Source: Desulfitobacterium dichloroeliminans LMG P-21439 (GTDB taxonomy: Bacteria; Bacillota; Desulfitobacteriia; Desulfitobacteriales; Desulfitobacteriaceae). From it: 64,000 nt of DNA. This document shows, piece after piece, positions 1-64,000 of the stretch (position 1 is its first letter; each line of letters opens with the position of its first letter). Both the position numbers and the translations under genes were made by a program. The stretch lies in NCBI RefSeq assembly GCF_000243135.2, contig NC_019903.1, positions 1,216,001 through 1,280,000 on the forward strand, given 5' to 3'. The notes below the pieces were generated by a model, which saw nothing but the letters and a program-made list of their open reading frames with translations, ran no database searches and was not told the origin of the DNA.

Positions 1-780
1 TGGTATGCTCAGTACGGAACTGAAAAGAGTAAAGGAACTAAGATTTTCGCTTTGACAGGGAAAGTCAATAACACCGGCTTAGTAGAAGTTCCCATGGGCA
101 TGCCCCTTAGGGAGATTATCTTTGATATCGGCGGCGGGGTCGCTGACGGTAAGCAGTTTAAGGCTGTGCAAATCGGTGGCCCCTCCGGTAGCTGCCTGCC
201 TGCAGAGTTGCTGGACTTGCCTGTCGACTATGACACTTTAGCTCAAGCTGGTGCTATGGTCGGTTCCGGTGGTCTGGTCGTGATGGATGAGACTACCTGT
301 ATGGTGGATATTGCTAAATTTTTCGTGAACTTCTCCCAAGAGGAGTCTTGCGGCAAATGTACACCCTGTCGTGAGGGCAATAAACGAATGTGGGAGATGC
401 TTGATCGGATTTCTCGTGGTGAGGGGAAGATGGCAGATCTGGACAAGCTGGAGCAGCTGGCGCGCACCATTAAGGAGACTTCTCTTTGTGGTTTAGGACA
501 GAATGCACCTAATCCCGTCCTTGCCGCCTTAAAATACTTCCGCGAAGAGTTTGTCGAGCATATCGAAGCTAAAAAATGTCGAGCGGGAGCCTGTAGTAAT
601 CTCCTGTCCTATTCGATTGATCCCGAGAAATGCAAGAAATGTAGTCTCTGTGCCAAGAATTGTCCGGTGAACTGTATCACCGGGAATAAGAATACCCCCT
701 ATGTTATTGATGGGGATAAATGTATCAGTTGCGGAAGCTGTATGGATTCCTGTAAATTTGGCGCGGTCCTCCGGGCCTAA
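1..780 (+). CDS. NuoF/HndC-like NADH-binding iron-sulfur subunit (5' partial)
   Basis: The frame is open from base 1, so the start lies outside the window and 259 C-terminal residues remain. The visible part begins in the region joining the flavin domain to the SLBB fold (GTEKSKGTK, then NNTGLVEVPMG). A CGKCTPCREG motif follows, which in NuoF proteins binds the N3 [4Fe-4S] cluster. The tail adds two ferredoxin-type clusters (CKKCSLCAKNCP and CISCGSCMDSC), as in HndC/HydB subunits of NAD(P)-linked hydrogenases and formate dehydrogenases. The next gene starts 17 bases downstream and encodes the formate dehydrogenase catalytic subunit. This subunit probably passes formate electrons to NAD(P), possibly by flavin bifurcation. 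Family assignment is firm; the electron partner is inferred. Confidence 0.88.
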   Translation, partial: WYAQYGTEKSKGTKIFALTGKVNNTGLVEVPMGMPLREIIFDIGGGVADGKQFKAVQIGGPSGSCLPAELLDLPVDYDTLAQAGAMVGSGGLVVMDETTCMVDIAKFFVNFSQEESCGKCTPCREGNKRMWEMLDRISRGEGKMADLDKLEQLARTIKETSLCGLGQNAPNPVLAALKYFREEFVEHIEAKKCRAGACSNLLSYSIDPEKCKKCSLCAKNCPVNCITGNKNTPYVIDGDKCISCGSCMDSCKFGAVLRA

Positions 781-797
781 AAGAAGGGGTGGATTTG

Positions 798-3482
798 GTG
801 GAATGGCTTAATTTAACCATTGATGAAAAAGAAGTTGTAGTGCCCAAAGGAAGCACAGTTTTAGAAGCATGCCGAATGCACGATATCCCGGTTCCGACCC
901 TTTGTCAGGACCCGGAACTTACCAATGCAGGGGCCTGCCGTCTTTGTATTGTCGAGATCGCAGGCATGCGTAATCTGCCCCCGTCCTGTGTTACTCAGGT
1001 GACCCAAGGAATGGTTGTCAAAACACAGACCCCAAAAGTGCGCAATTCCCGCAAGGTGATTCTAGAGCTCTTAGTCGCGAACCACCCCTTGGATTGCATG
1101 ACCTGTCAGAAGATGGGAGACTGTTCCCTTGCTGAATATGCTTATGAATATGGGGTAACCGGCGAGGATTACCGAGGGGATCGACGTGAACTTCCCCTTG
1201 ATGATAGCAATCCCTTTATTCTCAGAGATCCGAATAAATGTATCCTCTGCGGCAAATGTGTGCGGGCCTGCGAAGAGATTCAGGGACGTAGCGTGTTAGA
1301 TTTCTTTAAACGGGGCTTTGATTCTCAGGTGGGACCGGCCTTTGATGTTCCTTACAGTGAGTCGGAATGCGTTTTCTGCGGTTCTTGTGTTTCTGTCTGT
1401 CCTGTAGGAGCCTTGGTGGAGAAAAAGATGGTTGGCCAGGGTCGGGCTTGGAACATCGAAAAAGTCCAGACCACCTGTCCTTTCTGTGGTACAGGCTGCA
1501 ACTTTGATTTGAATGTCAGCAATGGCCAAGTAATTGGGGTAACCTCCAATCCTGAGGCACCAGTGAATGGTAAAGCTCTCTGCGTCAAAGGACGTTTTGG
1601 GATGGACTTGATTCACAGTCCTGAGCGTTTAACGACCCCACTGATCAAAAAAGATGGAGACTTCGTCCCGGCCAGCTGGGATGAAGCTCTTGGTTTAATC
1701 GCTGACAAGTTCACAGAGATCAAAGGTCAATACGGACCGGATTCTATAGCTGCCCTTAGTTCAGCTCGTTGTACCAATGAAGAAAATTACCTGATGCAAA
1801 AATTTATGCGCGCGGTGATCGGCACCAATAACGTCGATCACTGCGCCCGTACCTGACACGCTCCCACTGTGGCAGGTCTTGCCACTTCATTTGGCTCAGG
1901 AGCGATGACTAATTCCATTAATGAAATACCTAATGCCCAAGTCATGTTTGTCATCGGTTCGAATACCACAGAAGCCCATCCAATCATTGGAACTAAGATG
2001 AAGCAAGCTCTGGCTAGGGGAGCCAAGCTTATTGTTGCTGATCCCCGGGAGATTGAACTGGCCGAGGATGCCCATGTGTGGTTGAGGTTAAAGCCGGGCA
2101 CGGATATTGCCCTGATCAACGGGATAATGAATATCATACTGGAGAACGGCTGGGAGGACCGTGCCTTTATCGAGGAGCGGACCGAAGGTTATGCAGAACT
2201 CTTGGAAAATCTTAAAGCTTTTTCGCCGGAAGAAGTTAGCAAAATCACTGGGGTTCCGATCGAGCTGATGACTGAGGCTGCTCGCCTCTACACAAGTGTA
2301 GACCGTGCTCAAATATTCTACACCTTGGGTATTACAGAGCATGTTTACGGCACGGATAATGTGATGTCCTTGGCCAATTTAGCGATGCTGACAGGCAATA
2401 TAGGGAAGGAAAGCTCCGGCGTCAACCCTCTGCGTGGGCAGAACAATGTGCAGGGAGCCTGTGACATGGGGGCATTACCCAACGTATACACAGGTTATCA
2501 GAACGTTGCCAACGATGCCGTACGAGCTAAGTTTGAAGAGGCTTGGGGAGTTACTCTTAACCCCAATCCGGGCTTTATGATTCCTGATATGTTAGATTCA
2601 CAGGAATTGAGAGCAATGTATGTAATGGGTGAAGACCCTGTGCTTACCGATGCCGATGCCAATCACGTGCGTAAAAGTCTGGAGACTCTAGATTTTCTGG
2701 TTGTTCAAAACATCTTTATGTCGGAGACCGCCAAACTGGCCGATGTAATTCTGCCCGGAGCCAGCTTTGCAGAAAAGGATGGTACCTTTACGAATACCGA
2801 GCGACGGGTGCAAAGGGTTAACCAAGCAATTAAGCCTATCGCCAATGCGAGGGCTGATTGGGAGATTATTTGCGAATTGGCCACGCGGATGGGCTATCCG
2901 ATGGCTTACCAGACTCCGGCGGAGATCATGCTAGAGATTGCCGCGCTGACCCCGGCATTTGCCGGAATCACTTATGAGCGTCTAGGCAATCAGGGTCTGC
3001 AATGGCCCGTTCCCCATGCTGAGCATCTGGGAACGAAGTTCCTGCATGAAGGGAAGTTTACTCGCGGCAAAGGCTTGTTCATGGCGATTGAACATCAGCT
3101 GCCGGATGAACTGCCTGATGAAGAGTATCCATTCCTGCTGACCACGGGCCGCAAACTGCAACATTACAATATCTCCACCCGTTTCTCGGCAGCGCTGGAT
3201 GAACACGCGCCAGAGGAATTGGCGGAACTGAATCCTAAGGATGCTAAACGATTGGGTATCCAAGACGGTGAGAAAGTTAAAGTAGTTTCCCGCCGCGGCG
3301 AGGTAGTGACTAAGGTCTGGGTAACCAAACGAGTCCCACCAGGAGTTCTCTTTATGACCCTGCATTACAAGGAGTCACCAACGAATGTCTTGACTAATGG
3401 GGCGTATGATAAAGTAACAAAGACCTATGAGTATAAAGTCTGTGGTGTGCGGGTGGAACCACTTATGCAACCTGCACAATAA
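798..3482 (+). CDS. fdhA: Selenocysteine-containing formate dehydrogenase, catalytic subunit (TGA at 1854-1856 read as Sec)
   Basis: Oxidises formate to CO2 at a Mo/W-bis-MGD centre. The 894-residue product is seen only if the in-frame TGA at 1854-1856 is decoded as selenocysteine (about residue 353). The flanks HCART-U-HAPTVAGLA are the hallmark of FdhF/FdhA active sites. Domain order: NuoG-like [2Fe-2S] domain (four Cys near residues 36-64), a His-Cys3 cluster motif (HPLDCMTCQKMGDC), two ferredoxin clusters (near 148-158 and 191-201), the FdhF [4Fe-4S] site (CPFCGTGC plus a later Cys), then the molybdopterin oxidoreductase and MGD-binding domains. GTG 798 is chosen because AAGAAGGGG lies 8 bases upstream; GTG 789 and TTG 795 are alternatives. 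The neighbouring NuoF-like subunit and the Moco genes fit an NAD-linked cytoplasmic enzyme. Annotation that stops at the TGA would split it into two pieces. Confidence 0.95.
1857..1897 (+). promoter_or_regulatory. Bacterial SECIS element of fdhA
   Basis: Directly after the Sec codon there is a hairpin with a perfect 6-bp upper stem, GTGGCA (1869-1874) and TGCCAC (1880-1885), and a GGTCT loop (1875-1879) about 18 bases from the TGA. E. coli fdhF also has a GGUCU apical loop at a similar distance, where SelB binds. The element is inside the coding sequence. Confidence 0.85.
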
Positions 3483-3571
3483 GTGAAGCTTAGTTGACTT
3501 ATTGCGTAATGGATAACACGGCTATGCTTGCAAAACAAGCCAGATTTCTAAGTTCAACGGAGTGGATAAGT

Positions 3572-3624
3572 AGAGAGAGTGCCAAGCTATGTAAAACGTG
3601 CATACTTAGGCACTCTCTCTTTAT
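3572..3624 (+). terminator. Rho-independent terminator after fdhA
   Basis: A 12-bp stem AGAGAGAGTGCC (3572-3583) pairs with GGCACTCTCTCT (3609-3620), followed by a short T run. It lies 90 bases after the fdhA stop and closes that operon before mobA. Confidence 0.85.
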
Positions 3625-3695
3625 AAAATGGGCCTATCTGTGCTAAAATAGTGAAAGAAGTTTAATTCATTGATAGATACAAGGGAGAATGATAG

Positions 3696-4310
3696 ATGGG
3701 TGCTATTGTCAGTCAAACCCTTCTGCCCATGACTGGAATCATCTTAGCAGGTGGGAAAAGTTCTCGCATGGGCTGTAATAAGGCCTTTATCGAATGGGAT
3801 GGTGTGCCACTGATTGAGAGAAGTCTGGCTATATTTCACAGGGTTTTTTCGGAAGTTGTCATTAGCAGTAATCATCCGGAGTTATACGCTAACTATGATG
3901 TGCAAGTGATTAAAGATAACTATCCTAATCAAGGCCCCTTGGGAGGGTTAGAAGCTTGCCTGAGAGTAGCTCACTATGATTACACATTTTTTGCAGCCTG
4001 TGATATGCCCTTATTGAACTCAGATGTTATTCGTTTTATGGCCGAGGAAATTGACGGTAAGGATATCTTAGCCCCCGAGATCGCTGGAGGATTTTATCCT
4101 CTCCATGCTTATTACCATAAAAGTTGTCTGACCGTCTTTGAGAAACAGCTGCTTGCTCATCGCTTAAGCCTGAGGGATATTTTTCGTTTATGTAGTGTTC
4201 ACTATCTAACTGAAGAGGATTTTAAAGATTTTCCAGAGATTCAACGTTATTTAAGTAGTGTCAATACACCTCAAGAGTGTTTAGCACTGCGAAAACAGCA
4301 ATTGCAATGA
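3696..4310 (+). CDS. mobA: Molybdenum cofactor guanylyltransferase MobA
   Basis: Transfers GMP from GTP to molybdopterin to form the MGD cofactor used by formate dehydrogenase. The 204-residue protein has the nucleotidyltransferase signature LAGGKSSRMG with NK just after it (residues 18-29), and a later AACDMPLL segment that carries the metal-binding aspartate. ATG 3696 follows an AAGGGAGAA ribosome site; the internal ATG 3729, where homology begins, is possible. Length is usual for the family. It stands alone between the fdhA terminator and the Moco-riboswitch operon. Its position next to a bis-MGD enzyme supports the call. Confidence 0.92.
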   Translation: MGAIVSQTLLPMTGIILAGGKSSRMGCNKAFIEWDGVPLIERSLAIFHRVFSEVVISSNHPELYANYDVQVIKDNYPNQGPLGGLEACLRVAHYDYTFFAACDMPLLNSDVIRFMAEEIDGKDILAPEIAGGFYPLHAYYHKSCLTVFEKQLLAHRLSLRDIFRLCSVHYLTEEDFKDFPEIQRYLSSVNTPQECLALRKQQLQ

Positions 4311-4427
4311 AATGATACGATTCTGAGCATTATTCACTGGAGTAGGGTGTTCTAATGGCTTTTCATAAGTGGCAAAATGGTGTATACTGAATATATAAAA
4401 AAATGTAGTAAAGATGCAGAGACTATC

Positions 4428-4456
4428 TTGACAAGAGTTGTATTATTACTTAACTA
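4428..4456 (+). promoter_or_regulatory. Promoter of the moaA operon
   Basis: TTGACA (4428-4433), 17-bp spacer, TAACTA (4451-4456). The expected transcription start near 4463 coincides with the beginning of the riboswitch. Confidence 0.65.
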
Positions 4457-4459
4457 AAT

Positions 4460-4582
4460 ACGTTTTATGCTCCGAAGCTGGCGGCCTAATGTTTTACGAT
4501 GGTTGTCCAGACAGTGTGAAAGCACCGGGTATGACTGGAAACGGCCATGCCTCCCATTTGGAAAGGAGTCTGTAGGGAATGC
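4460..4582 (+). promoter_or_regulatory. Moco (molybdenum cofactor) riboswitch candidate
   Basis: The structured leader upstream of moaA contains GCTCCGAAGCTGG near 4469-4481 and GCCTCCCATTTGGAAAGGAGTC near 4549-4570. From memory these resemble the conserved blocks of the Moco RNA motif, which is described upstream of molybdenum cofactor genes. It is followed at once by an intrinsic terminator and then moaA-moaC-MOSC-mogA, the expected regulon. Ligand binding and the exact aptamer limits are inferred. Confidence 0.75.
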
Positions 4583-4585
4583 GGG

Positions 4586-4622
4586 AAAGCTCCGCGGTTT
4601 TACAGACCGTGGAGCTTTTTTT
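4586..4622 (+). terminator. Riboswitch-coupled terminator before moaA
   Basis: AAAGCTCCGCGGT (4586-4598) pairs with ACCGTGGAGCTTT (4606-4618), one G-U pair, followed by a T run. It sits between the Moco aptamer and the moaA start, so it is the likely expression platform. Confidence 0.85.
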
Positions 4623-4659
4623 GATTACTCTAGGGTAGAAAGTAAGTAAGAGGCAAAGG

Positions 4660-5643
4660 ATGGGAAAATCTATGCAAGATCAATATCAACGAAAGATTGA
4701 ATATTTGAGAATTTCCATTACTGACCGGTGCAATCTACGCTGTCAATATTGCATGCCAGCAGAAGGAGTCCAATGGATTCCCCACGATTCCATATTGACC
4801 TTTGAGGAGATTTTACGCGTCATGCAGATCAGCACTTCGCTGGGATTCAAACGGTTTCGCATCACAGGGGGAGAGCCTCTAGTGCGGGCGGGAGTTCTCG
4901 AGTTTTTACAGAAAGCATCGCAGATCCCTGGAGTAGAGGATTTGATGATTACGACCAATGGTCTGCTTCTTCCGGAGATGGCTGGGGATTTAAAAAAGGC
5001 CGGAGTGAGCAGAGTCAATATTAGTCTAGATACCTTTCATCCCGAAAAATTTAAAGAAATAACTCGTGGAGGGGATGTCAAAAAAGTTATAGAAGGCATT
5101 CATCGCTCCTTAGAGGTTGGTCTTCATCCCGTAAAACTTAATGTGGTGGTAGTTCGCGATTTAAATACCCATGAGCTACCACGTTTTATGGAATTGGCTC
5201 GGGATTATCCGCTCCATGTGCGTTTTATTGAGCTCATGCCTATTGGAGTTAGCTCGGATAAGCGTAACGAATTTGTTTCTATTGATGAGATGAAAGAGCG
5301 CCTTGGTTTAGAGGGGCTAAAACCGACTCATGATATTCGAGGCGGTGGTCCTGCAGAATATATTACTTCTGATGGTTTTAAAGGCAGCATTGGCTTTATC
5401 AGCGCTCTAAGCAAGCATTTTTGTAATACCTGCAATCGGGTCCGTTTAACTCCCGATGGTAAGTTGCGTTTGTGCCTGCATAGCGCGAAAGAATTAGATT
5501 TCCGCTCATTGTTGAGATCCAACAAGAGCGATGAAGAAGTCAAACAAGCTTTGGCAGAAGCTATTTGGCATAAGCCGGCTGAACATCACATGAACGATGA
5601 AGCCTGGCAAGGTCAGCGGATTATGTCCCAGATTGGAGGATAA
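4660..5643 (+). CDS. moaA: GTP 3',8-cyclase MoaA
   Basis: A radical-SAM enzyme that performs the first step of molybdopterin synthesis, rearranging GTP to 3',8-cyclo-GTP. The 327-residue protein has the SAM-cluster motif CNLRCQYC (Cys24, 28, 31), the ITGGEPL segment, a second cluster site [12 protein letters not shown] with a further Cys downstream, and the C-terminal Gly-Gly that is essential in this family. ATG 4660 has a modest upstream GAGG. It is the first gene after the riboswitch, and moaC begins 2 bases after its stop, so the two partner enzymes are co-translated. Confidence 0.96.
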
Positions 5644-5645
5644 TT

Positions 5646-6131
5646 ATGGAGTTAACGCATTTTGATGAAGAAGGAAGAGCTAGGATGGTCGATGTCTCTG
5701 ATAAGTCGGAGACCATGCGGGTAGCTACTGCTCGAGGTAAGGTAGAAATGCAACCCGAAACCTTAGAGAGGATTCGCTCAGGTCAGATTGCCAAAGGCGA
5801 TGTCCTAGCGGTCGCACAGGTTGCGGGAATTATGGCAGCTAAGCAAACCTCTCAGCTTATTCCTATGTGCCACCCCTTAGCTATTACTGGAGCAAAACTA
5901 AACTTTGAGATTGTCCCCCCCGGGACCATCGAAATCGAAGGAATTGTCAAGGTTACCGGAAAAACAGGGGTCGAGATGGAAGCGCTTACGGCCGTTAGTG
6001 TAGCAGCTTTGACCATCTATGACATGTGCAAGGCTATCGACAAAACGATGGTCATCGGAGAGATTCGTCTTATGGAGAAGACCGGGGGCAAGAGTGGGCA
6101 TTTTGTCCGTAAGGAAGAGATTGACGGTTAA
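5646..6131 (+). CDS. moaC: Cyclic pyranopterin monophosphate synthase MoaC
   Basis: Converts 3',8-cyclo-GTP made by MoaA into cyclic pyranopterin monophosphate. The 161-residue product has the family's usual length and motifs: QLIPMCHPL with the active-site His region, the [20 protein letters not shown] segment, and a C-terminal [11 protein letters not shown] block. The start overlaps a GGAGG at the 3' end of moaA. Assignment is secure from sequence and context. Confidence 0.96.
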
Positions 6132-6167
6132 TATAAATTATCGAACAAAGATTTGGAGGAAATGAAA

Positions 6168-6608
6168 ATGGCAAAAATTATTGCAGTATGCACTAGCGAG
6201 AAAAAAGGAATGCGGAAGAAGAATGTGGGCGAAGGGGTACTCAAAGTTAATTTTGGGATTGAAGGAGATGCTCACGGTGGAGATTGGCACCGTCAAGTGA
6301 GCTTATTGGCTATGGAAAGCATTAAGAAAATGCAAGATATGGGACTTGATGTAGGGCCGGGGGATTTTGCTGAAAACTTAACCACAGAGGGGATTGACTT
6401 GGTCAGCTTGCCCATTGGCACAAAAGTCAAGATTGGCGATACTAGTGTAGGGGAAGTGACTCAGATCGGGAAAGAATGCCATACTCGATGTGCTATATAC
6501 TATCAAGCAGGAGACTGTGTCATGCCTAAGGAAGGAATATTCATCCGCGTTTTGGAAGGCGGACCTATTAGCGTCGGAGATGCTATTGAGGTAATGGAGC
6601 AATGCTAA
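6168..6608 (+). CDS. MOSC-domain protein
   Basis: The 146-residue protein consists of a single MOSC domain, the beta-rich fold of Moco sulfurase C-termini. It contains the conserved GDAHGGDWHRQVSLL block and a cysteine in GKECHTRCAIYYQAGDC. Stand-alone MOSC proteins are thought to handle sulfur or the metal cofactor, but the exact reaction is not established. ATG 6168 is preferred because TTTGGAGGAAATGAAA gives a good ribosome site. It lies in the moa operon and overlaps mogA by 7 bases. Confidence 0.9.
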   Translation: MAKIIAVCTSEKKGMRKKNVGEGVLKVNFGIEGDAHGGDWHRQVSLLAMESIKKMQDMGLDVGPGDFAENLTTEGIDLVSLPIGTKVKIGDTSVGEVTQIGKECHTRCAIYYQAGDCVMPKEGIFIRVLEGGPISVGDAIEVMEQC

Positions 6609-7099
6609 GAGTAGGGATCATTACTGCTAGTGATAAAGGCTCGCAAGGACAAAGAGTGGATCTTTCTGGAGCTGTACTGAAAGATCTCGTCAAAGAGATT
6701 GACGGAGAAGCGGTTCTTTATACCATCGTGCCAGATGATCAAGAGATTTTGGCACAGACCATGAAAAAGTGGGTGGATGTGGATGGATTAGATCTTATTC
6801 TAACTACTGGGGGAACAGGTTTCTCACCTCGTGATGTTACTCCAGAAGCCACCCTTTCTATCGCTGATCGCATGGTTCCCGGGATTGCTGAAGTAATGCG
6901 ATATGAAAGCTATAAGATCACTCCCAAAGCGATGTTAAGTCGGGCTGTTGCAGTCTTGCGTAAAAAAACTTTAATCATCAATATGCCAGGTTCTCCTAAA
7001 GCAGTTAAAGAGTGTTGGGTAGCCCTTGTACCTGCTTTGCCTCATGGGATCCAAATTCTAAAAGGAGAGGCTAGCGAGTGCGCAACTCCTTCCCATTAA
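6602..7099 (+). CDS. mogA: Molybdopterin adenylyltransferase, MogA/MoaB family
   Basis: Adenylylates molybdopterin before metal insertion. The 165-residue protein has the family signature TTGGTGFSPRDVTPEAT and the NMPGSPKAV segment. MogA and MoaB cannot be separated confidently by eye, so the symbol is provisional. Translation is coupled to the MOSC gene by overlap. It is the last gene of the riboswitch operon. No moaD, moaE or moeA is visible here, so those steps must be encoded elsewhere. Confidence 0.9.
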   Translation: MLRVGIITASDKGSQGQRVDLSGAVLKDLVKEIDGEAVLYTIVPDDQEILAQTMKKWVDVDGLDLILTTGGTGFSPRDVTPEATLSIADRMVPGIAEVMRYESYKITPKAMLSRAVAVLRKKTLIINMPGSPKAVKECWVALVPALPHGIQILKGEASECATPSH

Positions 7100-7228
7100 T
7101 AAGATTGAATTATCACGCATAAGAAAAAAGCAATTGATGCAATCTAAATAAATGTTTGTGCTTGTCACTCCTGTCCTAATCCTGCGTACGCTATAGTAAG
7201 CAAAAGTGGAAACGGGGGTGATTTTGTT

Positions 7229-8050
7229 TTGAAGGCTATTGCTTTTGTTGATTATGAAAATATATGGACTGGACTCTTTAATCAAGGGTATGAATTAACT
7301 CCTGAAATTCTCATGGAATCCCTCCAACTTTATGTTAAAAATAATAACTATATACTATCGGCTATTTATCTTTATGCTAACTTTGATCGCGAGGAATTCT
7401 GGCGGGCTCAGACTTCCTTTGAAAAAATTAATATATATACACGTCATGTTTATGGTAAGAACAGTTTTTCTAATACGTTGCTACGGCGAAATGCAGCGGA
7501 TGTCGAACTCATTCTGGAAGCCCAAGAAATCCTGCTGACTCGCACCTCTGCCTTTGATGTAATCCTCCTAATGACTGGGGATGGTGATTTTTTACCTTTG
7601 GTCCGAAAAATCAAAGCCTGGGGAAAAGAGGTAAAGGTCATTGGTGCCCATGGAAACATGCATCACAATCTCCAAACGTTTAGTGATTCTGGGGATTTTT
7701 TTACTGAGACTCTTACCGAAGAAAAACGCTTCAAATATAATGCCGAGGAAGATCTTGTACAAGGAATTTTGATTCTAGCAAACCTTCAGTTAAGCATGAC
7801 GTATATCGCTTCTACCAAAGCGCGGACCGCCTTATCAGAGCACTTAGGAGCAACTACGTCACAGGTGAAAGAATTGATTCGTCATGTCTTAAAAGAGGGA
7901 ATTCTTCTTGAACGAGAATATGCCGACTCAAATTTAAAAATAGGAAAAACAAAGATATATCTTTTAAATCTTGAACACAGCCTTGTTCAAAATGTTATAG
8001 GTTCCTCCTTGTTAGAGATACGCAAACGCTATGAGAAGCTAAGTGTTTAA
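7229..8050 (+). CDS. NYN-domain (LabA/DUF88-type) protein
   Basis: The N-terminal 150 residues form a PIN-like NYN domain: acidic VDYENIW at the start, RRNAADVELILEA in the middle and LMTGDGDFLPLVRKIKAWG, which supplies the aspartates expected to hold a metal in an RNase-like site. The C-terminal 120 residues look like a winged-helix or OST-HTH-like region (TSQVKELIRHVLKEG). NYN proteins are proposed RNA-processing nucleases, but no substrate can be named here. TTG 7229 follows GGGGGTGA. It is monocistronic, with a terminator 20 bases after the stop. Confidence 0.8.
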   Translation: MKAIAFVDYENIWTGLFNQGYELTPEILMESLQLYVKNNNYILSAIYLYANFDREEFWRAQTSFEKINIYTRHVYGKNSFSNTLLRRNAADVELILEAQEILLTRTSAFDVILLMTGDGDFLPLVRKIKAWGKEVKVIGAHGNMHHNLQTFSDSGDFFTETLTEEKRFKYNAEEDLVQGILILANLQLSMTYIASTKARTALSEHLGATTSQVKELIRHVLKEGILLEREYADSNLKIGKTKIYLLNLEHSLVQNVIGSSLLEIRKRYEKLSV

Positions 8051-8070
8051 ATTCATCGTGGTAAACATGA

Positions 8071-8111
8071 AGAGGATACTCGAATGCTAAATCGGGTGTT
8101 CTCTCTTTTTA
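8071..8111 (+). terminator. Terminator after the NYN gene
   Basis: A 13-bp stem with several G-U pairs (8071-8083 with 8092-8104) is followed by a T-rich run (8105-8111). The rest of the 8112-8288 stretch shows no clear feature. Confidence 0.75.
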
Positions 8112-8288
8112 TATTTTTTACCAAATTTATGAATAAATCCCCCGGGGTCTGGTCAATATACTCTTTAGTGATTGCAAGCCGAAGGGAAGAGATTCAGTCA
8201 ATTTCAGATCAGGGCAATAAGGGGTAGATAATGCGAGGGAAATGGAGATTTTCAAGCATAAATCTAGGAAAAACGCTTCTGGCAGGAT

Positions 8289-8317
8289 TTGATTTCTTCA
8301 TCAACCTTGCATATTAT
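8289..8317 (+). promoter_or_regulatory. groESL promoter
   Basis: TTGATT (8289-8294), 17-bp spacer, TATTAT (8312-8317). The expected start point falls just before the CIRCE element, the usual layout for HrcA-controlled operons. Confidence 0.65.
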
Positions 8318-8329
8318 TATAGTATGATG

Positions 8330-8356
8330 TTAGCACTCAATAGGAATGAGTGCTAA
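8330..8356 (+). promoter_or_regulatory. CIRCE operator (HrcA binding site)
   Basis: The perfect CIRCE consensus is present: TTAGCACTC (8330-8338), nine bases, GAGTGCTAA (8348-8356). HrcA represses groESL here until heat shock. No hrcA gene is in the window. Confidence 0.97.
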
Positions 8357-8398
8357 CAATTACAAAAATATTTAGTTCTTAAGGAGGGACTTTCTTCA

Positions 8399-8683
8399 AT
8401 GAACATTAAACCTCTAGCAGACCGGGTAGTCATCAAAGCACTCCCCATGGAAGAAAAAACAAAAAGCGGGATCATCATGCCAGACACGGCTAAGGAAAAG
8501 CCTCAAGAAGGTGAAATCGTCGCAGTAGGACCTGGTAGAGTGGAAAAAGGAGAGCGCATTGCCTTAGATGTTAAAGTCGGTGATCGCGTTATTTATTCCA
8601 AATATGCCGGTACTGAAGTTAAGTATGACGGTCAAGAGTATCTCATTCTTAAAGAAAATGACATCTTAGCGGTAATTGGCTAA
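8399..8683 (+). CDS. groES: Co-chaperonin GroES
   Basis: The 94-residue lid of the GroEL folding chamber. Typical features are [11 protein letters not shown] at the N-terminus, the mobile loop [21 protein letters not shown] that docks to GroEL, and the C-terminal [23 protein letters not shown] lies upstream of ATG 8399. It forms a CIRCE-controlled operon with groEL, which starts 99 bases downstream. Confidence 0.98.
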
Positions 8684-8713
8684 CCTATATCTTGTTACTC
8701 ACTTATGGACTGA

Positions 8714-10423
<1,710 letters not shown>

Positions 10424-10473
10424 TCCATTTTCCAATAGAAATATCCATACCCTAGACAGGTATGGACAAGATT

Positions 10474-10518
10474 AGAGGCTTCTTATGAGTTCGCTGAACT
10501 TGTGGGAGGCCTCTTTTT
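10474..10518 (+). terminator. groESL terminator
   Basis: The outer stem AGAGGC (10474-10479) pairs with GCCTCT (10509-10514), the inner stem AGTTC pairs with GAACT, and a T run follows. The remaining intergenic DNA to 10856 is AT-rich with no feature I can support. Confidence 0.85.
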
Positions 10519-10856
10519 AATAGTTTTGATGGTATCCACGTAAACAAGTCTTATAGTTTTGCGTCCCAAAAAGTGCACTTTTAAGGTTTATATATCATGT
10601 GAAAACCCTATAGATAAACCTAATTAAAGCTGCAATAAATCGCATGATTGCTGGCAGAGGAGAAGCTACCAAAGTGTTGCAATACAAGTTGTTTCACCTC
10701 CTCGAATCAATAAGGATAATGCCTAATATAGAGTATTCAAACATGTCCAAGAATGTGATAGCCTATTTCACCATATATCGAATTTCCTTTAAGAGAATAA
10801 AATATATAATTTTGTACATTAATAGCTATGGAAAGCTATTTCAAGGAGGAATACTC

Positions 10857-11396
10857 ATGACTGTAATGGACAAAGTTCAATCCGCTGCTCGTGCTACCGT
10901 ACAAGGCATGATAGATCGAGAACCAGTTAACTATCTTGAGGGTGGAGCAATTTACGGAATAATCTCCCAAGGGCGACATAATCTATGTACCCTGGAGATT
11001 ATGTATAACCACGCCCAAGATTCTGAACTGAAAGAACGCATTGTAGAAGCTATGGAAAAACTTACTAGACCCTTAATCGAAGAGTGCGAAGGACTCTTGA
11101 AAGAATGCAATGCGGAGGTGCCTCAATTCCACTTCACCAATCACCAATTACAAAAGGGAAATCTGAATATTCCTGAGGATGCTCGAATGAACGATATGGA
11201 AATTGCGGCCGCAGTCGGGACAATGGCCAAAGCGGCTCAGGTCAATATCCTAGCAGCTCTACAGAATTCCTATCAATTGCATATCGGAATGATGTTTCGC
11301 AGATTCCTGGATGAAAGCTTAGATTGGAACTATCGTCTCTTGCAATTGATGATTAATCGAGGTTGGTTACCTCATGTTGCAAAAATAACGCATTGA
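10857..11396 (+). CDS. DUF3231 family protein
   Basis: A 179-residue, mostly helical protein resembling DUF3231 proteins of spore-formers, which have a ferritin-like helical bundle. It shows two long helix pairs, MYNHAQDSELKERIVEAMEK and the region around EIAAAVGTMAKAAQVNI. ATG 10857 is preferred to an upstream in-frame start because TCAAGGAGGAATACTC precedes it. No catalytic metal motif can be named with confidence. It is monocistronic with a strong terminator 90 bases downstream. Function is unknown. Confidence 0.75.
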   Translation: MTVMDKVQSAARATVQGMIDREPVNYLEGGAIYGIISQGRHNLCTLEIMYNHAQDSELKERIVEAMEKLTRPLIEECEGLLKECNAEVPQFHFTNHQLQKGNLNIPEDARMNDMEIAAAVGTMAKAAQVNILAALQNSYQLHIGMMFRRFLDESLDWNYRLLQLMINRGWLPHVAKITH

Positions 11397-11487
11397 AATA
11401 ATTAAGTAATGGCACAAAGGGAATTTGCACACGTTGCCAATTCCGATGATAGGTTGACTTATGATGAATCAATTAGTTGCTTAAAAT

Positions 11488-11529
11488 AAAAGCAGGAGGG
11501 TTATGACATCTGCAAACCCTCCTGCTTTT
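11488..11529 (+). terminator. Terminator after the DUF3231 gene
   Basis: A perfect 15-bp stem, AAAAGCAGGAGGGTT (11488-11502) with AACCCTCCTGCTTTT (11515-11529), and a 12-base loop. It could work in both directions. Confidence 0.92.
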
Positions 11530-11713
11530 ACGTTTCTATTTTGCTACCCCCAAGACCTCATTAATAAATGATTGAGCAGATTTATGGATACTTTTTACGG
11601 ATTTAACGAACTTATCCGCGGACTTATACTATTAAAGAGTAAAAATTTCCATGGAATAGGGCAACCTGGAACCACATAAAGTGTGATAAGAACTCCGCCA
11701 GGGGGGCCAGCAT

Positions 11714-12376
11714 ATGAAGAAAAGAGGAATACTGTTACTCATCTTAATCAGCACCGTGTTCATCGGGGGTATCGTGGGGAAACTTTTATGGAAACCCGAC
11801 CCAATAGAATTGCTAACACACGGCCTAGAAGAATTGACTCAGGCGACCTCTTTTCGCTACGCGATGATCCAACATCAAATGGTAGAAGGAAAAGATCGCA
11901 TACTCAATGAAATCATAGGAGAAAAGGACGGTGAGAACACTCGAATCTCAGGGGAGATCGTGGGCACAGATGTGGAGATGATACTAACGACTGAAGGGCT
12001 CTATATGAAGGACCCCTTTACGAAACGGTGGATTCGTTATCCAAGTGTCCCGGCTGCCCATGAAGTCTTTCTGGCGGAGCTCAATCCATTAGCATCGTTG
12101 CAATTTAAGGAGTACGGTGAGGTGGTGCTGCAGGGCCAAGAAAAACTCGACGATCTCAAGACTTGGGTGATCAAATTCAACCCCACAGTTCAGAATCAAG
12201 CGATGGAGAATGGATGGACTGACTTTTCCTATATTGTGTTTATAGGTAAAAGAGATCAACTGATTCACCGGGTAGTCATTGAAGCGAAAAGCAAAACCGA
12301 TAGTCAGATGATGTCCTTAACAATGAATTTTAAAGATTACGGCGAAAAGATCAATATCTCCGTACCCATTCAGTAA
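11714..12376 (+). CDS. Membrane-anchored or exported protein of unknown function (LolA/LppX-like fold suspected)
   Basis: 220 residues. The N-terminus KKRGILLLILISTVFIGGIVG is a signal anchor or uncleaved signal peptide without a lipobox cysteine. The rest is rich in alternating beta-strand patterns (TRISGEIVGTDVEMILTTEGLYMKDPFTKRWIRYP), reminiscent of DUF6612/LppX-type lipoproteins that hold a lipid in a curved sheet. This similarity is an impression, not a demonstrated family match. AGGGGGGCC precedes ATG 11714. It stands alone between two terminators. Confidence 0.6.
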   Translation: MKKRGILLLILISTVFIGGIVGKLLWKPDPIELLTHGLEELTQATSFRYAMIQHQMVEGKDRILNEIIGEKDGENTRISGEIVGTDVEMILTTEGLYMKDPFTKRWIRYPSVPAAHEVFLAELNPLASLQFKEYGEVVLQGQEKLDDLKTWVIKFNPTVQNQAMENGWTDFSYIVFIGKRDQLIHRVVIEAKSKTDSQMMSLTMNFKDYGEKINISVPIQ

Positions 12377-12407
12377 TGTATCGTTTCGAAGTACAATAGA
12401 TTATTAC

Positions 12408-12449
12408 CAAGAGGCTTTCAGAACTTCTGAGGAGCCTCTTGCGTTTTCT
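12408..12449 (+). terminator. Terminator after the exported-protein gene
   Basis: Stem CAAGAGGCT (12408-12416) with AGCCTCTTG (12433-12441), extended inside by TCAGA/TCTGA, followed by a short T-rich tract. Confidence 0.75.
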
Positions 12450-12565
12450 TCCGAATTTTAGGCCTTGATGAATGGAAAACGTTCGATTTTTGTTTGACTA
12501 CTTTAGCAATACTCTGATATAATTTTATGTCTAGAATGTTTTTTATCTGTGGAGGTGTTTATAGG

Positions 12566-13111
12566 GTGGAAGAGAAAATAGGCAAAATTTTATTATGCCG
12601 TGAGGAGATTCAAAAACGTGTTGCTGAGCTGGGTGAAGAAATTACCCGTGACTATAAAGGAAAGAATTTGCTAGTTGTAGCGATTCTTAAAGGGGCAGTC
12701 CCCTTCATGGCAGATCTAATTCGAGAAATCAAAACTCCTTTGAAGTATGATTTTATGGCTGTTTCCAGTTATGGAGCTTCGACTCATTCTTCTGGTGTAG
12801 TGAGAATCATGAAGGATTTGGAGCGGAGTGTCGAGGATGTACATATTTTAATCGTCGAAGATATTATCGACACGGGGCTAACCTTAAAATATTTGAAGGA
12901 AAACTTAGTGGCAAGGAATCCTCTTAGTATAAAGGTTGCTACTTTACTGGACAAGCCTGACCGACGTAAGGCAGATGTTGTGCCGGAGTATAATGGCTTT
13001 ACAATACCCGATGAATTTGTAGTTGGTTATGGTCTCGATTTTGATGAACAGTATCGTAATTTGCCTTATGTGGGGATACTAAAACCGGAAGCCTATTTAT
13101 CTGAAGGTTAA
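12566..13111 (+). CDS. hpt: Hypoxanthine phosphoribosyltransferase
   Basis: Salvages hypoxanthine and guanine to IMP and GMP using PRPP. The 181-residue protein has the PRPP motif [14 protein letters not shown] and the flexible-loop region [14 protein letters not shown] 12566 is chosen because GGAGGT (12551-12556) lies 9 bases upstream; an in-frame ATG at 12527 lacks a ribosome site. guaA follows within 35 bases, so GMP-forming salvage and amination are expressed together. In Bacillus this gene pairs with tilS/ftsH instead. Confidence 0.95.
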
Positions 13112-13143
13112 AAAAGAGGTTGATGTGGGAGGCAGGCAAAAGG

Positions 13144-14676
13144 ATGGCTCAAGAGCTCGTATTGGTACTTGATTTTGGTGGTCAATATAATCAACTCATT
13201 GCACGACGTGTCCGGGAAGCCCATGTGTACTCAGAAATGATTTCATATAAAACTCCCGTAGAAGAGATTAAGGCGAGGAACCCGAAAGGCATTATTTTTT
13301 CTGGAGGACCGGCTAGTGTCAATCAAGAAGGCGCTCCTGTAGTGGATAAGGCCATTTACCAATTGGGAATTCCGATCTTCGGGATTTGTTATGGTATGCA
13401 GCTCATGACCGCACAACTGGGGGGTAAGGTTATCCATCCTGAAGCCAGTGAATATGGCAAAGCGCTACTTTATGTAGATCAAGCCAGCGGTTTGTGGGAA
13501 GGTTTAGAGGGAGAGCGGCAATGCTGGATGAGCCATGGAGATTCGGTAGCAGAGCTGCCGGAAGGCTTTGCAATAGCTGCCCATACCCATCATACCCCAG
13601 TCGCTGCAATGATGGATGAGAAACGCCACTTCTATGGAGTTCAGTTTCATCCTGAAGTCAAGCATACTCCTGATGGGCAAACCATGTTAAAGCACTTCTT
13701 ATTTGATATCTGTGGATGCCATGGAGATTGGACCATGGAATCCTTTATTGATGCTCAAGTCAAAGCAATCCGGGAGAAGGTGGGAGAGCGTCAGGTGCTC
13801 TGCGCCCTGAGCGGCGGAGTGGACTCTTCCGTGGCTGCCGTCCTTGTTCATAAGGCCATCGGAGACCAACTGACTTGTGTCTTCGTCGATCATGGGTTCA
13901 TGCGCAAGAATGAGCCTGAACAGGTTAAGAAAATATTCGCTGAGCAATTCCATCTCAACCTGATTTGCGTAGACGCCAAGGAACGTTTTATGGCTAAGGT
14001 TGGCGGAGTTTCTGATCCGGAAACCAAGCGGATTGGCATCGGCAATGAATTTATTCGCCTGTTTGAAGATGAAGCTCGCAAGATAGGTGAGATTGATTTC
14101 TTAGTACAAGGCACACTTTATCCGGATATCGTGGAGAGTGGAACCGATACGGCGGAGACCATTAAAAGTCACCACAATGTGGGCGGACTTCCCGAAGATA
14201 TGCAGTTTCAGCTGATCGAACCTTTGAACATGCTCTTTAAGGATGAAGTTCGAGAAGTAGGAGCTGAACTAGGAATTCCTGATGAAATCGTTTGGCGGCA
14301 GCCCTTCCCGGGACCGGGGTTGGCAATCCGGATTCTTGGCGAAATCACGGTGGAAAAGTTAGATATTCTCCGAGAAGCGGATGCCATTATCGTCGAAGAG
14401 ATTCGCAACGCAGGACTTTATAAAGAGGTTTGGCAATCCTTTGCTGTACTTCCTACTATTAAAAGCGTCGGCGTAATGGGAGATGGACGGACCTATGAGT
14501 ATCCTATCGTCGTCCGTGCGGTGTCCAGTGAGGATGCCATGACTGCCGACTGGGCAAGACTGCCTTATGACCTCCTAGAGAAAATATCTACGCGCATCGT
14601 CAACGAAGTGAAGGGTGTCAACCGGATAGTGTATGACATAACCTCCAAGCCCCCTGGCACGATTGAGTGGGAATGA
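13144..14676 (+). CDS. guaA: GMP synthase (glutamine-hydrolysing); 3' end forms attL of the integrated element
   Basis: Aminates XMP to GMP. The 510-residue protein has a class I glutamine amidotransferase domain (Cys82 in GICYGMQL, His169 and Glu171), an ATP-pyrophosphatase loop SGGVDS (223-228) and a C-terminal dimerisation domain ending GTIEWE. ATG 13144 follows GGGAGG by about 11 bases. The last codons coincide with the 14-bp attachment repeat, so the stop (TGA) is supplied by the integrated element. The other copy of the repeat reads GAG-TGG-GAA-TAG, which suggests the native stop was TAG. The protein is unchanged by integration. Confidence 0.97.
14661..14674 (+). repeat. attL (left attachment repeat)
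   Basis: GATTGAGTGGGAAT within the last codons of guaA matches 29071-29084 (GATCGAGTGGGAAT) with one difference. The crossover core is probably the identical GAGTGGGAAT. Confidence 0.85.
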
Positions 14677-14735
14677 TTTGTAGGACAGTAAAAAGCTAGT
14701 AACTATGCGGTTTTTCGGACTTTCAAACGCTCCCG

Positions 14736-14754
14736 TGGCAACGTTTTGGCAACA
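14736..14754 (+). repeat. Left arm-type integrase sites (candidate)
   Basis: Two direct copies of TGGCAAC start at 14736 and 14747, 11 bases apart. The same pair with the same spacing and orientation occurs at the right end. This suggests sites for the N-terminal DNA-binding domain of the integrase. Confidence 0.6.
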
Positions 14755-14774
14755 CTAATTGTATTATTCATATG

Positions 14775-14813
14775 AAAAGAGCTAACTGATTTTGAGTGTC
14801 AGTTAGCTCTTTT
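14775..14813 (-). terminator. Terminator at the left end of the element
   Basis: A perfect 15-bp stem AAAAGAGCTAACTGA (14775-14789) with TCAGTTAGCTCTTTT (14799-14813). It is symmetric, so it ends the leftward DUF2971 transcript and could also stop guaA transcription. Confidence 0.9.
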
Positions 14814-14818
14814 GCACA

Positions 14819-15589
14819 TTATTTTTTAGTTTTATCTGTCTCGGTTACGACTTTGTACTGTCTAACAATTTTAGCCTCCTCATAGAAGTTTCTTTCATAG
14901 AGAGTGGACTTTCCAATCGGACATATTAAACCCTTCGATTGGCAGTATTTTTTCATTGCATCGACAAACCACTCATCAGCTCTGGGATCAAAAGTAATTG
15001 ATTTAATAAATGTATTTGGATTTATGTTAAATCCTACAACAGGAATATCCCACCAGTTTTCTATATCTCTATATCCTTGTAAACATACTAAAAGTCTAAC
15101 TTCGTTTTCATGTTTAAAGGCTTCTCTTTTTAGTGCCATCTCGCCGGCATAATGATAGGATTTATTATTTGCTATTTCATAACGTTTTTCTATATAGTTG
15201 CTTTTATTAAAGTAAATCACTTTTGCAAGAACGGCTCTTTTTAAATTATCAATTTCAAAAAAGCTATCAACATCTGTTTCAATCATTATCCCTTGGCGAT
15301 TTGACGAGTATATACGCCACATTGCATCTGAATCTTTTTCATAAGTCCAGCATTGACCAACAGTAGATGTAACAATTAAAGATTCAGCGTATCTTTCGGA
15401 ACCATCATCCATAATAATGGGCAATTGATCGTCGGGTGCTTCCCATGTATCGTCCCATGACTTAACTTTCCTTAAAAAAAGTTTTTGATTTTCAATTAAG
15501 GAAATGAATTGTGCTAACGATATGTATCGATAGAGATGATCATCTTTATTAATATTATCAGTTACCGAGAGCGATTCGTATTTATTCAT
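14819..15589 (-). CDS. DUF2971 domain protein
   Basis: A 256-residue soluble protein typical of DUF2971: an N-terminal LYRYISLAQFISLIENQKLFL segment, a CWT motif (VGQCWTYEKDSDAMWRIYSS), then FKHENEVRLLV and a C-terminal DPRADEWFVDAMKKYC stretch. DUF2971 genes are frequent on mobile elements and in defence neighbourhoods, but no activity is established. It overlaps the upstream repressor gene by 8 bases and is therefore translationally coupled to it, so it is expressed in the quiescent state of the element. A protective (abortive infection or exclusion) role is only a guess. Confidence 0.8.
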   Translation of the reverse strand: MNKYESLSVTDNINKDDHLYRYISLAQFISLIENQKLFLRKVKSWDDTWEAPDDQLPIIMDDGSERYAESLIVTSTVGQCWTYEKDSDAMWRIYSSNRQGIMIETDVDSFFEIDNLKRAVLAKVIYFNKSNYIEKRYEIANNKSYHYAGEMALKREAFKHENEVRLLVCLQGYRDIENWWDIPVVGFNINPNTFIKSITFDPRADEWFVDAMKKYCQSKGLICPIGKSTLYERNFYEEAKIVRQYKVVTETDKTKK

Positions 15590-16082
15590 TTTTTATCGCT
15601 TCCCTTTTTGTATTTCTTGAAGATTTGCTTTGTCCAGCTTCTATTTTTGGATAGTTATAACGCCAATCATCGTATTCATCCTTGGTAATCTCACCGCGTT
15701 TGAACTTATCATACTCTTTTTGCCATGTGCTGAACATATCAAACATAGTTGAAAAAGACGGACTATTATATTTATCAAGTGTAATGCAAAGCTCTCCATC
15801 TAGATTTTTTATTCTCAATCCGTAAAGGTCTTCCAGTGCAAACAGCGTGTGCATGACACAAATATAAGAATCAATATCCGGTACTGTTAAGGCCTCTGGG
15901 CTGATACCCAGAGCAACTGCCAGTGAATTGATCATGCTGTCCTTCGGTGTTCTGGTCCCCGATTCATATTGTGCCACACGAACATCAGCAGTTCTTTCAT
16001 CAAAACCGGCAGCCAAGCCGAGATATTTTTGCGTCATGCCCCGCAAGTTGCGGATAAACCGGATTCTTTCACCAATAGCCAT
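15582..16082 (-). CDS. XRE-family repressor of the element
   Basis: 166 residues. The N-terminal 60 residues are a Cro/CI helix-turn-helix (IGERIRFIRNLRGMTQKYLGLAAG, then VAQYESGTRTPKD). The remainder is acidic and may mediate dimerisation. ATG 16082 is chosen over an upstream in-frame ATG because GGAGA lies 7 bases before it. The divergent region to the right has three palindromic AAACA-N4-TGTTT sites overlapping promoters on both strands, which this protein is expected to bind. It has no RecA-cleavage or peptidase motif that I can recognise. Confidence 0.85.
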   Translation of the reverse strand: MAIGERIRFIRNLRGMTQKYLGLAAGFDERTADVRVAQYESGTRTPKDSMINSLAVALGISPEALTVPDIDSYICVMHTLFALEDLYGLRIKNLDGELCITLDKYNSPSFSTMFDMFSTWQKEYDKFKRGEITKDEYDDWRYNYPKIEAGQSKSSRNTKREAIKNE

Positions 16083-16123
16083 ATTACTATCTCCAATCAC
16101 ATGTAAATGAGTTCTTTGTAAGT

Positions 16124-16153
16124 ATAATAACATATTTGTTTAAGAATACACAA
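16124..16153 (-). promoter_or_regulatory. Leftward promoter of the repressor operon, with operator O1
   Basis: On the minus strand TTGTGT (16153-16148), an 18-bp spacer, and TATTAT (16129-16124). Operator O1 (16128-16141, TAACA-N4-TGTTT) sits in the spacer, which suggests autoregulation. Confidence 0.55.
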
Positions 16154-16196
16154 GAGAATATAAACAAAAAAGTTTAGTTATTATCTTGTAAACCTC

Positions 16197-16225
16197 TTGA
16201 CACAAACAAATATGTTTAGTATTAT
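16197..16225 (+). promoter_or_regulatory. Rightward promoter of the excision/mobilisation genes, with operator O2
   Basis: TTGACA (16197-16202), 17-bp spacer, TATTAT (16220-16225): a near-ideal sigma-A promoter. Operator O2, AAACA-AATA-TGTTT (16204-16217), fills the spacer. Confidence 0.75.
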
Positions 16226-16236
16226 CAAAATAAAGT

Positions 16237-16252
16237 TAAACAAATTTGTTTA
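16237..16252 (+). promoter_or_regulatory. Operator O3
   Basis: TAAACAAATTTGTTTA is a perfect 16-bp palindrome a few bases downstream of the expected rightward start point. A weaker relative (AAACA-N4-AGTTT) lies at 16162-16175. Confidence 0.75.
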
Positions 16253-16420
16253 ATAATAAAATTGAATGACTATCCAAGCAGCTATCTTTTGAAAAAGTGG
16301 GGCATGACTTTTCATAATGCAAATGGGCTTGCTAATGGAGAAAGCAACACAGAGCTGATTAAGGTTGCCTGTCAGGAAACTGTATAGGAGAGAATGGCAA
16401 ACAGTAAAAGGAGGGGAAAA

Positions 16421-16636
16421 ATGAGTAACTCTTTCTTGCGCGTTGATGAGGTGGCGGCAGAATTAGGTGTATCAAAATCATATGCCTACAAAGTTGTTCA
16501 AAGACTCAACAAGCAGCTTAAAGACATGGGCTACCTGACCATAGCGGGCAGGGTCAACAAGAAGTATTTCGAAAAAATGGTTTGCTACGGCGAACCTGTT
16601 AATCTGGAAAGGAAGGGATCGAATGGCGGCATATAA
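16421..16636 (+). CDS. Excisionase-like helix-turn-helix protein
   Basis: A 71-residue protein with a winged-helix/excisionase pattern (FLRVDEVAAELGVSKSYAYKVVQRLNKQL). ATG 16421 follows AAAGGAGGGGAAAA; an upstream in-frame ATG at 16394 is less likely. It overlaps the integrase gene by 14 bases and is the first gene of the rightward operon, the usual place for Xis, which steers the integrase toward excision. The family call is good; the excisionase role is inferred. Confidence 0.75.
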   Translation: MSNSFLRVDEVAAELGVSKSYAYKVVQRLNKQLKDMGYLTIAGRVNKKYFEKMVCYGEPVNLERKGSNGGI

Positions 16637-17705
16637 GGAATCGAACACCAATACTTGGCGCGCTGTCTACCGCTATACCGACTGGAAAGGCAATCGCAAG
16701 CAAACGCAAAAGCGTGGCTTTGCCACGAAGCGTGAAGCCCTCGCATGGGAACGTGAACAGCTTCAAAAGGCAACAGCTGATTTGGATATGACATTTGAGA
16801 GCTTTATTGAAACCTATACCGCCGATATGCGCAGCCGCATCAAGGAAAACACATGGGAAACCAAAGAGCATATTATCCGCACGAAGCTGCTACCCTACTT
16901 CGGGAAGCGAAAAATGTGTGAGATTCAGCCTAAGGAGATCATTGCCTGGCAAAATGAGATGATTAACTGTAAGTATGAGCATGGGAAGGCGTACTCTCCG
17001 GTATATCTGAAAACGCTGCATAACCAGCTCAGTTGCATCTTTAATCATGCAGTCAAGTATTATGGCCTGTCACAAAACCCGGCAGCTAAAGTCGGAAATA
17101 TGGGCAAAGCTAAGAACAAGGAAATGCAATTCTGGACAAAAGATGAGTACTTAAAATTTGCCGATGCCATGATGGACAAGCCTATATCCTTCTATGCTTT
17201 TGAAATGCTCTACTGGTGTGGAATTCGTGAAGGTGAACTGCTTGCATTGACACCCGCCGATTTCGATTTTGAGAAAGGCACTGTCACAATCAGTAAATCA
17301 TATCAGCGGCTAAAGGGGCGCGATGTAATTACTGATCCGAAGACAGAAAAAAGCAACCGCACGATAAAAATGCCGCAGTTCCTATGTGGGGAGATGCAAG
17401 ATTATATCAATTCACTGTACGATGTGGAGCCAAATGATCGCATCTTCCAGATCACAAAGTATTATCTTCATCACGAGATGGATAGAGGTGCAAAGGTGGT
17501 CAACGTCAAGCGCATCAGAATTCACGACATTCGGCACAGCGCGATTTCACTATTGATAGATATGGGATTTTCGGCCATTGCAATCGCTGACCGTGTCGGT
17601 CATGAAAGTATCGACATTACTTACAATTATGCGCATCTATTCCCGTCAAGACAGACGGAGATGGCGAACAGGCTGGACTTTGAGCGTACAGAGAAAGGAG
17701 ATTAA
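16623..17705 (+). CDS. int: Tyrosine recombinase / integrase
   Basis: Catalyses site-specific integration and excision at guaA. The 360-residue protein has an N-terminal AP2-like arm-binding domain (residues 1-45), a SAM-like core-binding domain (about 57-150) and the catalytic domain. The catalytic residues are visible: Arg202 (CGIREGEL), His301 and Arg304 (HDIRHS), His327 (VGHES) and Tyr336. It most resembles Tn916-type integrases. It sits 2 kb from attL rather than next to it, with the switch module between. Intact and apparently functional. Confidence 0.95.
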   Translation: MAAYKESNTNTWRAVYRYTDWKGNRKQTQKRGFATKREALAWEREQLQKATADLDMTFESFIETYTADMRSRIKENTWETKEHIIRTKLLPYFGKRKMCEIQPKEIIAWQNEMINCKYEHGKAYSPVYLKTLHNQLSCIFNHAVKYYGLSQNPAAKVGNMGKAKNKEMQFWTKDEYLKFADAMMDKPISFYAFEMLYWCGIREGELLALTPADFDFEKGTVTISKSYQRLKGRDVITDPKTEKSNRTIKMPQFLCGEMQDYINSLYDVEPNDRIFQITKYYLHHEMDRGAKVVNVKRIRIHDIRHSAISLLIDMGFSAIAIADRVGHESIDITYNYAHLFPSRQTEMANRLDFERTEKGD

Positions 17706-17707
17706 CC

Positions 17708-18040
17708 ATGTCATTAAAAAACAAAGACAATCATAATCGCTGGAGGAACAAAACCGTTGCATTCCGTGTTTCGCCGGAAGAAGATGAGCAAATCGAGATT
17801 GCCGTCAAGCTCACCGGCTTGACCAAGCAGGATTACATCACCCGGCGACTGCTCTGCAAGGATGTTGTAGTGCAAGGTAATCCGAGAGTATATAAGGCGC
17901 TTCGTAACCAGCTCTCCGCCGTGCTGGATGAACTGCAGCGCATTGAAGCAGGTGCCGGTATGAACGATGAACTGCTCGACACAATATGCTGGATTGCCAC
18001 CATTATGGACGGAATGAAGGAGGAAACGCATGGCGACTAA
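17708..18040 (+). CDS. MobC-like relaxosome accessory protein
   Basis: A 110-residue basic N-terminus with a ribbon-helix-helix pattern (VAFRVSPEEDEQIEIAVKLTGLTKQDYITRRLL), followed by helices (VYKALRNQLSAVLDELQRI). This matches small mobilisation proteins that assist relaxases at oriT. It starts 2 bases after the integrase stop and overlaps the RepA-like gene by 11 bases. It could also regulate its own operon. Confidence 0.7.
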   Translation: MSLKNKDNHNRWRNKTVAFRVSPEEDEQIEIAVKLTGLTKQDYITRRLLCKDVVVQGNPRVYKALRNQLSAVLDELQRIEAGAGMNDELLDTICWIATIMDGMKEETHGD

Positions 18041-19193
18041 AAAAGAAAAACCGGCTGTCCCGGTTCCGTCTGCGCCAACAGACGGGGAAAAGCCGCTTTC
18101 AAAAAACTCTGAGAAAAGTATAACAGAAGAAAATTTTAAAAACAATCCTCCAGAGAAAAATTACGAAGAGATGCTGCGGATGATGCAGCAAATGAACGAC
18201 CCGGCTTATCTTCATACAGTGTCCATGAATGAACTCTATGAAAATATCTACCAGAGCAGACCACCTATTATAGGCGGTCTGCTCTACTCCGGCGCCTACA
18301 TTCTGGCGGGTGCTCCAAAGGTCGGAAAGTCATTTCTTGTGGCACAGCTCGCTTATCACATCAGCACGGGACAAGCGCTCTGGAATTTTGAGGTGCACAC
18401 GGGCACCGTACTATATCTTGCCCTTGAAGATGATTACCAGCGTTTGCAGGAGCGTATGTTCCGTATGTTCGGAGTGGAGGGGACAGATAATCTTTACTTT
18501 GCCGTCTATGCTAAACAGATCGGAAACGGTCTTGATGAGCAGCTTGAGAAATTTATGCGGGAACACCCGGACACAAAGCTTATTATTATCGACACTTTGC
18601 AAAAAATACGCGAGATCGGCGGCGAGGTATATAGCTACGCAAATGATTATGACATTGTTGGTCAAATGAAGAAATTTGCGGACAGGCATTGTATCTGTCT
18701 GTTGCTGGTGCATCACACCAGAAAGCAGCCTGCCGGTGACAATTTTGAAAGGATATCCGGTACGACCGGACTTCTCGGTTGCGCGGACGGCGCATTCCTT
18801 CTGCAAAAGGAAAATCGCACAGACCTCAATGCGACACTGGATATTGTGGGCCGTGATCAACCGGATCAGCGGCTTTACCTCCAGAGAGATAAAGAACGGC
18901 TTATCTGGATGCTAGACCATGCAGAAACTGAGATGTTGAAAGAGCCGCCGGATAGGATTCTGGACTCTCTTTCCCGGCTGGTAACAGCAGAAAAACCGGA
19001 ATGGTTTGGCAGTCCTACGGAGCTTGTAGCTGCACTCAACCTGGATATAAAACCCAACGTACTTACACTGCGGTTAAACGTAAAGGCTGGGCGGCTCATG
19101 CAGGAATATGATATCCGTTATGAGAGTAGCCGAACCCACTCAGGGAGATTTATCAGACTAATGCTTATTTCACCAGAAGCGTGTCGGTCGTGA
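18030..19193 (+). CDS. RepA-like AAA ATPase (AAA_25)
   Basis: 387 residues. After a low-complexity, proline/glutamate-rich N-terminus (1-45) comes a RecA-fold domain with Walker A GAPKVGKS (94-101), the LYLALEDDYQRLQERM segment and a Walker B strand KLIIIDTLQKI, as in hexameric RepA helicases of plasmid RSF1010. The C-terminus has a winged-helix look. Such proteins in integrative elements may support replication after excision. No primase or Rep initiator is recognisable beside it, so self-replication is uncertain. Confidence 0.8.
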   Translation: MATKKEKPAVPVPSAPTDGEKPLSKNSEKSITEENFKNNPPEKNYEEMLRMMQQMNDPAYLHTVSMNELYENIYQSRPPIIGGLLYSGAYILAGAPKVGKSFLVAQLAYHISTGQALWNFEVHTGTVLYLALEDDYQRLQERMFRMFGVEGTDNLYFAVYAKQIGNGLDEQLEKFMREHPDTKLIIIDTLQKIREIGGEVYSYANDYDIVGQMKKFADRHCICLLLVHHTRKQPAGDNFERISGTTGLLGCADGAFLLQKENRTDLNATLDIVGRDQPDQRLYLQRDKERLIWMLDHAETEMLKEPPDRILDSLSRLVTAEKPEWFGSPTELVAALNLDIKPNVLTLRLNVKAGRLMQEYDIRYESSRTHSGRFIRLMLISPEACRS

Positions 19194-19252
19194 CGATGTT
19201 TCCGGGAGTGGCCCTGGTGTTAAAAATACCGTCACCATCGACACGATCGTCA
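19180..19252 (+). repeat. Interleaved inverted repeats
   Basis: CGTGTCG (19180-19186) pairs with CGACACG (19239-19245), and TGACGAT (19191-19197) pairs with ATCGTCA (19246-19252). The order is interleaved, not nested. It spans the stop of the RepA-like gene and may be a protein-binding or replication site. Confidence 0.5.
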
Positions 19253-19489
19253 TGGGAGCCCATGCGTATCTTCGTCCTCACGGAGTAATCTGTAGATTTC
19301 TACGAGGACGTGCAGAGAAAATTATCACGGTTTTTCTCTTCCTCGGACAGCGGAGTGTTTCGAAAAACAGGTTGCTGTCCGTTTTGGTTTGCAAAGTGGA
19401 GTGCACTTGCTAACCACGGCAGAGGCTTCCGCAGAAGCCGCAAGCTTACCCCCTGCCCACAGGCAGCCCACGGCACTTTGCAGCCTGCA

Positions 19490-19535
19490 GGGATGAAAGT
19501 GTCATAGTGGGTTATTACACTTTGAAAAAGTGCAT
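19490..19535 (+). other. Putative oriT for the MobV relaxase
   Basis: AAAGTG (19496-19501) and CACTTT (19518-19523) flank ATAGTGGGTTATTA, and another AAAGTG follows at 19527-19532. From memory, the pMV158 oriT has the same plan around its nick (ATAGTG-TG/TTATAC). The nick would fall near 19511/19512. It lies 60 bases before the mobV start, as is common. The remaining gap 19194-19588 shows only GC-rich short repeats. Confidence 0.65.
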
Positions 19536-19588
19536 TCCCCGGTGGCTTACTGTGTATTTATAAACTCAAAAATGGAGGTGCAACGTCT

Positions 19589-20929
19589 ATGGCAAGAAAC
19601 GATGGTGTTGACCGAATCAGTGCAAGAAATGTCAACCTGTCAAATGCAAAAATCGGCAACACACAAAGACATAATGAACGCGAAAAAGAATCCTATATAA
19701 ATCCGGATATCGTGCCTGAGCGCTGCGATTTCAATATTCATTTCAAATCGCCGACGAACAATTATGAAAAGATGTTCACTCAAATGGAAGCTGACAAAGT
19801 GATATCTACCCGAGGCCTGAAAGATGAAGCCAACCTTTACGGCGAGCTGATCTTTGATGTAAACTCAGCATACTTCCACAATCACGGCGGCTATGAATTT
19901 GCCAAGCAGTTTTATGCGGACGCATATAAAGCAGCCGTCGAGATCGTTGGTGGTGCGCAGTATATTCTTTCGGCAGTTATGCACGCCGATGAACGCAACA
20001 GAGCCATGTCCGAAGCATTGAAGCAGGAAGTTTTCCACTATCATATGCATGTAGTATATATCCCCGTTGTGGAGAAAGAAGTACTTTGGTCGAAGCGATG
20101 CAAAGACCCTTCCCTGGTCGGCACGGTTAAGGAAACTGTTATGCAGGTGAGCAGCAGCAAAAAGTGGCTGTCTCAGCCTGCACTTGACGACGACGGTAGC
20201 CCCATTTTACAAAAGAACGGCAAGCCGGTGCTGCGAAAATCCTATAGTGTTCTTCAAGATGATGTTTTTAATTTTATGCGAGCAGCCGGGTATAACGATG
20301 TGGAGCGCGGTGAGCGCGGGAGCTCTGAGGAGCACCTGACCGTTACGCAGTTCAAGGTCGAGCAGGAAAAGCACCGGCTTGAAGAGTTGGATGCAGCCAA
20401 AACCGAGGTGCAGGCTGAAATTGTGCATCTTCAGGAAGAAAAAGCTGATGCTCAAAATGAAGCGAAGGAGGCAAAAGACCGGCTGAATGATCTTGCTCCG
20501 AAAGTCGAAAAGATGGAGATGCTTGCCGCAAAATATTCCGATGATCCGGAAAAATTGCTTCCGGAAGCTGGGGCGCTGGAAAGCGCCAGAAACTACCGAG
20601 AGAAAAAAGTTAAACCACTTCTGGCGGGAATCGTGAAAGTCCTGCGCTCGGTGTATAACGCATACCTTGACCTTGTCAGCAAATTTGATAGACTTCAATC
20701 TTCATATGAACGGGAAATAAGAAAGAATAATACACTTTCTGATAGGTTGGAAGACGTCTTTTCTGAAAATAAAGAGTTAAGGAATGTGGCAGAAAATTAT
20801 GAGCGCGTCTGTCGCGCTTATGGCCCCGAGCGTGTAGCGGAAACTATCGAAGCGGTCAGAAAGCAGGAAAGGGTTGAAAAAGAGCAAAAACGTATTTCCA
20901 GACAAATGCATGACCGGGTTTTACGATGA
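19589..20929 (+). CDS. mobV: MobV-family relaxase (Pre/Mob)
   Basis: Nicks oriT and pilots the single strand during mobilisation. In the 446-residue protein the relaxase domain spans about 1-240. It has an N-terminal ISARNVNLSNAKIGNTQRHNER segment, a conserved HADE at 132-135 and the metal-binding HYHMHVV (His150, 152, 154). The C-terminal half is a long coiled coil (about 250-430). The first 25 residues differ slightly from plasmid Mob proteins. AATGGAGGTGCAACG precedes ATG 19589. An adjacent oriT candidate and no transfer-pore genes fit a mobilizable element. Confidence 0.9.
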   Translation: MARNDGVDRISARNVNLSNAKIGNTQRHNEREKESYINPDIVPERCDFNIHFKSPTNNYEKMFTQMEADKVISTRGLKDEANLYGELIFDVNSAYFHNHGGYEFAKQFYADAYKAAVEIVGGAQYILSAVMHADERNRAMSEALKQEVFHYHMHVVYIPVVEKEVLWSKRCKDPSLVGTVKETVMQVSSSKKWLSQPALDDDGSPILQKNGKPVLRKSYSVLQDDVFNFMRAAGYNDVERGERGSSEEHLTVTQFKVEQEKHRLEELDAAKTEVQAEIVHLQEEKADAQNEAKEAKDRLNDLAPKVEKMEMLAAKYSDDPEKLLPEAGALESARNYREKKVKPLLAGIVKVLRSVYNAYLDLVSKFDRLQSSYEREIRKNNTLSDRLEDVFSENKELRNVAENYERVCRAYGPERVAETIEAVRKQERVEKEQKRISRQMHDRVLR

Positions 20930-21006
20930 TTTCCCCTATAACAAATAACCTCAAGAGGCGTCCAGGACATTGAAAGAATATGGAATAAAATCATGGAGGT
21001 AATACA

Positions 21007-21255
21007 ATGAAAAACATTATATCCTGCGAATTTAATATGGATACAGGTTGCGTAGAGCTACGGCTCGGCGATAGCACAATGATATCCATCAATTGCACAG
21101 CGGCAGAAAATGAGGTCGCCGACAACCGATTTGAACGTTCGGAACTAGACTGGCTAATTTATAATGACCCGAAAGCATATGCCAATCTAATACTGAATTG
21201 GGAGCCGGAGAAATACCTGAAAGCTGTCACGGTATACAGACCATTTGAAAGATGA
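21007..21255 (+). CDS. Small DUF6061-type protein
   Basis: An 82-residue protein of the kind found repeatedly beside mobilisation genes in clostridial elements. It opens KNIISCEFNMDTGCVELRL, has acidic and aromatic residues (ERSELDWLIYNDPKAYANL), and lacks a recognised catalytic motif or membrane segment. A GGAGGTAATAC ribosome site precedes the ATG. A terminator lies just downstream, so it ends the mobilisation operon. Function unknown; family name from memory. Confidence 0.6.
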   Translation: MKNIISCEFNMDTGCVELRLGDSTMISINCTAAENEVADNRFERSELDWLIYNDPKAYANLILNWEPEKYLKAVTVYRPFER

Positions 21256-21268
21256 GCTTATTGATAAC

Positions 21269-21306
21269 GCCGCCTGAGGGAGCAATCTCATGGGCGGCAC
21301 TTTTTT
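21269..21306 (+). terminator. Terminator ending the mobilisation operon
   Basis: GCCGCC (21269-21274) with GGCGGC (21293-21298), extended by TGAG/CTCA, then a T run. It separates the mobilisation block from the restriction cargo. Confidence 0.85.
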
Positions 21307-21443
21307 ATTTGATATTGCAAACAAATCGCTTGTATAAACGAAATAGATAAAGGGCGGTCTGTATTCAGCACCAGCTGCATAATAATAGCTTTATATGTTT
21401 TGCTAAATATAATAATGTATTGAACAATATGATTCTGGTTGAT

Positions 21444-21472
21444 TTGACCAATGTTTGATGTTACAATATTTA
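21444..21472 (+). promoter_or_regulatory. Promoter of the restriction-modification operon
   Basis: TTGACC (21444-21449), 17-bp spacer, TATTTA (21467-21472), about 40 bases before the HTH gene. Confidence 0.6.
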
Positions 21473-21509
21473 GTATTACATATTCCAATCACGACAGAGA
21501 GGTGTCCAA

Positions 21510-21719
21510 ATGAAAGCAAGCTATAAAAAGTTATGGAAGCTCCTGATTGATAAAGATATGAAGAAGAAAGAATTGATGGAACAGGCTGGCATCAGCTCAT
21601 TTTCAATTCGTAAGCTCAGTCGTGGCGAGAATGTCACAATGGAGGTTCTTGGGAAAATATGCAAAGTGCTGAACTGTACGCTGGATGATATTTGTGAATT
21701 TGAAGAGACAGACTCTTGA
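21510..21719 (+). CDS. XRE-family regulator of the restriction operon
   Basis: A 69-residue protein that is almost entirely a Cro/CI helix-turn-helix (LIDKDMKKKELMEQAGISSFSIRKLSRGENVTMEVLGKICKVLNC). It is the first gene after a promoter and precedes hsdR by 84 bases, the position of a controller protein that times restriction expression. GAGAGGTG precedes the ATG. No obvious symmetric C-box is visible in the short leader, so autoregulation is only inferred. Confidence 0.8.
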   Translation: MKASYKKLWKLLIDKDMKKKELMEQAGISSFSIRKLSRGENVTMEVLGKICKVLNCTLDDICEFEETDS

Positions 21720-21803
21720 TTTACTGGACATAAATGATTGCCCTGATCGGAATTACGAATCAGCGGTTTTTGGTACGAAAATCAAATTGAGAGGAGATCC
21801 ATA

Positions 21804-24800
21804 ATGAAAGCTGAAAAGCAAATTGAAGAATCTTTTATCAATAAGCTTCAGGATTTAAAATACACGTACCGCGAAGACATTAGGGATAGGGCCTCACTTG
21901 AAGCTAATTTTAGAGGACATTTTGAAAGACTAAATCGTGTAAAGTTAAGCGATTCTGAATATGCGCGTCTCAGAGATACGATTATCACACAAGAAGTGTT
22001 CACTGCGGCCAAAACTTTACGGGAAGTAAACACCTTCAAACGGGATGATGATACGCCACTTCAATACACCCTTGTTAATATCAAAGACTGGTGCAAAAAC
22101 GAATTTGAAGTGATAAACCAAATGCGCATTAACACAGAAAACAGCAATCACCGTTATGATGTCATTATACTTATAAATGGAGTTCCCATTGTTCAGGTGG
22201 AGCTTAAGTCACTTCAAATTACACCTAAAAGGGCAATGGAACAGATTGTAGAATATAAAAATGATCCGGGTAACGGCTATACAAATTCGTTGCTTTGCTT
22301 TATGCAGCTTTTTATTGTAAGCAATGAGAGCAACACATATTATTTTGCTAATAATCCAAAGGAACATTTCTGTTTCGATGCCGACGAGCGGTTTTTGCCA
22401 ATTTATCAAATGGCAGACGAAGACAACAACAAAATTACGCATCTTCATGATTTTACTGAAAAGTTTCTGCCTAAATGCACCCTTGGGCAACTAATAAGCC
22501 GCTATATGGTGCTTGTTGTAAGTGAGCAGAGATTGATGATTATGCGTCCTTATCAGATTTATGCCGTTAAGGCTATTGTAGACTGCATCGATCAGAATCG
22601 CGGCAACGGTTACATTTGGCACACAACTGGAAGCGGAAAAACACTTACGTCGTTTAAAGCATCAACGCTTTTGAAGGATAATCCTGAAATAGAAAAATGC
22701 CTATTTGTTGTTGATAGAAAGGATCTTGATAGACAGACACGCTTGGAGTTTAATAAATTTCAGGAAGGCTGTGTTGAAGAGAATACGAATACAGAAAGCT
22801 TAGTGAAACGCCTTACTTCCGATGATTATCGTGATAAAGTTATTGTTACGACAATTCAAAAGCTTGGTCTCGCTCTCGACGAAGATAGCAAACGCAATCA
22901 GGAGAAAAAGAAAAGAGGCGAATTAACCTACAAGGAACGATTAGCAAAGCTTACTGACAAGCGTATAGTCATTATTTTTGACGAATGCCATCGCTCTCAG
23001 TTCGGTGATAATCACGAGGCGATAAAAAACTTCTTCCCAAAGGCGCAGCTTTTTGGCTTTACCGGAACGCCAATATTTGAAGATAATGCTACTTACAAAA
23101 AAATTGATGGTACAGTTGGCTCTTATGTAACAACGGAAGATGTTTTCCAAAAGGAGCTGCACACCTATACAATTACAAACGCCATTGATGACCGCAATGT
23201 GCTCCGCTTTCACATTGACTACTTTAAGCCAGAGGACGTAAAAAAAGCTGCAAAAGCTCCAAACGTTCTGAGTAAAAAAGCAGTGGTCGAAGCGATAATT
23301 TCGAAGCATGACGCCGCAACCAACGGCAGACGATACAATGCGATTTTTGCGACTGCTTCTATCAACGATGCAATTGAGTATTTTGAACTCTTTAAATCAT
23401 TGCAGGACGATCGCAGCAAGGACGAGGGCGAGAACTTTGTGCCGCTGAATATCGCCTGCGTATTTTCTCCGCCAGCCGAAGGAAACAAGGATGTAAAGCA
23501 GCTGCAAGAAGATTTGCAGCAAGAGAAAGCCGATAATGAAAAAGAGCCGGAGAAGAAAAAGGCGGCCCTTAAAAGCATTATGGATAACTATAACTTGATG
23601 TATGGCACAAGTCACAGTACTAATGAATTTGATTTGTATTATCAGGATGTACAGCAACGCATCAAAGACCAAAAATATCCCAACTCGGACTATCCTCACA
23701 AAAACAAAATTGACATAACAATTGTGGTGGATATGCTTTTAACCGGGTTTGATTCAAAATATCTTAATACCCTATATGTCGATAAAAACTTAAAGCAGCA
23801 CGGATTAATCCAAGCGTTTTCAAGAACGAACCGCATTCTGAACGACACAAAGCCATATGGAAATATTCTTGACTTTAGAGGACAAGAAAAAGAGGTTAAT
23901 GAAGCAATTGCGCTGTTCTCCGGAAAAGATAACAGCAGCAGAGCAAAAGAAATCTGGCTTGTTGACCCAGCTCCTGTTGTCGTAGATATGCTGGACAAGG
24001 CAGTCACCGTGCTCGAGAAGTTTATGGAATCGCAAGGGCTTGAGTACAAGCCTGAACAAGTGAACAATCTGAAAGGAGATGCCGCACGAAGTGAATTTAT
24101 CAATAAATTCAAAGAGGTGCAGCGCCTCAAAACACAGCTTGACCAATATACAGATATCAAAGAAGAGCAAGTGGCAAAAATTGAAGAGCTATTGCCGGAG
24201 GATACTCTGCGTGCCTTCCGTGGTGTTTATATTGAAACCGCTCAGCAATTAAAAGCGCAGCAGGGTAAGAATATTGAAGATAAAGACCCTGTTATTGAAC
24301 AGATCGATTTCGAGTTTGTTCTGTTTTCCTCTGCTATAATTGATTATGATTATATCATGTCTTTGATTTCAAAATATACGCAACCCGATGTGCCTAAGAA
24401 AGAAAAAATGAGCCGTGAACAGCTCATTGGTTTGCTTAGCTCAAATTCAAACATGATGGATGAGCGCGATGATATTATTGAGTATATTAATACGCTGGAA
24501 GCTGGAAAAGGGTTGGACGAAAAGGCAATAAAAGAAGGTTATAAGGCATTCAAAGATGAAAAATCGGCAAAGGAAATGGCATCGCTCGCCGTCAAGCATG
24601 GCTTACATCCGGCATTGTTGCAAGTCTTTGTGGATGAAATTATAGGTCGCATGATTTTTGATGGCGAAAAGCTGAGTGACTTGTTGGCTCCGTTAAATCT
24701 TGCCTGGAGAGACCGGACAAAGAAAGAACTTGAGTTGATGGATGACTTGATTCCCTTGCTAAAAAAACTTACAGGAGGACGTGTGATTGCGGGGTTAAAT

Positions 24801-24812
24801 GCATATGAATAA
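21804..24812 (+). CDS. hsdR: Type I restriction enzyme, R subunit
   Basis: Translocates DNA with ATP and cuts it when the target is unmethylated. The 1002-residue protein has the nuclease site Asp119 and Glu133-Leu-Lys135 (PD-ExK type), Walker A TTGSGKT (274-280), DECH helicase motif II (393-396), later helicase motifs (FTGTP, VDMLLTGFDS, QAFSRTNR) and a helical C-terminal region for binding HsdM. GAGAGGAGATCC precedes ATG 21804. It overlaps hsdS. The order R-S-ATPase-M is unusual, since hsdM normally precedes hsdS. Complete. Confidence 0.96.
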   Translation: MKAEKQIEESFINKLQDLKYTYREDIRDRASLEANFRGHFERLNRVKLSDSEYARLRDTIITQEVFTAAKTLREVNTFKRDDDTPLQYTLVNIKDWCKNEFEVINQMRINTENSNHRYDVIILINGVPIVQVELKSLQITPKRAMEQIVEYKNDPGNGYTNSLLCFMQLFIVSNESNTYYFANNPKEHFCFDADERFLPIYQMADEDNNKITHLHDFTEKFLPKCTLGQLISRYMVLVVSEQRLMIMRPYQIYAVKAIVDCIDQNRGNGYIWHTTGSGKTLTSFKASTLLKDNPEIEKCLFVVDRKDLDRQTRLEFNKFQEGCVEENTNTESLVKRLTSDDYRDKVIVTTIQKLGLALDEDSKRNQEKKKRGELTYKERLAKLTDKRIVIIFDECHRSQFGDNHEAIKNFFPKAQLFGFTGTPIFEDNATYKKIDGTVGSYVTTEDVFQKELHTYTITNAIDDRNVLRFHIDYFKPEDVKKAAKAPNVLSKKAVVEAIISKHDAATNGRRYNAIFATASINDAIEYFELFKSLQDDRSKDEGENFVPLNIACVFSPPAEGNKDVKQLQEDLQQEKADNEKEPEKKKAALKSIMDNYNLMYGTSHSTNEFDLYYQDVQQRIKDQKYPNSDYPHKNKIDITIVVDMLLTGFDSKYLNTLYVDKNLKQHGLIQAFSRTNRILNDTKPYGNILDFRGQEKEVNEAIALFSGKDNSSRAKEIWLVDPAPVVVDMLDKAVTVLEKFMESQGLEYKPEQVNNLKGDAARSEFINKFKEVQRLKTQLDQYTDIKEEQVAKIEELLPEDTLRAFRGVYIETAQQLKAQQGKNIEDKDPVIEQIDFEFVLFSSAIIDYDYIMSLISKYTQPDVPKKEKMSREQLIGLLSSNSNMMDERDDIIEYINTLEAGKGLDEKAIKEGYKAFKDEKSAKEMASLAVKHGLHPALLQVFVDEIIGRMIFDGEKLSDLLAPLNLAWRDRTKKELELMDDLIPLLKKLTGGRVIAGLNAYE

Positions 24813-26061
24813 TAATAACAAAACGGCTTTGATGCCGAGGCTACGGTTCCCGGAATTTGTATTGACCGGTGAATGGCAAGTATATAAACTTGATGAAATA
24901 GCTGACAGGCTTACGGAGAAAGTCGGCGATAGGCAACTCACGACTTTGAGCATTTCAGCAGGAGTAGGCTTTGTTTCGCAAGCTGAAAAATTTAGTCGAG
25001 ATATTTCTGGTAAGCAATATGAGAACTACATTTTCTTGAAAAAAGGAGATTTTTCTTACAACAAGGGTAATTCCAAGAAGTTTCCACAAGGCTGTATATA
25101 TGAGCTTAAAGAGTATGACGAAGCCGCTGTGCCCAATGCTTTTATTAGTTTTCATTTTAATGAAAACTATGTATCGAGTTTTTATAAAGGGTATTTTGAG
25201 AACAATTTTCATGGTAAGCAATTGAAAAAGTTTATCACGAGTGGTGCGAGAAGCGACGGACTGCTGAATATCAACGCTTCTGATTTTTTTAGCATTATTC
25301 TGCCTACCCCAAAGAAAAAAGAAGAGCAACAAAAAATCGCCGATTGTCTTTCTTCACTTGATGACCTTATCACCGCAGAAGACAAAAAACTTGAGTCTCT
25401 CAAGGCGCACAAAAAAGGTCTTATGCAGAAGCTGTTTCCCGCTGAGGGAAAATCTGTACCTGAGTGGAGGTTCCCGGAGTTTAGGGATAGCGGGGAGTGG
25501 GAAAAGAAAACGATAGGCTCTTCATGTGCTTCTTTTAGTGGAGGTACTCCCGATACTTCAAAAAGAGAATATTACAATGGCAACATCCCCTTTATCAGGT
25601 CTGCTGAAATTGACCGAGAAACAACAGAACTATTTATTACCAAAGCAGGCCTTGATAACTCTGCCGCTAAAATGGTTCAAGCAGGAGATGTGTTAGTTGC
25701 ATTATATGGTGCCAATAGTGGTGAAGTGTCCTTGTGTAAAATTGATGGAGCCATAAATCAGGCTATCCTTTGTTTAAGACCTGAAAATATCAACGCTTTT
25801 GTATATCAATACCTATTTCATAAGAAATTCTGGATAATTTCAACATATATACAGGGCGGACAAGGAAACCTCTCAGGGGAGATAGTTAAGTCAATTGAGC
25901 TTTATTTCCCGAAGCTTGAAGAACAACAAAGAATTGCTGATTGCCTTACCGGCATTGATGACATCATAACCGAGCAAGCCAAAAAGATTGAAGCATTGAA
26001 ACTCCACAAAAAAGGCTTAATGCAAGGGCTATTCCCTTCTATTGAGGAGGTGGGCGAATGA
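24799..26061 (+). CDS. hsdS: Type I restriction-modification specificity subunit
   Basis: Determines the recognition sequence. The 420-residue protein has two target-recognition domains, each followed by a conserved helical spacer. The spacers are near-repeats: EEQQKIADCLSSLDDLI with LESLKAHKKGLMQKLFP, and EEQQRIADCLTGIDDII with IEALKLHKKGLMQGLFP. It overlaps hsdR by 14 bases and the next gene by 4. The ATG at 24805 is an alternative start. The bipartite target sequence cannot be predicted by eye. Confidence 0.95.
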   Translation: MHMNNNNKTALMPRLRFPEFVLTGEWQVYKLDEIADRLTEKVGDRQLTTLSISAGVGFVSQAEKFSRDISGKQYENYIFLKKGDFSYNKGNSKKFPQGCIYELKEYDEAAVPNAFISFHFNENYVSSFYKGYFENNFHGKQLKKFITSGARSDGLLNINASDFFSIILPTPKKKEEQQKIADCLSSLDDLITAEDKKLESLKAHKKGLMQKLFPAEGKSVPEWRFPEFRDSGEWEKKTIGSSCASFSGGTPDTSKREYYNGNIPFIRSAEIDRETTELFITKAGLDNSAAKMVQAGDVLVALYGANSGEVSLCKIDGAINQAILCLRPENINAFVYQYLFHKKFWIISTYIQGGQGNLSGEIVKSIELYFPKLEEQQRIADCLTGIDDIITEQAKKIEALKLHKKGLMQGLFPSIEEVGE

Positions 26062-27161
26062 GCAGCAAAACTTTTCCAAACCTGAAAAAGTTAGCACAAA
26101 ATATACGTGATACACTTGGTGATAAAAAGTGCTATCTCCTGTTTGCGTATAATGGAACCGGAAAAACAAGGCTTTCCAGTGCGTTTAAAGACTTAGGCAA
26201 GAAGCCTATCCGCGGAACCGATGAAAAAACGGCAGATACGCTTTATTATAATGCGTTTACAGAGGATCTTTTTACTTGGAACAATGATCTTGATGGAGAT
26301 ACTGATAGAAGGTTGTTGTTTAACAAGGATTCCCGCTTTTTTAGAGGGTTAGATGGCTTTGCAATCGATACCCGTATTCGCCTGCTTCTAGATATATATG
26401 CGGATTTTAATTTTACACTATTCTTCGACGAAGGATATGTTGCTTTTTCACGAGAGGTTAGAACGAGAACTTCCACAGTAACCGAAGACCGAATTAAAGT
26501 CTCTCGCGGGGAAGAAAACATTTTTATCTGGTGTTTTTTCCTTGCAGTGGCTCAATTGGCAATTGACAGAGAACCTGCTTATGATTGGGTCAAGTATATC
26601 TATATAGATGATCCAATATCATCATTAGACGATAATAACGCTGTCGCTGTCGCTTGCCATCTTGCGCAACTGATTAAGAGTAGTGAGATGAAAATAGTTG
26701 TCTCTACGCACCATGCTTTGTTTTTCAATGTAATGTATAACGAGCTAAAACGCGACAGCACAGTCAAACGCTTTCTTAGCAAAAAAGGTGATACTAGTAA
26801 ATACATTGTTCGTGATACCGGGGATACTCCCTTTTTTCATCATGTCGAACTGTTGAAGCAATTGAAAGAGGTTGCAGACTCAGGAAAGCTTTATACCTAT
26901 CATTTTAATATTCTAAGAAATATCCTTGAAAAAACAGCCTCATTTCATGGGTTTGATAAATTTTCTGCTTGTATTAAGCAAGACGAAACAGACTTGGATG
27001 GTTCTATCCATTTACGAATGACAAACCTGTTAAGTCACGGAGCATATTCAATATTTGAACCCGTTGAAATGGTTGAAGATAATAAGAGGATTTTCAAAGA
27101 AATTCTGAACGGATTTTTAGAAACTTACAAATTCAACACCGAATTATTTGGTGAGGCATAG
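26058..27161 (+). CDS. RM-embedded ABC ATPase with PrrC/HEPN-like C-terminus (candidate anticodon nuclease)
   Basis: 367 residues encoded between hsdS and hsdM. The N-terminal two thirds is an ABC-type ATPase: Walker A AYNGTGKT (30-37), signature VSRGEEN (148-154), Walker B IYIDDP (181-186), D-loop SSLD (188-191) and H-loop STHH (216-219). The C-terminal 100 residues carry Arg287-x3-Glu291 and the HEPN signature Arg320-x6-His327 (RMTNLLSHGAY). From memory, PrrC, the tRNA-Lys anticodon nuclease silenced by a type I restriction enzyme, uses an Arg/Glu/His triad with the same R-x3-E spacing. The protein is shorter than PrrC (about 396) and lacks a long coiled coil, unlike Rad50-like RloC. The ATPase call is firm; nuclease activity is inferred. 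It is translationally coupled to hsdS by an ATGA overlap. Confidence 0.75.
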   Translation: MSSKTFPNLKKLAQNIRDTLGDKKCYLLFAYNGTGKTRLSSAFKDLGKKPIRGTDEKTADTLYYNAFTEDLFTWNNDLDGDTDRRLLFNKDSRFFRGLDGFAIDTRIRLLLDIYADFNFTLFFDEGYVAFSREVRTRTSTVTEDRIKVSRGEENIFIWCFFLAVAQLAIDREPAYDWVKYIYIDDPISSLDDNNAVAVACHLAQLIKSSEMKIVVSTHHALFFNVMYNELKRDSTVKRFLSKKGDTSKYIVRDTGDTPFFHHVELLKQLKEVADSGKLYTYHFNILRNILEKTASFHGFDKFSACIKQDETDLDGSIHLRMTNLLSHGAYSIFEPVEMVEDNKRIFKEILNGFLETYKFNTELFGEA

Positions 27162-27172
27162 GAGGCACAAGA

Positions 27173-28927
27173 ATGAACGACAAACAACAAAAACAATTAG
27201 GCGCAACTCTATGGGCTATAGCCGACAAGCTGCGCGGGGCCATGAATCCCGATGACTTCCGTGATTATATGCTGTCCTTTCTTTTCTTGCGCTATCTGTC
27301 TGACAATTATGAGGAAGCAGCAAAAAAAGAACTTGGCAGCGATTATTTGCAATGTGAAAATGAAATAGAAAGTATTAATAATGCTGGCAAACAAGACGAG
27401 ACTATTAGTGTATTGAAAGAACAGGTAACGGATTATTTTATCAAACAGGAATTAGAGGAAAATGTTAAAAATATGATGATTGACGATCATCTTGTATTGT
27501 TTGAAAGTAAAAAGTTAACCCCGCTTATTGTTTGGTATAATAAAAATTTAGATCAAATTGTGATGTTTGAAAAACAAATGCGTCGTAAAGTTCATTTTGT
27601 AATCAAACCTCACTATCTTTGGAGCAACATATACGAATTAGCCCGCACTCAAAGCAAGTATCTTTTGCGAACTTTGCAAGAAGGTTTTAAGTTTATAGAA
27701 AATGAGTCCTTTGACAGCGCATTTCGCGGTTTGTTTTCCGAGGTCAATCTCGATTCTGACAAGCTTGGAAGAAATTATGAAGCTCGAAATACCATGCTGT
27801 GTTCAATCATAACTGAAATTGCCGAGGGGCTTTCTGAGTTTACTAACGAAACCGATCTTTTGGGAAATGCCTATGAATACTTGATTGGCCAGTTTGCGGC
27901 AGGCTCAGGCAAAAAAGCTGGAGAGTTCTATACTCCTCAGCAGATCTCGAACATCCTGTCACGCATTGTTATACTTGATAGCCAAGATCCCAGTACAGGC
28001 AAAAAGCTATATATTAATAATTTGTTGGACTTTGCTTGTGGTTCAGCTTCGCTGTTAATCAATGTTAAAAAGCATCTTGAACCAAACAGTATTAGCCAGA
28101 TATATGGGCAAGAAAAGAACATAACAACTTACAACCTTGCACGCATGAACATGCTTCTTCATGGATTTAAGGATTCTGAGTTTCAAATCTTTCATGGGGA
28201 CTCACTGTTAAATGACTGGGATATCTTAAACGAGATGAACCCGGCAAAAAAATTGAAATGTGACGCAGTCGTAGCAAATCCTCCTTTCAGCTACCGTTGG
28301 GAGCCTAACGATACCCTGGCTGAAGATTTCCGCTTTAAAAGCTATGGACTTGCCCCAAAATCAGCGGCTGACTTTGCCTTTCTGCTACATGGATTTCACT
28401 TTTTGAGTGATGAAGGCACAATGGCAATTATTTTGCCTCATGGTGTTTTATTCCGTAGTGGCGCAGAAGAAAAAATCAGAACGAAGCTACTCAAAGATGG
28501 GAATATCGATACTATTATTGGGTTACCCGCAAATCTCTTTTTCTCAACAAGCATTCCGGTATGCATTCTTGTGCTTAAAAAGTGCAAGAAATTCGACGAC
28601 GTGCTATTTATTAATGCGAGCGAATACTTTGATAAAGATAAGCGTCAAAATGTCTTGCTACCAGAGCATATCGACAAGATTGTTGACACCTATCAGTTCC
28701 GTAAAGAAGAGGACAAGAAATATTCTCGTCGCGTGTCAATGGAAGAGATAGAAAAGAACGGTTTCAATCTCAACATATCAAGATATGTGAGCACAGCTGC
28801 GCAAGAAGAAATTGTTGATCTTGCGGATGTGAAAAAGAACCTTGACGAAACTGAAGATGCCATAAAAAGGGCAAAGGCAAAGCATAATCAGTTCTTGAAG
28901 GAACTTGGTTTGCCAGAGCTACCTTGA
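27173..28927 (+). CDS. hsdM: Type I restriction-modification DNA methyltransferase subunit
   Basis: Methylates adenine in the HsdS target and so protects host DNA. The 584-residue protein has an N-terminal helical domain (LWAIADKLRGAMNPDDFRDYML), GEFYTPQQIS (250-259), SAM motif DFACGSA (286-292) and catalytic NPPF (369-372), typical of gamma-class N6-adenine enzymes. AGGAGGCACAAG precedes ATG 27173. It is last in the operon, after the PrrC-like gene, so loss of hsdM translation would not remove the upstream restriction and ATPase genes. Confidence 0.95.
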   Translation: MNDKQQKQLGATLWAIADKLRGAMNPDDFRDYMLSFLFLRYLSDNYEEAAKKELGSDYLQCENEIESINNAGKQDETISVLKEQVTDYFIKQELEENVKNMMIDDHLVLFESKKLTPLIVWYNKNLDQIVMFEKQMRRKVHFVIKPHYLWSNIYELARTQSKYLLRTLQEGFKFIENESFDSAFRGLFSEVNLDSDKLGRNYEARNTMLCSIITEIAEGLSEFTNETDLLGNAYEYLIGQFAAGSGKKAGEFYTPQQISNILSRIVILDSQDPSTGKKLYINNLLDFACGSASLLINVKKHLEPNSISQIYGQEKNITTYNLARMNMLLHGFKDSEFQIFHGDSLLNDWDILNEMNPAKKLKCDAVVANPPFSYRWEPNDTLAEDFRFKSYGLAPKSAADFAFLLHGFHFLSDEGTMAIILPHGVLFRSGAEEKIRTKLLKDGNIDTIIGLPANLFFSTSIPVCILVLKKCKKFDDVLFINASEYFDKDKRQNVLLPEHIDKIVDTYQFRKEEDKKYSRRVSMEEIEKNGFNLNISRYVSTAAQEEIVDLADVKKNLDETEDAIKRAKAKHNQFLKELGLPELP

Positions 28928-28955
28928 AGCAGAGGAAATTGAAAGTTTATTATGC

Positions 28956-28974
28956 TGGCAACAATCTGGCAACA
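28956..28974 (+). repeat. Right arm-type integrase sites (candidate)
   Basis: Two copies of TGGCAACA start at 28956 and 28967, 11 bases apart, matching the left-end pair. Confidence 0.6.
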
Positions 28975-29070
28975 AAAAATAAGAGAGCCCAAAATATATG
29001 GATAACTGATATATTAGAAATACCATGAACTAAATAATCTATACAAAATTGTTTAAGTTATAGATTTTGG

Positions 29071-29084
29071 GATCGAGTGGGAAT
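29071..29084 (+). repeat. attR (right attachment repeat)
   Basis: GATCGAGTGGGAAT lies after hsdM and just before a strong terminator (29097-29134). Read in the guaA frame it gives EWE then TAG, so it retains the original end of guaA. Confidence 0.85.
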
Positions 29085-29096
29085 AGAGACAAAGAA

Positions 29097-29144
29097 AACC
29101 TCGGAAGCCTTGAAATTAAAGGGTTTCCGAGGTTGTTTGTTTTT
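29097..29144 (+). terminator. Original guaA terminator, displaced beyond attR
   Basis: AACCTCGGAA (29097-29106) pairs with TTCCGAGGTT (29125-29134), followed by a T-rich tract. It starts 12 bases after attR, where it would follow guaA in an uninterrupted chromosome. Confidence 0.85.
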
Positions 29145-29159
29145 CAGTACAAAATAATA

Positions 29160-29501
29160 TTATAAATTGTGCAAAATATAGTGTTTGATGGCTTCCTCAA
29201 CAGTGGCATTTAATGTTTGACTATGAGAAGCGGAATATAGTACCAGATTTTTGTGAAGTTCAGGAGTAACACGTACATTAAAACTTCCGCGATATACTTT
29301 TTCCGGCTCTAAATCTTTCTCTGCACATAAGTCAAGGTAATCATCGACTGCAGCCTCAAAATCCTTTTGCAGACTTTCAATGCTTTCGCCCTCAAAGGAA
29401 ATCAGACTGTTCAATCCAATAACCTTCCCGAACAACACTTTATCATTAGCGGAAAATTCGACAGTGCCAAAGTATCCTTTATACTCTAACAGATTACTCA
29501 T
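29160..29501 (-). CDS. hicB: HicB-family antitoxin
   Basis: A 113-residue protein. The N-terminal half is the HicB partial RNase-H-like fold (GYFGTVEFSANDKVLFGKVIGLNSLISFEGESIESL). The C-terminal half is a ribbon-helix-helix (GSFNVRVTPELHKNLVLYSASHSQTLNATVEEAIKHYI) that binds the operator. It neutralises HicA. It overlaps hicA by 4 bases, and hicA comes first, the usual order. It lies just outside the integrated element, so it is a separate accessory module. Confidence 0.9.
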   Translation of the reverse strand: MSNLLEYKGYFGTVEFSANDKVLFGKVIGLNSLISFEGESIESLQKDFEAAVDDYLDLCAEKDLEPEKVYRGSFNVRVTPELHKNLVLYSASHSQTLNATVEEAIKHYILHNL

Positions 29502-29749
29502 ATTAAATCCTCCTGTTCCAAGATTGCTAAAACCTGTTTTATCTGATACTCCAATAATTCTTTGCGAGGGTGCGGCTTATGCAGGCTGATGACTATATTG
29601 TCTTTAAGAAATTTCACTCGAGACCCACTTGTCTTGCCTTTGTTGAATAATTCGAAACCCATTGATTCAAGAGCACTCTGCATCTCATCAAACGAAAAAT
29701 CTTTCGGCTGACTTTTCAATCGTTCAATCAATTTCTCTTTCTTTCCCAC
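29498..29749 (-). CDS. hicA: HicA-family mRNA interferase toxin
   Basis: An 83-residue dsRBD-like toxin that cleaves mRNA when not bound by HicB. The GSRVKF segment and the catalytic histidine region ISLHKPHPRKEL are present, along with the C-terminal IKQVLAILEQ helix. GTG 29749 follows AGAGGTGAGGCA on the minus strand. Intact, so the pair is probably active as a stability or stress module. Confidence 0.9.
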   Translation of the reverse strand: MGKKEKLIERLKSQPKDFSFDEMQSALESMGFELFNKGKTSGSRVKFLKDNIVISLHKPHPRKELLEYQIKQVLAILEQEDLI

Positions 29750-29770
29750 TGCCTCACCTCTTTTGATATT

Positions 29771-29819
29771 AGTATAGCATTATGCAATAAATTTGCAACT
29801 AATATTTAGTTGCAAATTT
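29771..29819 (-). promoter_or_regulatory. hicAB promoter and palindromic operator
   Basis: On the minus strand TTGCAA (29798-29793), 16-bp spacer, TATACT (29776-29771). The -35 box is inside a perfect inverted repeat with 14-bp arms, AAATTTGCAACTAA (29789-29802) and TTAGTTGCAAATTT (29806-29819). This is the likely binding site of the HicB ribbon-helix-helix. Confidence 0.8.
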
Positions 29820-30035
29820 CAGGGTTGCACCTATGATAAGGCCTGGGTATTGGCCGATGTGGTTTTTGAAGCTTGCGAAATGAATGATATTATGCTTGCG
29901 CCAAAAGGTGGGCATACTCCACGAGATCTTCTCTTCGGTGTCTGGGATGGCGGCCTTTATAGTCTCGCGAATTTGGTTCAAGAGCGGTTGAACCTCTTCG
30001 GGCTGGGCGGCAATGTATTCGTCGATGGTTTTAAT
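29799..30035 (-). pseudogene. DUF1801 (YdhG-like) gene remnant
   Basis: The minus strand reads KTIDEYIAAQPEEVQPLLNQ then RETIKAAIPDTEEKISWSMP and GQYPG, the N-terminal half of a DUF1801 (frataxin-like/YdhG) domain. The first codon is ATT where ATG is expected, directly after the stop of the next gene and with no ribosome site. After YPG the sequence departs from the family and runs into the hicAB operator. Both ends therefore look damaged. It is probably a remnant cut by the arrival of hicAB. Confidence 0.75.
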
Positions 30036-31949
30036 TTAATCAAACAACCCTTTTAACAAGCTGTTGGAAACTACGCTATCGCCACCGATAACCTGTACTT
30101 TTAGATCGATTAATTCGGCAGCGCGTAGATAGGCTTTGGCTTTTGCTGATTCACCGGATCCAATCAATAGTATAGGGGATTTTCTTTCGGCGGCTAAGAC
30201 AGATCCTGAGAGAGCATCAGGGTAATTCATTCCTGTAGCAAGATAGGCGGTATCGCCGGTGAGTTTGGAACGAAATTCTTCAAGGATAGCTAAGTTCGTC
30301 TCATAGCGATCCCCTCCCGACAAACGCTTGGCCTGTGGAAGTTGATCAAAAACCTGATCACTAATCACTCCAGTGCCGCCAACAACATAAGTTTGGGTGA
30401 GTTCTTGCTTGTTGATGAACTCTGCTAATCCTTCCTGTAAGTCATGGGCTGGGGTTAGCAGGATGGGTATGCCTTCATTGGCTGCTACTGCGGCTGCCGA
30501 CAAAGCGTCGGGGAAATTTTCACCTGTGCAGACGAAGATTTTTTGGAAATCACCAAGCTCCTCGGCAATCGCCAGTGAGGTTTCGTAGCGCGTGGCACCC
30601 TCGATTCTTCGGGTAGAGATTCCATGAGCAGTTAGAGTATGCTCGATTCCTTGTGAGACTACTCCGGTACCACCGATAATAAGGATATTCGTTACGCCTA
30701 AACGATTGATCTCTTCAGCAATATTAGGATCAAGAGCTTCGGGAGGGGTGAGGAGGATGGGGGCATTATATTTTTTGGCTAAGGGGGTTGCCGAGAGGGC
30801 ATCTGGAAAATCTTCACCAGTGACCAAAATAGCGTAGGAAGAACCATTAGGATAGGCTGTTTGGGAAATGGCCACTGAAGTTTGATAACGATTTTCTCCC
30901 CCAATTCGTTGACCAGGAAAAATATAGGTGAAGGATTCTTCTGGGTTATTTAAATCGACCATAATTTCACTGGAAACGGCATTTCCGCTTTGATCCATAA
31001 CAACTAGCTTAACCAAGACTTCTTCAACATTATAATAACTTAATTGATTTCGATTGATGGATGAGCGAAATTCTTGGTTATCCTTCGTAGTATTCATGAG
31101 GAAATTGAGTTGAGAGCCTTTTTCAGGATACGTAACCCCGACAGTCGTATAAATAAGAGGCTCTGCTGAATCATCGGTTGTCTCTTGCCACCTAAAAATA
31201 AGCTCTTCAGGAGTAATTTCTAAAAATTCAAGGAAGGGTTTAGCGGGAGCTTCCCGGTCAGCTTTTCCCTGAAGTCCGGAGAGCTCTACAAAATAATCAT
31301 AGAGTCCGGGGACCTCCCAGGCTAAGGGAATAGCTGTGTTTTCCTGGGGACTGTACTGAAATGTGCTGTTTTGGGCTAGAGTCGGGCTGCCAAAGAACTG
31401 AACATAATCCTCTGCGGCTATCTCAGAAGCTGCCCACCGATGTTCGCCCTGGTTCAGCTCCTCGTATTGGTTTAACCCGCGGATTTTTGCATAGTTGGAA
31501 GCTAAGAGATCATTTTGAAGATCTTCTTTTTTATTTAGGTAATAATAAATGAAATGATGGCCATATTCATGAGCTAGGGTCAATAAATAGTAAGGATTAT
31601 CGTCGCCTACTCCGTAAAGGTCAATATATCGGTCGGGGGAGAGTTTTTCATTAATCCATTCCCCATGCCACATTCCTACTGTGTGTTTCCCTCGACTATA
31701 ATCTGGGTAGAGATTGATATGGGATAAATAAGCAACTTCTTCGCCCATGGTGTTTTTCGTGAATTCGTCATAAATCCATTGAAGCTTTTCTTTGGAGTAG
31801 CTTGGAACATAGCTGCGGATTTCTAGGCCATTGGCTCCTTGATAAGTGAGGATGGGAGCAACTTCACTTGCTTTAATTGCATATTCTCCTAAAAAGGGAA
31901 AAAAGAAAAAGAGTATGGATATGAGTACGATTTTGCTTCCTTTTTTCAA
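30036..31949 (-). CDS. Secreted CWB2 cell-wall protein with HExxH metalloprotease motif
   Basis: 637 residues. A signal peptide occupies about 1-27. Residues 110-185 hold LAHEYGHHFI (His127, Glu128, His131), a zinc-protease site, with Glu176 or Glu180 as possible third ligand, so a gluzincin-like peptidase is likely. A fibronectin-like region follows (240-340). The last 290 residues are three CWB2 repeats (GENRYQTS, GATRYETS, GGDRYETN) that attach to wall polymer, as in Clostridioides difficile Cwp proteins. AAAGGGGGGAGACACTTG precedes the start. Substrate unknown. Confidence 0.85.
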   Translation of the reverse strand: MKKGSKIVLISILFFFFPFLGEYAIKASEVAPILTYQGANGLEIRSYVPSYSKEKLQWIYDEFTKNTMGEEVAYLSHINLYPDYSRGKHTVGMWHGEWINEKLSPDRYIDLYGVGDDNPYYLLTLAHEYGHHFIYYYLNKKEDLQNDLLASNYAKIRGLNQYEELNQGEHRWAASEIAAEDYVQFFGSPTLAQNSTFQYSPQENTAIPLAWEVPGLYDYFVELSGLQGKADREAPAKPFLEFLEITPEELIFRWQETTDDSAEPLIYTTVGVTYPEKGSQLNFLMNTTKDNQEFRSSINRNQLSYYNVEEVLVKLVVMDQSGNAVSSEIMVDLNNPEESFTYIFPGQRIGGENRYQTSVAISQTAYPNGSSYAILVTGEDFPDALSATPLAKKYNAPILLTPPEALDPNIAEEINRLGVTNILIIGGTGVVSQGIEHTLTAHGISTRRIEGATRYETSLAIAEELGDFQKIFVCTGENFPDALSAAAVAANEGIPILLTPAHDLQEGLAEFINKQELTQTYVVGGTGVISDQVFDQLPQAKRLSGGDRYETNLAILEEFRSKLTGDTAYLATGMNYPDALSGSVLAAERKSPILLIGSGESAKAKAYLRAAELIDLKVQVIGGDSVVSNSLLKGLFD

Positions 31950-32138
31950 GTGTCTCCCCCCTTTAAGTGTATATATTCACAGTAAGATAACGGATTCCTT
32001 TTTTTCACGCGATATAGATTTTTTATGCTTAAGAACTCCGATCTTTGTTGGGGGGTGGCGACAAAAGGCAGCAATTGCATAGAATGGAGCAGAGTAATTG
32101 TCAATTCATAAGGGTGACTTTCGATTGGAGCGAGCGCA

Positions 32139-32942
32139 TTGTTTGAGTGGTCTCGAATGGAGAAAGAAAAGGAACAGATCAGATTGATTCGGGAGAAATA
32201 CCAACAGGCGGAGAGGCCTGGGGTATCCATCGTTTTACCCACCTCCAAACCCAAATATCTTGAAAATATCTTTGAGAATCTTAGGCGTATTCAATATCCT
32301 AAGGTCGAGTATATTGTCATCATCAATAACTCCCGTGTCAACCCTCAAGTTTATCATGAGCGGTTTCAGGATTTGAAAGGAATCCGTTTCTTGGCTCTGG
32401 ATGAAGGCTACACTTTAGGAGATTGCCTCAACTATGGGGTTGATCTGGCGAAATATGACTATATCGGAAAAATGGATGATGACGACTATTATGGGGCCTG
32501 CTTTCTAGAGGATCTCATGTTAGCTTTTCAATACACTTACGCTCAGATTGTCGGCAAGGGTGTGCATTTTGTTTTTTTCGAATCGAATCGTGCTTTAGGA
32601 GTTCGCTTGCCTGTTGCTATACCTTATTCGACAGCCGAAGGAGCGTTTTATGAAAATCGCTATACGCGTGGTCCGTCTTTAGCGGGTGGAACGTTTATTG
32701 TCAAAAGAGAAGTTTTTAACAAGGTGAGATTTCAATCGGTTAATTTAGGAGAGGACATTAAGTTTTTGCAGGACTGCACCAAGAAAGATATATCGATATA
32801 TGGCGCAGACCGCTATAATTACGTCTATAGGCGCCATGGAGACCGCATGGATCATACATGGAATGTGAATTCCATATTTGTTCAGAGGCAATCTCATATC
32901 ATTGATCAAAGCGGTGATTTTGTACCCATCATTACGGTTTAG
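32139..32942 (+). CDS. Family 2 glycosyltransferase
   Basis: 267 residues of GT-A fold: GVSIVLPTSKPKYLENIFENL at the start, the metal-binding DDDD in YIGKMDDDDYYG, and a later GGTFIVKREVFNKVRF with GEDIKFL, where the general base is expected. No membrane segment is seen. TTG 32139 is used; ATG 32157 is an alternative. It is transcribed away from the CWB2 gene. Donor and acceptor sugars cannot be inferred, though cell-surface glycan is plausible. Confidence 0.85.
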   Translation: MFEWSRMEKEKEQIRLIREKYQQAERPGVSIVLPTSKPKYLENIFENLRRIQYPKVEYIVIINNSRVNPQVYHERFQDLKGIRFLALDEGYTLGDCLNYGVDLAKYDYIGKMDDDDYYGACFLEDLMLAFQYTYAQIVGKGVHFVFFESNRALGVRLPVAIPYSTAEGAFYENRYTRGPSLAGGTFIVKREVFNKVRFQSVNLGEDIKFLQDCTKKDISIYGADRYNYVYRRHGDRMDHTWNVNSIFVQRQSHIIDQSGDFVPIITV

Positions 32943-32983
32943 CTGTGAGGCTAGTAATCTCTATTGTCAATCAAGAAAAGATT

Positions 32984-33022
32984 AGGCTCCTTGGCCCCTA
33001 GTTGGGTTAAGGAGCCTGATTA
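32984..33022 (-). terminator. Terminator between convergent genes
   Basis: AGGCTCCTT (32984-32992) with AAGGAGCCT (33009-33017). The T-rich side is on the minus strand, so it mainly ends the YVTN gene transcript but may serve both. Confidence 0.7.
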
Positions 33023-33099
33023 ATCGGGGAACGACTGTTATGCGATTTAGTCATGCACTTTAGTAATGCAATTTAGTTGTGCAAATTTAGTTATAATAT

Positions 33100-34497
33100 T
33101 TATTTTATAAAGTGAACCGTCTGCATAGATAGAAGATGTGTTCGGAGGGTGAGGTCTAAGGAATCCGGTGTCAAGCGGGACTTGTCTATCAACTCTGATT
33201 GTGTTGATATTTTTAGGTTGAGGTTTTCGCTGACGCGGGAAGGGGTCAGATGAATTTCTACAGCTGAAGCAACATGGTGGATCGTATCATGTAGCTCTAG
33301 AAGCTGATTAAGATGATCCTTATAAGTTACTATGATGGGTATTCGAAAGGAAAAGGTTATATGAAAATAGTTGGGACGCTGAGGGATTGCGAGGATGCTC
33401 ACGGAATGCGCTTTGACTTCCGGATTGGCAAAGACTAGTCCTTCGGCTTTGGCGGTCGGGGTGGGGAATTGAAAATGAAGAGTAGTATCAAAGGGCTTTG
33501 GCGGTTTAAAATAGATCTTTTCTGTTACAAAAGAAGAGGGCCTTAGGGATCTATGCCGGGAAGCCTCTTGGGTTATCAGTTCTTGGCTAGATTCTCCATA
33601 AGCTAATCCTTGCCGGATTTGTGCTGAGGGTGGAGCATAGAGAATATTTTCTACAGTATGATCCTCTGTATCGATAAGGGTTAACTGATAATCGTTAGTA
33701 ACCCAGAGCTTGGACCCATCAGGGACGAGGACAAGATCCCTGGGACCATGGATGTCAGGGATAGTCGTTAGAACCCTATTTTCGCTGGTAGAAATAATAC
33801 TTATGGAGTTATCTCCGAAATTAGCAACATAAACCAACGGTCTATGGGGATGATGGACAATCCGTTGCGGGTTAGCGCCTACCGGAATCAAAGCAATTGT
33901 ATTTTGTAGCTCACGATCGAAGACAGAAACTCGATTATCACCGCTGAGAACGATATAGAGCAATTCTTTGTTGGGAGATAAGGCAAGATTGTAGGGATAA
34001 GAACCTAAAGGGTAGGTGGCGACCACTTGCTTTGTATCCGTATCAATTAGGGAAACAGAGGGGCTGGAGTGCTGGGTCACATAAAGTCGCTTACCATCGC
34101 CAGAGAGGACAAGACCAAGGGGCTTAAGATCCATAGGAATCGTAGCGATTACTCTATCTTGATGTAGATCAATGATCGAAATGCTGTGGTCATCAGAGTT
34201 TGCTACATACCCCCTATGACCAATCGAGTCAATGACTAGGGCATGGGGTCCTTTGCCAACAGAAATCGTTTTTATAACAGCTAAAGAATTGCAAAGGATA
34301 ACTGAGATCGTGTCACTACCATAGTTAGGAACATAGATCTTATCTTCTGCAGGAAACCAGGCCAAATAGCGAGGATCAATACCCACAGGAATCATCCCCA
34401 CGATTTTCTCTTGATCCGGGTGATAAGCAATTACATCTCCGGGTAAAGAGGGATCGATTCCCGATAAGCTTACCCATGCCAATGGAGTGAGAGTCAT
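33100..34497 (-). CDS. YVTN-repeat beta-propeller protein
   Basis: A 465-residue protein whose first 290 residues are seven or so YVTN-type blades (KIYVPNYGSDTISVI, RGYVANSDDHSISII, RLYVTQHSSPSVSLI, LVYVANFGDNSISII). The C-terminal part is different, beta-rich and hydrophilic. There is no convincing signal peptide. Such propellers act as binding or scaffold surfaces and are known in archaeal surface layers; no enzyme site is visible. GAAAGGAGGTCGGACACGTA precedes the ATG on the minus strand. Possibly spore- or surface-related. Confidence 0.8.
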   Translation of the reverse strand: MTLTPLAWVSLSGIDPSLPGDVIAYHPDQEKIVGMIPVGIDPRYLAWFPAEDKIYVPNYGSDTISVILCNSLAVIKTISVGKGPHALVIDSIGHRGYVANSDDHSISIIDLHQDRVIATIPMDLKPLGLVLSGDGKRLYVTQHSSPSVSLIDTDTKQVVATYPLGSYPYNLALSPNKELLYIVLSGDNRVSVFDRELQNTIALIPVGANPQRIVHHPHRPLVYVANFGDNSISIISTSENRVLTTIPDIHGPRDLVLVPDGSKLWVTNDYQLTLIDTEDHTVENILYAPPSAQIRQGLAYGESSQELITQEASRHRSLRPSSFVTEKIYFKPPKPFDTTLHFQFPTPTAKAEGLVFANPEVKAHSVSILAIPQRPNYFHITFSFRIPIIVTYKDHLNQLLELHDTIHHVASAVEIHLTPSRVSENLNLKISTQSELIDKSRLTPDSLDLTLRTHLLSMQTVHFIK

Positions 34498-34670
34498 TAC
34501 GTGTCCGACCTCCTTTCAGAGAGCCTGAGGTATCTTATTCAGGTGAGTGACTGTGTGTTGCGAAAAGGCTACGAATTAGAAAAGCTATCGAAAAGGGCAT
34601 ATGAGGACATAGAGAGGGATGGGTTTATCGAATCAGTCACGGGAAAGGTAAATGGAAAATGTTTAGTTAA

Positions 34671-34710
34671 TCCAAAAAGGGAGTGTCCAGACGGACACTC
34701 CCTTTTTGGA
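34671..34710 (-). terminator. Bidirectional terminator downstream of the 39-residue ORF
   Basis: A perfect 18-bp stem, TCCAAAAAGGGAGTGTCC (34671-34688) with its complement at 34693-34710, and an AGAC loop. It follows the small minus-strand gene by 8 bases. Confidence 0.92.
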
Positions 34711-34718
34711 ATCGAATA

Positions 34719-34838
34719 TTATTTATTGGTGCTATGCTGCTTATTGGGCAGCTTTCGGTCAGGATTACCCTTACCTTGATGCTTTTTATTTTCTTCTGCT
34801 TTCTTTTTGTCCTCATTAAATTTATCTACAAAGTTCAT
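34719..34838 (-). CDS. Small highly charged protein (39 aa)
   Basis: It begins MNFVDKFNEDKKKAEENKKH and ends in NKQHSTNK. It has no hydrophobic segment and is very rich in Lys, Asn and Glu. The gene is supported by a strong ribosome site, AAGGAGGTTAACT, at the right distance and by an 18-bp terminator directly after the stop. Its composition resembles small spore or nucleic-acid-associated proteins, but no family is recognised. It is transcribed toward the YVTN gene. Confidence 0.7.
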   Translation of the reverse strand: MNFVDKFNEDKKKAEENKKHQGKGNPDRKLPNKQHSTNK

Positions 34839-34922
34839 AGTTAACCTCCTTGCTGTGTTAAATTATTATTACTTTAACCATTGATGAATGAAAACATTCT
34901 GAAATAGGGATGAATCGAGAAT

Positions 34923-34956
34923 CGAACATTTCAGATTAAAAACAGGGAAATGTTCG
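34923..34956 (+). promoter_or_regulatory. Inverted repeat upstream of the purine promoter (PurR-like box?)
   Basis: CGAACATTTC (34923-34932) and GAAATGTTCG (34947-34956) lie just before the -35 box. Each arm resembles the CGAA-centred PurBox of Bacillus, but the orientation and spacing differ, so the binding factor is open. Confidence 0.5.
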
Positions 34957-34964
34957 AAAAAGTA

Positions 34965-34993
34965 TTGACCATTTCAGCAAGAAAAGCTACAAT
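34965..34993 (+). promoter_or_regulatory. Purine operon promoter
   Basis: TTGACC (34965-34970), 17-bp spacer, TACAAT (34988-34993). It lies about 50 bases before the riboswitch. Confidence 0.75.
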
Positions 34994-35040
34994 GATTTCA
35001 GAGGATATATTTCTCATGTCAGTTTTTAACATCTTAATAT

Positions 35041-35114
35041 TGCGTTCATATAATCGCGGAGATAGGGTCTGCAAGTTTCTACCGGGCTGCCGTAAATAGC
35101 CTGACTATGAGCGA
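35041..35114 (+). promoter_or_regulatory. Guanine-type purine riboswitch
   Basis: The conserved purine aptamer core is clear: P1 arm CGTTCAT (35043-35049), TATAATC, GTTTCTACCGGG, CCGTAAAT, then GACTATGAGCG closing P1 (35107-35113). The specificity base before UAUG is C (35105), which pairs with guanine or hypoxanthine; adenine switches have U. It controls the purine biosynthesis operon through the terminator at 35230. Confidence 0.93.
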
Positions 35115-35229
35115 AAGTGTGCCTAGGGTATTTTCCCGAGCGGCACAGGTCTGATGGTTGTTGATAGAAAGGTGGATTCACTTAAGAGTGGATCTTAGCT
35201 TTGCCGTTGGATTACACCGAAGGGACAAA

Positions 35230-35292
35230 AGCCCAGGCGGGAAGGTTTCACTCTTTTTTCTAAAGTGGAATCTATCCGTCTGGGCATTTTTA
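35230..35292 (+). terminator. Riboswitch-coupled terminator before purL
   Basis: GCCCAGGCGG (35231-35240) pairs with CCGTCTGGGC (35276-35285), with an inner stem TTTCAC/GTGGAA, followed by ATTTTTAATTT. Ligand-bound aptamer would favour termination 80 bases before purL. Confidence 0.8.
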
Positions 35293-35372
35293 ATTTCATT
35301 ATCTGTTAGCATTTTGGGGAAGGATAGGAAGAAAGGATTTAATTACCAAAGGATTTAATTTAGGAGGTAATC

Positions 35373-38300
35373 ATGTTAGAGCAAGCTGTTAAGCGTCTTT
35401 ATGTGGAGAAGAAGCGTGGCTTTAATATCGAAGCCCAAGGATTATTGCAGGATATCCAAGAGAATCTTGGTATGAAAGGCTTAGAAGACTTAAGAATTAT
35501 TAATCGCTATGATATTGCCGGAATTACCGATGAAGAGTATGCTCAGTCCCGGAATATTATCTTCGCAGAGCCGACTGTGGACTTCATCTATGATGAACAG
35601 CTAGAGATTTCCTCTTCAGATCGCGTGTTTGCTATGGAGTATCTGCCTGGTCAATATGACCAACGAGCTGATTCAGCGGCCCAATGTATTCAGATTCTCA
35701 CTCAAAAAGAGCGGCCGGAAGTGCTTTCAGCGAAGGTAATTGTTCTGAAGGGACAATTAACAGATCATGAGTTCAACCGCATTAAGAATTATTCCATTAA
35801 CCCAGTAGAATCTCGGGAAGCCAGCTTGGAAAAGCCAGAAAGTCTGGCCTTAGAAGTAGAAACTCCGAATGATGTCGAGATTATCGAAGGTTTTACCCAG
35901 ATGAACAGTGGAGAGCTAGAGAGATTTTATCAAGGGGCAGGGCTTGCTATGAGTCCGGAGGACCTAACCTTCTGTCAAGGCTACTTCCGAGATGAGGAAA
36001 AACGCGACCCTACCATCACGGAGATTCGCGTCATTGATACTTACTGGTCCGATCATTGTCGGCATACTACGTTCTTCACCCAGCTACAAAACATTGCCAT
36101 CGAGGAAGGGGATTTCAGCTCACCTATCCGCAATGCCTATGAAGATTATCTTGCTTCCCGAGAGTTTGTATACGGGGATAAGGTACAGGGGCGAGATGTT
36201 TGTTTAATGGATTTGGCCGTGATCGGCATGAAAGAGTTAAAGAAAAAGGGAATCCTAAAGGATTTGGATGAGTCCGATGAGATTAACGCCTGCAGTATTG
36301 TGGTAGATGTTGATGTCGATGGCAAAACCGAAGAATGGCTCGTGATGTTTAAGAATGAAACCCATAACCATCCCACAGAGATAGAGCCCTTCGGGGGAGC
36401 GGCTACCTGCTTAGGCGGTGCCATTCGAGATCCTTTGTCAGGTCGGACCTACGTATATCAAGCCATGCGAGTGACTGGAAGCGGAGACCCTCGGGCGAAA
36501 GTGGAAGAGACACTGCCGGGGAAACTTCCTCAACGCAAGATTGCCACCGGTGCGGCAGAAGGTTATAGCTCCTATGGCAATCAAATCGGCTTGGCCACTG
36601 GACAAGTTGCGGAAGTTTATGATGAAGATTTTATCGCTAAAAGGATGGAGATTGGTGCTGTAATTGCGGCTGCCCCTCGGAAAAACGTCATCCGTCAAAC
36701 CCCTGAACCGGGAGATGTGGTGGTCTTAGTGGGTGGCAGAACCGGACGCGACGGCTGTGGTGGTGCTACAGGCTCATCCAAGGAACATACCACTGAATCG
36801 TTGGCTAGCTGTGGAGCTGAGGTACAAAAAGGGAATCCTCCCACAGAGAGAAAAATCCAACGTTTATTCCGCAATCCCCGGGTCAGCACCATGATTAAGA
36901 GATGTAATGATTTTGGAGCTGGGGGAGTATCGGTGGCCATTGGCGAGTTGACTGATGGCGTGGAAATCAACCTAGATGCAGTTTTCAAAAAATATGAGGG
37001 CTTAGATGGCACGGAGTTGGCTATCTCCGAATCCCAAGAGCGGATGGCGGTGGTGATCGCCGCCGAAAATCTGGAGGCCTTTGTCCAAAATGCCGACGCG
37101 GAAAATCTCGAAGCTACCTTAGTGGCTTCAGTCAGTGCAACTCCACGCTTGAATATGACTTGGCGCGGCAAAAAAATTGTGGATATCAGTCGTGAATTTT
37201 TAAATACGAACGGAGTAAAGCAAAAGGCTAATGTGCTTGTAAAACTTCCGGAGGGTAAACATAACTATTTTAAGCAATTACCGCAAGGCATCGAAGCAAA
37301 ACTGGCTGTTGGAAAAGACGCCAAAGAAGATACTTCCATAGGCACCGTCCATTCTCGACAAACCGCTTTAAAGGAAGCTTGGTTAGCTAATCTTCAAGAG
37401 CTTAACGTCTGCAGCCAAAAGGGCTTAGTGGAACGCTTTGATAGTACTATCGGCGCTAATACAGTATTAATGCCCTTTGGGGGAAAATATCAGGAAACTC
37501 CCACCGAGGGAATGGTAGCTAAGATCCCTCTGGAATCCGGGGAAACCTTTACAGCTACCGCCATGACTTATGGCTATAATCCGCAACTGGCAAAATGGAG
37601 CCCTTTCCATGGTGCCTTATATGCAGTCGTGGAAGCGGTTACTAAAATGGTAGCTCTCGGGGAAGATTACGGAAAAATTCGACTGACCCTCCAAGAGTAT
37701 TTCGAAAAACTGGGAAAAGATCCGGAGAAATGGGGAAAACCCTTCAGTGCTTTACTAGGAGCACTATACGCACAAAAGCAGTTTGGGATTCCGGCTATTG
37801 GTGGTAAGGACAGCATGTCCGGATCCTTTATGGATCTCAATGTTCCTCCTACTTTGGTGGCCTTTGCTGTGGGTGTGTTGCATACCGATCACGTGGTATC
37901 CCAGGAGTTTAAAGAAGCGGGGAGCCAAGTCGTTTTAGTTCCCTCCCGTCGGGATGAAAAAGAAGTGATTGACTTCGAAAATCTAACTCGTAATTTTAAA
38001 AAGGTTCATGAACTCATCCAATCCGGCAAGGTGTATGCCTCCCATACTGTAAGAATGGGCGGACTGGCTGCAGCCCTCACGAAGATGGCCTTTGGTAATC
38101 GCATCGGGATGAAGTTTTTAGCAGCAACGGCTGAGGAAGACCTATTCCATGCGGATTACGGTTCAATAATTTTAGAAATTTCCGAGTCAGATAATCTTAA
38201 AGAATTATTTGGGGAAGTTAACTATAGGGTTTTAGGAAGCACTCAAGCCAAGCCCTCTATCGAGCTTAACGGAGTCGAGATTACTTTGGCCGAGGCCAGA

Positions 38301-39218
38301 GCCGTTTGGGAAAAGCCTTTAGAAAGAATCTTCCCAACCAAAACGGCCCAGATGGGTTTACCTCAGGACTTTTCCTATGGGGAGCGTAATCTACACAGAC
38401 CCTCCACCAAAATTGCCAAGCCCCGTGTGTTTATCCCGGTTTTCCCTGGAACCAACTGCGAATATGATTCGAGGAAGGCTTTTGAGAAGGCTGGAGCAGT
38501 GGTAGACACTTTGGTAGTACGCAATCTTACCCCTGATCATGTGGAACAGACCATACAAAGAATTGTTGAAGAGATAGAACGCTCACAAATCATCATGCTC
38601 CCCGGTGGCTTTAGTGCTGGGGACGAGCCCGATGGTTCGGGGAAATTTATCGCGACCATGTTCCGCAATCCTCGTATCAAGGAAGCAGTCATGAAGTTGC
38701 TCACCCAAAGAGATGGACTAATGTTGGGTATATGTAATGGCTTTCAAGCTCTTATCAAACTAGGTCTAGTGCCATATGGCGAAATTATCGAATTGGACGA
38801 GAACTCGCCGACCTTAACCTATAATAAAATTGGACGCCATGTCTCCTGTATGGTGCAAACCAAAGTAGTCTCCACGTTATCTCCCTGGTTTAGTGGGGTG
38901 GAAGTAAATGATATCCATACCATTCCCGTATCTCATGGGGAAGGTCGTTTTGTAGCTAACCCTGCTACCATTCGCAAGCTCATGGAAAGAGGCCAGATAG
39001 CAACCCAGTATGTGGATCTGGAGGGCAACCCCAGCAATGATGTCTGCTTTAACCCCAACGGTTCCGATGAAGCCATCGAAGGAATCACTAGCCCAGACGG
39101 CCGAGTCCTCGGCAAGATGGCCCACTCCGAGCGCGAGGGTGAAGGCATCGCTATCAACATCCACGGCAATAAGTATCAGCCGATCTTTGAAGGCGGCGTG
39201 AATTACTTCAGAGGATAA
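35373..39218 (+). CDS. purL: Phosphoribosylformylglycinamidine synthase, single-chain PurL
   Basis: Converts FGAR to FGAM using glutamine and ATP. At 1281 residues this is the large form with all parts fused: an N-terminal PurS-like region, tandem AIRS-type halves (KNETHNHPTEIEPFGGAATC; GGKDSMSGS) and a C-terminal class I glutaminase of about 260 residues (PVFPGTNCEYDS, nucleophile Cys in MLGICNGFQ, SHGEGRF). Consistently, no purS or purQ is found. TAGGAGGTAATC precedes ATG 35373. It is the first gene of the riboswitch-controlled operon, although purE is usually first. Confidence 0.96.
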   Translation: MLEQAVKRLYVEKKRGFNIEAQGLLQDIQENLGMKGLEDLRIINRYDIAGITDEEYAQSRNIIFAEPTVDFIYDEQLEISSSDRVFAMEYLPGQYDQRADSAAQCIQILTQKERPEVLSAKVIVLKGQLTDHEFNRIKNYSINPVESREASLEKPESLALEVETPNDVEIIEGFTQMNSGELERFYQGAGLAMSPEDLTFCQGYFRDEEKRDPTITEIRVIDTYWSDHCRHTTFFTQLQNIAIEEGDFSSPIRNAYEDYLASREFVYGDKVQGRDVCLMDLAVIGMKELKKKGILKDLDESDEINACSIVVDVDVDGKTEEWLVMFKNETHNHPTEIEPFGGAATCLGGAIRDPLSGRTYVYQAMRVTGSGDPRAKVEETLPGKLPQRKIATGAAEGYSSYGNQIGLATGQVAEVYDEDFIAKRMEIGAVIAAAPRKNVIRQTPEPGDVVVLVGGRTGRDGCGGATGSSKEHTTESLASCGAEVQKGNPPTERKIQRLFRNPRVSTMIKRCNDFGAGGVSVAIGELTDGVEINLDAVFKKYEGLDGTELAISESQERMAVVIAAENLEAFVQNADAENLEATLVASVSATPRLNMTWRGKKIVDISREFLNTNGVKQKANVLVKLPEGKHNYFKQLPQGIEAKLAVGKDAKEDTSIGTVHSRQTALKEAWLANLQELNVCSQKGLVERFDSTIGANTVLMPFGGKYQETPTEGMVAKIPLESGETFTATAMTYGYNPQLAKWSPFHGALYAVVEAVTKMVALGEDYGKIRLTLQEYFEKLGKDPEKWGKPFSALLGALYAQKQFGIPAIGGKDSMSGSFMDLNVPPTLVAFAVGVLHTDHVVSQEFKEAGSQVVLVPSRRDEKEVIDFENLTRNFKKVHELIQSGKVYASHTVRMGGLAAALTKMAFGNRIGMKFLAATAEEDLFHADYGSIILEISESDNLKELFGEVNYRVLGSTQAKPSIELNGVEITLAEARAVWEKPLERIFPTKTAQMGLPQDFSYGERNLHRPSTKIAKPRVFIPVFPGTNCEYDSRKAFEKAGAVVDTLVVRNLTPDHVEQTIQRIVEEIERSQIIMLPGGFSAGDEPDGSGKFIATMFRNPRIKEAVMKLLTQRDGLMLGICNGFQALIKLGLVPYGEIIELDENSPTLTYNKIGRHVSCMVQTKVVSTLSPWFSGVEVNDIHTIPVSHGEGRFVANPATIRKLMERGQIATQYVDLEGNPSNDVCFNPNGSDEAIEGITSPDGRVLGKMAHSEREGEGIAINIHGNKYQPIFEGGVNYFRG

Positions 39219-39252
39219 GCCAAGCTAAATTACACGAATGGAGGAAGATAGA

Positions 39253-39744
39253 ATGAATCAAGTCGGTATCGTCATGGGCAGTGACTCAGATTATAGTGTC
39301 ATGGAAGACGCCATTAAAGTTCTCAAGGAATTTGGAGTTAGCTATGAAGTGAAGGTATCCTCAGCTCATCGGACCTTGGAGCGAACCTTGAATTGGGTGA
39401 GTGGATTCGAAGGACAAGGTGGCAAAGTGATTATTGCCGGGGCCGGGATGGCAGCTCATTTGCCTGGTGTGGTGGCAGGAGCGACGACTCTACCCGTAAT
39501 CGGGGTGCCGATTCGCAGTGGTGCATTGGAAGGGGTAGACGCCCTGTATGCCATCGTCCAGATGCCCCCGGGTGTTCCGGTGGCTACTGTGGGCATCAAT
39601 GGAGCTAAAAACGGCGGACTTTTGGCGGTTCAAATGATTGCGCTTTCCGACCAGAATTTGCGAGTGGCGTTAAAAGACTATCGAGTAACAATGGCAGAAG
39701 GGGTAGAGGCCAAGGATAAGGCCTTGCAAGAGAAACTCAAATAA
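39253..39744 (+). CDS. purE: N5-carboxyaminoimidazole ribonucleotide mutase PurE
   Basis: Isomerises N5-CAIR to CAIR, or carboxylates AIR directly if of class II. The 163-residue protein has the GSDSDYSVM and SAHRT motifs and GAGMAAHLPGVVAG. ATG 39253 is chosen because GGAGG lies 8 bases upstream; ATG 39238 overlaps that site. No purK is visible in the operon, so either PurK is elsewhere or the enzyme uses CO2. Confidence 0.94.
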   Translation: MNQVGIVMGSDSDYSVMEDAIKVLKEFGVSYEVKVSSAHRTLERTLNWVSGFEGQGGKVIIAGAGMAAHLPGVVAGATTLPVIGVPIRSGALEGVDALYAIVQMPPGVPVATVGINGAKNGGLLAVQMIALSDQNLRVALKDYRVTMAEGVEAKDKALQEKLK

Positions 39745-39760
39745 ATCTTCTGAAAGCAGT

Positions 39761-39866
39761 GGTCCATTTGGAGCTAAAGGCACAGAACAATAGATGCAGA
39801 ACAATAGATACAGAACTATAGATACAGAGCTATAGATAGATCTAAAGATAATGATCTAAATGGACC
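39761..39866 (+). repeat. Four 14-bp tandem repeats inside an inverted repeat, purE-purB spacer
   Basis: Four contiguous copies of CAGAACAATAGATA-like units run 39783-39838 with 1-2 changes between neighbours. GGTCCATTT (39761-39769) and AAATGGACC (39858-39866) bracket the array, so the RNA could fold it into a large loop. Confidence 0.85.
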
Positions 39867-39907
39867 CAAAAACTTATGGAACTCTAAAACGGAAAGGGAG
39901 ATTGCCG

Positions 39908-41203
39908 ATGATTGAACGATATACTCTTCCCGAGATGGGCCGCGTCTGGACAGATCAACATCGCCTAGAGCTTTGGCTAAAGATAGAAATTGCTGCTTGT
40001 GAGGGTTGGTCGAAGATTGGTAAAATACCCGAAGAGGCTGTCCGGGTCATCCGTGAAAAAGCCAGCTTCTCTTGGGAGCGAGTTAAGGAAATTGAAGAAA
40101 TTACCCATCATGATGTATTGGCTTTTACCACCAATGTAGCAGAAAATGTCGGAGAGCCAGCCAAGTATATTCACCTCGGACTCACCTCCTCTGATGTTTT
40201 AGACACAGCCTTATCATTGCAAATGGTTGAAGCGGCTGACATACTGCTGAAAAAACTGCAGCGATTGGAAGCAGCGTTGAAAACTCGGGCCTTGGAACAT
40301 AAGGACACCTTAATGATGGGAAGAACCCATGGCATTCATGCCGAACCGATCACAATGGGTCTAAAATTTGCTCTTTGGTATGAAGAGATTAAACGGCAAA
40401 CCCGTCGTATGGAATTTGCCCGTGAGGAGATTCGCGTTGGTAAGATTTCCGGAGCGGTTGGGACATTCGCTAATGTGGATCCCCAGGTCGAGGAATGGGT
40501 GTGTGCATCCCTTGGTCTAAGCCCGGCACCAATCTCTACCCAAGTGTTGCAGCGCGATCGACATGCTTTTTATGTAACGACTTTGGCTGGAGTTGCTAGC
40601 TCATTAGATAGGATAGCTACCGAATTAAGAAATCTGCAGCGCACCGATGTGCATGAGGTAGAAGAACCTTTTGCCAAAGGCCAAAAAGGTTCGTCGGCCA
40701 TGCCCCATAAGAAAAACCCCATTACCGGAGAGAGAATCTGTGGCATGGCTAGGGTTATTCGCGGCAATGCTCAAACAGCCCTAGAGAATGTGTCTCTTTG
40801 GCATGAGCGCGATATCTCTCATTCATCCGCTGAACGGATTATTTTGCCGGACAGTACCATTGCTCTGGATTATGTCTTGGAAAAGATGATTAAGCTAATC
40901 GAGGGCCTGCGGGTCTTTCCAGAAAAAATGCAACAAAATATCGATAAAGTCGTGGGTTTAATCTTCTCCCAAAGAGTTATGTTGGCTTTGGTCAAAAAGG
41001 GATCAAGTCGAGAAGACGCTTATGCCTGGACACAACGTAATGCTATGCAGGCATGGGAGACGAAGGAGACTTTCCAGTCCTTAGTGCTTAAGGATCAAGA
41101 GATTCGCAAGTACCTGACGGAAGCAGAGATTGAGGGACTTTTCGATTACAACTACCATACTAAACACGTGGATACAATCTTTAAACGAGTCGGACTTCTA
41201 TAA
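39908..41203 (+). CDS. purB: Adenylosuccinate lyase
   Basis: Acts twice in purine synthesis, cleaving SAICAR to AICAR and adenylosuccinate to AMP. The 431-residue protein has the fumarase-superfamily signature GSSAMPHKKNP with the catalytic Ser loop, the TTNVAENVG and TSSDVLDTA segments, and RTHGIHAEP with the catalytic His. ATG 39908 follows AAAGGGAGATTGCCG; an earlier in-frame ATG (39860) lies within the intergenic repeat region and is unlikely. Complete. Confidence 0.96.
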   Translation: MIERYTLPEMGRVWTDQHRLELWLKIEIAACEGWSKIGKIPEEAVRVIREKASFSWERVKEIEEITHHDVLAFTTNVAENVGEPAKYIHLGLTSSDVLDTALSLQMVEAADILLKKLQRLEAALKTRALEHKDTLMMGRTHGIHAEPITMGLKFALWYEEIKRQTRRMEFAREEIRVGKISGAVGTFANVDPQVEEWVCASLGLSPAPISTQVLQRDRHAFYVTTLAGVASSLDRIATELRNLQRTDVHEVEEPFAKGQKGSSAMPHKKNPITGERICGMARVIRGNAQTALENVSLWHERDISHSSAERIILPDSTIALDYVLEKMIKLIEGLRVFPEKMQQNIDKVVGLIFSQRVMLALVKKGSSREDAYAWTQRNAMQAWETKETFQSLVLKDQEIRKYLTEAEIEGLFDYNYHTKHVDTIFKRVGLL

Positions 41204-41273
41204 AGCCCATGTCTAAATTCACGGCAGAACGGCCTGTGTCGTTCCCTACTTCATGAATAAGAGGAGATATGCA

Positions 41274-41990
41274 ATGGAAAAACGAGAAATGGTATACGAG
41301 GGTAAAGCCAAGAAGGTTTTTGTCACGGATCAAGAAGGGATCTATTGGCTGGAATATAAGGATGACGCTACTGCATTTAATGGCGAAAAGAAAGGAACAA
41401 TTGGGGACAAAGGAATTGTCAACAATCGACTATCTGCTCTCTTTTTCCAAGCCTTAGCAAAGGCCGGTATTCCGTCCCACTTTGTCGAATTACTCAATGA
41501 TCGAGAAATGATTGTGCGTAAATTAGAAATGATTCCTTTGGAAGTGGTCGTACGCAATATCGCAGCCGGCAGCTTAGCGAAACGACTGGGGGTAGATGAA
41601 GGATTTCAACTAGCACGACCGGTTGTAGAATTGTATTACAAGGATGATTCTTTGGGTGATCCATTCGTCAATGAGTCCCACGCTTTAGCGATGGGGTGGG
41701 CGGAAGTGGCGGAGCTTCAAGAAATCCAAGAAATGGGGCTTAGCATCAATGAGGTATTGCAAAAGATTCTGGACCAAGCGGGTATCATCTTGGTGGATTT
41801 CAAATTGGAGTTTGGCAAAAATGAGGGCAAAGTGCTTTTAGGGGATGAAATATCTCCTGATACCTGCCGTTTTTGGGATAAAGAAACTCAGAATAAGCTG
41901 GATAAAGATCGTTTTCGTCGTGATCTCGGCCAAGTTGAAGAAGCCTACGAAGAAGTCTATCGCCGGGTCAGTTCAGTCCTTAAAGCATAA
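41274..41990 (+). CDS. purC: SAICAR synthetase
   Basis: Joins CAIR and aspartate with ATP. The 238-residue protein begins [13 protein letters not shown] and has SGLxKRLG-like [30 protein letters not shown] and [12 protein letters not shown], all typical of PurC. ATG 41274 follows AAGAGGAGATATGCA; an upstream in-frame ATG (41253) overlaps that ribosome site. Usual length. Confidence 0.96.
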
Positions 41991-41993
41991 CAG

Positions 41994-42066
41994 TGTCATC
42001 CTGAAGGGAAGGATGACTTGTGGATATTTTCGGTTTAAGATACTTCGCGATGCTCAATATGACATA
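41994..42066 (+). repeat. Degenerate palindromic intergenic repeat between purC and purF
   Basis: TGTCATCCTGA opens the element, with an internal GTCATCCT/AGGATGAC hairpin (41995-42002, 42010-42017). TAAGATACTTCGCGATGCTC and ATATGACA close it. This resembles the widespread GTCATCCTGAGCGAAGC repeat family, here decayed. Confidence 0.45.
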
Positions 42067-42101
42067 TATATTTGGCATTAATAAATGAGGAGGGTATCGA
42101 A

Positions 42102-43520
42102 TTGAGAGAGCCCTGGGATGATAAACCTAATGAAGAATGTGGAGTTTTCGGCATTTATGCGCCTGAGCAAGAAGTAGCCCGTCTCACCTATTACGCCCTT
42201 TATGCTTTGCAGCATCGAGGACAGGAAAGTGCTGGAATTGCCGTTTCTGATGGAAGTACTATTCAAGTGCACAAAGGGATGGGTTTGGTTTCTGAAGTCT
42301 TCTCGGAAAGGGTACTGTTGGAACTGAATAGCAAGGGAAAAATGGCGATTGGCCATGTGCGCTATTCTACGACGGGTTCTAGCCTCCTTGCTAATGCACA
42401 GCCTCTCGTTGTTCATTACCAAAAGGGAATGATGGCCCTAGCTCATAATGGAAACTTGACCAATGCGGCAGAGCTACGAGATGAGTTAGTCAAGGATGGA
42501 GCAGTATTTCAGACGACAGTCGATACGGAAGTGATTGTGCTCTTAATTGCTCGCTATTATCGAAGCAGCTTAGAAGACGCCCTTGTGAAGACCATGTTAG
42601 ATTTGCAAGGGGCCTATTCGCTGGTGATTGCCGCGGATAACAAGATCATGGGTGTACGGGATCCCTACGGCGTTCGTCCCTTATGCATTGGACAGCTTGA
42701 AGGTCGTTATTGTCTTGCTTCGGAGAGTTGTGCCTTAGATACGATAGGAGCTGAATTTGTCCGTGATGTTTTACCGGGCGAAATCATCACGATCGATGAG
42801 GATGGTCTGCACTCACGACAAGGGCTGCCGTCTCAGAAGACAGCAGTCTGTGCCTTTGAATACATTTATTTAGCTCGCCCGGATAGCACGATTGACGAAT
42901 TGAATGTGACGGAAAGCCGTCGCCGAATGGGCGTTGAATTAGCTAGAGAATGCCCAATCGAGGCGGATATTGTGATTCCGGTACCCGATTCGGGGATGAC
43001 CGCCGCCCTAGGCTATGCGGAGGAATCTGGGATACCTTTTGCCCAAGGCTTGCTTAAAAATCGTTATGTGGGAAGAACCTTTATTCAACCCACCCAAGAA
43101 ATGCGTGAAGTCGCAGTGCGGTTGAAGCTGAATGCCAATGCCCAAGTGATACGTGGTAAACGGGTGATTATGATTGATGATTCGATTGTAAGAGGGACCA
43201 CCAGTTCACGAATCGTCGAAATGCTTCGCAAGGTGGGGGCAAAGGAAGTCCATCTCCTCATCTCCAGTCCTCCGGTTCTCTACACTTGCTATTATGGTAT
43301 TGATACGGCGGAGCGGGAAAAACTCATCGCCACAAATATGGATCTGGAAGAGATTCGCCAATATGTGGGGGCAGATTCTCTCTACTATTTATCTGATGAA
43401 GGGGTGCGCAGAGCCTTAGGAAACTTGTCCGTTTGTATGGCTTGTTTTGATGGCAATTATCCTGCAGGAATGCCTACGGGGGCGAAAGCTAAATTGGAAA
43501 CCTGTAAAGGCAAATGTTAA
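42102..43520 (+). CDS. purF: Amidophosphoribosyltransferase
   Basis: First committed step of purine synthesis: PRPP and glutamine to phosphoribosylamine. TTG 42102 is preferred because GAGGAGGG ends 7 bases upstream. The product is then 472 residues with a 12-residue propeptide before Cys13 (NEE-CGVFGIY), the N-terminal nucleophile freed by self-cleavage. The PRPP motif VIMIDDSIVRGTTS and cysteines in the C-terminal region (SVCMACFDGNYP) indicate the Bacillus-type enzyme with an oxygen-sensitive [4Fe-4S] cluster. Confidence 0.95.
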   Translation: MREPWDDKPNEECGVFGIYAPEQEVARLTYYALYALQHRGQESAGIAVSDGSTIQVHKGMGLVSEVFSERVLLELNSKGKMAIGHVRYSTTGSSLLANAQPLVVHYQKGMMALAHNGNLTNAAELRDELVKDGAVFQTTVDTEVIVLLIARYYRSSLEDALVKTMLDLQGAYSLVIAADNKIMGVRDPYGVRPLCIGQLEGRYCLASESCALDTIGAEFVRDVLPGEIITIDEDGLHSRQGLPSQKTAVCAFEYIYLARPDSTIDELNVTESRRRMGVELARECPIEADIVIPVPDSGMTAALGYAEESGIPFAQGLLKNRYVGRTFIQPTQEMREVAVRLKLNANAQVIRGKRVIMIDDSIVRGTTSSRIVEMLRKVGAKEVHLLISSPPVLYTCYYGIDTAEREKLIATNMDLEEIRQYVGADSLYYLSDEGVRRALGNLSVCMACFDGNYPAGMPTGAKAKLETCKGKC

Positions 43521-43614
43521 ATTAATCTATAGGAAACCTGCTTTCTTCGAAAGCTTAGTTGGCTTATCCACGGGGTGGAGAGTTGGCTAGAAAGAATAGA
43601 AAGGTGGATCTGTA

Positions 43615-44634
43615 ATGGGATATTCTTATCGTCAGGCTGGAGTAGATATTGACGCCGGAAATCAAGCTGTGGAGTTGATGAAACCTGCCGTAAAGCGGAC
43701 CCTGCGTCCGGAGGTCATGGGGGGACTCGGTGGTTTTGGTGGACTCTTTGCTTTGAATCTGAAAAAATATCCGGAACCAGTACTGGTTTCCGGAACGGAT
43801 GGAGTCGGGACAAAGCTCAAATTGGCTTTTCAGATGAATCGGCATGATACCATCGGCCAAGACGCGGTGGCCATGTGTGTGAATGACATTTTAGTCCAAG
43901 GCGCGGAGCCTTTGTTCTTTCTCGATTATTTGGCTGTGGGTAAATTGGTGCCTGAGCAAGTGGCTGAAGTCGTGGGCGGAATTGCCAAGGGCTGTGAATT
44001 GACCGGATGTGCCCTTATCGGCGGTGAGACAGCGGAGATGCCTGGATTTTATGCCGAAGGGGAATACGATATTGCGGGCTTTGCCGTAGGAGCAGTGAAC
44101 CGCCCGGATCTGATCGATGGCTCGCAGATTAAAGAGGGCGATGTCTTAATCGGTCTTGCTTCGTCCGGCTTTCACAGCAATGGCTATTCCTTGGTACGGA
44201 AAGTCTTTGCTCCAGACCTTTGGGATAAGGTCTACCCGGAGTTAGGGGAAACTCTAGGCGAGGCGCTCCTTCGTCCCACGCGGATCTATGTGAAAAGCGT
44301 CCTTCCCCTACTAGAGAAACGCCAGATTCTTGGGATGGCCCATATTACCGGGGGAGGCCTAACTGAAAATATTCCCCGTATTCTTCCGGAAGGGTTTGGA
44401 GTTACTATTGATCGCTCCGCCTGGCAGGTTCCCGCCCTTTTTAAGCTATTACAAACCATGGGTGAGGTAGCTGAAGAAGAAATGCTTCGCACCTTTAATA
44501 TGGGTATTGGCTTTGTATTAATCGTCCATCCTCAAGATGTAGAGGAAATCCAGGGTCAGCTCCGGGCGGCAGGGGAAGTAAGCTTTGTCTTTGGAGAGGT
44601 TCAAGGCCAGAGCAAGGGAGTGAATTATCGTTGA
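43615..44634 (+). CDS. purM: Phosphoribosylformylglycinamidine cyclo-ligase
   Basis: Closes FGAM to AIR with ATP. The 339-residue protein has the AIRS signatures [48 protein letters not shown] and [28 protein letters not shown] precedes ATG 43615. Its stop overlaps the purN start (ATGA), so the two are coupled. Confidence 0.97.
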
Positions 44635-45236
44635 TGCGGATCGGGGTATTGGCTTCCGGACGAGGAAGCAACCTACAGGCATTGATTGAGGTCTGGAAGC
44701 AAGGCATGCTGGGGGCGGATATCGTGGCTGTAGGCTCAGACCGTGAGGATGCTCTAGCTTTGCAACGGGCTCAAGATGTAGGGGTACTAAATCAAGCCTT
44801 CCCTCTTCGCAATTATGGGACCCGGGGGGAACAGGAGGGGGCAATCCTGAGTTGGCTGAGAGAGCAGGGGGTAGAGCTTCTGGTTCTCGCAGGATTTATG
44901 CGGGTGTTGAGCAAGGAATTTCTGCAAGCATGCCAAATTCCCGTTATCAACATTCACCCTTCGTTGCTACCGGCTTTTCAAGGCCTTCATGCCCAAAGGC
45001 AGGCCGTGGAATATGGGGTCAAGCTTTCCGGTTGTACAGTTCACTATGTGGATGAGGGGCTGGATAGTGGTCCCATTATCCTACAAGAGGCTGTAGCAGT
45101 GTTGCCGGATGATACTGAAGCATCTTTATCAGACCGCATTCTGGAAGTCGAGCATCGAATTTATCCTGAGGCAGTAAAGTTAGTGGCGACTGGACGGGTC
45201 AGTCGGCAGGGGCGTGTCGTGGAGATTCTTGATTAA
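44634..45236 (+). CDS. purN: Phosphoribosylglycinamide formyltransferase
   Basis: Formylates GAR with 10-formyl-THF. The 200-residue protein has RIGVLASGRGSNLQAL, FMRVLSKEFL, and the catalytic block INIHPSLLPAFQGLHAQ with the essential Asn, His and later Asp (DEGLDSGPII). ATG 44634 overlaps the purM stop by one base. Usual length for the family. Confidence 0.96.
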   Translation: MRIGVLASGRGSNLQALIEVWKQGMLGADIVAVGSDREDALALQRAQDVGVLNQAFPLRNYGTRGEQEGAILSWLREQGVELLVLAGFMRVLSKEFLQACQIPVINIHPSLLPAFQGLHAQRQAVEYGVKLSGCTVHYVDEGLDSGPIILQEAVAVLPDDTEASLSDRILEVEHRIYPEAVKLVATGRVSRQGRVVEILD

Positions 45237-45275
45237 CACGGCAATGAGAAGATTTAGTTTGAGGGGGCTTTTTTG

Positions 45276-46835
45276 ATGAGAAGAGCAATGCTCAGTGTTT
45301 CTAATAAAACAGGACTGGTAGAATTTGCCCGGGGACTGGTGGAGCTAGGTTTCGCTTTGGTTTCCACTGGAGGAACCTTTAAGACCTTGACCGGTGCAGG
45401 ACTACCTGTAAGCTATGTCACAGAGATTACGGGCTTTCCAGAGATTCTGGATGGACGAGTCAAGACACTTCATCCAAAGGTCCATGGAGGGATACTCGCC
45501 CGTGGCACGGCAGAACATTTGCAACAGCTTAAAGAGAATGGAATTGGCCTTATTGAGCTGGTGGTGGTGAATCTTTATCCTTTTAAGGAGACCATCGCCA
45601 AACCGGGAGTGGAATTCCAAGAGGCCATTGAAAATATTGATATCGGCGGTCCCTCGATGGTGCGGGCGGCAGCTAAAAATCAAGAACGTGTAAGTATCGT
45701 CGTGAATCCGGAACGTTATGGGGAAGTTCTGCAAGCAATGCGCGAGCAAGGTGAAGTGCCTTATGCTTTGCGTAAACGTTTGGCTGCCGAGGCCTTTGCC
45801 CATACGGCTGAATATGATCGCTATATTGCGGATTATTTAGCTCAGGAGCTGGCGAAGGAATCAGCTGAATCGACTACGGATCAATCCGTTTTCCCTGATT
45901 CCATAACCCTCTCTGGGCAAAAGGTCCAGGACCTCCGCTATGGGGAGAATCCTGACCAAAAGGCTGCCTTTTATCGTAGGATTGGGGCTGAAGGGACTTT
46001 AGCTCATGGGCAACAACTCCAGGGGAAAGAACTTTCCTATAATAACTGGATGGATATGGATGCTGCTTGGGGAATTGTAGAGGATTTCGGCGAACCTGCT
46101 TGTGCCATTATTAAACATACTAATCCTTGTGGAACTGCCCTTGGCAAGACTGCCCTTGAAGCCTATGAAAGAGCTCTAGCAGCGGACCCGGTATCGGCCT
46201 TCGGTGGGATTATCGCTTTCAATCGGGGAATCGAAGCACCCTGTGCCGAAGCCTTGAAAGGTCATTTTTATGAAGTAATTGTAGCTCCTAAGTTTAGCGA
46301 AGAAGCCCAGGAGATTTTGCAGGAAAAGAAAAATCTTCGTCTGGTTCAAGTGACACCAGGGGCACAGCGGGCAACTGCACCCTGGAAGGTGCGCTCGATC
46401 GAAGGGGGATTTTTAATTCAGGAAGAAGATGAGGGCACAACACCAGTCTCCGCTTGGGAGACTGTTAGTGATCTTAAGCCGACCCCTCAAGATATCCAAG
46501 AGCTGGATTTTGCTTGGCGGGTTGTGAAGCATGTCAAATCCAATGCGATTGTTCTTACTAAAATGAGTCAAACTCTAGGAGTGGGAGCTGGTCAGATGAA
46601 TCGGGTCGGTTCCGTGAAGATTGCCCTAGAGCAGGCACGCGAAAAGGCCCAAGGAGCCTATCTTGCTTCTGACGCTTTCTTCCCTTTCCCGGATTCCTTG
46701 GAAGAGGCTGCTAAAGCAGGGGTTCGTGCTGTGGTTCAACCCGGTGGATCGGTCAAGGATGCGGAAGTCATTGAGGCTGCTAATCGTTTAGGCTTGATTC
46801 TGATGTTTACCCATCGACGTCATTTTAAACACTAG
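45276..46835 (+). CDS. purH: Bifunctional AICAR transformylase / IMP cyclohydrolase
   Basis: Last two steps to IMP. The 519-residue protein has an N-terminal MGS-like cyclohydrolase domain (VSTGGTFKTL, DGRVKTLHPKVHGG) and a C-terminal AICARFT domain (DLRYGENPDQKA, the catalytic KHTNPCG, DAFFPFPDSLEEAAKAGV, and the final HRRHFKH). GAGGGGGC precedes ATG 45276. Complete. Confidence 0.97.
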   Translation: MRRAMLSVSNKTGLVEFARGLVELGFALVSTGGTFKTLTGAGLPVSYVTEITGFPEILDGRVKTLHPKVHGGILARGTAEHLQQLKENGIGLIELVVVNLYPFKETIAKPGVEFQEAIENIDIGGPSMVRAAAKNQERVSIVVNPERYGEVLQAMREQGEVPYALRKRLAAEAFAHTAEYDRYIADYLAQELAKESAESTTDQSVFPDSITLSGQKVQDLRYGENPDQKAAFYRRIGAEGTLAHGQQLQGKELSYNNWMDMDAAWGIVEDFGEPACAIIKHTNPCGTALGKTALEAYERALAADPVSAFGGIIAFNRGIEAPCAEALKGHFYEVIVAPKFSEEAQEILQEKKNLRLVQVTPGAQRATAPWKVRSIEGGFLIQEEDEGTTPVSAWETVSDLKPTPQDIQELDFAWRVVKHVKSNAIVLTKMSQTLGVGAGQMNRVGSVKIALEQAREKAQGAYLASDAFFPFPDSLEEAAKAGVRAVVQPGGSVKDAEVIEAANRLGLILMFTHRRHFKH

Positions 46836-46873
46836 GTTGTGTTCGACCAATCAATGAGTAAAGTAGGTGTCCT

Positions 46874-48133
46874 ATGGGAAAAAAAGTTTTGCTGGTAGGT
46901 AATGGGGGCAGGGAACATGCTCTCGCTTGGAAAATAGCTCAAAGCCCGGAGGTCGAGAAGGTGTTTGTGGCTCCGGGAAATGCCGGAACTCAGGAATGGA
47001 ATGTGCCCATAGCCGCTACCGATATTTCTGGTTTGCTGGCATTTGCCAAGAAGGAAGGTATTGATTTGACCGTGGTGGGGCCTGAGGCCCCTTTGACCTT
47101 AGGAATTGTGGATGCCTTTACCCAAGCAGGGTTAAGAGTTTTTGGACCAACGCAAGCCGCGGCTCGTCTTGAAGGCAGCAAATCCTTTGCCAAGGAGATT
47201 ATGGTCGAGGCCGACGTGCCAACAGCTAAAAGTCAGGTGTTTGCCAATCCCGAGGAGGCCAAGGCCTATGTTGAAGAGCTGGGAGCACCGATTGTTTTGA
47301 AAGCCGATGGCTTAGCCGCTGGTAAAGGGGTGATCGTGGCTATGGATTTGCCAACGGCCTTAACAGCTGTTGATGAGCTAATGGATGGTTCCTTTGGGGA
47401 ATCAGGGAAATTGCTGCTGGTGGAAGAGTATCTGGAAGGGCAAGAAGTCAGTTTGCTCTGCCTATGCGATGGAGAAAACGCGGTTACCTTGGTCCCGGTC
47501 CAAGATCATAAACGAGCTCTGGATGGTGATCAGGGCTTAAATACGGGGGGGATGGGTACATACAGTCCACCGCCCTTTTGGAATTCTCAAGTTGAGGAAC
47601 AAGCCTTGCGTGAGATTATACAGCCTACTTTACGTGCTATGAAGGAAAAAGGGATGCCTTTTCAAGGGGTGCTCTTTGCCGGTCTGATGCTCACCAAGGA
47701 AGGCCCCAAAACCCTAGAATTCAATGTACGCTTCGGCGATCCGGAAACCCAGGTAATCATCGCGCGTTTAAAATCGGATTTGTTTAAGGCTCTTTGGGCT
47801 TGTACGGAAGGACGTTTGGGGGATGTGCAGCTCGAGTGGGAAAAGGAAACCGCTATTTGCATCGTGATGGCTGCACCTGGGTATCCCGCGGCTTATAAAA
47901 AAGGTATACCGATGGCTTTACCGGAAACCCTAGCTGAAGGACAAGTTATTTTTCACGCGGGAACATCTCGTGCTGAAGATGGGCAGCTTCAAAGCACCGG
48001 TGGTAGAGTCTTGGGGGTTACCGTCCTAGGAAAAGACCTTTCCGAGGCACGCCACTTAGGATATACTTTAGTAGAGAAAATAGATTTCCCGCAGGCACAT
48101 TATCGGAAGGATATTGGCCTAAAGGGTCTATAA
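46874..48133 (+). CDS. purD: Phosphoribosylamine-glycine ligase
   Basis: Joins phosphoribosylamine and glycine. The 419-residue ATP-grasp enzyme has the N-terminal LLVGNGGREHALAWK, the VVGPEAPLTLG segment, KADGLAAGKGVIVA in the ATP-binding fold, and LEFNVRFGDPETQV with the metal ligands. It is the last pur gene; no purK, purA or guaB is seen in this operon. Confidence 0.97.
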   Translation: MGKKVLLVGNGGREHALAWKIAQSPEVEKVFVAPGNAGTQEWNVPIAATDISGLLAFAKKEGIDLTVVGPEAPLTLGIVDAFTQAGLRVFGPTQAAARLEGSKSFAKEIMVEADVPTAKSQVFANPEEAKAYVEELGAPIVLKADGLAAGKGVIVAMDLPTALTAVDELMDGSFGESGKLLLVEEYLEGQEVSLLCLCDGENAVTLVPVQDHKRALDGDQGLNTGGMGTYSPPPFWNSQVEEQALREIIQPTLRAMKEKGMPFQGVLFAGLMLTKEGPKTLEFNVRFGDPETQVIIARLKSDLFKALWACTEGRLGDVQLEWEKETAICIVMAAPGYPAAYKKGIPMALPETLAEGQVIFHAGTSRAEDGQLQSTGGRVLGVTVLGKDLSEARHLGYTLVEKIDFPQAHYRKDIGLKGL

Positions 48134-48235
48134 GTAAGCAACATTATAGCGACAATTTGCTTTTCCACTTGTGACCTTGCTTTGTCCGTTCTTCATATAC
48201 TGAAGACAGGACGATGTGCAAGGGAGGGAAACGGT

Positions 48236-48790
48236 GTGTACAGCTATCGCAAACGGTTCTTTTATCCAATCCATGTGGAAGGACCTGATCCGGTCTTGGC
48301 CAAACAGTTGATTGAACACTATGGCGGTAAGGATGGAGAACTGACTCAAGTAGTTCAGTACCTAAATCATCAAGTTAATATAGATAACCGTTATATACGC
48401 GAATTGCTGGGGCTCATTTCTGCTGAAGAGTTGGCCCATTTGGAAACCCTATCGGCAATGATAATCAAACTGGGTGGTGAGGTTCATCGCCTAGTGAATG
48501 CAAGTGACCAAGCCTGGTCACTTGCCAATGTCTATCAATACTCTGAATCGGAAAAGATATTAAGGGCTAATGTCGCCTTAGAGAAAAGGGCCCGCCTCCA
48601 ATATGAAGAGCATGCTAACCTGACCCAGGATCCTGGCGTAAAGCGCCTCTTAAGCTTTCTGGCTCGCCGCGAAGGGATTCATCAGAAGCTCTTATATCGT
48701 TGTCATAAGGTGATGATGGAAGGCGGTAGTAGCGAACACTATATGGGAATCATCTATGATTACAAAATGAGTTTGCAGGTCTTAGATTGA
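48236..48790 (+). CDS. CotJC-like manganese-catalase family protein
   Basis: A 184-residue four-helix bundle resembling CotJC and other Mn-catalase proteins of spore-formers. It opens YPIHVEGPDPVLAKQL and has E...H pairs expected to hold a di-manganese site (AEELAHLETLSAMI; EGIHQKLL). GTG 48236 is chosen because GGGAGG lies 7 bases upstream; the earlier in-frame ATG has no such site. In Bacillus, CotJC is an inner spore-coat protein. Here it lies alone between purD and a transporter gene, whose start overlaps its end region. Activity against peroxide is possible but unshown. Confidence 0.8.
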   Translation: MYSYRKRFFYPIHVEGPDPVLAKQLIEHYGGKDGELTQVVQYLNHQVNIDNRYIRELLGLISAEELAHLETLSAMIIKLGGEVHRLVNASDQAWSLANVYQYSESEKILRANVALEKRARLQYEEHANLTQDPGVKRLLSFLARREGIHQKLLYRCHKVMMEGGSSEHYMGIIYDYKMSLQVLD

Positions 48791-48804
48791 TGGGGGTAGC
48801 ACCG

Positions 48805-50190
48805 ATGAGCATATCACAACGAATCGAGAATTTACCGGTCAAGCGTTTCCACTATATTCTTCTGCTTTCTGCAGGGTTAGGGTGGATGTTTGATTCCATG
48901 GATACGGGAATTATCTCGTTTGTCCTCCCGGTTTTGATGAAGACTTGGGGGTTAACCCCTGAGCAGGTGGGGAACATCGGGAGCATTGGTTTGGTCGGGA
49001 TGGCTCTCGGGGCAATCATTGGAGGCAGTATCGCCGATCGCGTGGGCCGTAAAAAAGTCTTTGCGTTTACTTTGGTCATGTATTCCATAGCCACTGGCCT
49101 ATGCGGGTTGGCTTGGAGTTATGAATCCCTCTTGGTTTTCCGCTTTCTGGTTGGGTTTGGTTTAGGAGGACAGCTGCCTGTCGCAGTGACCTTGGTCAGT
49201 GAATTCACACCTGCGAAGCACCGGGGTAAATTTCTTGTGCTTCTGGAAAGCTTTTGGGCCATCGGTTGGCTCTTAGCAGCAGTCATATCGTATCTGATTA
49301 TTCCGGCCTTTGGCTGGCATGTTGCCTTTTTCATTGGTGCCATCCCTGCACTCTATGTATTTTATCTTTGGAAATACATCCCGGAGTCGCCACGGTTCCT
49401 TGAGGAAAATGGCAGACTAGAAGAAGCAGAAGCTGTGTATCGCATGGTAGCAGGAGAGGATTCAGGGAGCAACAAAGCCAATTTGGGTGTAGGTACTGGT
49501 GCGGGTGTAGGTACCCAGGAGATGGGGCGGAAAGTTACGGTGGACAAGCCTTCCAAATCTCGCAATAACACAAAGGTGAATCGAGTAACCTTAGGGGAAC
49601 TATTCTCTAAGAAATTTTTGCGGCGCACTGTATTTCTTTGGCTCCTATGGTTCGGCATTGTTTATTCATATTACGGAATCTTTACTTGGTTGCCCTCTAT
49701 TCTGGCAATTAAGGGTTTTTCCTTGACCAAGAGTTTTAGTTATGTCATTGTTATGACTTTAGCTCAAATTCCCGGCTATTTTACTGCCGCATTTTTTGTG
49801 GATCGAATCGGCCGTAAGCCCACTTTGGCAACTTTCGTTTTGGGAACAGCGACGAGTGCTTTTTTCTTTGGACAAGCTGACAGTGTGACCATGATTCTTG
49901 TCTTCGGCTCACTCATGTCGTTCTTTAATCTCGGCGCCTGGGGAATTCTCTATACCTATACCCCTGAGCTCTATCCGACCAGGGCACGGGGAACTGGAGC
50001 AGGATGGGCAGCAGGATTTGGTCGGATTGGGGGTATCTTAGCTCCTGCGGTGGTTGGCAGAATGTTAGGAGCCTCGATATCCACGGAAACCGTTTTCTTG
50101 ATGTTTACGGGAGTACTTATCTTAGTTGTAATCAACGTGCTTGTTCTTGGTGAAGAGACCAAAGGACGACCCATGGATGAAGTAGCTTAG
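48805..50190 (+). CDS. MFS transporter, NiaP-like (niacin permease subfamily)
   Basis: A 461-residue 12-helix major facilitator protein. The N-terminal IENLPVKRFHYILLLSAGLGWMFDSMD closely resembles Bacillus NiaP. The loop-2 motif GSIADRVGRKK and the repeat FVDRIGRKP are present. A glycine/serine-rich insert (about 220-255) in the central cytoplasmic loop looks species-specific. GGGGG precedes ATG 48805; ATG 48790 is possible. Substrate is probably nicotinate or another aromatic acid; this is inferred from similarity alone. Confidence 0.8.
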   Translation: MSISQRIENLPVKRFHYILLLSAGLGWMFDSMDTGIISFVLPVLMKTWGLTPEQVGNIGSIGLVGMALGAIIGGSIADRVGRKKVFAFTLVMYSIATGLCGLAWSYESLLVFRFLVGFGLGGQLPVAVTLVSEFTPAKHRGKFLVLLESFWAIGWLLAAVISYLIIPAFGWHVAFFIGAIPALYVFYLWKYIPESPRFLEENGRLEEAEAVYRMVAGEDSGSNKANLGVGTGAGVGTQEMGRKVTVDKPSKSRNNTKVNRVTLGELFSKKFLRRTVFLWLLWFGIVYSYYGIFTWLPSILAIKGFSLTKSFSYVIVMTLAQIPGYFTAAFFVDRIGRKPTLATFVLGTATSAFFFGQADSVTMILVFGSLMSFFNLGAWGILYTYTPELYPTRARGTGAGWAAGFGRIGGILAPAVVGRMLGASISTETVFLMFTGVLILVVINVLVLGEETKGRPMDEVA

Positions 50191-50888
50191 AGAATTTCCT
50201 TAGAGCGATATTCCCAGAATCGGTTGGATACTAAACGGAGACAGAAGGGATGCCTGCTCCAGTTTTCGATATTATCTAGGGAAAGAAGTAAAGCGTACGC
50301 TTGTCGGCAGGTGCTGAGTAAGGGGTAATTTTTGCAGAGATAGGCAAGATTTGCGAGGATTGCTTCTTGTCGCTCTTGATGAAAAAGGTTTTGCACATAG
50401 CGCCGACTTAAAGGACTTAGGCGATATTGGGCAAGTTCTGCAGCTAGAGGTCGTAGTTCATCCTTAGCGAAATGAATGACAGCTAACTGTGGTAAATCCG
50501 CAACAAGATCAGCGCCTTCTAAAAAGCGAAAAAGGTTTTCTTGGATGGTTAACGGCGAGAAAGGGAAGGTTCCCGGGGTTTCGGTGAGGACACGAATGCG
50601 CAATAGATTCGCCCGGAGAAAATCAGATTCCTGTTGAATTGGACTGATCTGTGTCTTTTCGAGATTGCGAATAACTTTCCCTAGGTACTCATTGCCTTCA
50701 CAAGCAATGTATTCCCACTGCGGAAGCAGCGAAGTGAGAAGGTGGCCAAGATAGGCGCCCTTAGATTCAAATACTTGATAGCGTGTTAAGGTTGTGAGGG
50801 TTTCCTCATTGGGGTAAGCTAAGATACTGCGTAGCATCTCAGGGTGCATACTCAACCGAGTCTTTATTTTCTTATCGAAGGAATTCAT
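50187..50888 (-). CDS. Uncharacterised 233-residue protein
   Basis: It begins NSFDKKIKTRLSMHPEMLRS. It is soluble, mostly helical and leucine-rich, with no signal peptide, metal site or recognised domain. A GAGGAGAAATCCCT ribosome site precedes its ATG on the minus strand. The 3' end overlaps the convergent transporter gene by 4 bases, which suggests tight packing and a real gene. I do not recognise the family. Confidence 0.7.
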   Translation of the reverse strand: MNSFDKKIKTRLSMHPEMLRSILAYPNEETLTTLTRYQVFESKGAYLGHLLTSLLPQWEYIACEGNEYLGKVIRNLEKTQISPIQQESDFLRANLLRIRVLTETPGTFPFSPLTIQENLFRFLEGADLVADLPQLAVIHFAKDELRPLAAELAQYRLSPLSRRYVQNLFHQERQEAILANLAYLCKNYPLLSTCRQAYALLLSLDNIENWSRHPFCLRLVSNRFWEYRSKEIL

Positions 50889-51002
50889 AGGGATTTCTCC
50901 TCATCTGTTTAGGATGAAATGCCGAGACCTATCACCCTAAGTAATGTTGTTCTTAGTGTGTGAGGGCAAACCCGTTCTAATCCAGCAAAAATATGGTAAA
51001 TC

Positions 51003-51044
51003 AAAAAGGCCGTCCTCGCATTTAATGTGGAGAACGGCCTTTTT
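51003..51044 (-). terminator. Terminator of the metNIQ operon
   Basis: AAAAAGGCCGT (51003-51013) pairs with ACGGCCTTTTT (51034-51044) with a partly paired loop. It is symmetric and lies 90 bases past the metQ stop. Confidence 0.88.
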
Positions 51045-51135
51045 ATAAGGACAACCAGCTGCTTCGCCTTCGGTGATGCGTGAAACCTAAAGCACGGTGA
51101 AGCCAAGTTTCCTATAACGATTTACTGACAATATC

Positions 51136-51990
51136 TTAGAATGCAGGAATAACTGCACCTTTGTAGGTATCTTCGATAAATTTCTTAACTTCTGGGGTGT
51201 TGAGGGCTTTGACTAATTTTTGCAGATTGGGATCATCTTTGCGATCCTCTTTAGCAACTACGATATTGGCATAAGGAGAATCCTTACCTTCTAGGTAAAG
51301 AGCATCTTCTGTTGGATTTAAGTCGCCCTCTAAAGCAAAGTTGGTGTTGATGACGGCTGCGGTAATTTTTGCATCAGTAAGAACACGGGGAAGTTGAGCA
51401 GCATCTACTTCGGAGAACTTCAGATTTTTAGTGTTCTCGGTAATATCTAAGATGGTTGCCTTAACACCGACACCCTCTTTGAGTTTAAGCAAACCAGCAG
51501 ATTCCAAGACAGCCAAAGCGCGTCCGCCATTGGAAGGGTCGTTGGGGATAGCAATGGTGTCACCATCCTTGAGTTCATCAGCCTTGGTGATCTTTTTTGA
51601 ATAGAGGCCCATGGGTTCAATGTGAACTGTACCAATGACCGCAAGTTTCAGTCCTTGATCAATGGTGAAGGTCTCTAAATAAGGGGTGTGTTGGAAGTAG
51701 TTCGCATCAATATCACCGGAATCTACGGCTGGATTGGGTAGAGGATATTCAGTGAAAATAGTGATTTCTAAATTGACGCCTTGTTTTGCTAATTCTGGTT
51801 TAATGAATTCTAGGATTTCGGCATGGGGTACGGGGGTAGCCCCTACTTTGATTGTGACAGGCTCATTGGCATTACCGGTATTAGCCGGGGGTGTGGTTTG
51901 AGCAGTGTTTCCGCACCCGGTTACAAGTAGGGAAAGAGCAACTACGGAGCTTAGCAGTAAAGTAGCTAGTTTGCGATGTGAACGAATCAT
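51136..51990 (-). CDS. metQ: D-/L-methionine-binding lipoprotein MetQ
   Basis: The 284-residue substrate-binding part of the MetNIQ importer. The lipobox LVTGC places the acylated cysteine at residue 26. The mature protein has KVGATPVPHAEILEF, AVDSGDIDANYFQHTPYLE and AIPNDPSNGGRAL, typical of the NLPA/MetQ family. ATG 51990 is chosen for AAAGGAGGAAAAATA just upstream; a start at 52032 has no ribosome site. Anchored on the outer face of the membrane. Confidence 0.96.
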   Translation of the reverse strand: MIRSHRKLATLLLSSVVALSLLVTGCGNTAQTTPPANTGNANEPVTIKVGATPVPHAEILEFIKPELAKQGVNLEITIFTEYPLPNPAVDSGDIDANYFQHTPYLETFTIDQGLKLAVIGTVHIEPMGLYSKKITKADELKDGDTIAIPNDPSNGGRALAVLESAGLLKLKEGVGVKATILDITENTKNLKFSEVDAAQLPRVLTDAKITAAVINTNFALEGDLNPTEDALYLEGKDSPYANIVVAKEDRKDDPNLQKLVKALNTPEVKKFIEDTYKGAVIPAF

Positions 51991-52169
51991 TATTTTTCCT
52001 CCTTTGATGTTCCATTTTTCTCTTTGTATCATCGTTTATCCGATGAATACTGATGAAGACATGTTGGGTTTACCTCATGGATAACTATATGTTACAAGTC
52101 CATTCCCTAAACCTGTTACGGCGACCGGTACGCCATGAATAGGTTCGTAGTTGGCTTGAAACAACCGTC

Positions 52170-52847
52170 TTAATGATGAGTCATTCGGCGAGCAAGCATG
52201 GTGCCAAGGGACTGGATGACTTGGACGATAAGCACAAGAATCACGACGGTCATAAGCATGATATCAGTCCGGAAGCGGTTATAGCCATATTGAATAGCCA
52301 CGGCTCCCAAACCACCTCCACCCACAGCACCGGCCATGGCCGTGTAGCCAATAATGCTAATGGTGGTGATAGCAACACCCAGGACGAGAGACCCCTTGGC
52401 CTCGGGCAGAAGCACTTTTTTGATAATTTGCCAGGGAGAAGAGCCCATGGATAAGGCCGCTTCGATCACCCCGTAGGGGACTTCCTTGAGAGAACTCTCG
52501 ACCATCCTGGCCACGAAAGGTGCCGAGGAAATGACAAGAGGAACGATGGCTGCTGTTGTACCGATATAGGTACCAACAATTGCACGAGTGAAGGGAATAA
52601 TTAGAACTAATAAGATGATAAAGGGTATGGAACGAAAAACATTGATAATTGTACCTAGGATACGCTCAATCCAAGGGTTTGGCGAAATGTGGTTAGGTGA
52701 AGAGATGACCAAAATCACCCCTAAGGGGACTCCCAGCACATAGGCGAGCAGGGTAGAAACAATAATCATATAGAAGGTTTCCCCTGTAGCCGGGGTCAAA
52801 AGCTGGAACATGGTATCCCAATACTGCGGATTGGAGAAATCAAACAT
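52170..52847 (-). CDS. metI: Methionine ABC transporter permease MetI
   Basis: A 225-residue permease with five hydrophobic segments and the EAA loop (EVPYGVIEAALSMGSSPWQII) that contacts MetN. It overlaps metN by 8 bases, so ATPase and permease are coupled. Usual length for MetI. Confidence 0.96.
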   Translation of the reverse strand: MFDFSNPQYWDTMFQLLTPATGETFYMIIVSTLLAYVLGVPLGVILVISSPNHISPNPWIERILGTIINVFRSIPFIILLVLIIPFTRAIVGTYIGTTAAIVPLVISSAPFVARMVESSLKEVPYGVIEAALSMGSSPWQIIKKVLLPEAKGSLVLGVAITTISIIGYTAMAGAVGGGGLGAVAIQYGYNRFRTDIMLMTVVILVLIVQVIQSLGTMLARRMTHH

Positions 52848-53862
52848 GCTGTATCACCTCCACTTTGAGTTCGCGCTGGGCAAGATAGTCATGAGCTAGG
52901 GCTAGCTTTTCGGGAGTTCCTTGTAGCTCCAGGGTTAATGTGCCAAAGAGAGTAGAGCGAAGATGATCAATGCTTCCATAGAGAATATTAGCTTGAACAT
53001 CACATTCTTTGATCAGATCGGTAATGATGGGGTCCGAAGTTTTGGAACCTAAAAACTGAATGCGGACAATCTGAGAATTAGGATGAGTGGACAATTCCTG
53101 AAGTAGATCCATGGGCAGTTCGTTGGGGAATACCGTGGAAATGAACTCCTTAGCGATACTGGATTGGGGTTGTATAAATACCGCTTCCACAGGTCCTTGT
53201 TCGGCAATCTTGGCCTCATGAATTACCGCTACATCTGTGCAGATTTCTTTAACCACTTTCATTTCGTGAGTAATCATGATGATGGTTAACCCGAAGCGTT
53301 GATTGATGTCGCGCAAGAGCTCCAAGATGGATAGGGTTGTTTGAGGATCTAAGGCCGAAGTAGCTTCATCACAGAGAAGTACTTTTGGATTCGTTGCTAA
53401 GGCGCGAGCGATGCCTACTCTTTGCTTCTGTCCGCCACTGAGTTGAGAAGGATAGACCTGGGCTTTATCTTCTAAGCCCACTAAGGGTAGCAACTCCTTA
53501 ACTCGTTGTTCGATGTCAGGCTTTTTATAGCCGGCGATTTCTAAGGGAAAGGCAATGTTATCGAAGACTGTGCGTGATTGGAGCAGATGAAAGTGTTGAA
53601 AGATCATGCCAATCTTTTGGCGAGCTTGTCTAAGCTCACGGGCGGACATCTTCATCAGATCCTGATCGTCAATAAAAATTTTGCCGCTAGTGGGCTCCTC
53701 TAAGCGATTAATGCAACGGACCAAGGTACTCTTGCCGGCACCGCTTAAACCGATAATGCCGTAAATTGCGCCTTGAGGAATATGAAGAGTTATATCTTCA
53801 ATTGCTGTTATTTGATCCTTGAGGGAGGTATAAACTTTGGTTAAATTCTCTATGCGTATCAA
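52840..53862 (-). CDS. metN: Methionine ABC transporter ATPase MetN
   Basis: The 340-residue ATPase has Walker A GLSGAGKST, signature LSGGQKQR, Walker B VLLCDEATSAL and an H-loop MITHE. The last 90 residues form the NIL/ACT-like domain that inhibits transport when methionine binds. It is first in the operon, after the SAM riboswitch. GAGGAGGAAAGTCCC precedes the start. Confidence 0.97.
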   Translation of the reverse strand: MIRIENLTKVYTSLKDQITAIEDITLHIPQGAIYGIIGLSGAGKSTLVRCINRLEEPTSGKIFIDDQDLMKMSARELRQARQKIGMIFQHFHLLQSRTVFDNIAFPLEIAGYKKPDIEQRVKELLPLVGLEDKAQVYPSQLSGGQKQRVGIARALATNPKVLLCDEATSALDPQTTLSILELLRDINQRFGLTIIMITHEMKVVKEICTDVAVIHEAKIAEQGPVEAVFIQPQSSIAKEFISTVFPNELPMDLLQELSTHPNSQIVRIQFLGSKTSDPIITDLIKECDVQANILYGSIDHLRSTLFGTLTLELQGTPEKLALAHDYLAQRELKVEVIQHV

Positions 53863-53969
53863 GGGACTTTCCTCCTCGTCATAATCTAAAAGTTGAATGC
53901 TCTAAAGGCAGACTGTTATTGAAATCTAAATTAAGAAAATAAAATAAAATAAAATTTAAAAAGATATAA

Positions 53970-54000
53970 TAAAAAACTCCACGAGGAAATCCGCGGAGTT
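53970..54000 (-). terminator. Terminator of the SAM riboswitch
   Basis: On the minus strand AACTCCGCG and CGTGGAGTT form a hairpin (54000-53975) followed by six Ts. It is the expression platform of the S-box leader. Confidence 0.88.
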
Positions 54001-54012
54001 ATCTTCGGCTTT

Positions 54013-54116
54013 CCTCTCATCTCCCAGTATTTTTCCTGCAGGATTTAGCACCGTACATTAAATGCCGGTTGCCGGGTTTCATCGGGCCAGTCCCTCCACC
54101 TACTCTGGATAAGAGT
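54013..54116 (-). promoter_or_regulatory. SAM-I (S-box) riboswitch before metNIQ
   Basis: The minus strand contains the P1 arms CTCTTATCC and GATGAGAG, followed by GGTGGAGGGACTGGCCC, GATGAAACCCGGCAACC and GGTGCTAAATCC, the S-box core. High SAM would stop transcription before metN. Positive-strand reading frames here are antisense noise. Confidence 0.96.
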
Positions 54117-54263
54117 AATCTATTAACTTTTAAGTCAATTATGAATCTTGATAGAAACTATATTAACATAGTGCACTACCCTTTGGCAAGTCATTTTTGT
54201 ATAACAAGGATAGGAAATACACCTGTAATCATAAACAAATTTGCTAAAGTGAGCTGAAGAATA

Positions 54264-54299
54264 TTGACAAGGGCGCGATACTTTAATAAATTAAAGTAT
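54264..54299 (+). promoter_or_regulatory. Promoter and operator of the TrpR-like gene and hisZ
   Basis: TTGACA (54264-54269), 17 bases, TAAATT (54287-54292). The -10 region lies inside a perfect palindrome with 10-bp arms, ATACTTTAAT and ATTAAAGTAT, two bases apart (54278-54299). Confidence 0.8.
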
Positions 54300-54323
54300 A
54301 GAAGTGTAAGGAGATGAGCGATA

Positions 54324-54662
54324 ATGAAAGAACATGAAGATGATGTTTTTCAAGGAATTGATCAACGCTTGCGTGATTCATTAACTGATGCGCTTTTTGA
54401 TGCGATTTTACTATTAAAGGATCGAGAAGAATGCTACCGATTTTTTCAAGATATCGCCACTGTTGCCGAGATTAAGTCTCTGGCGCAGCGTTTAGAAGTA
54501 GCCAAACTCCTCGAGAAGAATGTAACCTATACAACGATAGCCCAAGCGACAGGTGCCAGCACGGCCACTATCAGCAGGGTCAAGCGGTGCTTGTTTTTTG
54601 GTGCTGATGGTTACCAGATGGTATTGAAGCGATTGGCGGAACAAGAAGAGGGGGAGAAATAA
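54324..54662 (+). CDS. TrpR-like YerC/YecD-family regulator
   Basis: A 112-residue helical protein with a TrpR-type helix-turn-helix (ATVAEIKSLAQRLEVAKLL, then TYTTIAQATGASTATISRVKR). YerC proteins of Firmicutes have been proposed to control histidine synthesis. Here it directly precedes hisZ with one base between them. A perfect palindrome overlaps its promoter, and a related site lies ahead of hisG. It is therefore a likely autoregulated his repressor. Effector unknown; histidine is a guess. Confidence 0.85.
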   Translation: MKEHEDDVFQGIDQRLRDSLTDALFDAILLLKDREECYRFFQDIATVAEIKSLAQRLEVAKLLEKNVTYTTIAQATGASTATISRVKRCLFFGADGYQMVLKRLAEQEEGEK

Positions 54663-54663
54663 T

Positions 54664-55815
54664 ATGCCTCGTAGCTCTTTGGGTTTAAGAATTCCGGAAG
54701 GGATGCACGATATTCTGCCGAATGAGCTAGCCTTACAGGATCAAGCCGAAGATTCCGTTCTCGATTTGTTCAAAGCTTGGGCTTATCAGAAAATTGTCAC
54801 TCCGACCTTAGAATATGGGGCGTGTATTGAACCGGTGGAGGAAGAAGGAGATGCCTTCTTTAAACTCTTTGATCGCCAAGGTCATGTCCTTGTCTTGCGT
54901 CCGGAGCTAACTACCCCCATTGCTAGGATGGTCAGCACACGGATGCGGGGTGGTAATTTGCCCTTAAGGTTATGTTACTCTGCCGATGTATACCGTTACT
55001 CAAAATCTCATAAGCAAGAATTCCGTCAAGTAGGGGTAGAACTTGTCGGCTCGGCTTCCCCGTTAGCCGATGCAGAGGTGATTGCGTTAGCCTGTGAAGC
55101 CCTCGGTCGTATCAGTGTTAGGGGTTTTCAGATTAATCTAGGGCATATGGGGATCTTTACCGGGATTATGGATGAACTAGGGGTATCTGAGACTTTTAGG
55201 ATTAATTATCAAGAGAAGTTAGCGCGCAAGGATTTTGTCGGTATCGAACGCTTGGTCAAGGAGTGTGGCTTAGAAGGTAGAGTTCAGGAGATTCTTTTAA
55301 AGCTACCTCATCTTCACGGAACAGAAGAGATGTTAGGTCAAGTTCTCGAATGGAGTCAGGAGCCTATACTGATTAAAGCTGTAGAGGTACTGCGACAGGT
55401 TTATCACTACCTAAGAGATTTCGGTGTCCAAGACAAGGTGTCTCTGGATTTGGGGATACTGCGTGGGTTTAGCTATTATACAGGGGCTGTTTTCGAAGGC
55501 TATGTACCTGGAGTAGGTTTCCCGATTGTTGAAGGGGGTCGCTATGATTCCTTATATGGTGAATTTGGAGATGATTACCCAGCCACTGGTTTTGCGATCA
55601 ATCTAAAAGCCATCATTGAACAATTGCCCCCTAGCCAAGCCGATCTAGCTGAGATTTTCATTTACGGACAGGACACTTCAAAAGTAATCACGGAAACCCA
55701 AAGACTGCGTCAAGAGGGTAAAAAAGTGGAAATGAGTTTAGTGCCCTTGAATCAGGGAGAGGCTGAGGAGTTGGCCACTCGCAAAGGATTTAAGGATGTG
55801 TATTGTGTAAAATAA
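54664..55815 (+). CDS. hisZ: ATP phosphoribosyltransferase regulatory subunit HisZ
   Basis: 383 residues resembling histidyl-tRNA synthetase but lacking its anticodon domain. Class II motif 2 remnants (RPELTTPIARMVSTR) and HKQEFRQVGVELVG are visible, and motif 3 is altered. HisZ pairs with short HisG to form the active, histidine-inhibited enzyme. The short hisG downstream confirms this. Its start lies one base after the TrpR-like stop. Confidence 0.93.
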   Translation: MPRSSLGLRIPEGMHDILPNELALQDQAEDSVLDLFKAWAYQKIVTPTLEYGACIEPVEEEGDAFFKLFDRQGHVLVLRPELTTPIARMVSTRMRGGNLPLRLCYSADVYRYSKSHKQEFRQVGVELVGSASPLADAEVIALACEALGRISVRGFQINLGHMGIFTGIMDELGVSETFRINYQEKLARKDFVGIERLVKECGLEGRVQEILLKLPHLHGTEEMLGQVLEWSQEPILIKAVEVLRQVYHYLRDFGVQDKVSLDLGILRGFSYYTGAVFEGYVPGVGFPIVEGGRYDSLYGEFGDDYPATGFAINLKAIIEQLPPSQADLAEIFIYGQDTSKVITETQRLRQEGKKVEMSLVPLNQGEAEELATRKGFKDVYCVK

Positions 55816-55831
55816 AAAGAAGAGTGAGCAG

Positions 55832-55856
55832 CTCCTCCAACTGGAGGAGTTTTTGC
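55832..55856 (+). terminator. Terminator after hisZ
   Basis: CTCCTCCA (55832-55839) with TGGAGGAG (55842-55849) and a short T run. It separates hisZ from hisG, which has its own promoter. Between 55857 and 56027 nothing else is clear. Confidence 0.7.
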
Positions 55857-56027
55857 TTTACTATTGCCTTGACCACCTGCATCCGGGTTTCGTAGAAGGA
55901 AACATTCGGGATATAGAGGCGGAAGCATATGCGGATCAATTCAGTGATAAATAGCCATGGGGAAATTGGTGGAAACTAAGGATAAAGTGAGTTGTTTAGA
56001 TTAGACGGAGAGATTTTTTGAAAAGTA

Positions 56028-56056
56028 TTGCCAAGGTAGGTAGAGGTTGCTATAAT
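56028..56056 (+). promoter_or_regulatory. hisG operon promoter
   Basis: TTGCCA (56028-56033), 17-bp spacer, consensus TATAAT (56051-56056). Confidence 0.82.
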
Positions 56057-56074
56057 AACTGTAATGCTCTAACG

Positions 56075-56090
56075 CTTTAACTAACTAAAG
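56075..56090 (+). promoter_or_regulatory. Second TrpR-like operator, before hisG
   Basis: CTTTAACTAACTAAAG matches the core of the palindrome at 54281-54296 (CTTTAATAAATTAAAG) with identical half-sites CTTTAA and TAAAG. It lies about 12 bases after the expected transcription start. Confidence 0.65.
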
Positions 56091-56120
56091 TATTTTTATA
56101 TATTGAGGAGATGAGAGAGA

Positions 56121-56780
56121 TTGGCTCGTAATTTCTTAACCATCGCTCTGCCAAAGGGTAAATTATTAATTGACTCCTTAGAGGCTCTGACTAAGATTGG
56201 CATTGATTGCGAGGATGTCAGTGAAGCCTCGCGAAAATTAGTATTTCCTTTGGAGAAGTCCCAAGCCCAGATTATTATTTGCCGTCCCACAGATATTCCG
56301 ACCTTTGTGGAATATGGCGCAGCAGATGTTGGTTTTGTCGGGAAGGATACCCTTTTAGAGGAAAACAAAGATGTTGTGGAGCTGTTAGATCTTGGTTTTG
56401 GCTATTGCCGCTTTGTGGTAGCTATGCCGGAAGAAAAGGTACCCCCTCTCCTTCCCGAGGGGACGTATGATTTAAGTGCCTTAAACCATCAGCGAGTGGC
56501 CACGAAGTTTCCCCGGGTAGCCGAAGAATTTTTCCGGCAGCAGGGGATGCAGGTGCTACCCATTAAATTACATGGTAATATTGAATTAGCGCCGCGGGTA
56601 GGACTCTCGGAGATGATTGTGGATATTGTTTCTACAGGGACCACCTTAAAGCAAAACAAGTTGGTGGAAGTGGCACCTATCCTTGAAGCGACCACAAGAC
56701 TTATCGCCAACCGAGTTGCTTACCGGATGAAATATGAGCGAATTAATGAACTGACGGAGAAGCTTCGTCAGATAGTATAA
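56121..56780 (+). CDS. hisG: ATP phosphoribosyltransferase, short form
   Basis: First step of histidine synthesis: ATP and PRPP to PR-ATP. At 219 residues it is the short form, without the C-terminal regulatory domain, and needs HisZ. ALPKGKLL at the start and [12 protein letters not shown] (PRPP binding) are present. TTG 56121 follows GAGGAGATGAGAGAGA. It begins an eight-gene operon. Confidence 0.95.
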
Positions 56781-56827
56781 CCTAACTAGTGGAGCCACTG
56801 TAGCCGCTGCCATCGAAGGACTAACAA

Positions 56828-56851
56828 GCCCGTAGGGAGAGTGCTACGGGC
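56828..56851 (+). other. Hairpin in the hisG-hisD spacer
   Basis: GCCCGTAG (56828-56835) pairs with CTACGGGC (56844-56851), with no T run after it. It may be an RNA processing or stability element. Confidence 0.5.
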
Positions 56852-56884
56852 ACCAGCAAGTTTCGTTTTTTGGAGGTATAGTTT

Positions 56885-58165
56885 ATGGATATTAAAACTC
56901 TCGAGGAGCTGGATTTATCTACCCTCACCCGTAAATCTTATGGTGATGATCAATTGCTGGAGCAAAATGTGGCTGAGATAATTGCAAGAGTGCGCACAGA
57001 GGGAGATTCAGCTCTTTATGACTTAACGGAAAAATATGATGGAGTGGATCTGCATTCTCTTGGCCTGCGAGTCCGCGAAGAAGAAATTACTCAAGCTTAC
57101 TCTTTAGTTGATGAGAAATTTATCGAGGCTATTCGCCTCGCCAAGGAAAATATTGCAGCATTTCATGAAAAACAAAAACGTAATTCTTGGCTTGATCCCA
57201 AGGAAGACGGAAGTATCTTAGGGCAACTTTTGCTTCCCCTTAAACGAGTGGGCGTCTATGTTCCAGGTGGAACGGCAGCTTATCCTTCCTCAGTATTGAT
57301 GAATGCGGTGCCAGCCGTGGTCGCCGGGGTGGAGGAGATCGTTATGGTGACTCCACCTAGCAAGGATGGCACCCTCTTACCGGAGGTTTTGGTGGCCGCA
57401 GCCGAGGCCGGAGTCACCGAAATCTACAAAGTCGGCGGAGCTCAAGCCATAGCGGCTTTGGCCTTTGGTACCGGAGAAATTGCCTCAGTGGATAAAATCA
57501 CCGGGCCCGGAAATATCTTTGTCACCTTGGCCAAGAAACAAGTCTTTGGAACGGTGGATATTGATATGTTGGCCGGACCCAGTGAGATTTTGATTTTGGC
57601 TGACGATTCCGCCAGGGCGGAGGAGCTTGCCGCAGATTTGCTCTCTCAGGCTGAACATGACCCCTTAGCTTCCGCCATTTTGGTTTCCCCTGATCGACAA
57701 TTACTAGAGAAGACTGTGGCGGAGGTGGAGCGACAGCTTCAGGAGCTACCCAGGCAAGGGATTGCTAGAGCTTCCTGGGAGAACTATGGGGCAGCCATTC
57801 TTGTCAAGGACTTAGTGGAGGGAATGGACTTAGCGAACGAAGTTGCTCCGGAACACTTCGAGCTAGTAGTGCGAGAGCCGTATAACTGGCTGGGCAGAGT
57901 AAAGAATGCCGGGGCAGTATTTCTGGGACGATTCTCACCGGAACCGGTCGGCGATTACTTTGCCGGGCCAAACCATGTCTTGCCAACGGGAGGAACAGCC
58001 CGTTTTTATTCCCCCTTAAACGTGGATACCTTTATGAAAAAAGTCAGTGTGATCAGTTATTCGGAAAAGGCTTTGCAGCGAGATGGTAAACACATCGCCC
58101 ATCTGGCTCGTAAAGAAGGGCTTGAGGCACATGCCCGGGCTGTGGAGGTAAGAAAACTATGGTAG
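56885..58165 (+). CDS. hisD: Histidinol dehydrogenase
   Basis: Oxidises histidinol to histidine in two NAD-dependent steps. The 426-residue protein has VYVPGGTAAYPSSVLMN, KITGPGNIFVTLAKK, the signature DMLAGPSEILILAD and SQAEHDP with zinc ligands, and GPNHVLPTGGTARF. Complete. It overlaps hisC by 7 bases. Confidence 0.97.
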   Translation: MDIKTLEELDLSTLTRKSYGDDQLLEQNVAEIIARVRTEGDSALYDLTEKYDGVDLHSLGLRVREEEITQAYSLVDEKFIEAIRLAKENIAAFHEKQKRNSWLDPKEDGSILGQLLLPLKRVGVYVPGGTAAYPSSVLMNAVPAVVAGVEEIVMVTPPSKDGTLLPEVLVAAAEAGVTEIYKVGGAQAIAALAFGTGEIASVDKITGPGNIFVTLAKKQVFGTVDIDMLAGPSEILILADDSARAEELAADLLSQAEHDPLASAILVSPDRQLLEKTVAEVERQLQELPRQGIARASWENYGAAILVKDLVEGMDLANEVAPEHFELVVREPYNWLGRVKNAGAVFLGRFSPEPVGDYFAGPNHVLPTGGTARFYSPLNVDTFMKKVSVISYSEKALQRDGKHIAHLARKEGLEAHARAVEVRKLW

Positions 58166-59262
58166 AAAAAGTGCAACCTAGCTTAGGAAGAATGCCGGCG
58201 GTGAATTTTCTTAGACCTCAGATTCAAACGCTAAAAGCCTATGAAAGCAAAGCTATTCCTGGCTGCGTTCGCTTGGATGCCAATGAAAATCCACTGACTT
58301 GGCCTAAGGGCATGAGAGAGGAATTGTTTGCTTCATCTTTTGCTCTCAACCGCTACCCTGATGGGGAAGCCCAAGGGCTCAGGCTGGCTCTTTCTCAGTA
58401 TACTGGGGTTCCTGTCGAGGGGATTTTGGCGGGGAATGGTTCGGACGAGCTCATTCAATTAGTTATGACAACCTTCGGGGGGGAGAAGGGAGCTGTAATT
58501 TACCATCCTCCGACCTTTAGTATGTATGGAGCAGCTGCTCAAGTGACGGGGACGGATACCATCGAAGTTCCCCTTCTCCTTGCTGAGGACGGCAGGGATT
58601 TTTGCCTAGATGTGGATGGAATTCTTGAAGCAGCAGGCCAGCCTAGGGTTCATATGATTATTCTCTGTAATCCCAATAACCCAACGGGGACCCTTTTTCC
58701 CCGAGAAGATATTTTAAGGATTGTCAAGGAATCACAGAAGATTGTCATTGTGGATGAAGCTTATGGAGAGTTCGCCGGGGAAAGCGTTGTGGATCAGATT
58801 CCTAACCACCCCAATCTTTTGGTAATGAAAACCTATTCTAAGCTATTTGCTATGGCGGCCCTCCGCTTGGGTTATCTTCTCGGGCAAGGGTCAACGATTC
58901 AGCTGCTCAATCGAGCCCGTCAGCCCTTTAATGTGAACAGCTTTACCCAAAAAGCAGGGGTTGTCGCTTTAAACTATGTGGAGGATTATCGGGCACAAGG
59001 ACGTTTATTGATCGATGAGCTGGACAAGATTGTCGAGGCACTAAAATTGCTACCCCAAGTCACAGTCTTTGCAACTCGCGCCAACTTTGTCCTTTTCCGA
59101 CCGGAGAATCCGGAACAAGTCTATGAACAGTTGATTGAGCGAGGATTCCTCATCCGTAATATGGGAAATCTCCCGGTAGTTGGTAAGGCGCTGCGCTTGA
59201 GCACGGGACTACCCGAGGAAAACACGAGATTAATCAGTGCGCTAGAGGAGATTCTTGGATAA
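58159..59262 (+). CDS. hisC: Histidinol-phosphate aminotransferase
   Basis: A PLP enzyme making histidinol phosphate from imidazole acetol phosphate. The 367-residue protein has RLDANENPL, NGSDELIQ, CNPNNPTGT, VDEAYGEF, and the PLP lysine in KTYSKLFAMAALRLGY. It is coupled by overlap to hisD. Confidence 0.96.
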   Translation: MVEKVQPSLGRMPAVNFLRPQIQTLKAYESKAIPGCVRLDANENPLTWPKGMREELFASSFALNRYPDGEAQGLRLALSQYTGVPVEGILAGNGSDELIQLVMTTFGGEKGAVIYHPPTFSMYGAAAQVTGTDTIEVPLLLAEDGRDFCLDVDGILEAAGQPRVHMIILCNPNNPTGTLFPREDILRIVKESQKIVIVDEAYGEFAGESVVDQIPNHPNLLVMKTYSKLFAMAALRLGYLLGQGSTIQLLNRARQPFNVNSFTQKAGVVALNYVEDYRAQGRLLIDELDKIVEALKLLPQVTVFATRANFVLFRPENPEQVYEQLIERGFLIRNMGNLPVVGKALRLSTGLPEENTRLISALEEILG

Positions 59263-59277
59263 AGTGAGGTATATTTT

Positions 59278-59862
59278 ATGCGTGAAGCATTAATCGAGCG
59301 GAACACCAAAGAAACGAACATAAGAATAAAACTCAAGCTGGAGGGTGGAGGAGAAGCTCGGATCAATACAGGAATCGGCTTCTTTGATCATATGCTGGAA
59401 GCCATGGCTAGGTTTGGATATCTGGATCTTGAAGTTGAGGCACAAGGGGATTTGCTGGTAGATGCTCATCATACCATTGAAGATTGCGGAATCGTGCTTG
59501 GGCAAGCGCTACGGGAAGCCTTGGGAGACCGCCGTGGAATTGAGCGGGTCGCTGATACCCTTCTACCGATGGATGAGGCTTTAGTTCAGGTAGCCCTGGA
59601 TCTTTCTAATCGCCCCTACCTTGTCTGGGAAGCGGATAGCTCTGAGGGAATGGTCGGGGGATTTCCAGTGGAGATGGCCGAGGAATTCTTTAGGGCAGTA
59701 GCTGTTCAGGCCGGCCTAACCTTACATATGCGCCAGATTTCTGGTAAGAACCGTCACCATATCTTAGAGGCATTATTTAAGGGATTTGGACGAGCACTTG
59801 GTTTGGCTGTTCGGGAGAATCAGCGGTTCCAGGGAGTATTATCCACCAAGGGAGTTCTATAA
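59278..59862 (+). CDS. hisB: Imidazoleglycerol-phosphate dehydratase
   Basis: Dehydrates IGP to imidazole acetol phosphate. The 194-residue monofunctional form (no phosphatase domain) has GIGFFDHMLEAMARFG, the metal motif DAHHTIEDCGIVLGQAL and GKNRHHILEALFKGFGRAL. Histidinol phosphatase must be encoded elsewhere. Usual length. Confidence 0.97.
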   Translation: MREALIERNTKETNIRIKLKLEGGGEARINTGIGFFDHMLEAMARFGYLDLEVEAQGDLLVDAHHTIEDCGIVLGQALREALGDRRGIERVADTLLPMDEALVQVALDLSNRPYLVWEADSSEGMVGGFPVEMAEEFFRAVAVQAGLTLHMRQISGKNRHHILEALFKGFGRALGLAVRENQRFQGVLSTKGVL

Positions 59863-59874
59863 GGGGGATTTTTC

Positions 59875-60504
59875 TTGATAGGTATCATTGATTATGACCG
59901 CGGTAATTTGCGGAGTGTTGAAAAAGCCCTCTTGAAGTTAGGTTATTCGGCGAGAATTCTCGAGTCACCGAGTGAATTGACTGAGATGAAAGGCATTATT
60001 CTGCCGGGAGTAGGAGCTTTTGCTGATGCCATGACAGCTCTCAAGGAAAAAGGTTGGGTGCAGCCTTTGCTTCGTTATGCCCAATCAGGCAAGCCTTTCC
60101 TTGGTATCTGTCTCGGTATGCAGGTGCTGTTTGAAGTGGGCGAAGAGCACGGTGAACATCAAGGATTAGGGCTTTTGCCCGGTAGAGTAGTGAAGTTCCC
60201 CGTTGGACGCAAAATACCTCATATGGGATGGAATACCCTCCACCAGGAAAAACCTTGCTTTCTTCTTGAGGGAATTCCTGAGGAAGCCTTTTTTTACTTT
60301 GTGCATTCTTACTATGCATTAACTGCTGATCAAGATTGCATAGTGGGAACAAGTGATTATGGGGTGAGATTTCCCGCTCTCGTGGGGCGAGATAATATCT
60401 GGGGGGCCCAATTTCATCCGGAGAAATCCAGCCCTTGGGGGCTTAAATTATTAGAGAACTTTGGAAGGTGGGTGTATGAGGATGCGGATCTTTCCGGCGA
60501 TTGA
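59875..60504 (+). CDS. hisH: Imidazole glycerol phosphate synthase, glutaminase subunit
   Basis: Supplies ammonia to HisF. The 209-residue class I amidotransferase has DYDRGNLRSV, the oxyanion LPGVGAF, nucleophile Cys in FLGICLGMQ and the His/Glu of QFHPEKSS. TTG 59875 follows AAGGGGGA. It overlaps hisA by 29 bases. Confidence 0.96.
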   Translation: MIGIIDYDRGNLRSVEKALLKLGYSARILESPSELTEMKGIILPGVGAFADAMTALKEKGWVQPLLRYAQSGKPFLGICLGMQVLFEVGEEHGEHQGLGLLPGRVVKFPVGRKIPHMGWNTLHQEKPCFLLEGIPEEAFFYFVHSYYALTADQDCIVGTSDYGVRFPALVGRDNIWGAQFHPEKSSPWGLKLLENFGRWVYEDADLSGD

Positions 60505-61273
60505 TCTCAAGGGAGGAAAAGCCGTACGTCTTCTGCAGGGCCGTATGGAGGATGCGACGGTCTACTCTGAGAACCCAGTAGAAGTGGCTCGTGATTTTAA
60601 AGCTCAAGGGGCAGATTCTTTACACGTGGTGGATTTAGATGGGGCTTTTGCCGGGCAACCTGTCAATGATCTCATCATCCGACAACTTATTCAGTCCTCG
60701 GGGCTTAAGGTTCAAGTGGGGGGCGGGATTCGCTCCCTGGAGAGAATAGAGGAGCTTCTAAATTTGGGGGTCGAGCGGGTGATTCTTGGTACGGTAGCCG
60801 TGCGTAATCCGGAGTTGGTACAACAGGCTGTAGCTCGTTTTGGTGAGGCTATTGTGGTCGGTATTGATGCCAAGGATGGGCAAGTGGCTGTCCAAGGCTG
60901 GGCGGAAAAGACAGAGCTAGAAGCCTTAGAGTTGGCTTTGAAAATGAAAGAAGTTGGTGTTAAGCACCTAGTGTTTACGGATATTTCCCGGGATGGGATG
61001 CTTCAAGGTCCCAACATCCAAAGCACCGTGGAATTAGCCCGAGTAAGCGGTTTGCAGGTCGTTGCTTCGGGTGGAGTATCCCACCTCGAAGATATCATTC
61101 TTCTGCAAAAAGAGGCTAATCAGGGCGTGCCCATCGCAGGAGCTATTATCGGCAAGGCCCTCTATACCGGCGCAATTGCTTTGTCAGCTGCCTTGGCAGT
61201 TACAGCTTCCAGTGGTAACTTATTCGGCGTTAACTTAAATCTAGAAAATGATAGGGAGGGAGATGGATGCTAG
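60476..61273 (+). CDS. hisA: ProFAR isomerase
   Basis: A (beta/alpha)8 barrel enzyme that isomerises ProFAR to PRFAR. The 265-residue protein has [33 protein letters not shown] with a phosphate loop, and a second loop [16 protein letters not shown] 60476 inside hisH is used; ATG 60482 is close. The C-terminal tail is about 20 residues longer than usual. Confidence 0.95.
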
Positions 61274-62028
61274 CGAAGCGTATCATCCCCTGTCTGGATG
61301 TTCATGAAGGAAGAGTGGTTAAAGGGACGAACTTTGTGAACCTTCGTGATGCCGGTGATCCGGTCGAGTTGGCGGCTCTTTATGATCAAGAAGGAGCTGA
61401 TGAGCTGGTTTTTCTTGATATTACCGCTTCGTCGGAAGGTCGCGAAACCATGGTGGATGTGGTCCGTCGAACCGCGGAAAAGGTTTTTATCCCCTTTACC
61501 ATTGGGGGAGGATTGCGCACCATTGAAGATATTCGCAAAATGTTGCGTGCCGGTGCCGATAAAGTCTCGCTGAACACCTCGGCAGTTCAGAACCCCAGTT
61601 TGATTGAGGAAGGTGCCCATGCTTTTGGTAGTCAGTGTATCGTCGTGGCTATCGATGCTCGTCAGACAAGTCCGGGTGCTTGGGAGGTCTATATCCATGG
61701 AGGACGTACCCCAACCGGCAAGGATGTTCTGCAGTGGGTTGAAGAAGTAGAGCATTTAGGTGCGGGAGAGATTTTGCTGACCTCCATGGATCGGGACGGA
61801 ACCAAAAACGGTTATGACCTTGAGTTGACTCGAGCAGTAAGCCGAGCGGTCTCCCTGCCTGTGATTGCCAGTGGGGGGGTAGGAACCCTAGAGCATTTAG
61901 CAGAGGGACTAACAACAGGGGAGGCCGATGCGGTCCTCGCCGCATCTATATTTCATTATCGGGAATACAGTATCGCAGAAGCCAAGGCCTATCTTAAAGC
62001 GCGGGAAATCCCTGTGAGAAATTCTTGA
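61267..62028 (+). CDS. hisF: Imidazole glycerol phosphate synthase, cyclase subunit
   Basis: Makes IGP and AICAR from PRFAR and ammonia from HisH. The 253-residue barrel has [18 protein letters not shown] (catalytic Asp), [19 protein letters not shown] and [13 protein letters not shown]. It overlaps hisA by 7 bases. The AICAR it releases feeds the purine pathway encoded 15 kb away. Confidence 0.97.
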
Positions 62029-62110
62029 AGAGAAATTAGTCAAGGGGACTTAGGCAGAAAATGATTACTAACAGAACATAATTAATAATGCGTTAAGAGG
62101 TGGAATTCCT

Positions 62111-62791
62111 ATGACAACTGAGAATCCGGAGGAATCAACGGTAGTGATTCCGGAAGGAATCCGATGGAATGAGGATGGTTTAATACCTGCGATCGTGCAG
62201 GATGTAAATACCCAGAAGGTTTTGATGTTGGCCTATATGAACGAGGAAGCTCTGCGCTTGACCTTGAAGGAAAACAGGGCCTGGTATTATAGTCGGAGCC
62301 GCCAATCCCTTTGGTTGAAAGGGGAGACCTCAGGTAATATCCAGCAGGTTATGGAGCTCCGCTTTGACTGTGATCAAGATGCCATTTTATTGACAGTGCA
62401 GCAAAAAGGGGTAGCTTGTCATGAAGATTATTATTCTTGCTTCCATTATGCAGCCCAAGGGCGGGAGTTTGTACCGCTTGGTGAGCCTAAGGTCATTCCA
62501 CCCCTCCCTTTAGGTAGAACTCTTGAGCTCCTGGCGGAAGTGATTCATTCTCGCAATTTGGAGCGCCCCGAAGGGGCCTATACCACATATTTGTTTGAAA
62601 AGGGCATTGATAAGATTTTGAAAAAGGTAGGTGAGGAAAGCGCGGAGACAATCATTGCGGCCAAGAATTCCTCAGTGGAGGAGATTCGCTATGAAGTATC
62701 CGACCTTTTTTATCATCTCTTAGTCTTGCTTGAAGAGCGCGGAGTAACGCTCCAGGAAATTTCACAAGAATTGCTTGCCCGAAAAAAATAA
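62111..62791 (+). CDS. hisI: Bifunctional PR-AMP cyclohydrolase / PR-ATP pyrophosphatase
   Basis: Steps two and three of histidine synthesis. Fusion of HisI (about 1-125; [30 protein letters not shown], metal cysteines in FDCDQDA and [13 protein letters not shown]) with HisE (about 130-226; [28 protein letters not shown]). 226 residues, also called hisIE. Last gene of the operon. Confidence 0.96.
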
Positions 62792-62806
62792 AGTGTAGAT
62801 AATGAA

Positions 62807-62846
62807 CCTAGCGAGAGAGTATAGAAACTCTCCCGCTAGGATTTTT
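62807..62846 (+). terminator. Terminator of the his operon
   Basis: CCTAGCGAGAGAGT (62807-62820) pairs with ACTCTCCCGCTAGG (62827-62840), one mismatch, then a T run. Confidence 0.9.
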
Positions 62847-63000
62847 TCATACCATAGGAACACAATCTTAGGTAAGCTATTTGATTCTCAAGATGGGTAT
62901 GGTATTATTTGTAGAGAAAATAAGGATTTTGTTGGCTCTATACTAGTCGCTTTAAAAGGTGTCATCAGGTATGGCATTGCAGAAGATAAAGGAGATGGAT

Positions 63001-64000
63001 TTGTTGATTATCATCAAGGAGCAGGCAAAAAAATGGGTGGCATCAATCGCCATCGTCTTATTGTCCGTAGGATTACTGGCAGGATGTAATGGGAAAGCTG
63101 TACAGAAAGAAGCTCCCGAAGCATTTGAAGCCACTGACTTTGCTATGGGAACGATTATCAGCCAAAGAGTATTTGGGGCTGATGGGCAGGCTGCCATCGA
63201 TGAGACGACGGAAAAAATGAATAGTCTCGAAGCGTTATTAACCTTCAATGCTCCGGGTGGCGATGTAAATAAGCTTAATGAAAACGCCGGTAAGCAAAGG
63301 GTGAGTCTGGATGCAGAGACGTTAAGGATTATTAATAAGTCCCAGGAAGTTTCCGAGCTCAGCGGAGGGGCTTTTGATGCGACCATCGGTCCCATCGTAA
63401 AAAGCTGGGGAATCGGCTCTGCAGGAGAGAGGATACCGTCCGAAGCGGAATTACACAAGTTACTTCCTTTAGTGAATTATCAAGATTTAATTATTGAAGG
63501 GAATACAGGCTATTTAAAAAACGAGGGCCAAGCAGTGGATTTAGGTGGCATTGCTAAAGGATATGCAGGAGATGTAGCTGTTGAAATCTACAAGAAGCAT
63601 GGTATCGAATCGGCCTTTATTAATTTAGGGGGAAATGTAGTCACCATGGGAAGTAAGCCGGATGGTTCTCCCTGGCGGGTGGGGGTTCGAAATCCACGAC
63701 CTAGCAACGCCGAGAGCGGAGAACTTGTAGGTATGGTGGAGGTAATCGATAAGGCGGTGGTGACAGCCGGAGATGACCAACGCTTTTTTGAAGAAGGCGG
63801 AATTCGTTATCACCATATCCTCAATCCCCACACAGGCTATCCGGCCCAATCCGATCTCATGAGTATCACCTTAATAACGGATTCTTCTTTGGAAGCGGAT
63901 GCTCTGGATACTGCGGCTTTTATCTTAGGCTTAGAAAAGGGAAGAGCGATGCTTGAGCAATATGGTGGGGTGGAAGCGATTTTTATCACTCAAGATAAGA
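63001..64000 (+). CDS. apbE: ApbE-family FAD:protein FMN transferase lipoprotein (3' partial)
   Basis: 333 codons are visible and the frame is open at the window end. It begins with a signal peptide and lipobox (LLSVGLLAGC), then ATDFAMGTIISQRVFG, LEALLTFNAPGGDVNKLN, the signature SGGAFDATIGPIV, DLGGIAKGYAGD, INLGGNVVTMG and HHILNPHTGYPA, all typical of ApbE. These lipoproteins attach FMN to Thr or Ser of exported partner proteins such as RnfG and NqrC-like subunits. AAGGAG is 6 bases before TTG 63001, so that start is preferred; ATG 62995 and 62971 are in frame. Partner not in view. Confidence 0.9.
   Translation, partial: MLIIIKEQAKKWVASIAIVLLSVGLLAGCNGKAVQKEAPEAFEATDFAMGTIISQRVFGADGQAAIDETTEKMNSLEALLTFNAPGGDVNKLNENAGKQRVSLDAETLRIINKSQEVSELSGGAFDATIGPIVKSWGIGSAGERIPSEAELHKLLPLVNYQDLIIEGNTGYLKNEGQAVDLGGIAKGYAGDVAVEIYKKHGIESAFINLGGNVVTMGSKPDGSPWRVGVRNPRPSNAESGELVGMVEVIDKAVVTAGDDQRFFEEGGIRYHHILNPHTGYPAQSDLMSITLITDSSLEADALDTAAFILGLEKGRAMLEQYGGVEAIFITQDK

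Follow-up and report, generated by a model that had tools for sequence, protein, structure and literature searches.

A predicted two-way repressor switch with four conserved operators in a guaA-inserted mobilizable element of Clostridia

We found that a 14.4-kb mobilizable element lying in the 3′ end of guaA in Desulfitobacterium dichloroeliminans carries, between a divergently oriented XRE gene and xis, four predicted operators (O1–O4) through which the XRE protein probably acts as master repressor, silencing both its own operon and the xis-int-mobC-repA-mob genes. The two-way repressor switch in a mobilizable element that a first-pass annotation of this DNA had proposed is supported by anatomy and by comparative evidence, and we infer XRE binding, repression, looping and cargo expression from sequence. 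The same layout recurs in dozens of related elements of Clostridia, where the regulation of mobilizable elements has hardly been studied, and it offers a testable operator code for a mobile-element family that uses a single chromosomal site, guaA, in Clostridia of various genera, some of them from the gut. The literature searched, with subscription journals mostly outside its scope, held no description of this switch or of a Clostridia guaA element family.

Operators, promoters and repressor of the control region

The four predicted operators span 16125–16254 of the 64-kb window (the whole stretch of DNA analysed), within the gap between the XRE and xis start codons (16083–16420). These are O1 (16125–16144; core TAACATATTTGTTT at 16128–16141; 12.1 bits), O2 (16159–16178; core AAACAAAAAAGTTT at 16162–16175; 12.8 bits), O3 (16201–16220; core AAACAAATATGTTT at 16204–16217; 14.2 bits) and O4 (16235–16254; core AAACAAATTTGTTT at 16238–16251; 19.9 bits), with centre-to-centre distances of 34, 42 and 34 bp; counted against AAACA-N4-TGTTT, O1 and O2 have one mismatch each and O3 and O4 are exact. 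With the window and its near-twin locus L014 left out of the training set, a matrix returned exactly these four control-region sites with these scores, and O4 is the top matrix match in the whole window. The O4 core lies within a longer perfect palindrome, TTAAACAAATTTGTTTAA (16236–16253); the palindrome previously placed after the rightward start does exist, its length being 18 bp and not 16 bp. AAACA-N4-TGTTT with at most one mismatch occurs eight times in the window versus 3.45 expected, four of the eight being packed into 124 bp, and only seven exact copies are present genome-wide, two of them in the control region. A fifth operator-like site (29038–29057, 12.3 bits), ~20 bp from attR, may be due to chance, since two more matches that strong occur elsewhere in the window.

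The rightward promoter PR (16197–16225, plus strand; TTGACA-17-TATTAT, 11 of 12 consensus positions), predicted to drive xis-int-mobC-repA-mob and kept in ~75 relatives, has its spacer filled by O3, with O4 over or just past the expected transcript start. O1 lies within the spacer of a weak leftward promoter, PL (16124–16153, minus strand; TTGTGT-18-TATTAT, 8 of 12), which is predicted to drive the XRE and DUF2971 genes. This PL has a poor −35 box (TTGTGT) and was not called by the promoter scanner; it is nevertheless credible, given that relatives carry strong promoters at the same position (TTGACA or TTGACT, a spacer of 17 or 18, and TATACT or TATAAT). The operator in each promoter's spacer that the first-pass annotation had described was found at both promoters, and the position of O1 and the operator-in-spacer arrangement are kept in relatives; the weaker copy that it had placed between the promoters corresponds to O2, which lies between the −35 boxes of PL and PR, upstream of PL.

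In the mechanism that we propose, an XRE dimer would bind each of four 18-bp operators of the form YTAARCAWA-TWTGYTTAR. Occupation of O3 in the PR spacer and of O4 at the PR start would keep xis-int-mobC-repA-mob off and the element integrated, while O1 in the PL spacer, together with O2, would limit the repressor operon, including its cargo gene (DUF2971 in this element). Without repression, Xis would be made, the element would excise and, given the conjugation system of a helper, it would be transferred.

The XRE protein (15582–16082, minus strand; 166 aa; HTH_3, E 4e-8) has its HTH at residues 3–66, with an extended recognition helix of the C.Csp231I type, and in an AlphaFold2 model built from 39 relatives the mean pLDDT was 88.7. 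Its best solved matches are C.Csp231I and BswR, both with an extended recognition helix, and C.Csp231I was matched by profile (E 1.2e-12), by Foldseek (rank 1) and by VIA-align (Z 12.9). The extended helix aligns as DEASASARMNQYEKG in XRE versus DERTADVRVAQYESG in C.Csp231I. The C.Csp231I contacts Arg10, Gln17, Arg34, Gln37 and Tyr38 have equivalents that show either no variation or a conservation of 90% or more, and two DNA-contact residues are replaced (Ser32 by Asp and His43 by Arg). By helix and contact residues, the DNA-binding domain is predicted to belong to the C.Csp231I class (motif 8), and this link to a solved controller-protein–DNA structure makes binding and DNA bending directly testable. 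The C-terminal domain (residues 70–166) is a helix-hairpin-helix in the model, with no fold match below E 0.16.

An alternative to simple repression, in keeping with a controller-type recognition helix, is a bistable switch in which XRE at low level turns on its own promoter, in the manner of C proteins and pLS20 Rco. Rco acts on its own promoter as activator and as repressor (PMC6540685), and the location of O2 upstream of PL and the weak −35 box of the window PL would suit such activation. In most relatives, however, PL has a near-consensus −35 box and an operator in its spacer, which fits repression, and we regard self-activation as possible but rather doubtful.

Conservation of the operators and the protein they go with

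Screening 84,980 species genomes for XRE relatives yielded 519 stretches, of which the best 80 were used; in most of these best 80 of 519 loci, the repressor gene is divergent from xis and int, often followed by mobC and repA. The operator matrix was learned on 43 non-redundant loci (<85% identity in the control region) and gave the 18-bp consensus YTAARCAWA|TWTGYTTAR. All four AAACA-N4-TGTTT operators of the first-pass annotation are present, but as parts of this wider motif. The exact AAACA-N4-TGTTT proved too narrow as an operator definition, being missed in many relatives that do have sites, and the matrix was therefore used in its place. Relative to O3, sites cluster at −74 to −76, −41 to −42, 0 and ~+33, with all four operator classes present in 29 of the 43 non-redundant loci and the O3 class in 42, a conservation that is partly inheritance, since the loci share ancestry. 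Among viral contigs, the integrase has one partial match only. DAP-seq data on XRE proteins from C. thermocellum yielded no usable motif.

Small Xis proteins bind repeated sites, and the palindromes lie directly upstream of xis and int, so they might instead serve Xis or the integrase in an excision complex. Several observations make this very unlikely. Sites owned by Int or Xis should track the int and xis genes, yet none was found in L004, which encodes homologous Int and Xis, or in L103–L108 and L110–L112, which have integrase homologues without this XRE (L109 was left out of the count as its upstream sequence is too short). The XRE of L004 is without the 4-residue recognition-helix insert, and a different repeat family, AGTCACAAATGT, occurs there. 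Conversely, L002, whose XRE is 39% identical to that of the window and retains its recognition helix, carries four sites scoring 17–21 bits. Moreover, the palindromes sit inside two promoters, in fixed phase and far from attL (14665) and attR (29075), and TGGCAAC repeats close to both ends of the element are better candidates for arm sites. Judged by this distribution among loci, the predicted operator sites go with this XRE family rather than with Int or Xis; as the recognition helix is nearly invariant, L004 is the single contrast that shows helix–operator covariation. As to chance palindromes in A+T-rich promoter DNA, the control region is indeed very A+T-rich and the motif A/T-heavy, but the 43 non-redundant loci hold, at fixed positions, 175 sites above 5 bits versus 8.95 in dinucleotide shuffles and 137 above 11 bits versus 0.2, a comparison that rules this reading out statistically and leaves it a negligible probability.

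Leader RNA, cargo slot and the element at guaA

Between O4 and xis lies a structured leader RNA of type A (16263–16401, plus strand), recognized at 43.3 bits (E 1.4e-7) by model R3, which was built without the window; relatives carry type A or type B, and some neither. Type A leaders (~115–140 nt) are closed by a long-range helix that pairs in 85% of cells versus 19–46% in slid controls, with weaker covariation. Six of them (L050, L064, L067, L070, L075 and L081) contain an extra stretch of ~120–140 nt with its own hairpins, which splits the model match in two. Type B (~78 nt, 26 loci, one copy each) is best drawn as two chained pseudoknots, with 95.6% of cells paired and seven pairs changing on both sides, neither value being reached by any of 500 shuffles, and slid controls pairing 27–44%. 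Helix 2 provides most of the pairing support; the pseudoknots are consistent with the data but weakly tested, since the two crossing helices rarely vary. No Rfam family matched the leaders at gathering, with only chance matches below it, and this class has no counterpart in Rfam; the type B model had no match in 299 genomes of the phylum, none of them known to carry type B. Whether the leader forms a second control layer, setting xis-int expression after transcription start, we consider evenly balanced. Candidate modes of action are antitermination, translational control and ligand or RNA sensing, and the leader may act as single-stranded DNA instead.

On the other side of the switch, the DUF2971 gene (14819–15589, minus strand; Pfam DUF2971, E 7e-10; PADLOC PDC-S31, E 3e-47) belongs to the repressor operon, shares 8 bp with the XRE gene and is a candidate defence gene. 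It is swapped for other genes in relatives, where the interval between repressor and guaA holds varied genes oriented like the repressor. In four of ten such slot genes tested, PADLOC picked out candidates: one DUF2971 relative, one low-score TIR-like effector, PDC-S11 and PDC-M35A. One further gene has an NYN domain. This suggests a cargo slot under predicted repressor control, holding defence-like genes that would be expressed together with the repressor. In Subdoligranulum variabile (L129, OY725880.1), tet(W) lies ~550 bp beyond a 60%-identical XRE, and such elements may thus carry resistance cargo near the repressor.

The element is bounded by a 10-bp core, GAGTGGGAAT, at attL (14665–14674, plus strand), where it comprises the last guaA codons and the element gives a new stop, TGA, and at attR (29075–29084, plus strand), where the original guaA stop, TAG, follows. 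The guaA alignment with L096, an element-free sister genome of the same genus, ends at 14674, and there guaA is directly beside the cell-wall-binding gene, an empty site that would reflect either insertion after that split or loss. Another sister genome, L095, has a different integrase gene at the same guaA 3′ end, and R. hungatei has a 98%-identical backbone at guaA with another gene replacing DUF2971. More widely, the guaA 3′ end is near, beyond the repressor, in 62 of 81 XRE loci (L002 plus L014–L093, the best 80 of 519), at 115–1540 bp from the repressor in all but two of the 62; several of the remaining 19 loci end at contig ends.

The element ORFs appear to encode integration and mobilization functions, an R-M system, PrrC and DUF proteins. 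Downstream of PR, all on the plus strand, are xis (16421–16636; 71 aa; ICEBs1 Xis-related; NF047858 at 55 bits, below the cutoff of 100) and genes for a tyrosine integrase (16623–17705; Phage_integrase, SAM_3 and Arm-DNA-bind_4), a MobC/NikA-like relaxosome protein (17708–18040; PF21983, E 6e-12), a RepA-like AAA_25 ATPase (18030–19193; PF13481, E 8e-26) and a Mob_Pre/MobV-type relaxase (19589–20929; PF01076, E 3e-25; MobV model below cutoff). With its own integrase and flanking attL and attR, and with relaxase and mobilization genes (Mob_Pre and NikA-like), the element is probably an integrative and mobilizable element (IME). TGGCAAC(A) repeats paired near its ends (14741–14754 and 28955–28974) are likely integrase arm sites. 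Type I R-M genes hsdR, hsdS and hsdM occupy 21804–28927, where the tRNA anticodon nuclease gene prrC separates hsdS from hsdM, and a gene for a 69-aa HTH protein (21510–21719) lies upstream of them. Judging from ORF translations only, a HicB/HicA-like gene pair (29160–29749) is located directly outside attR.

Comparison with known switches

The phage-like immunity invoked in the first-pass annotation is a fair analogy, but the nearest parallels are ICEBs1 ImmR, pLS20 Rco and C.Csp231I rather than lambda CI. XRE shows only an HTH in Pfam and NCBIfam, in contrast to a lambda CI/S24-type repressor, and the adjoining DUF2971 gene has no peptidase match, in contrast to the ImmA neighbour of the ImmR–ImmA type. 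Among the annotated genes of the element there is no S24 peptidase, ImmA or Rap/Phr, and induction by DNA damage or a quorum signal, which had been put forward earlier, is thus unsupported by the sequence. In IMEs studied so far, a regulator from the helper element is the usual case (PMC5704250), and by analogy our guess is that the inducer here is of that kind.

Like XRE, ICEBs1 ImmR is an XRE repressor encoded divergently from xis, with promoters ~130 bp apart, several repressor sites beside each promoter and looping suggested (PMC4207663); the Xis proteins are related and the XRE HTH domain superposes on ImmR (7t8i). The guaA element differs in having four 18-bp palindromes and an extended helix, against six reported binding regions for ImmR, and in that no ImmA protease or Rap/Phr was found in it. 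The pLS20 Rco switch likewise has a single HTH repressor at divergent promoters, and its two operators, tetramer and DNA looping resemble the bridging predicted here; it differs in controlling a plasmid conjugation operon, in its overlapping promoters and in its anti-repressor Rap.

C.Csp231I and C.EcoO109I (motif 8) share with XRE the extended recognition helix and the half-site (C/T)TAA(G/A). C.Csp231I binds two CTAAG-N5-CTTAG sites with 18 bp between them and 33 bp between their centres, and the sites of C.EcoO109I are separated by 25 bp; when the C.Csp231I spacer is shortened the second dimer no longer binds, and the authors proposed a bent tetramer (PMC4321490). Operator-pair centres are thus 33 bp apart for C.Csp231I and ~40 bp for C.EcoO109I, compared with 33–34 and 41–42 bp here. 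The 33–34-bp pair spacing together with the C.Csp231I-type helix suggests that tetramers could plausibly bridge O1–O2 and O3–O4, the C.Csp231I spacing being only a parallel, with dimer–dimer contact across a short DNA bend within each pair. On the other hand, the half-site gap is 8 bp here (YTAAR-N8-YTTAR) versus 5 bp in C.Csp231I, and C.Csp231I has 98 aa whereas XRE has 166 aa with a different C-terminal domain. Moreover, C proteins control R-M genes, but the operators described here are at a divergent xis-int operon, and the R-M genes of the element lie 5 kb from the switch, beside the other small HTH gene at 21510; XRE is not in this respect a controller of the C.Csp231I class, with linked R-M control and CTAAG-N5-CTTAG sites.

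As for the element itself, ATE-1, GIsul2 and the Brucella IncP island also have a tyrosine integrase and insert in the 3′ end of guaA (PMC5704250), a likeness of insertion site and integrase type, their hosts being Actinobacteria and Proteobacteria. Taken with these systems, the switch is of the divergent XRE type in a variant layout, and not a new principle.
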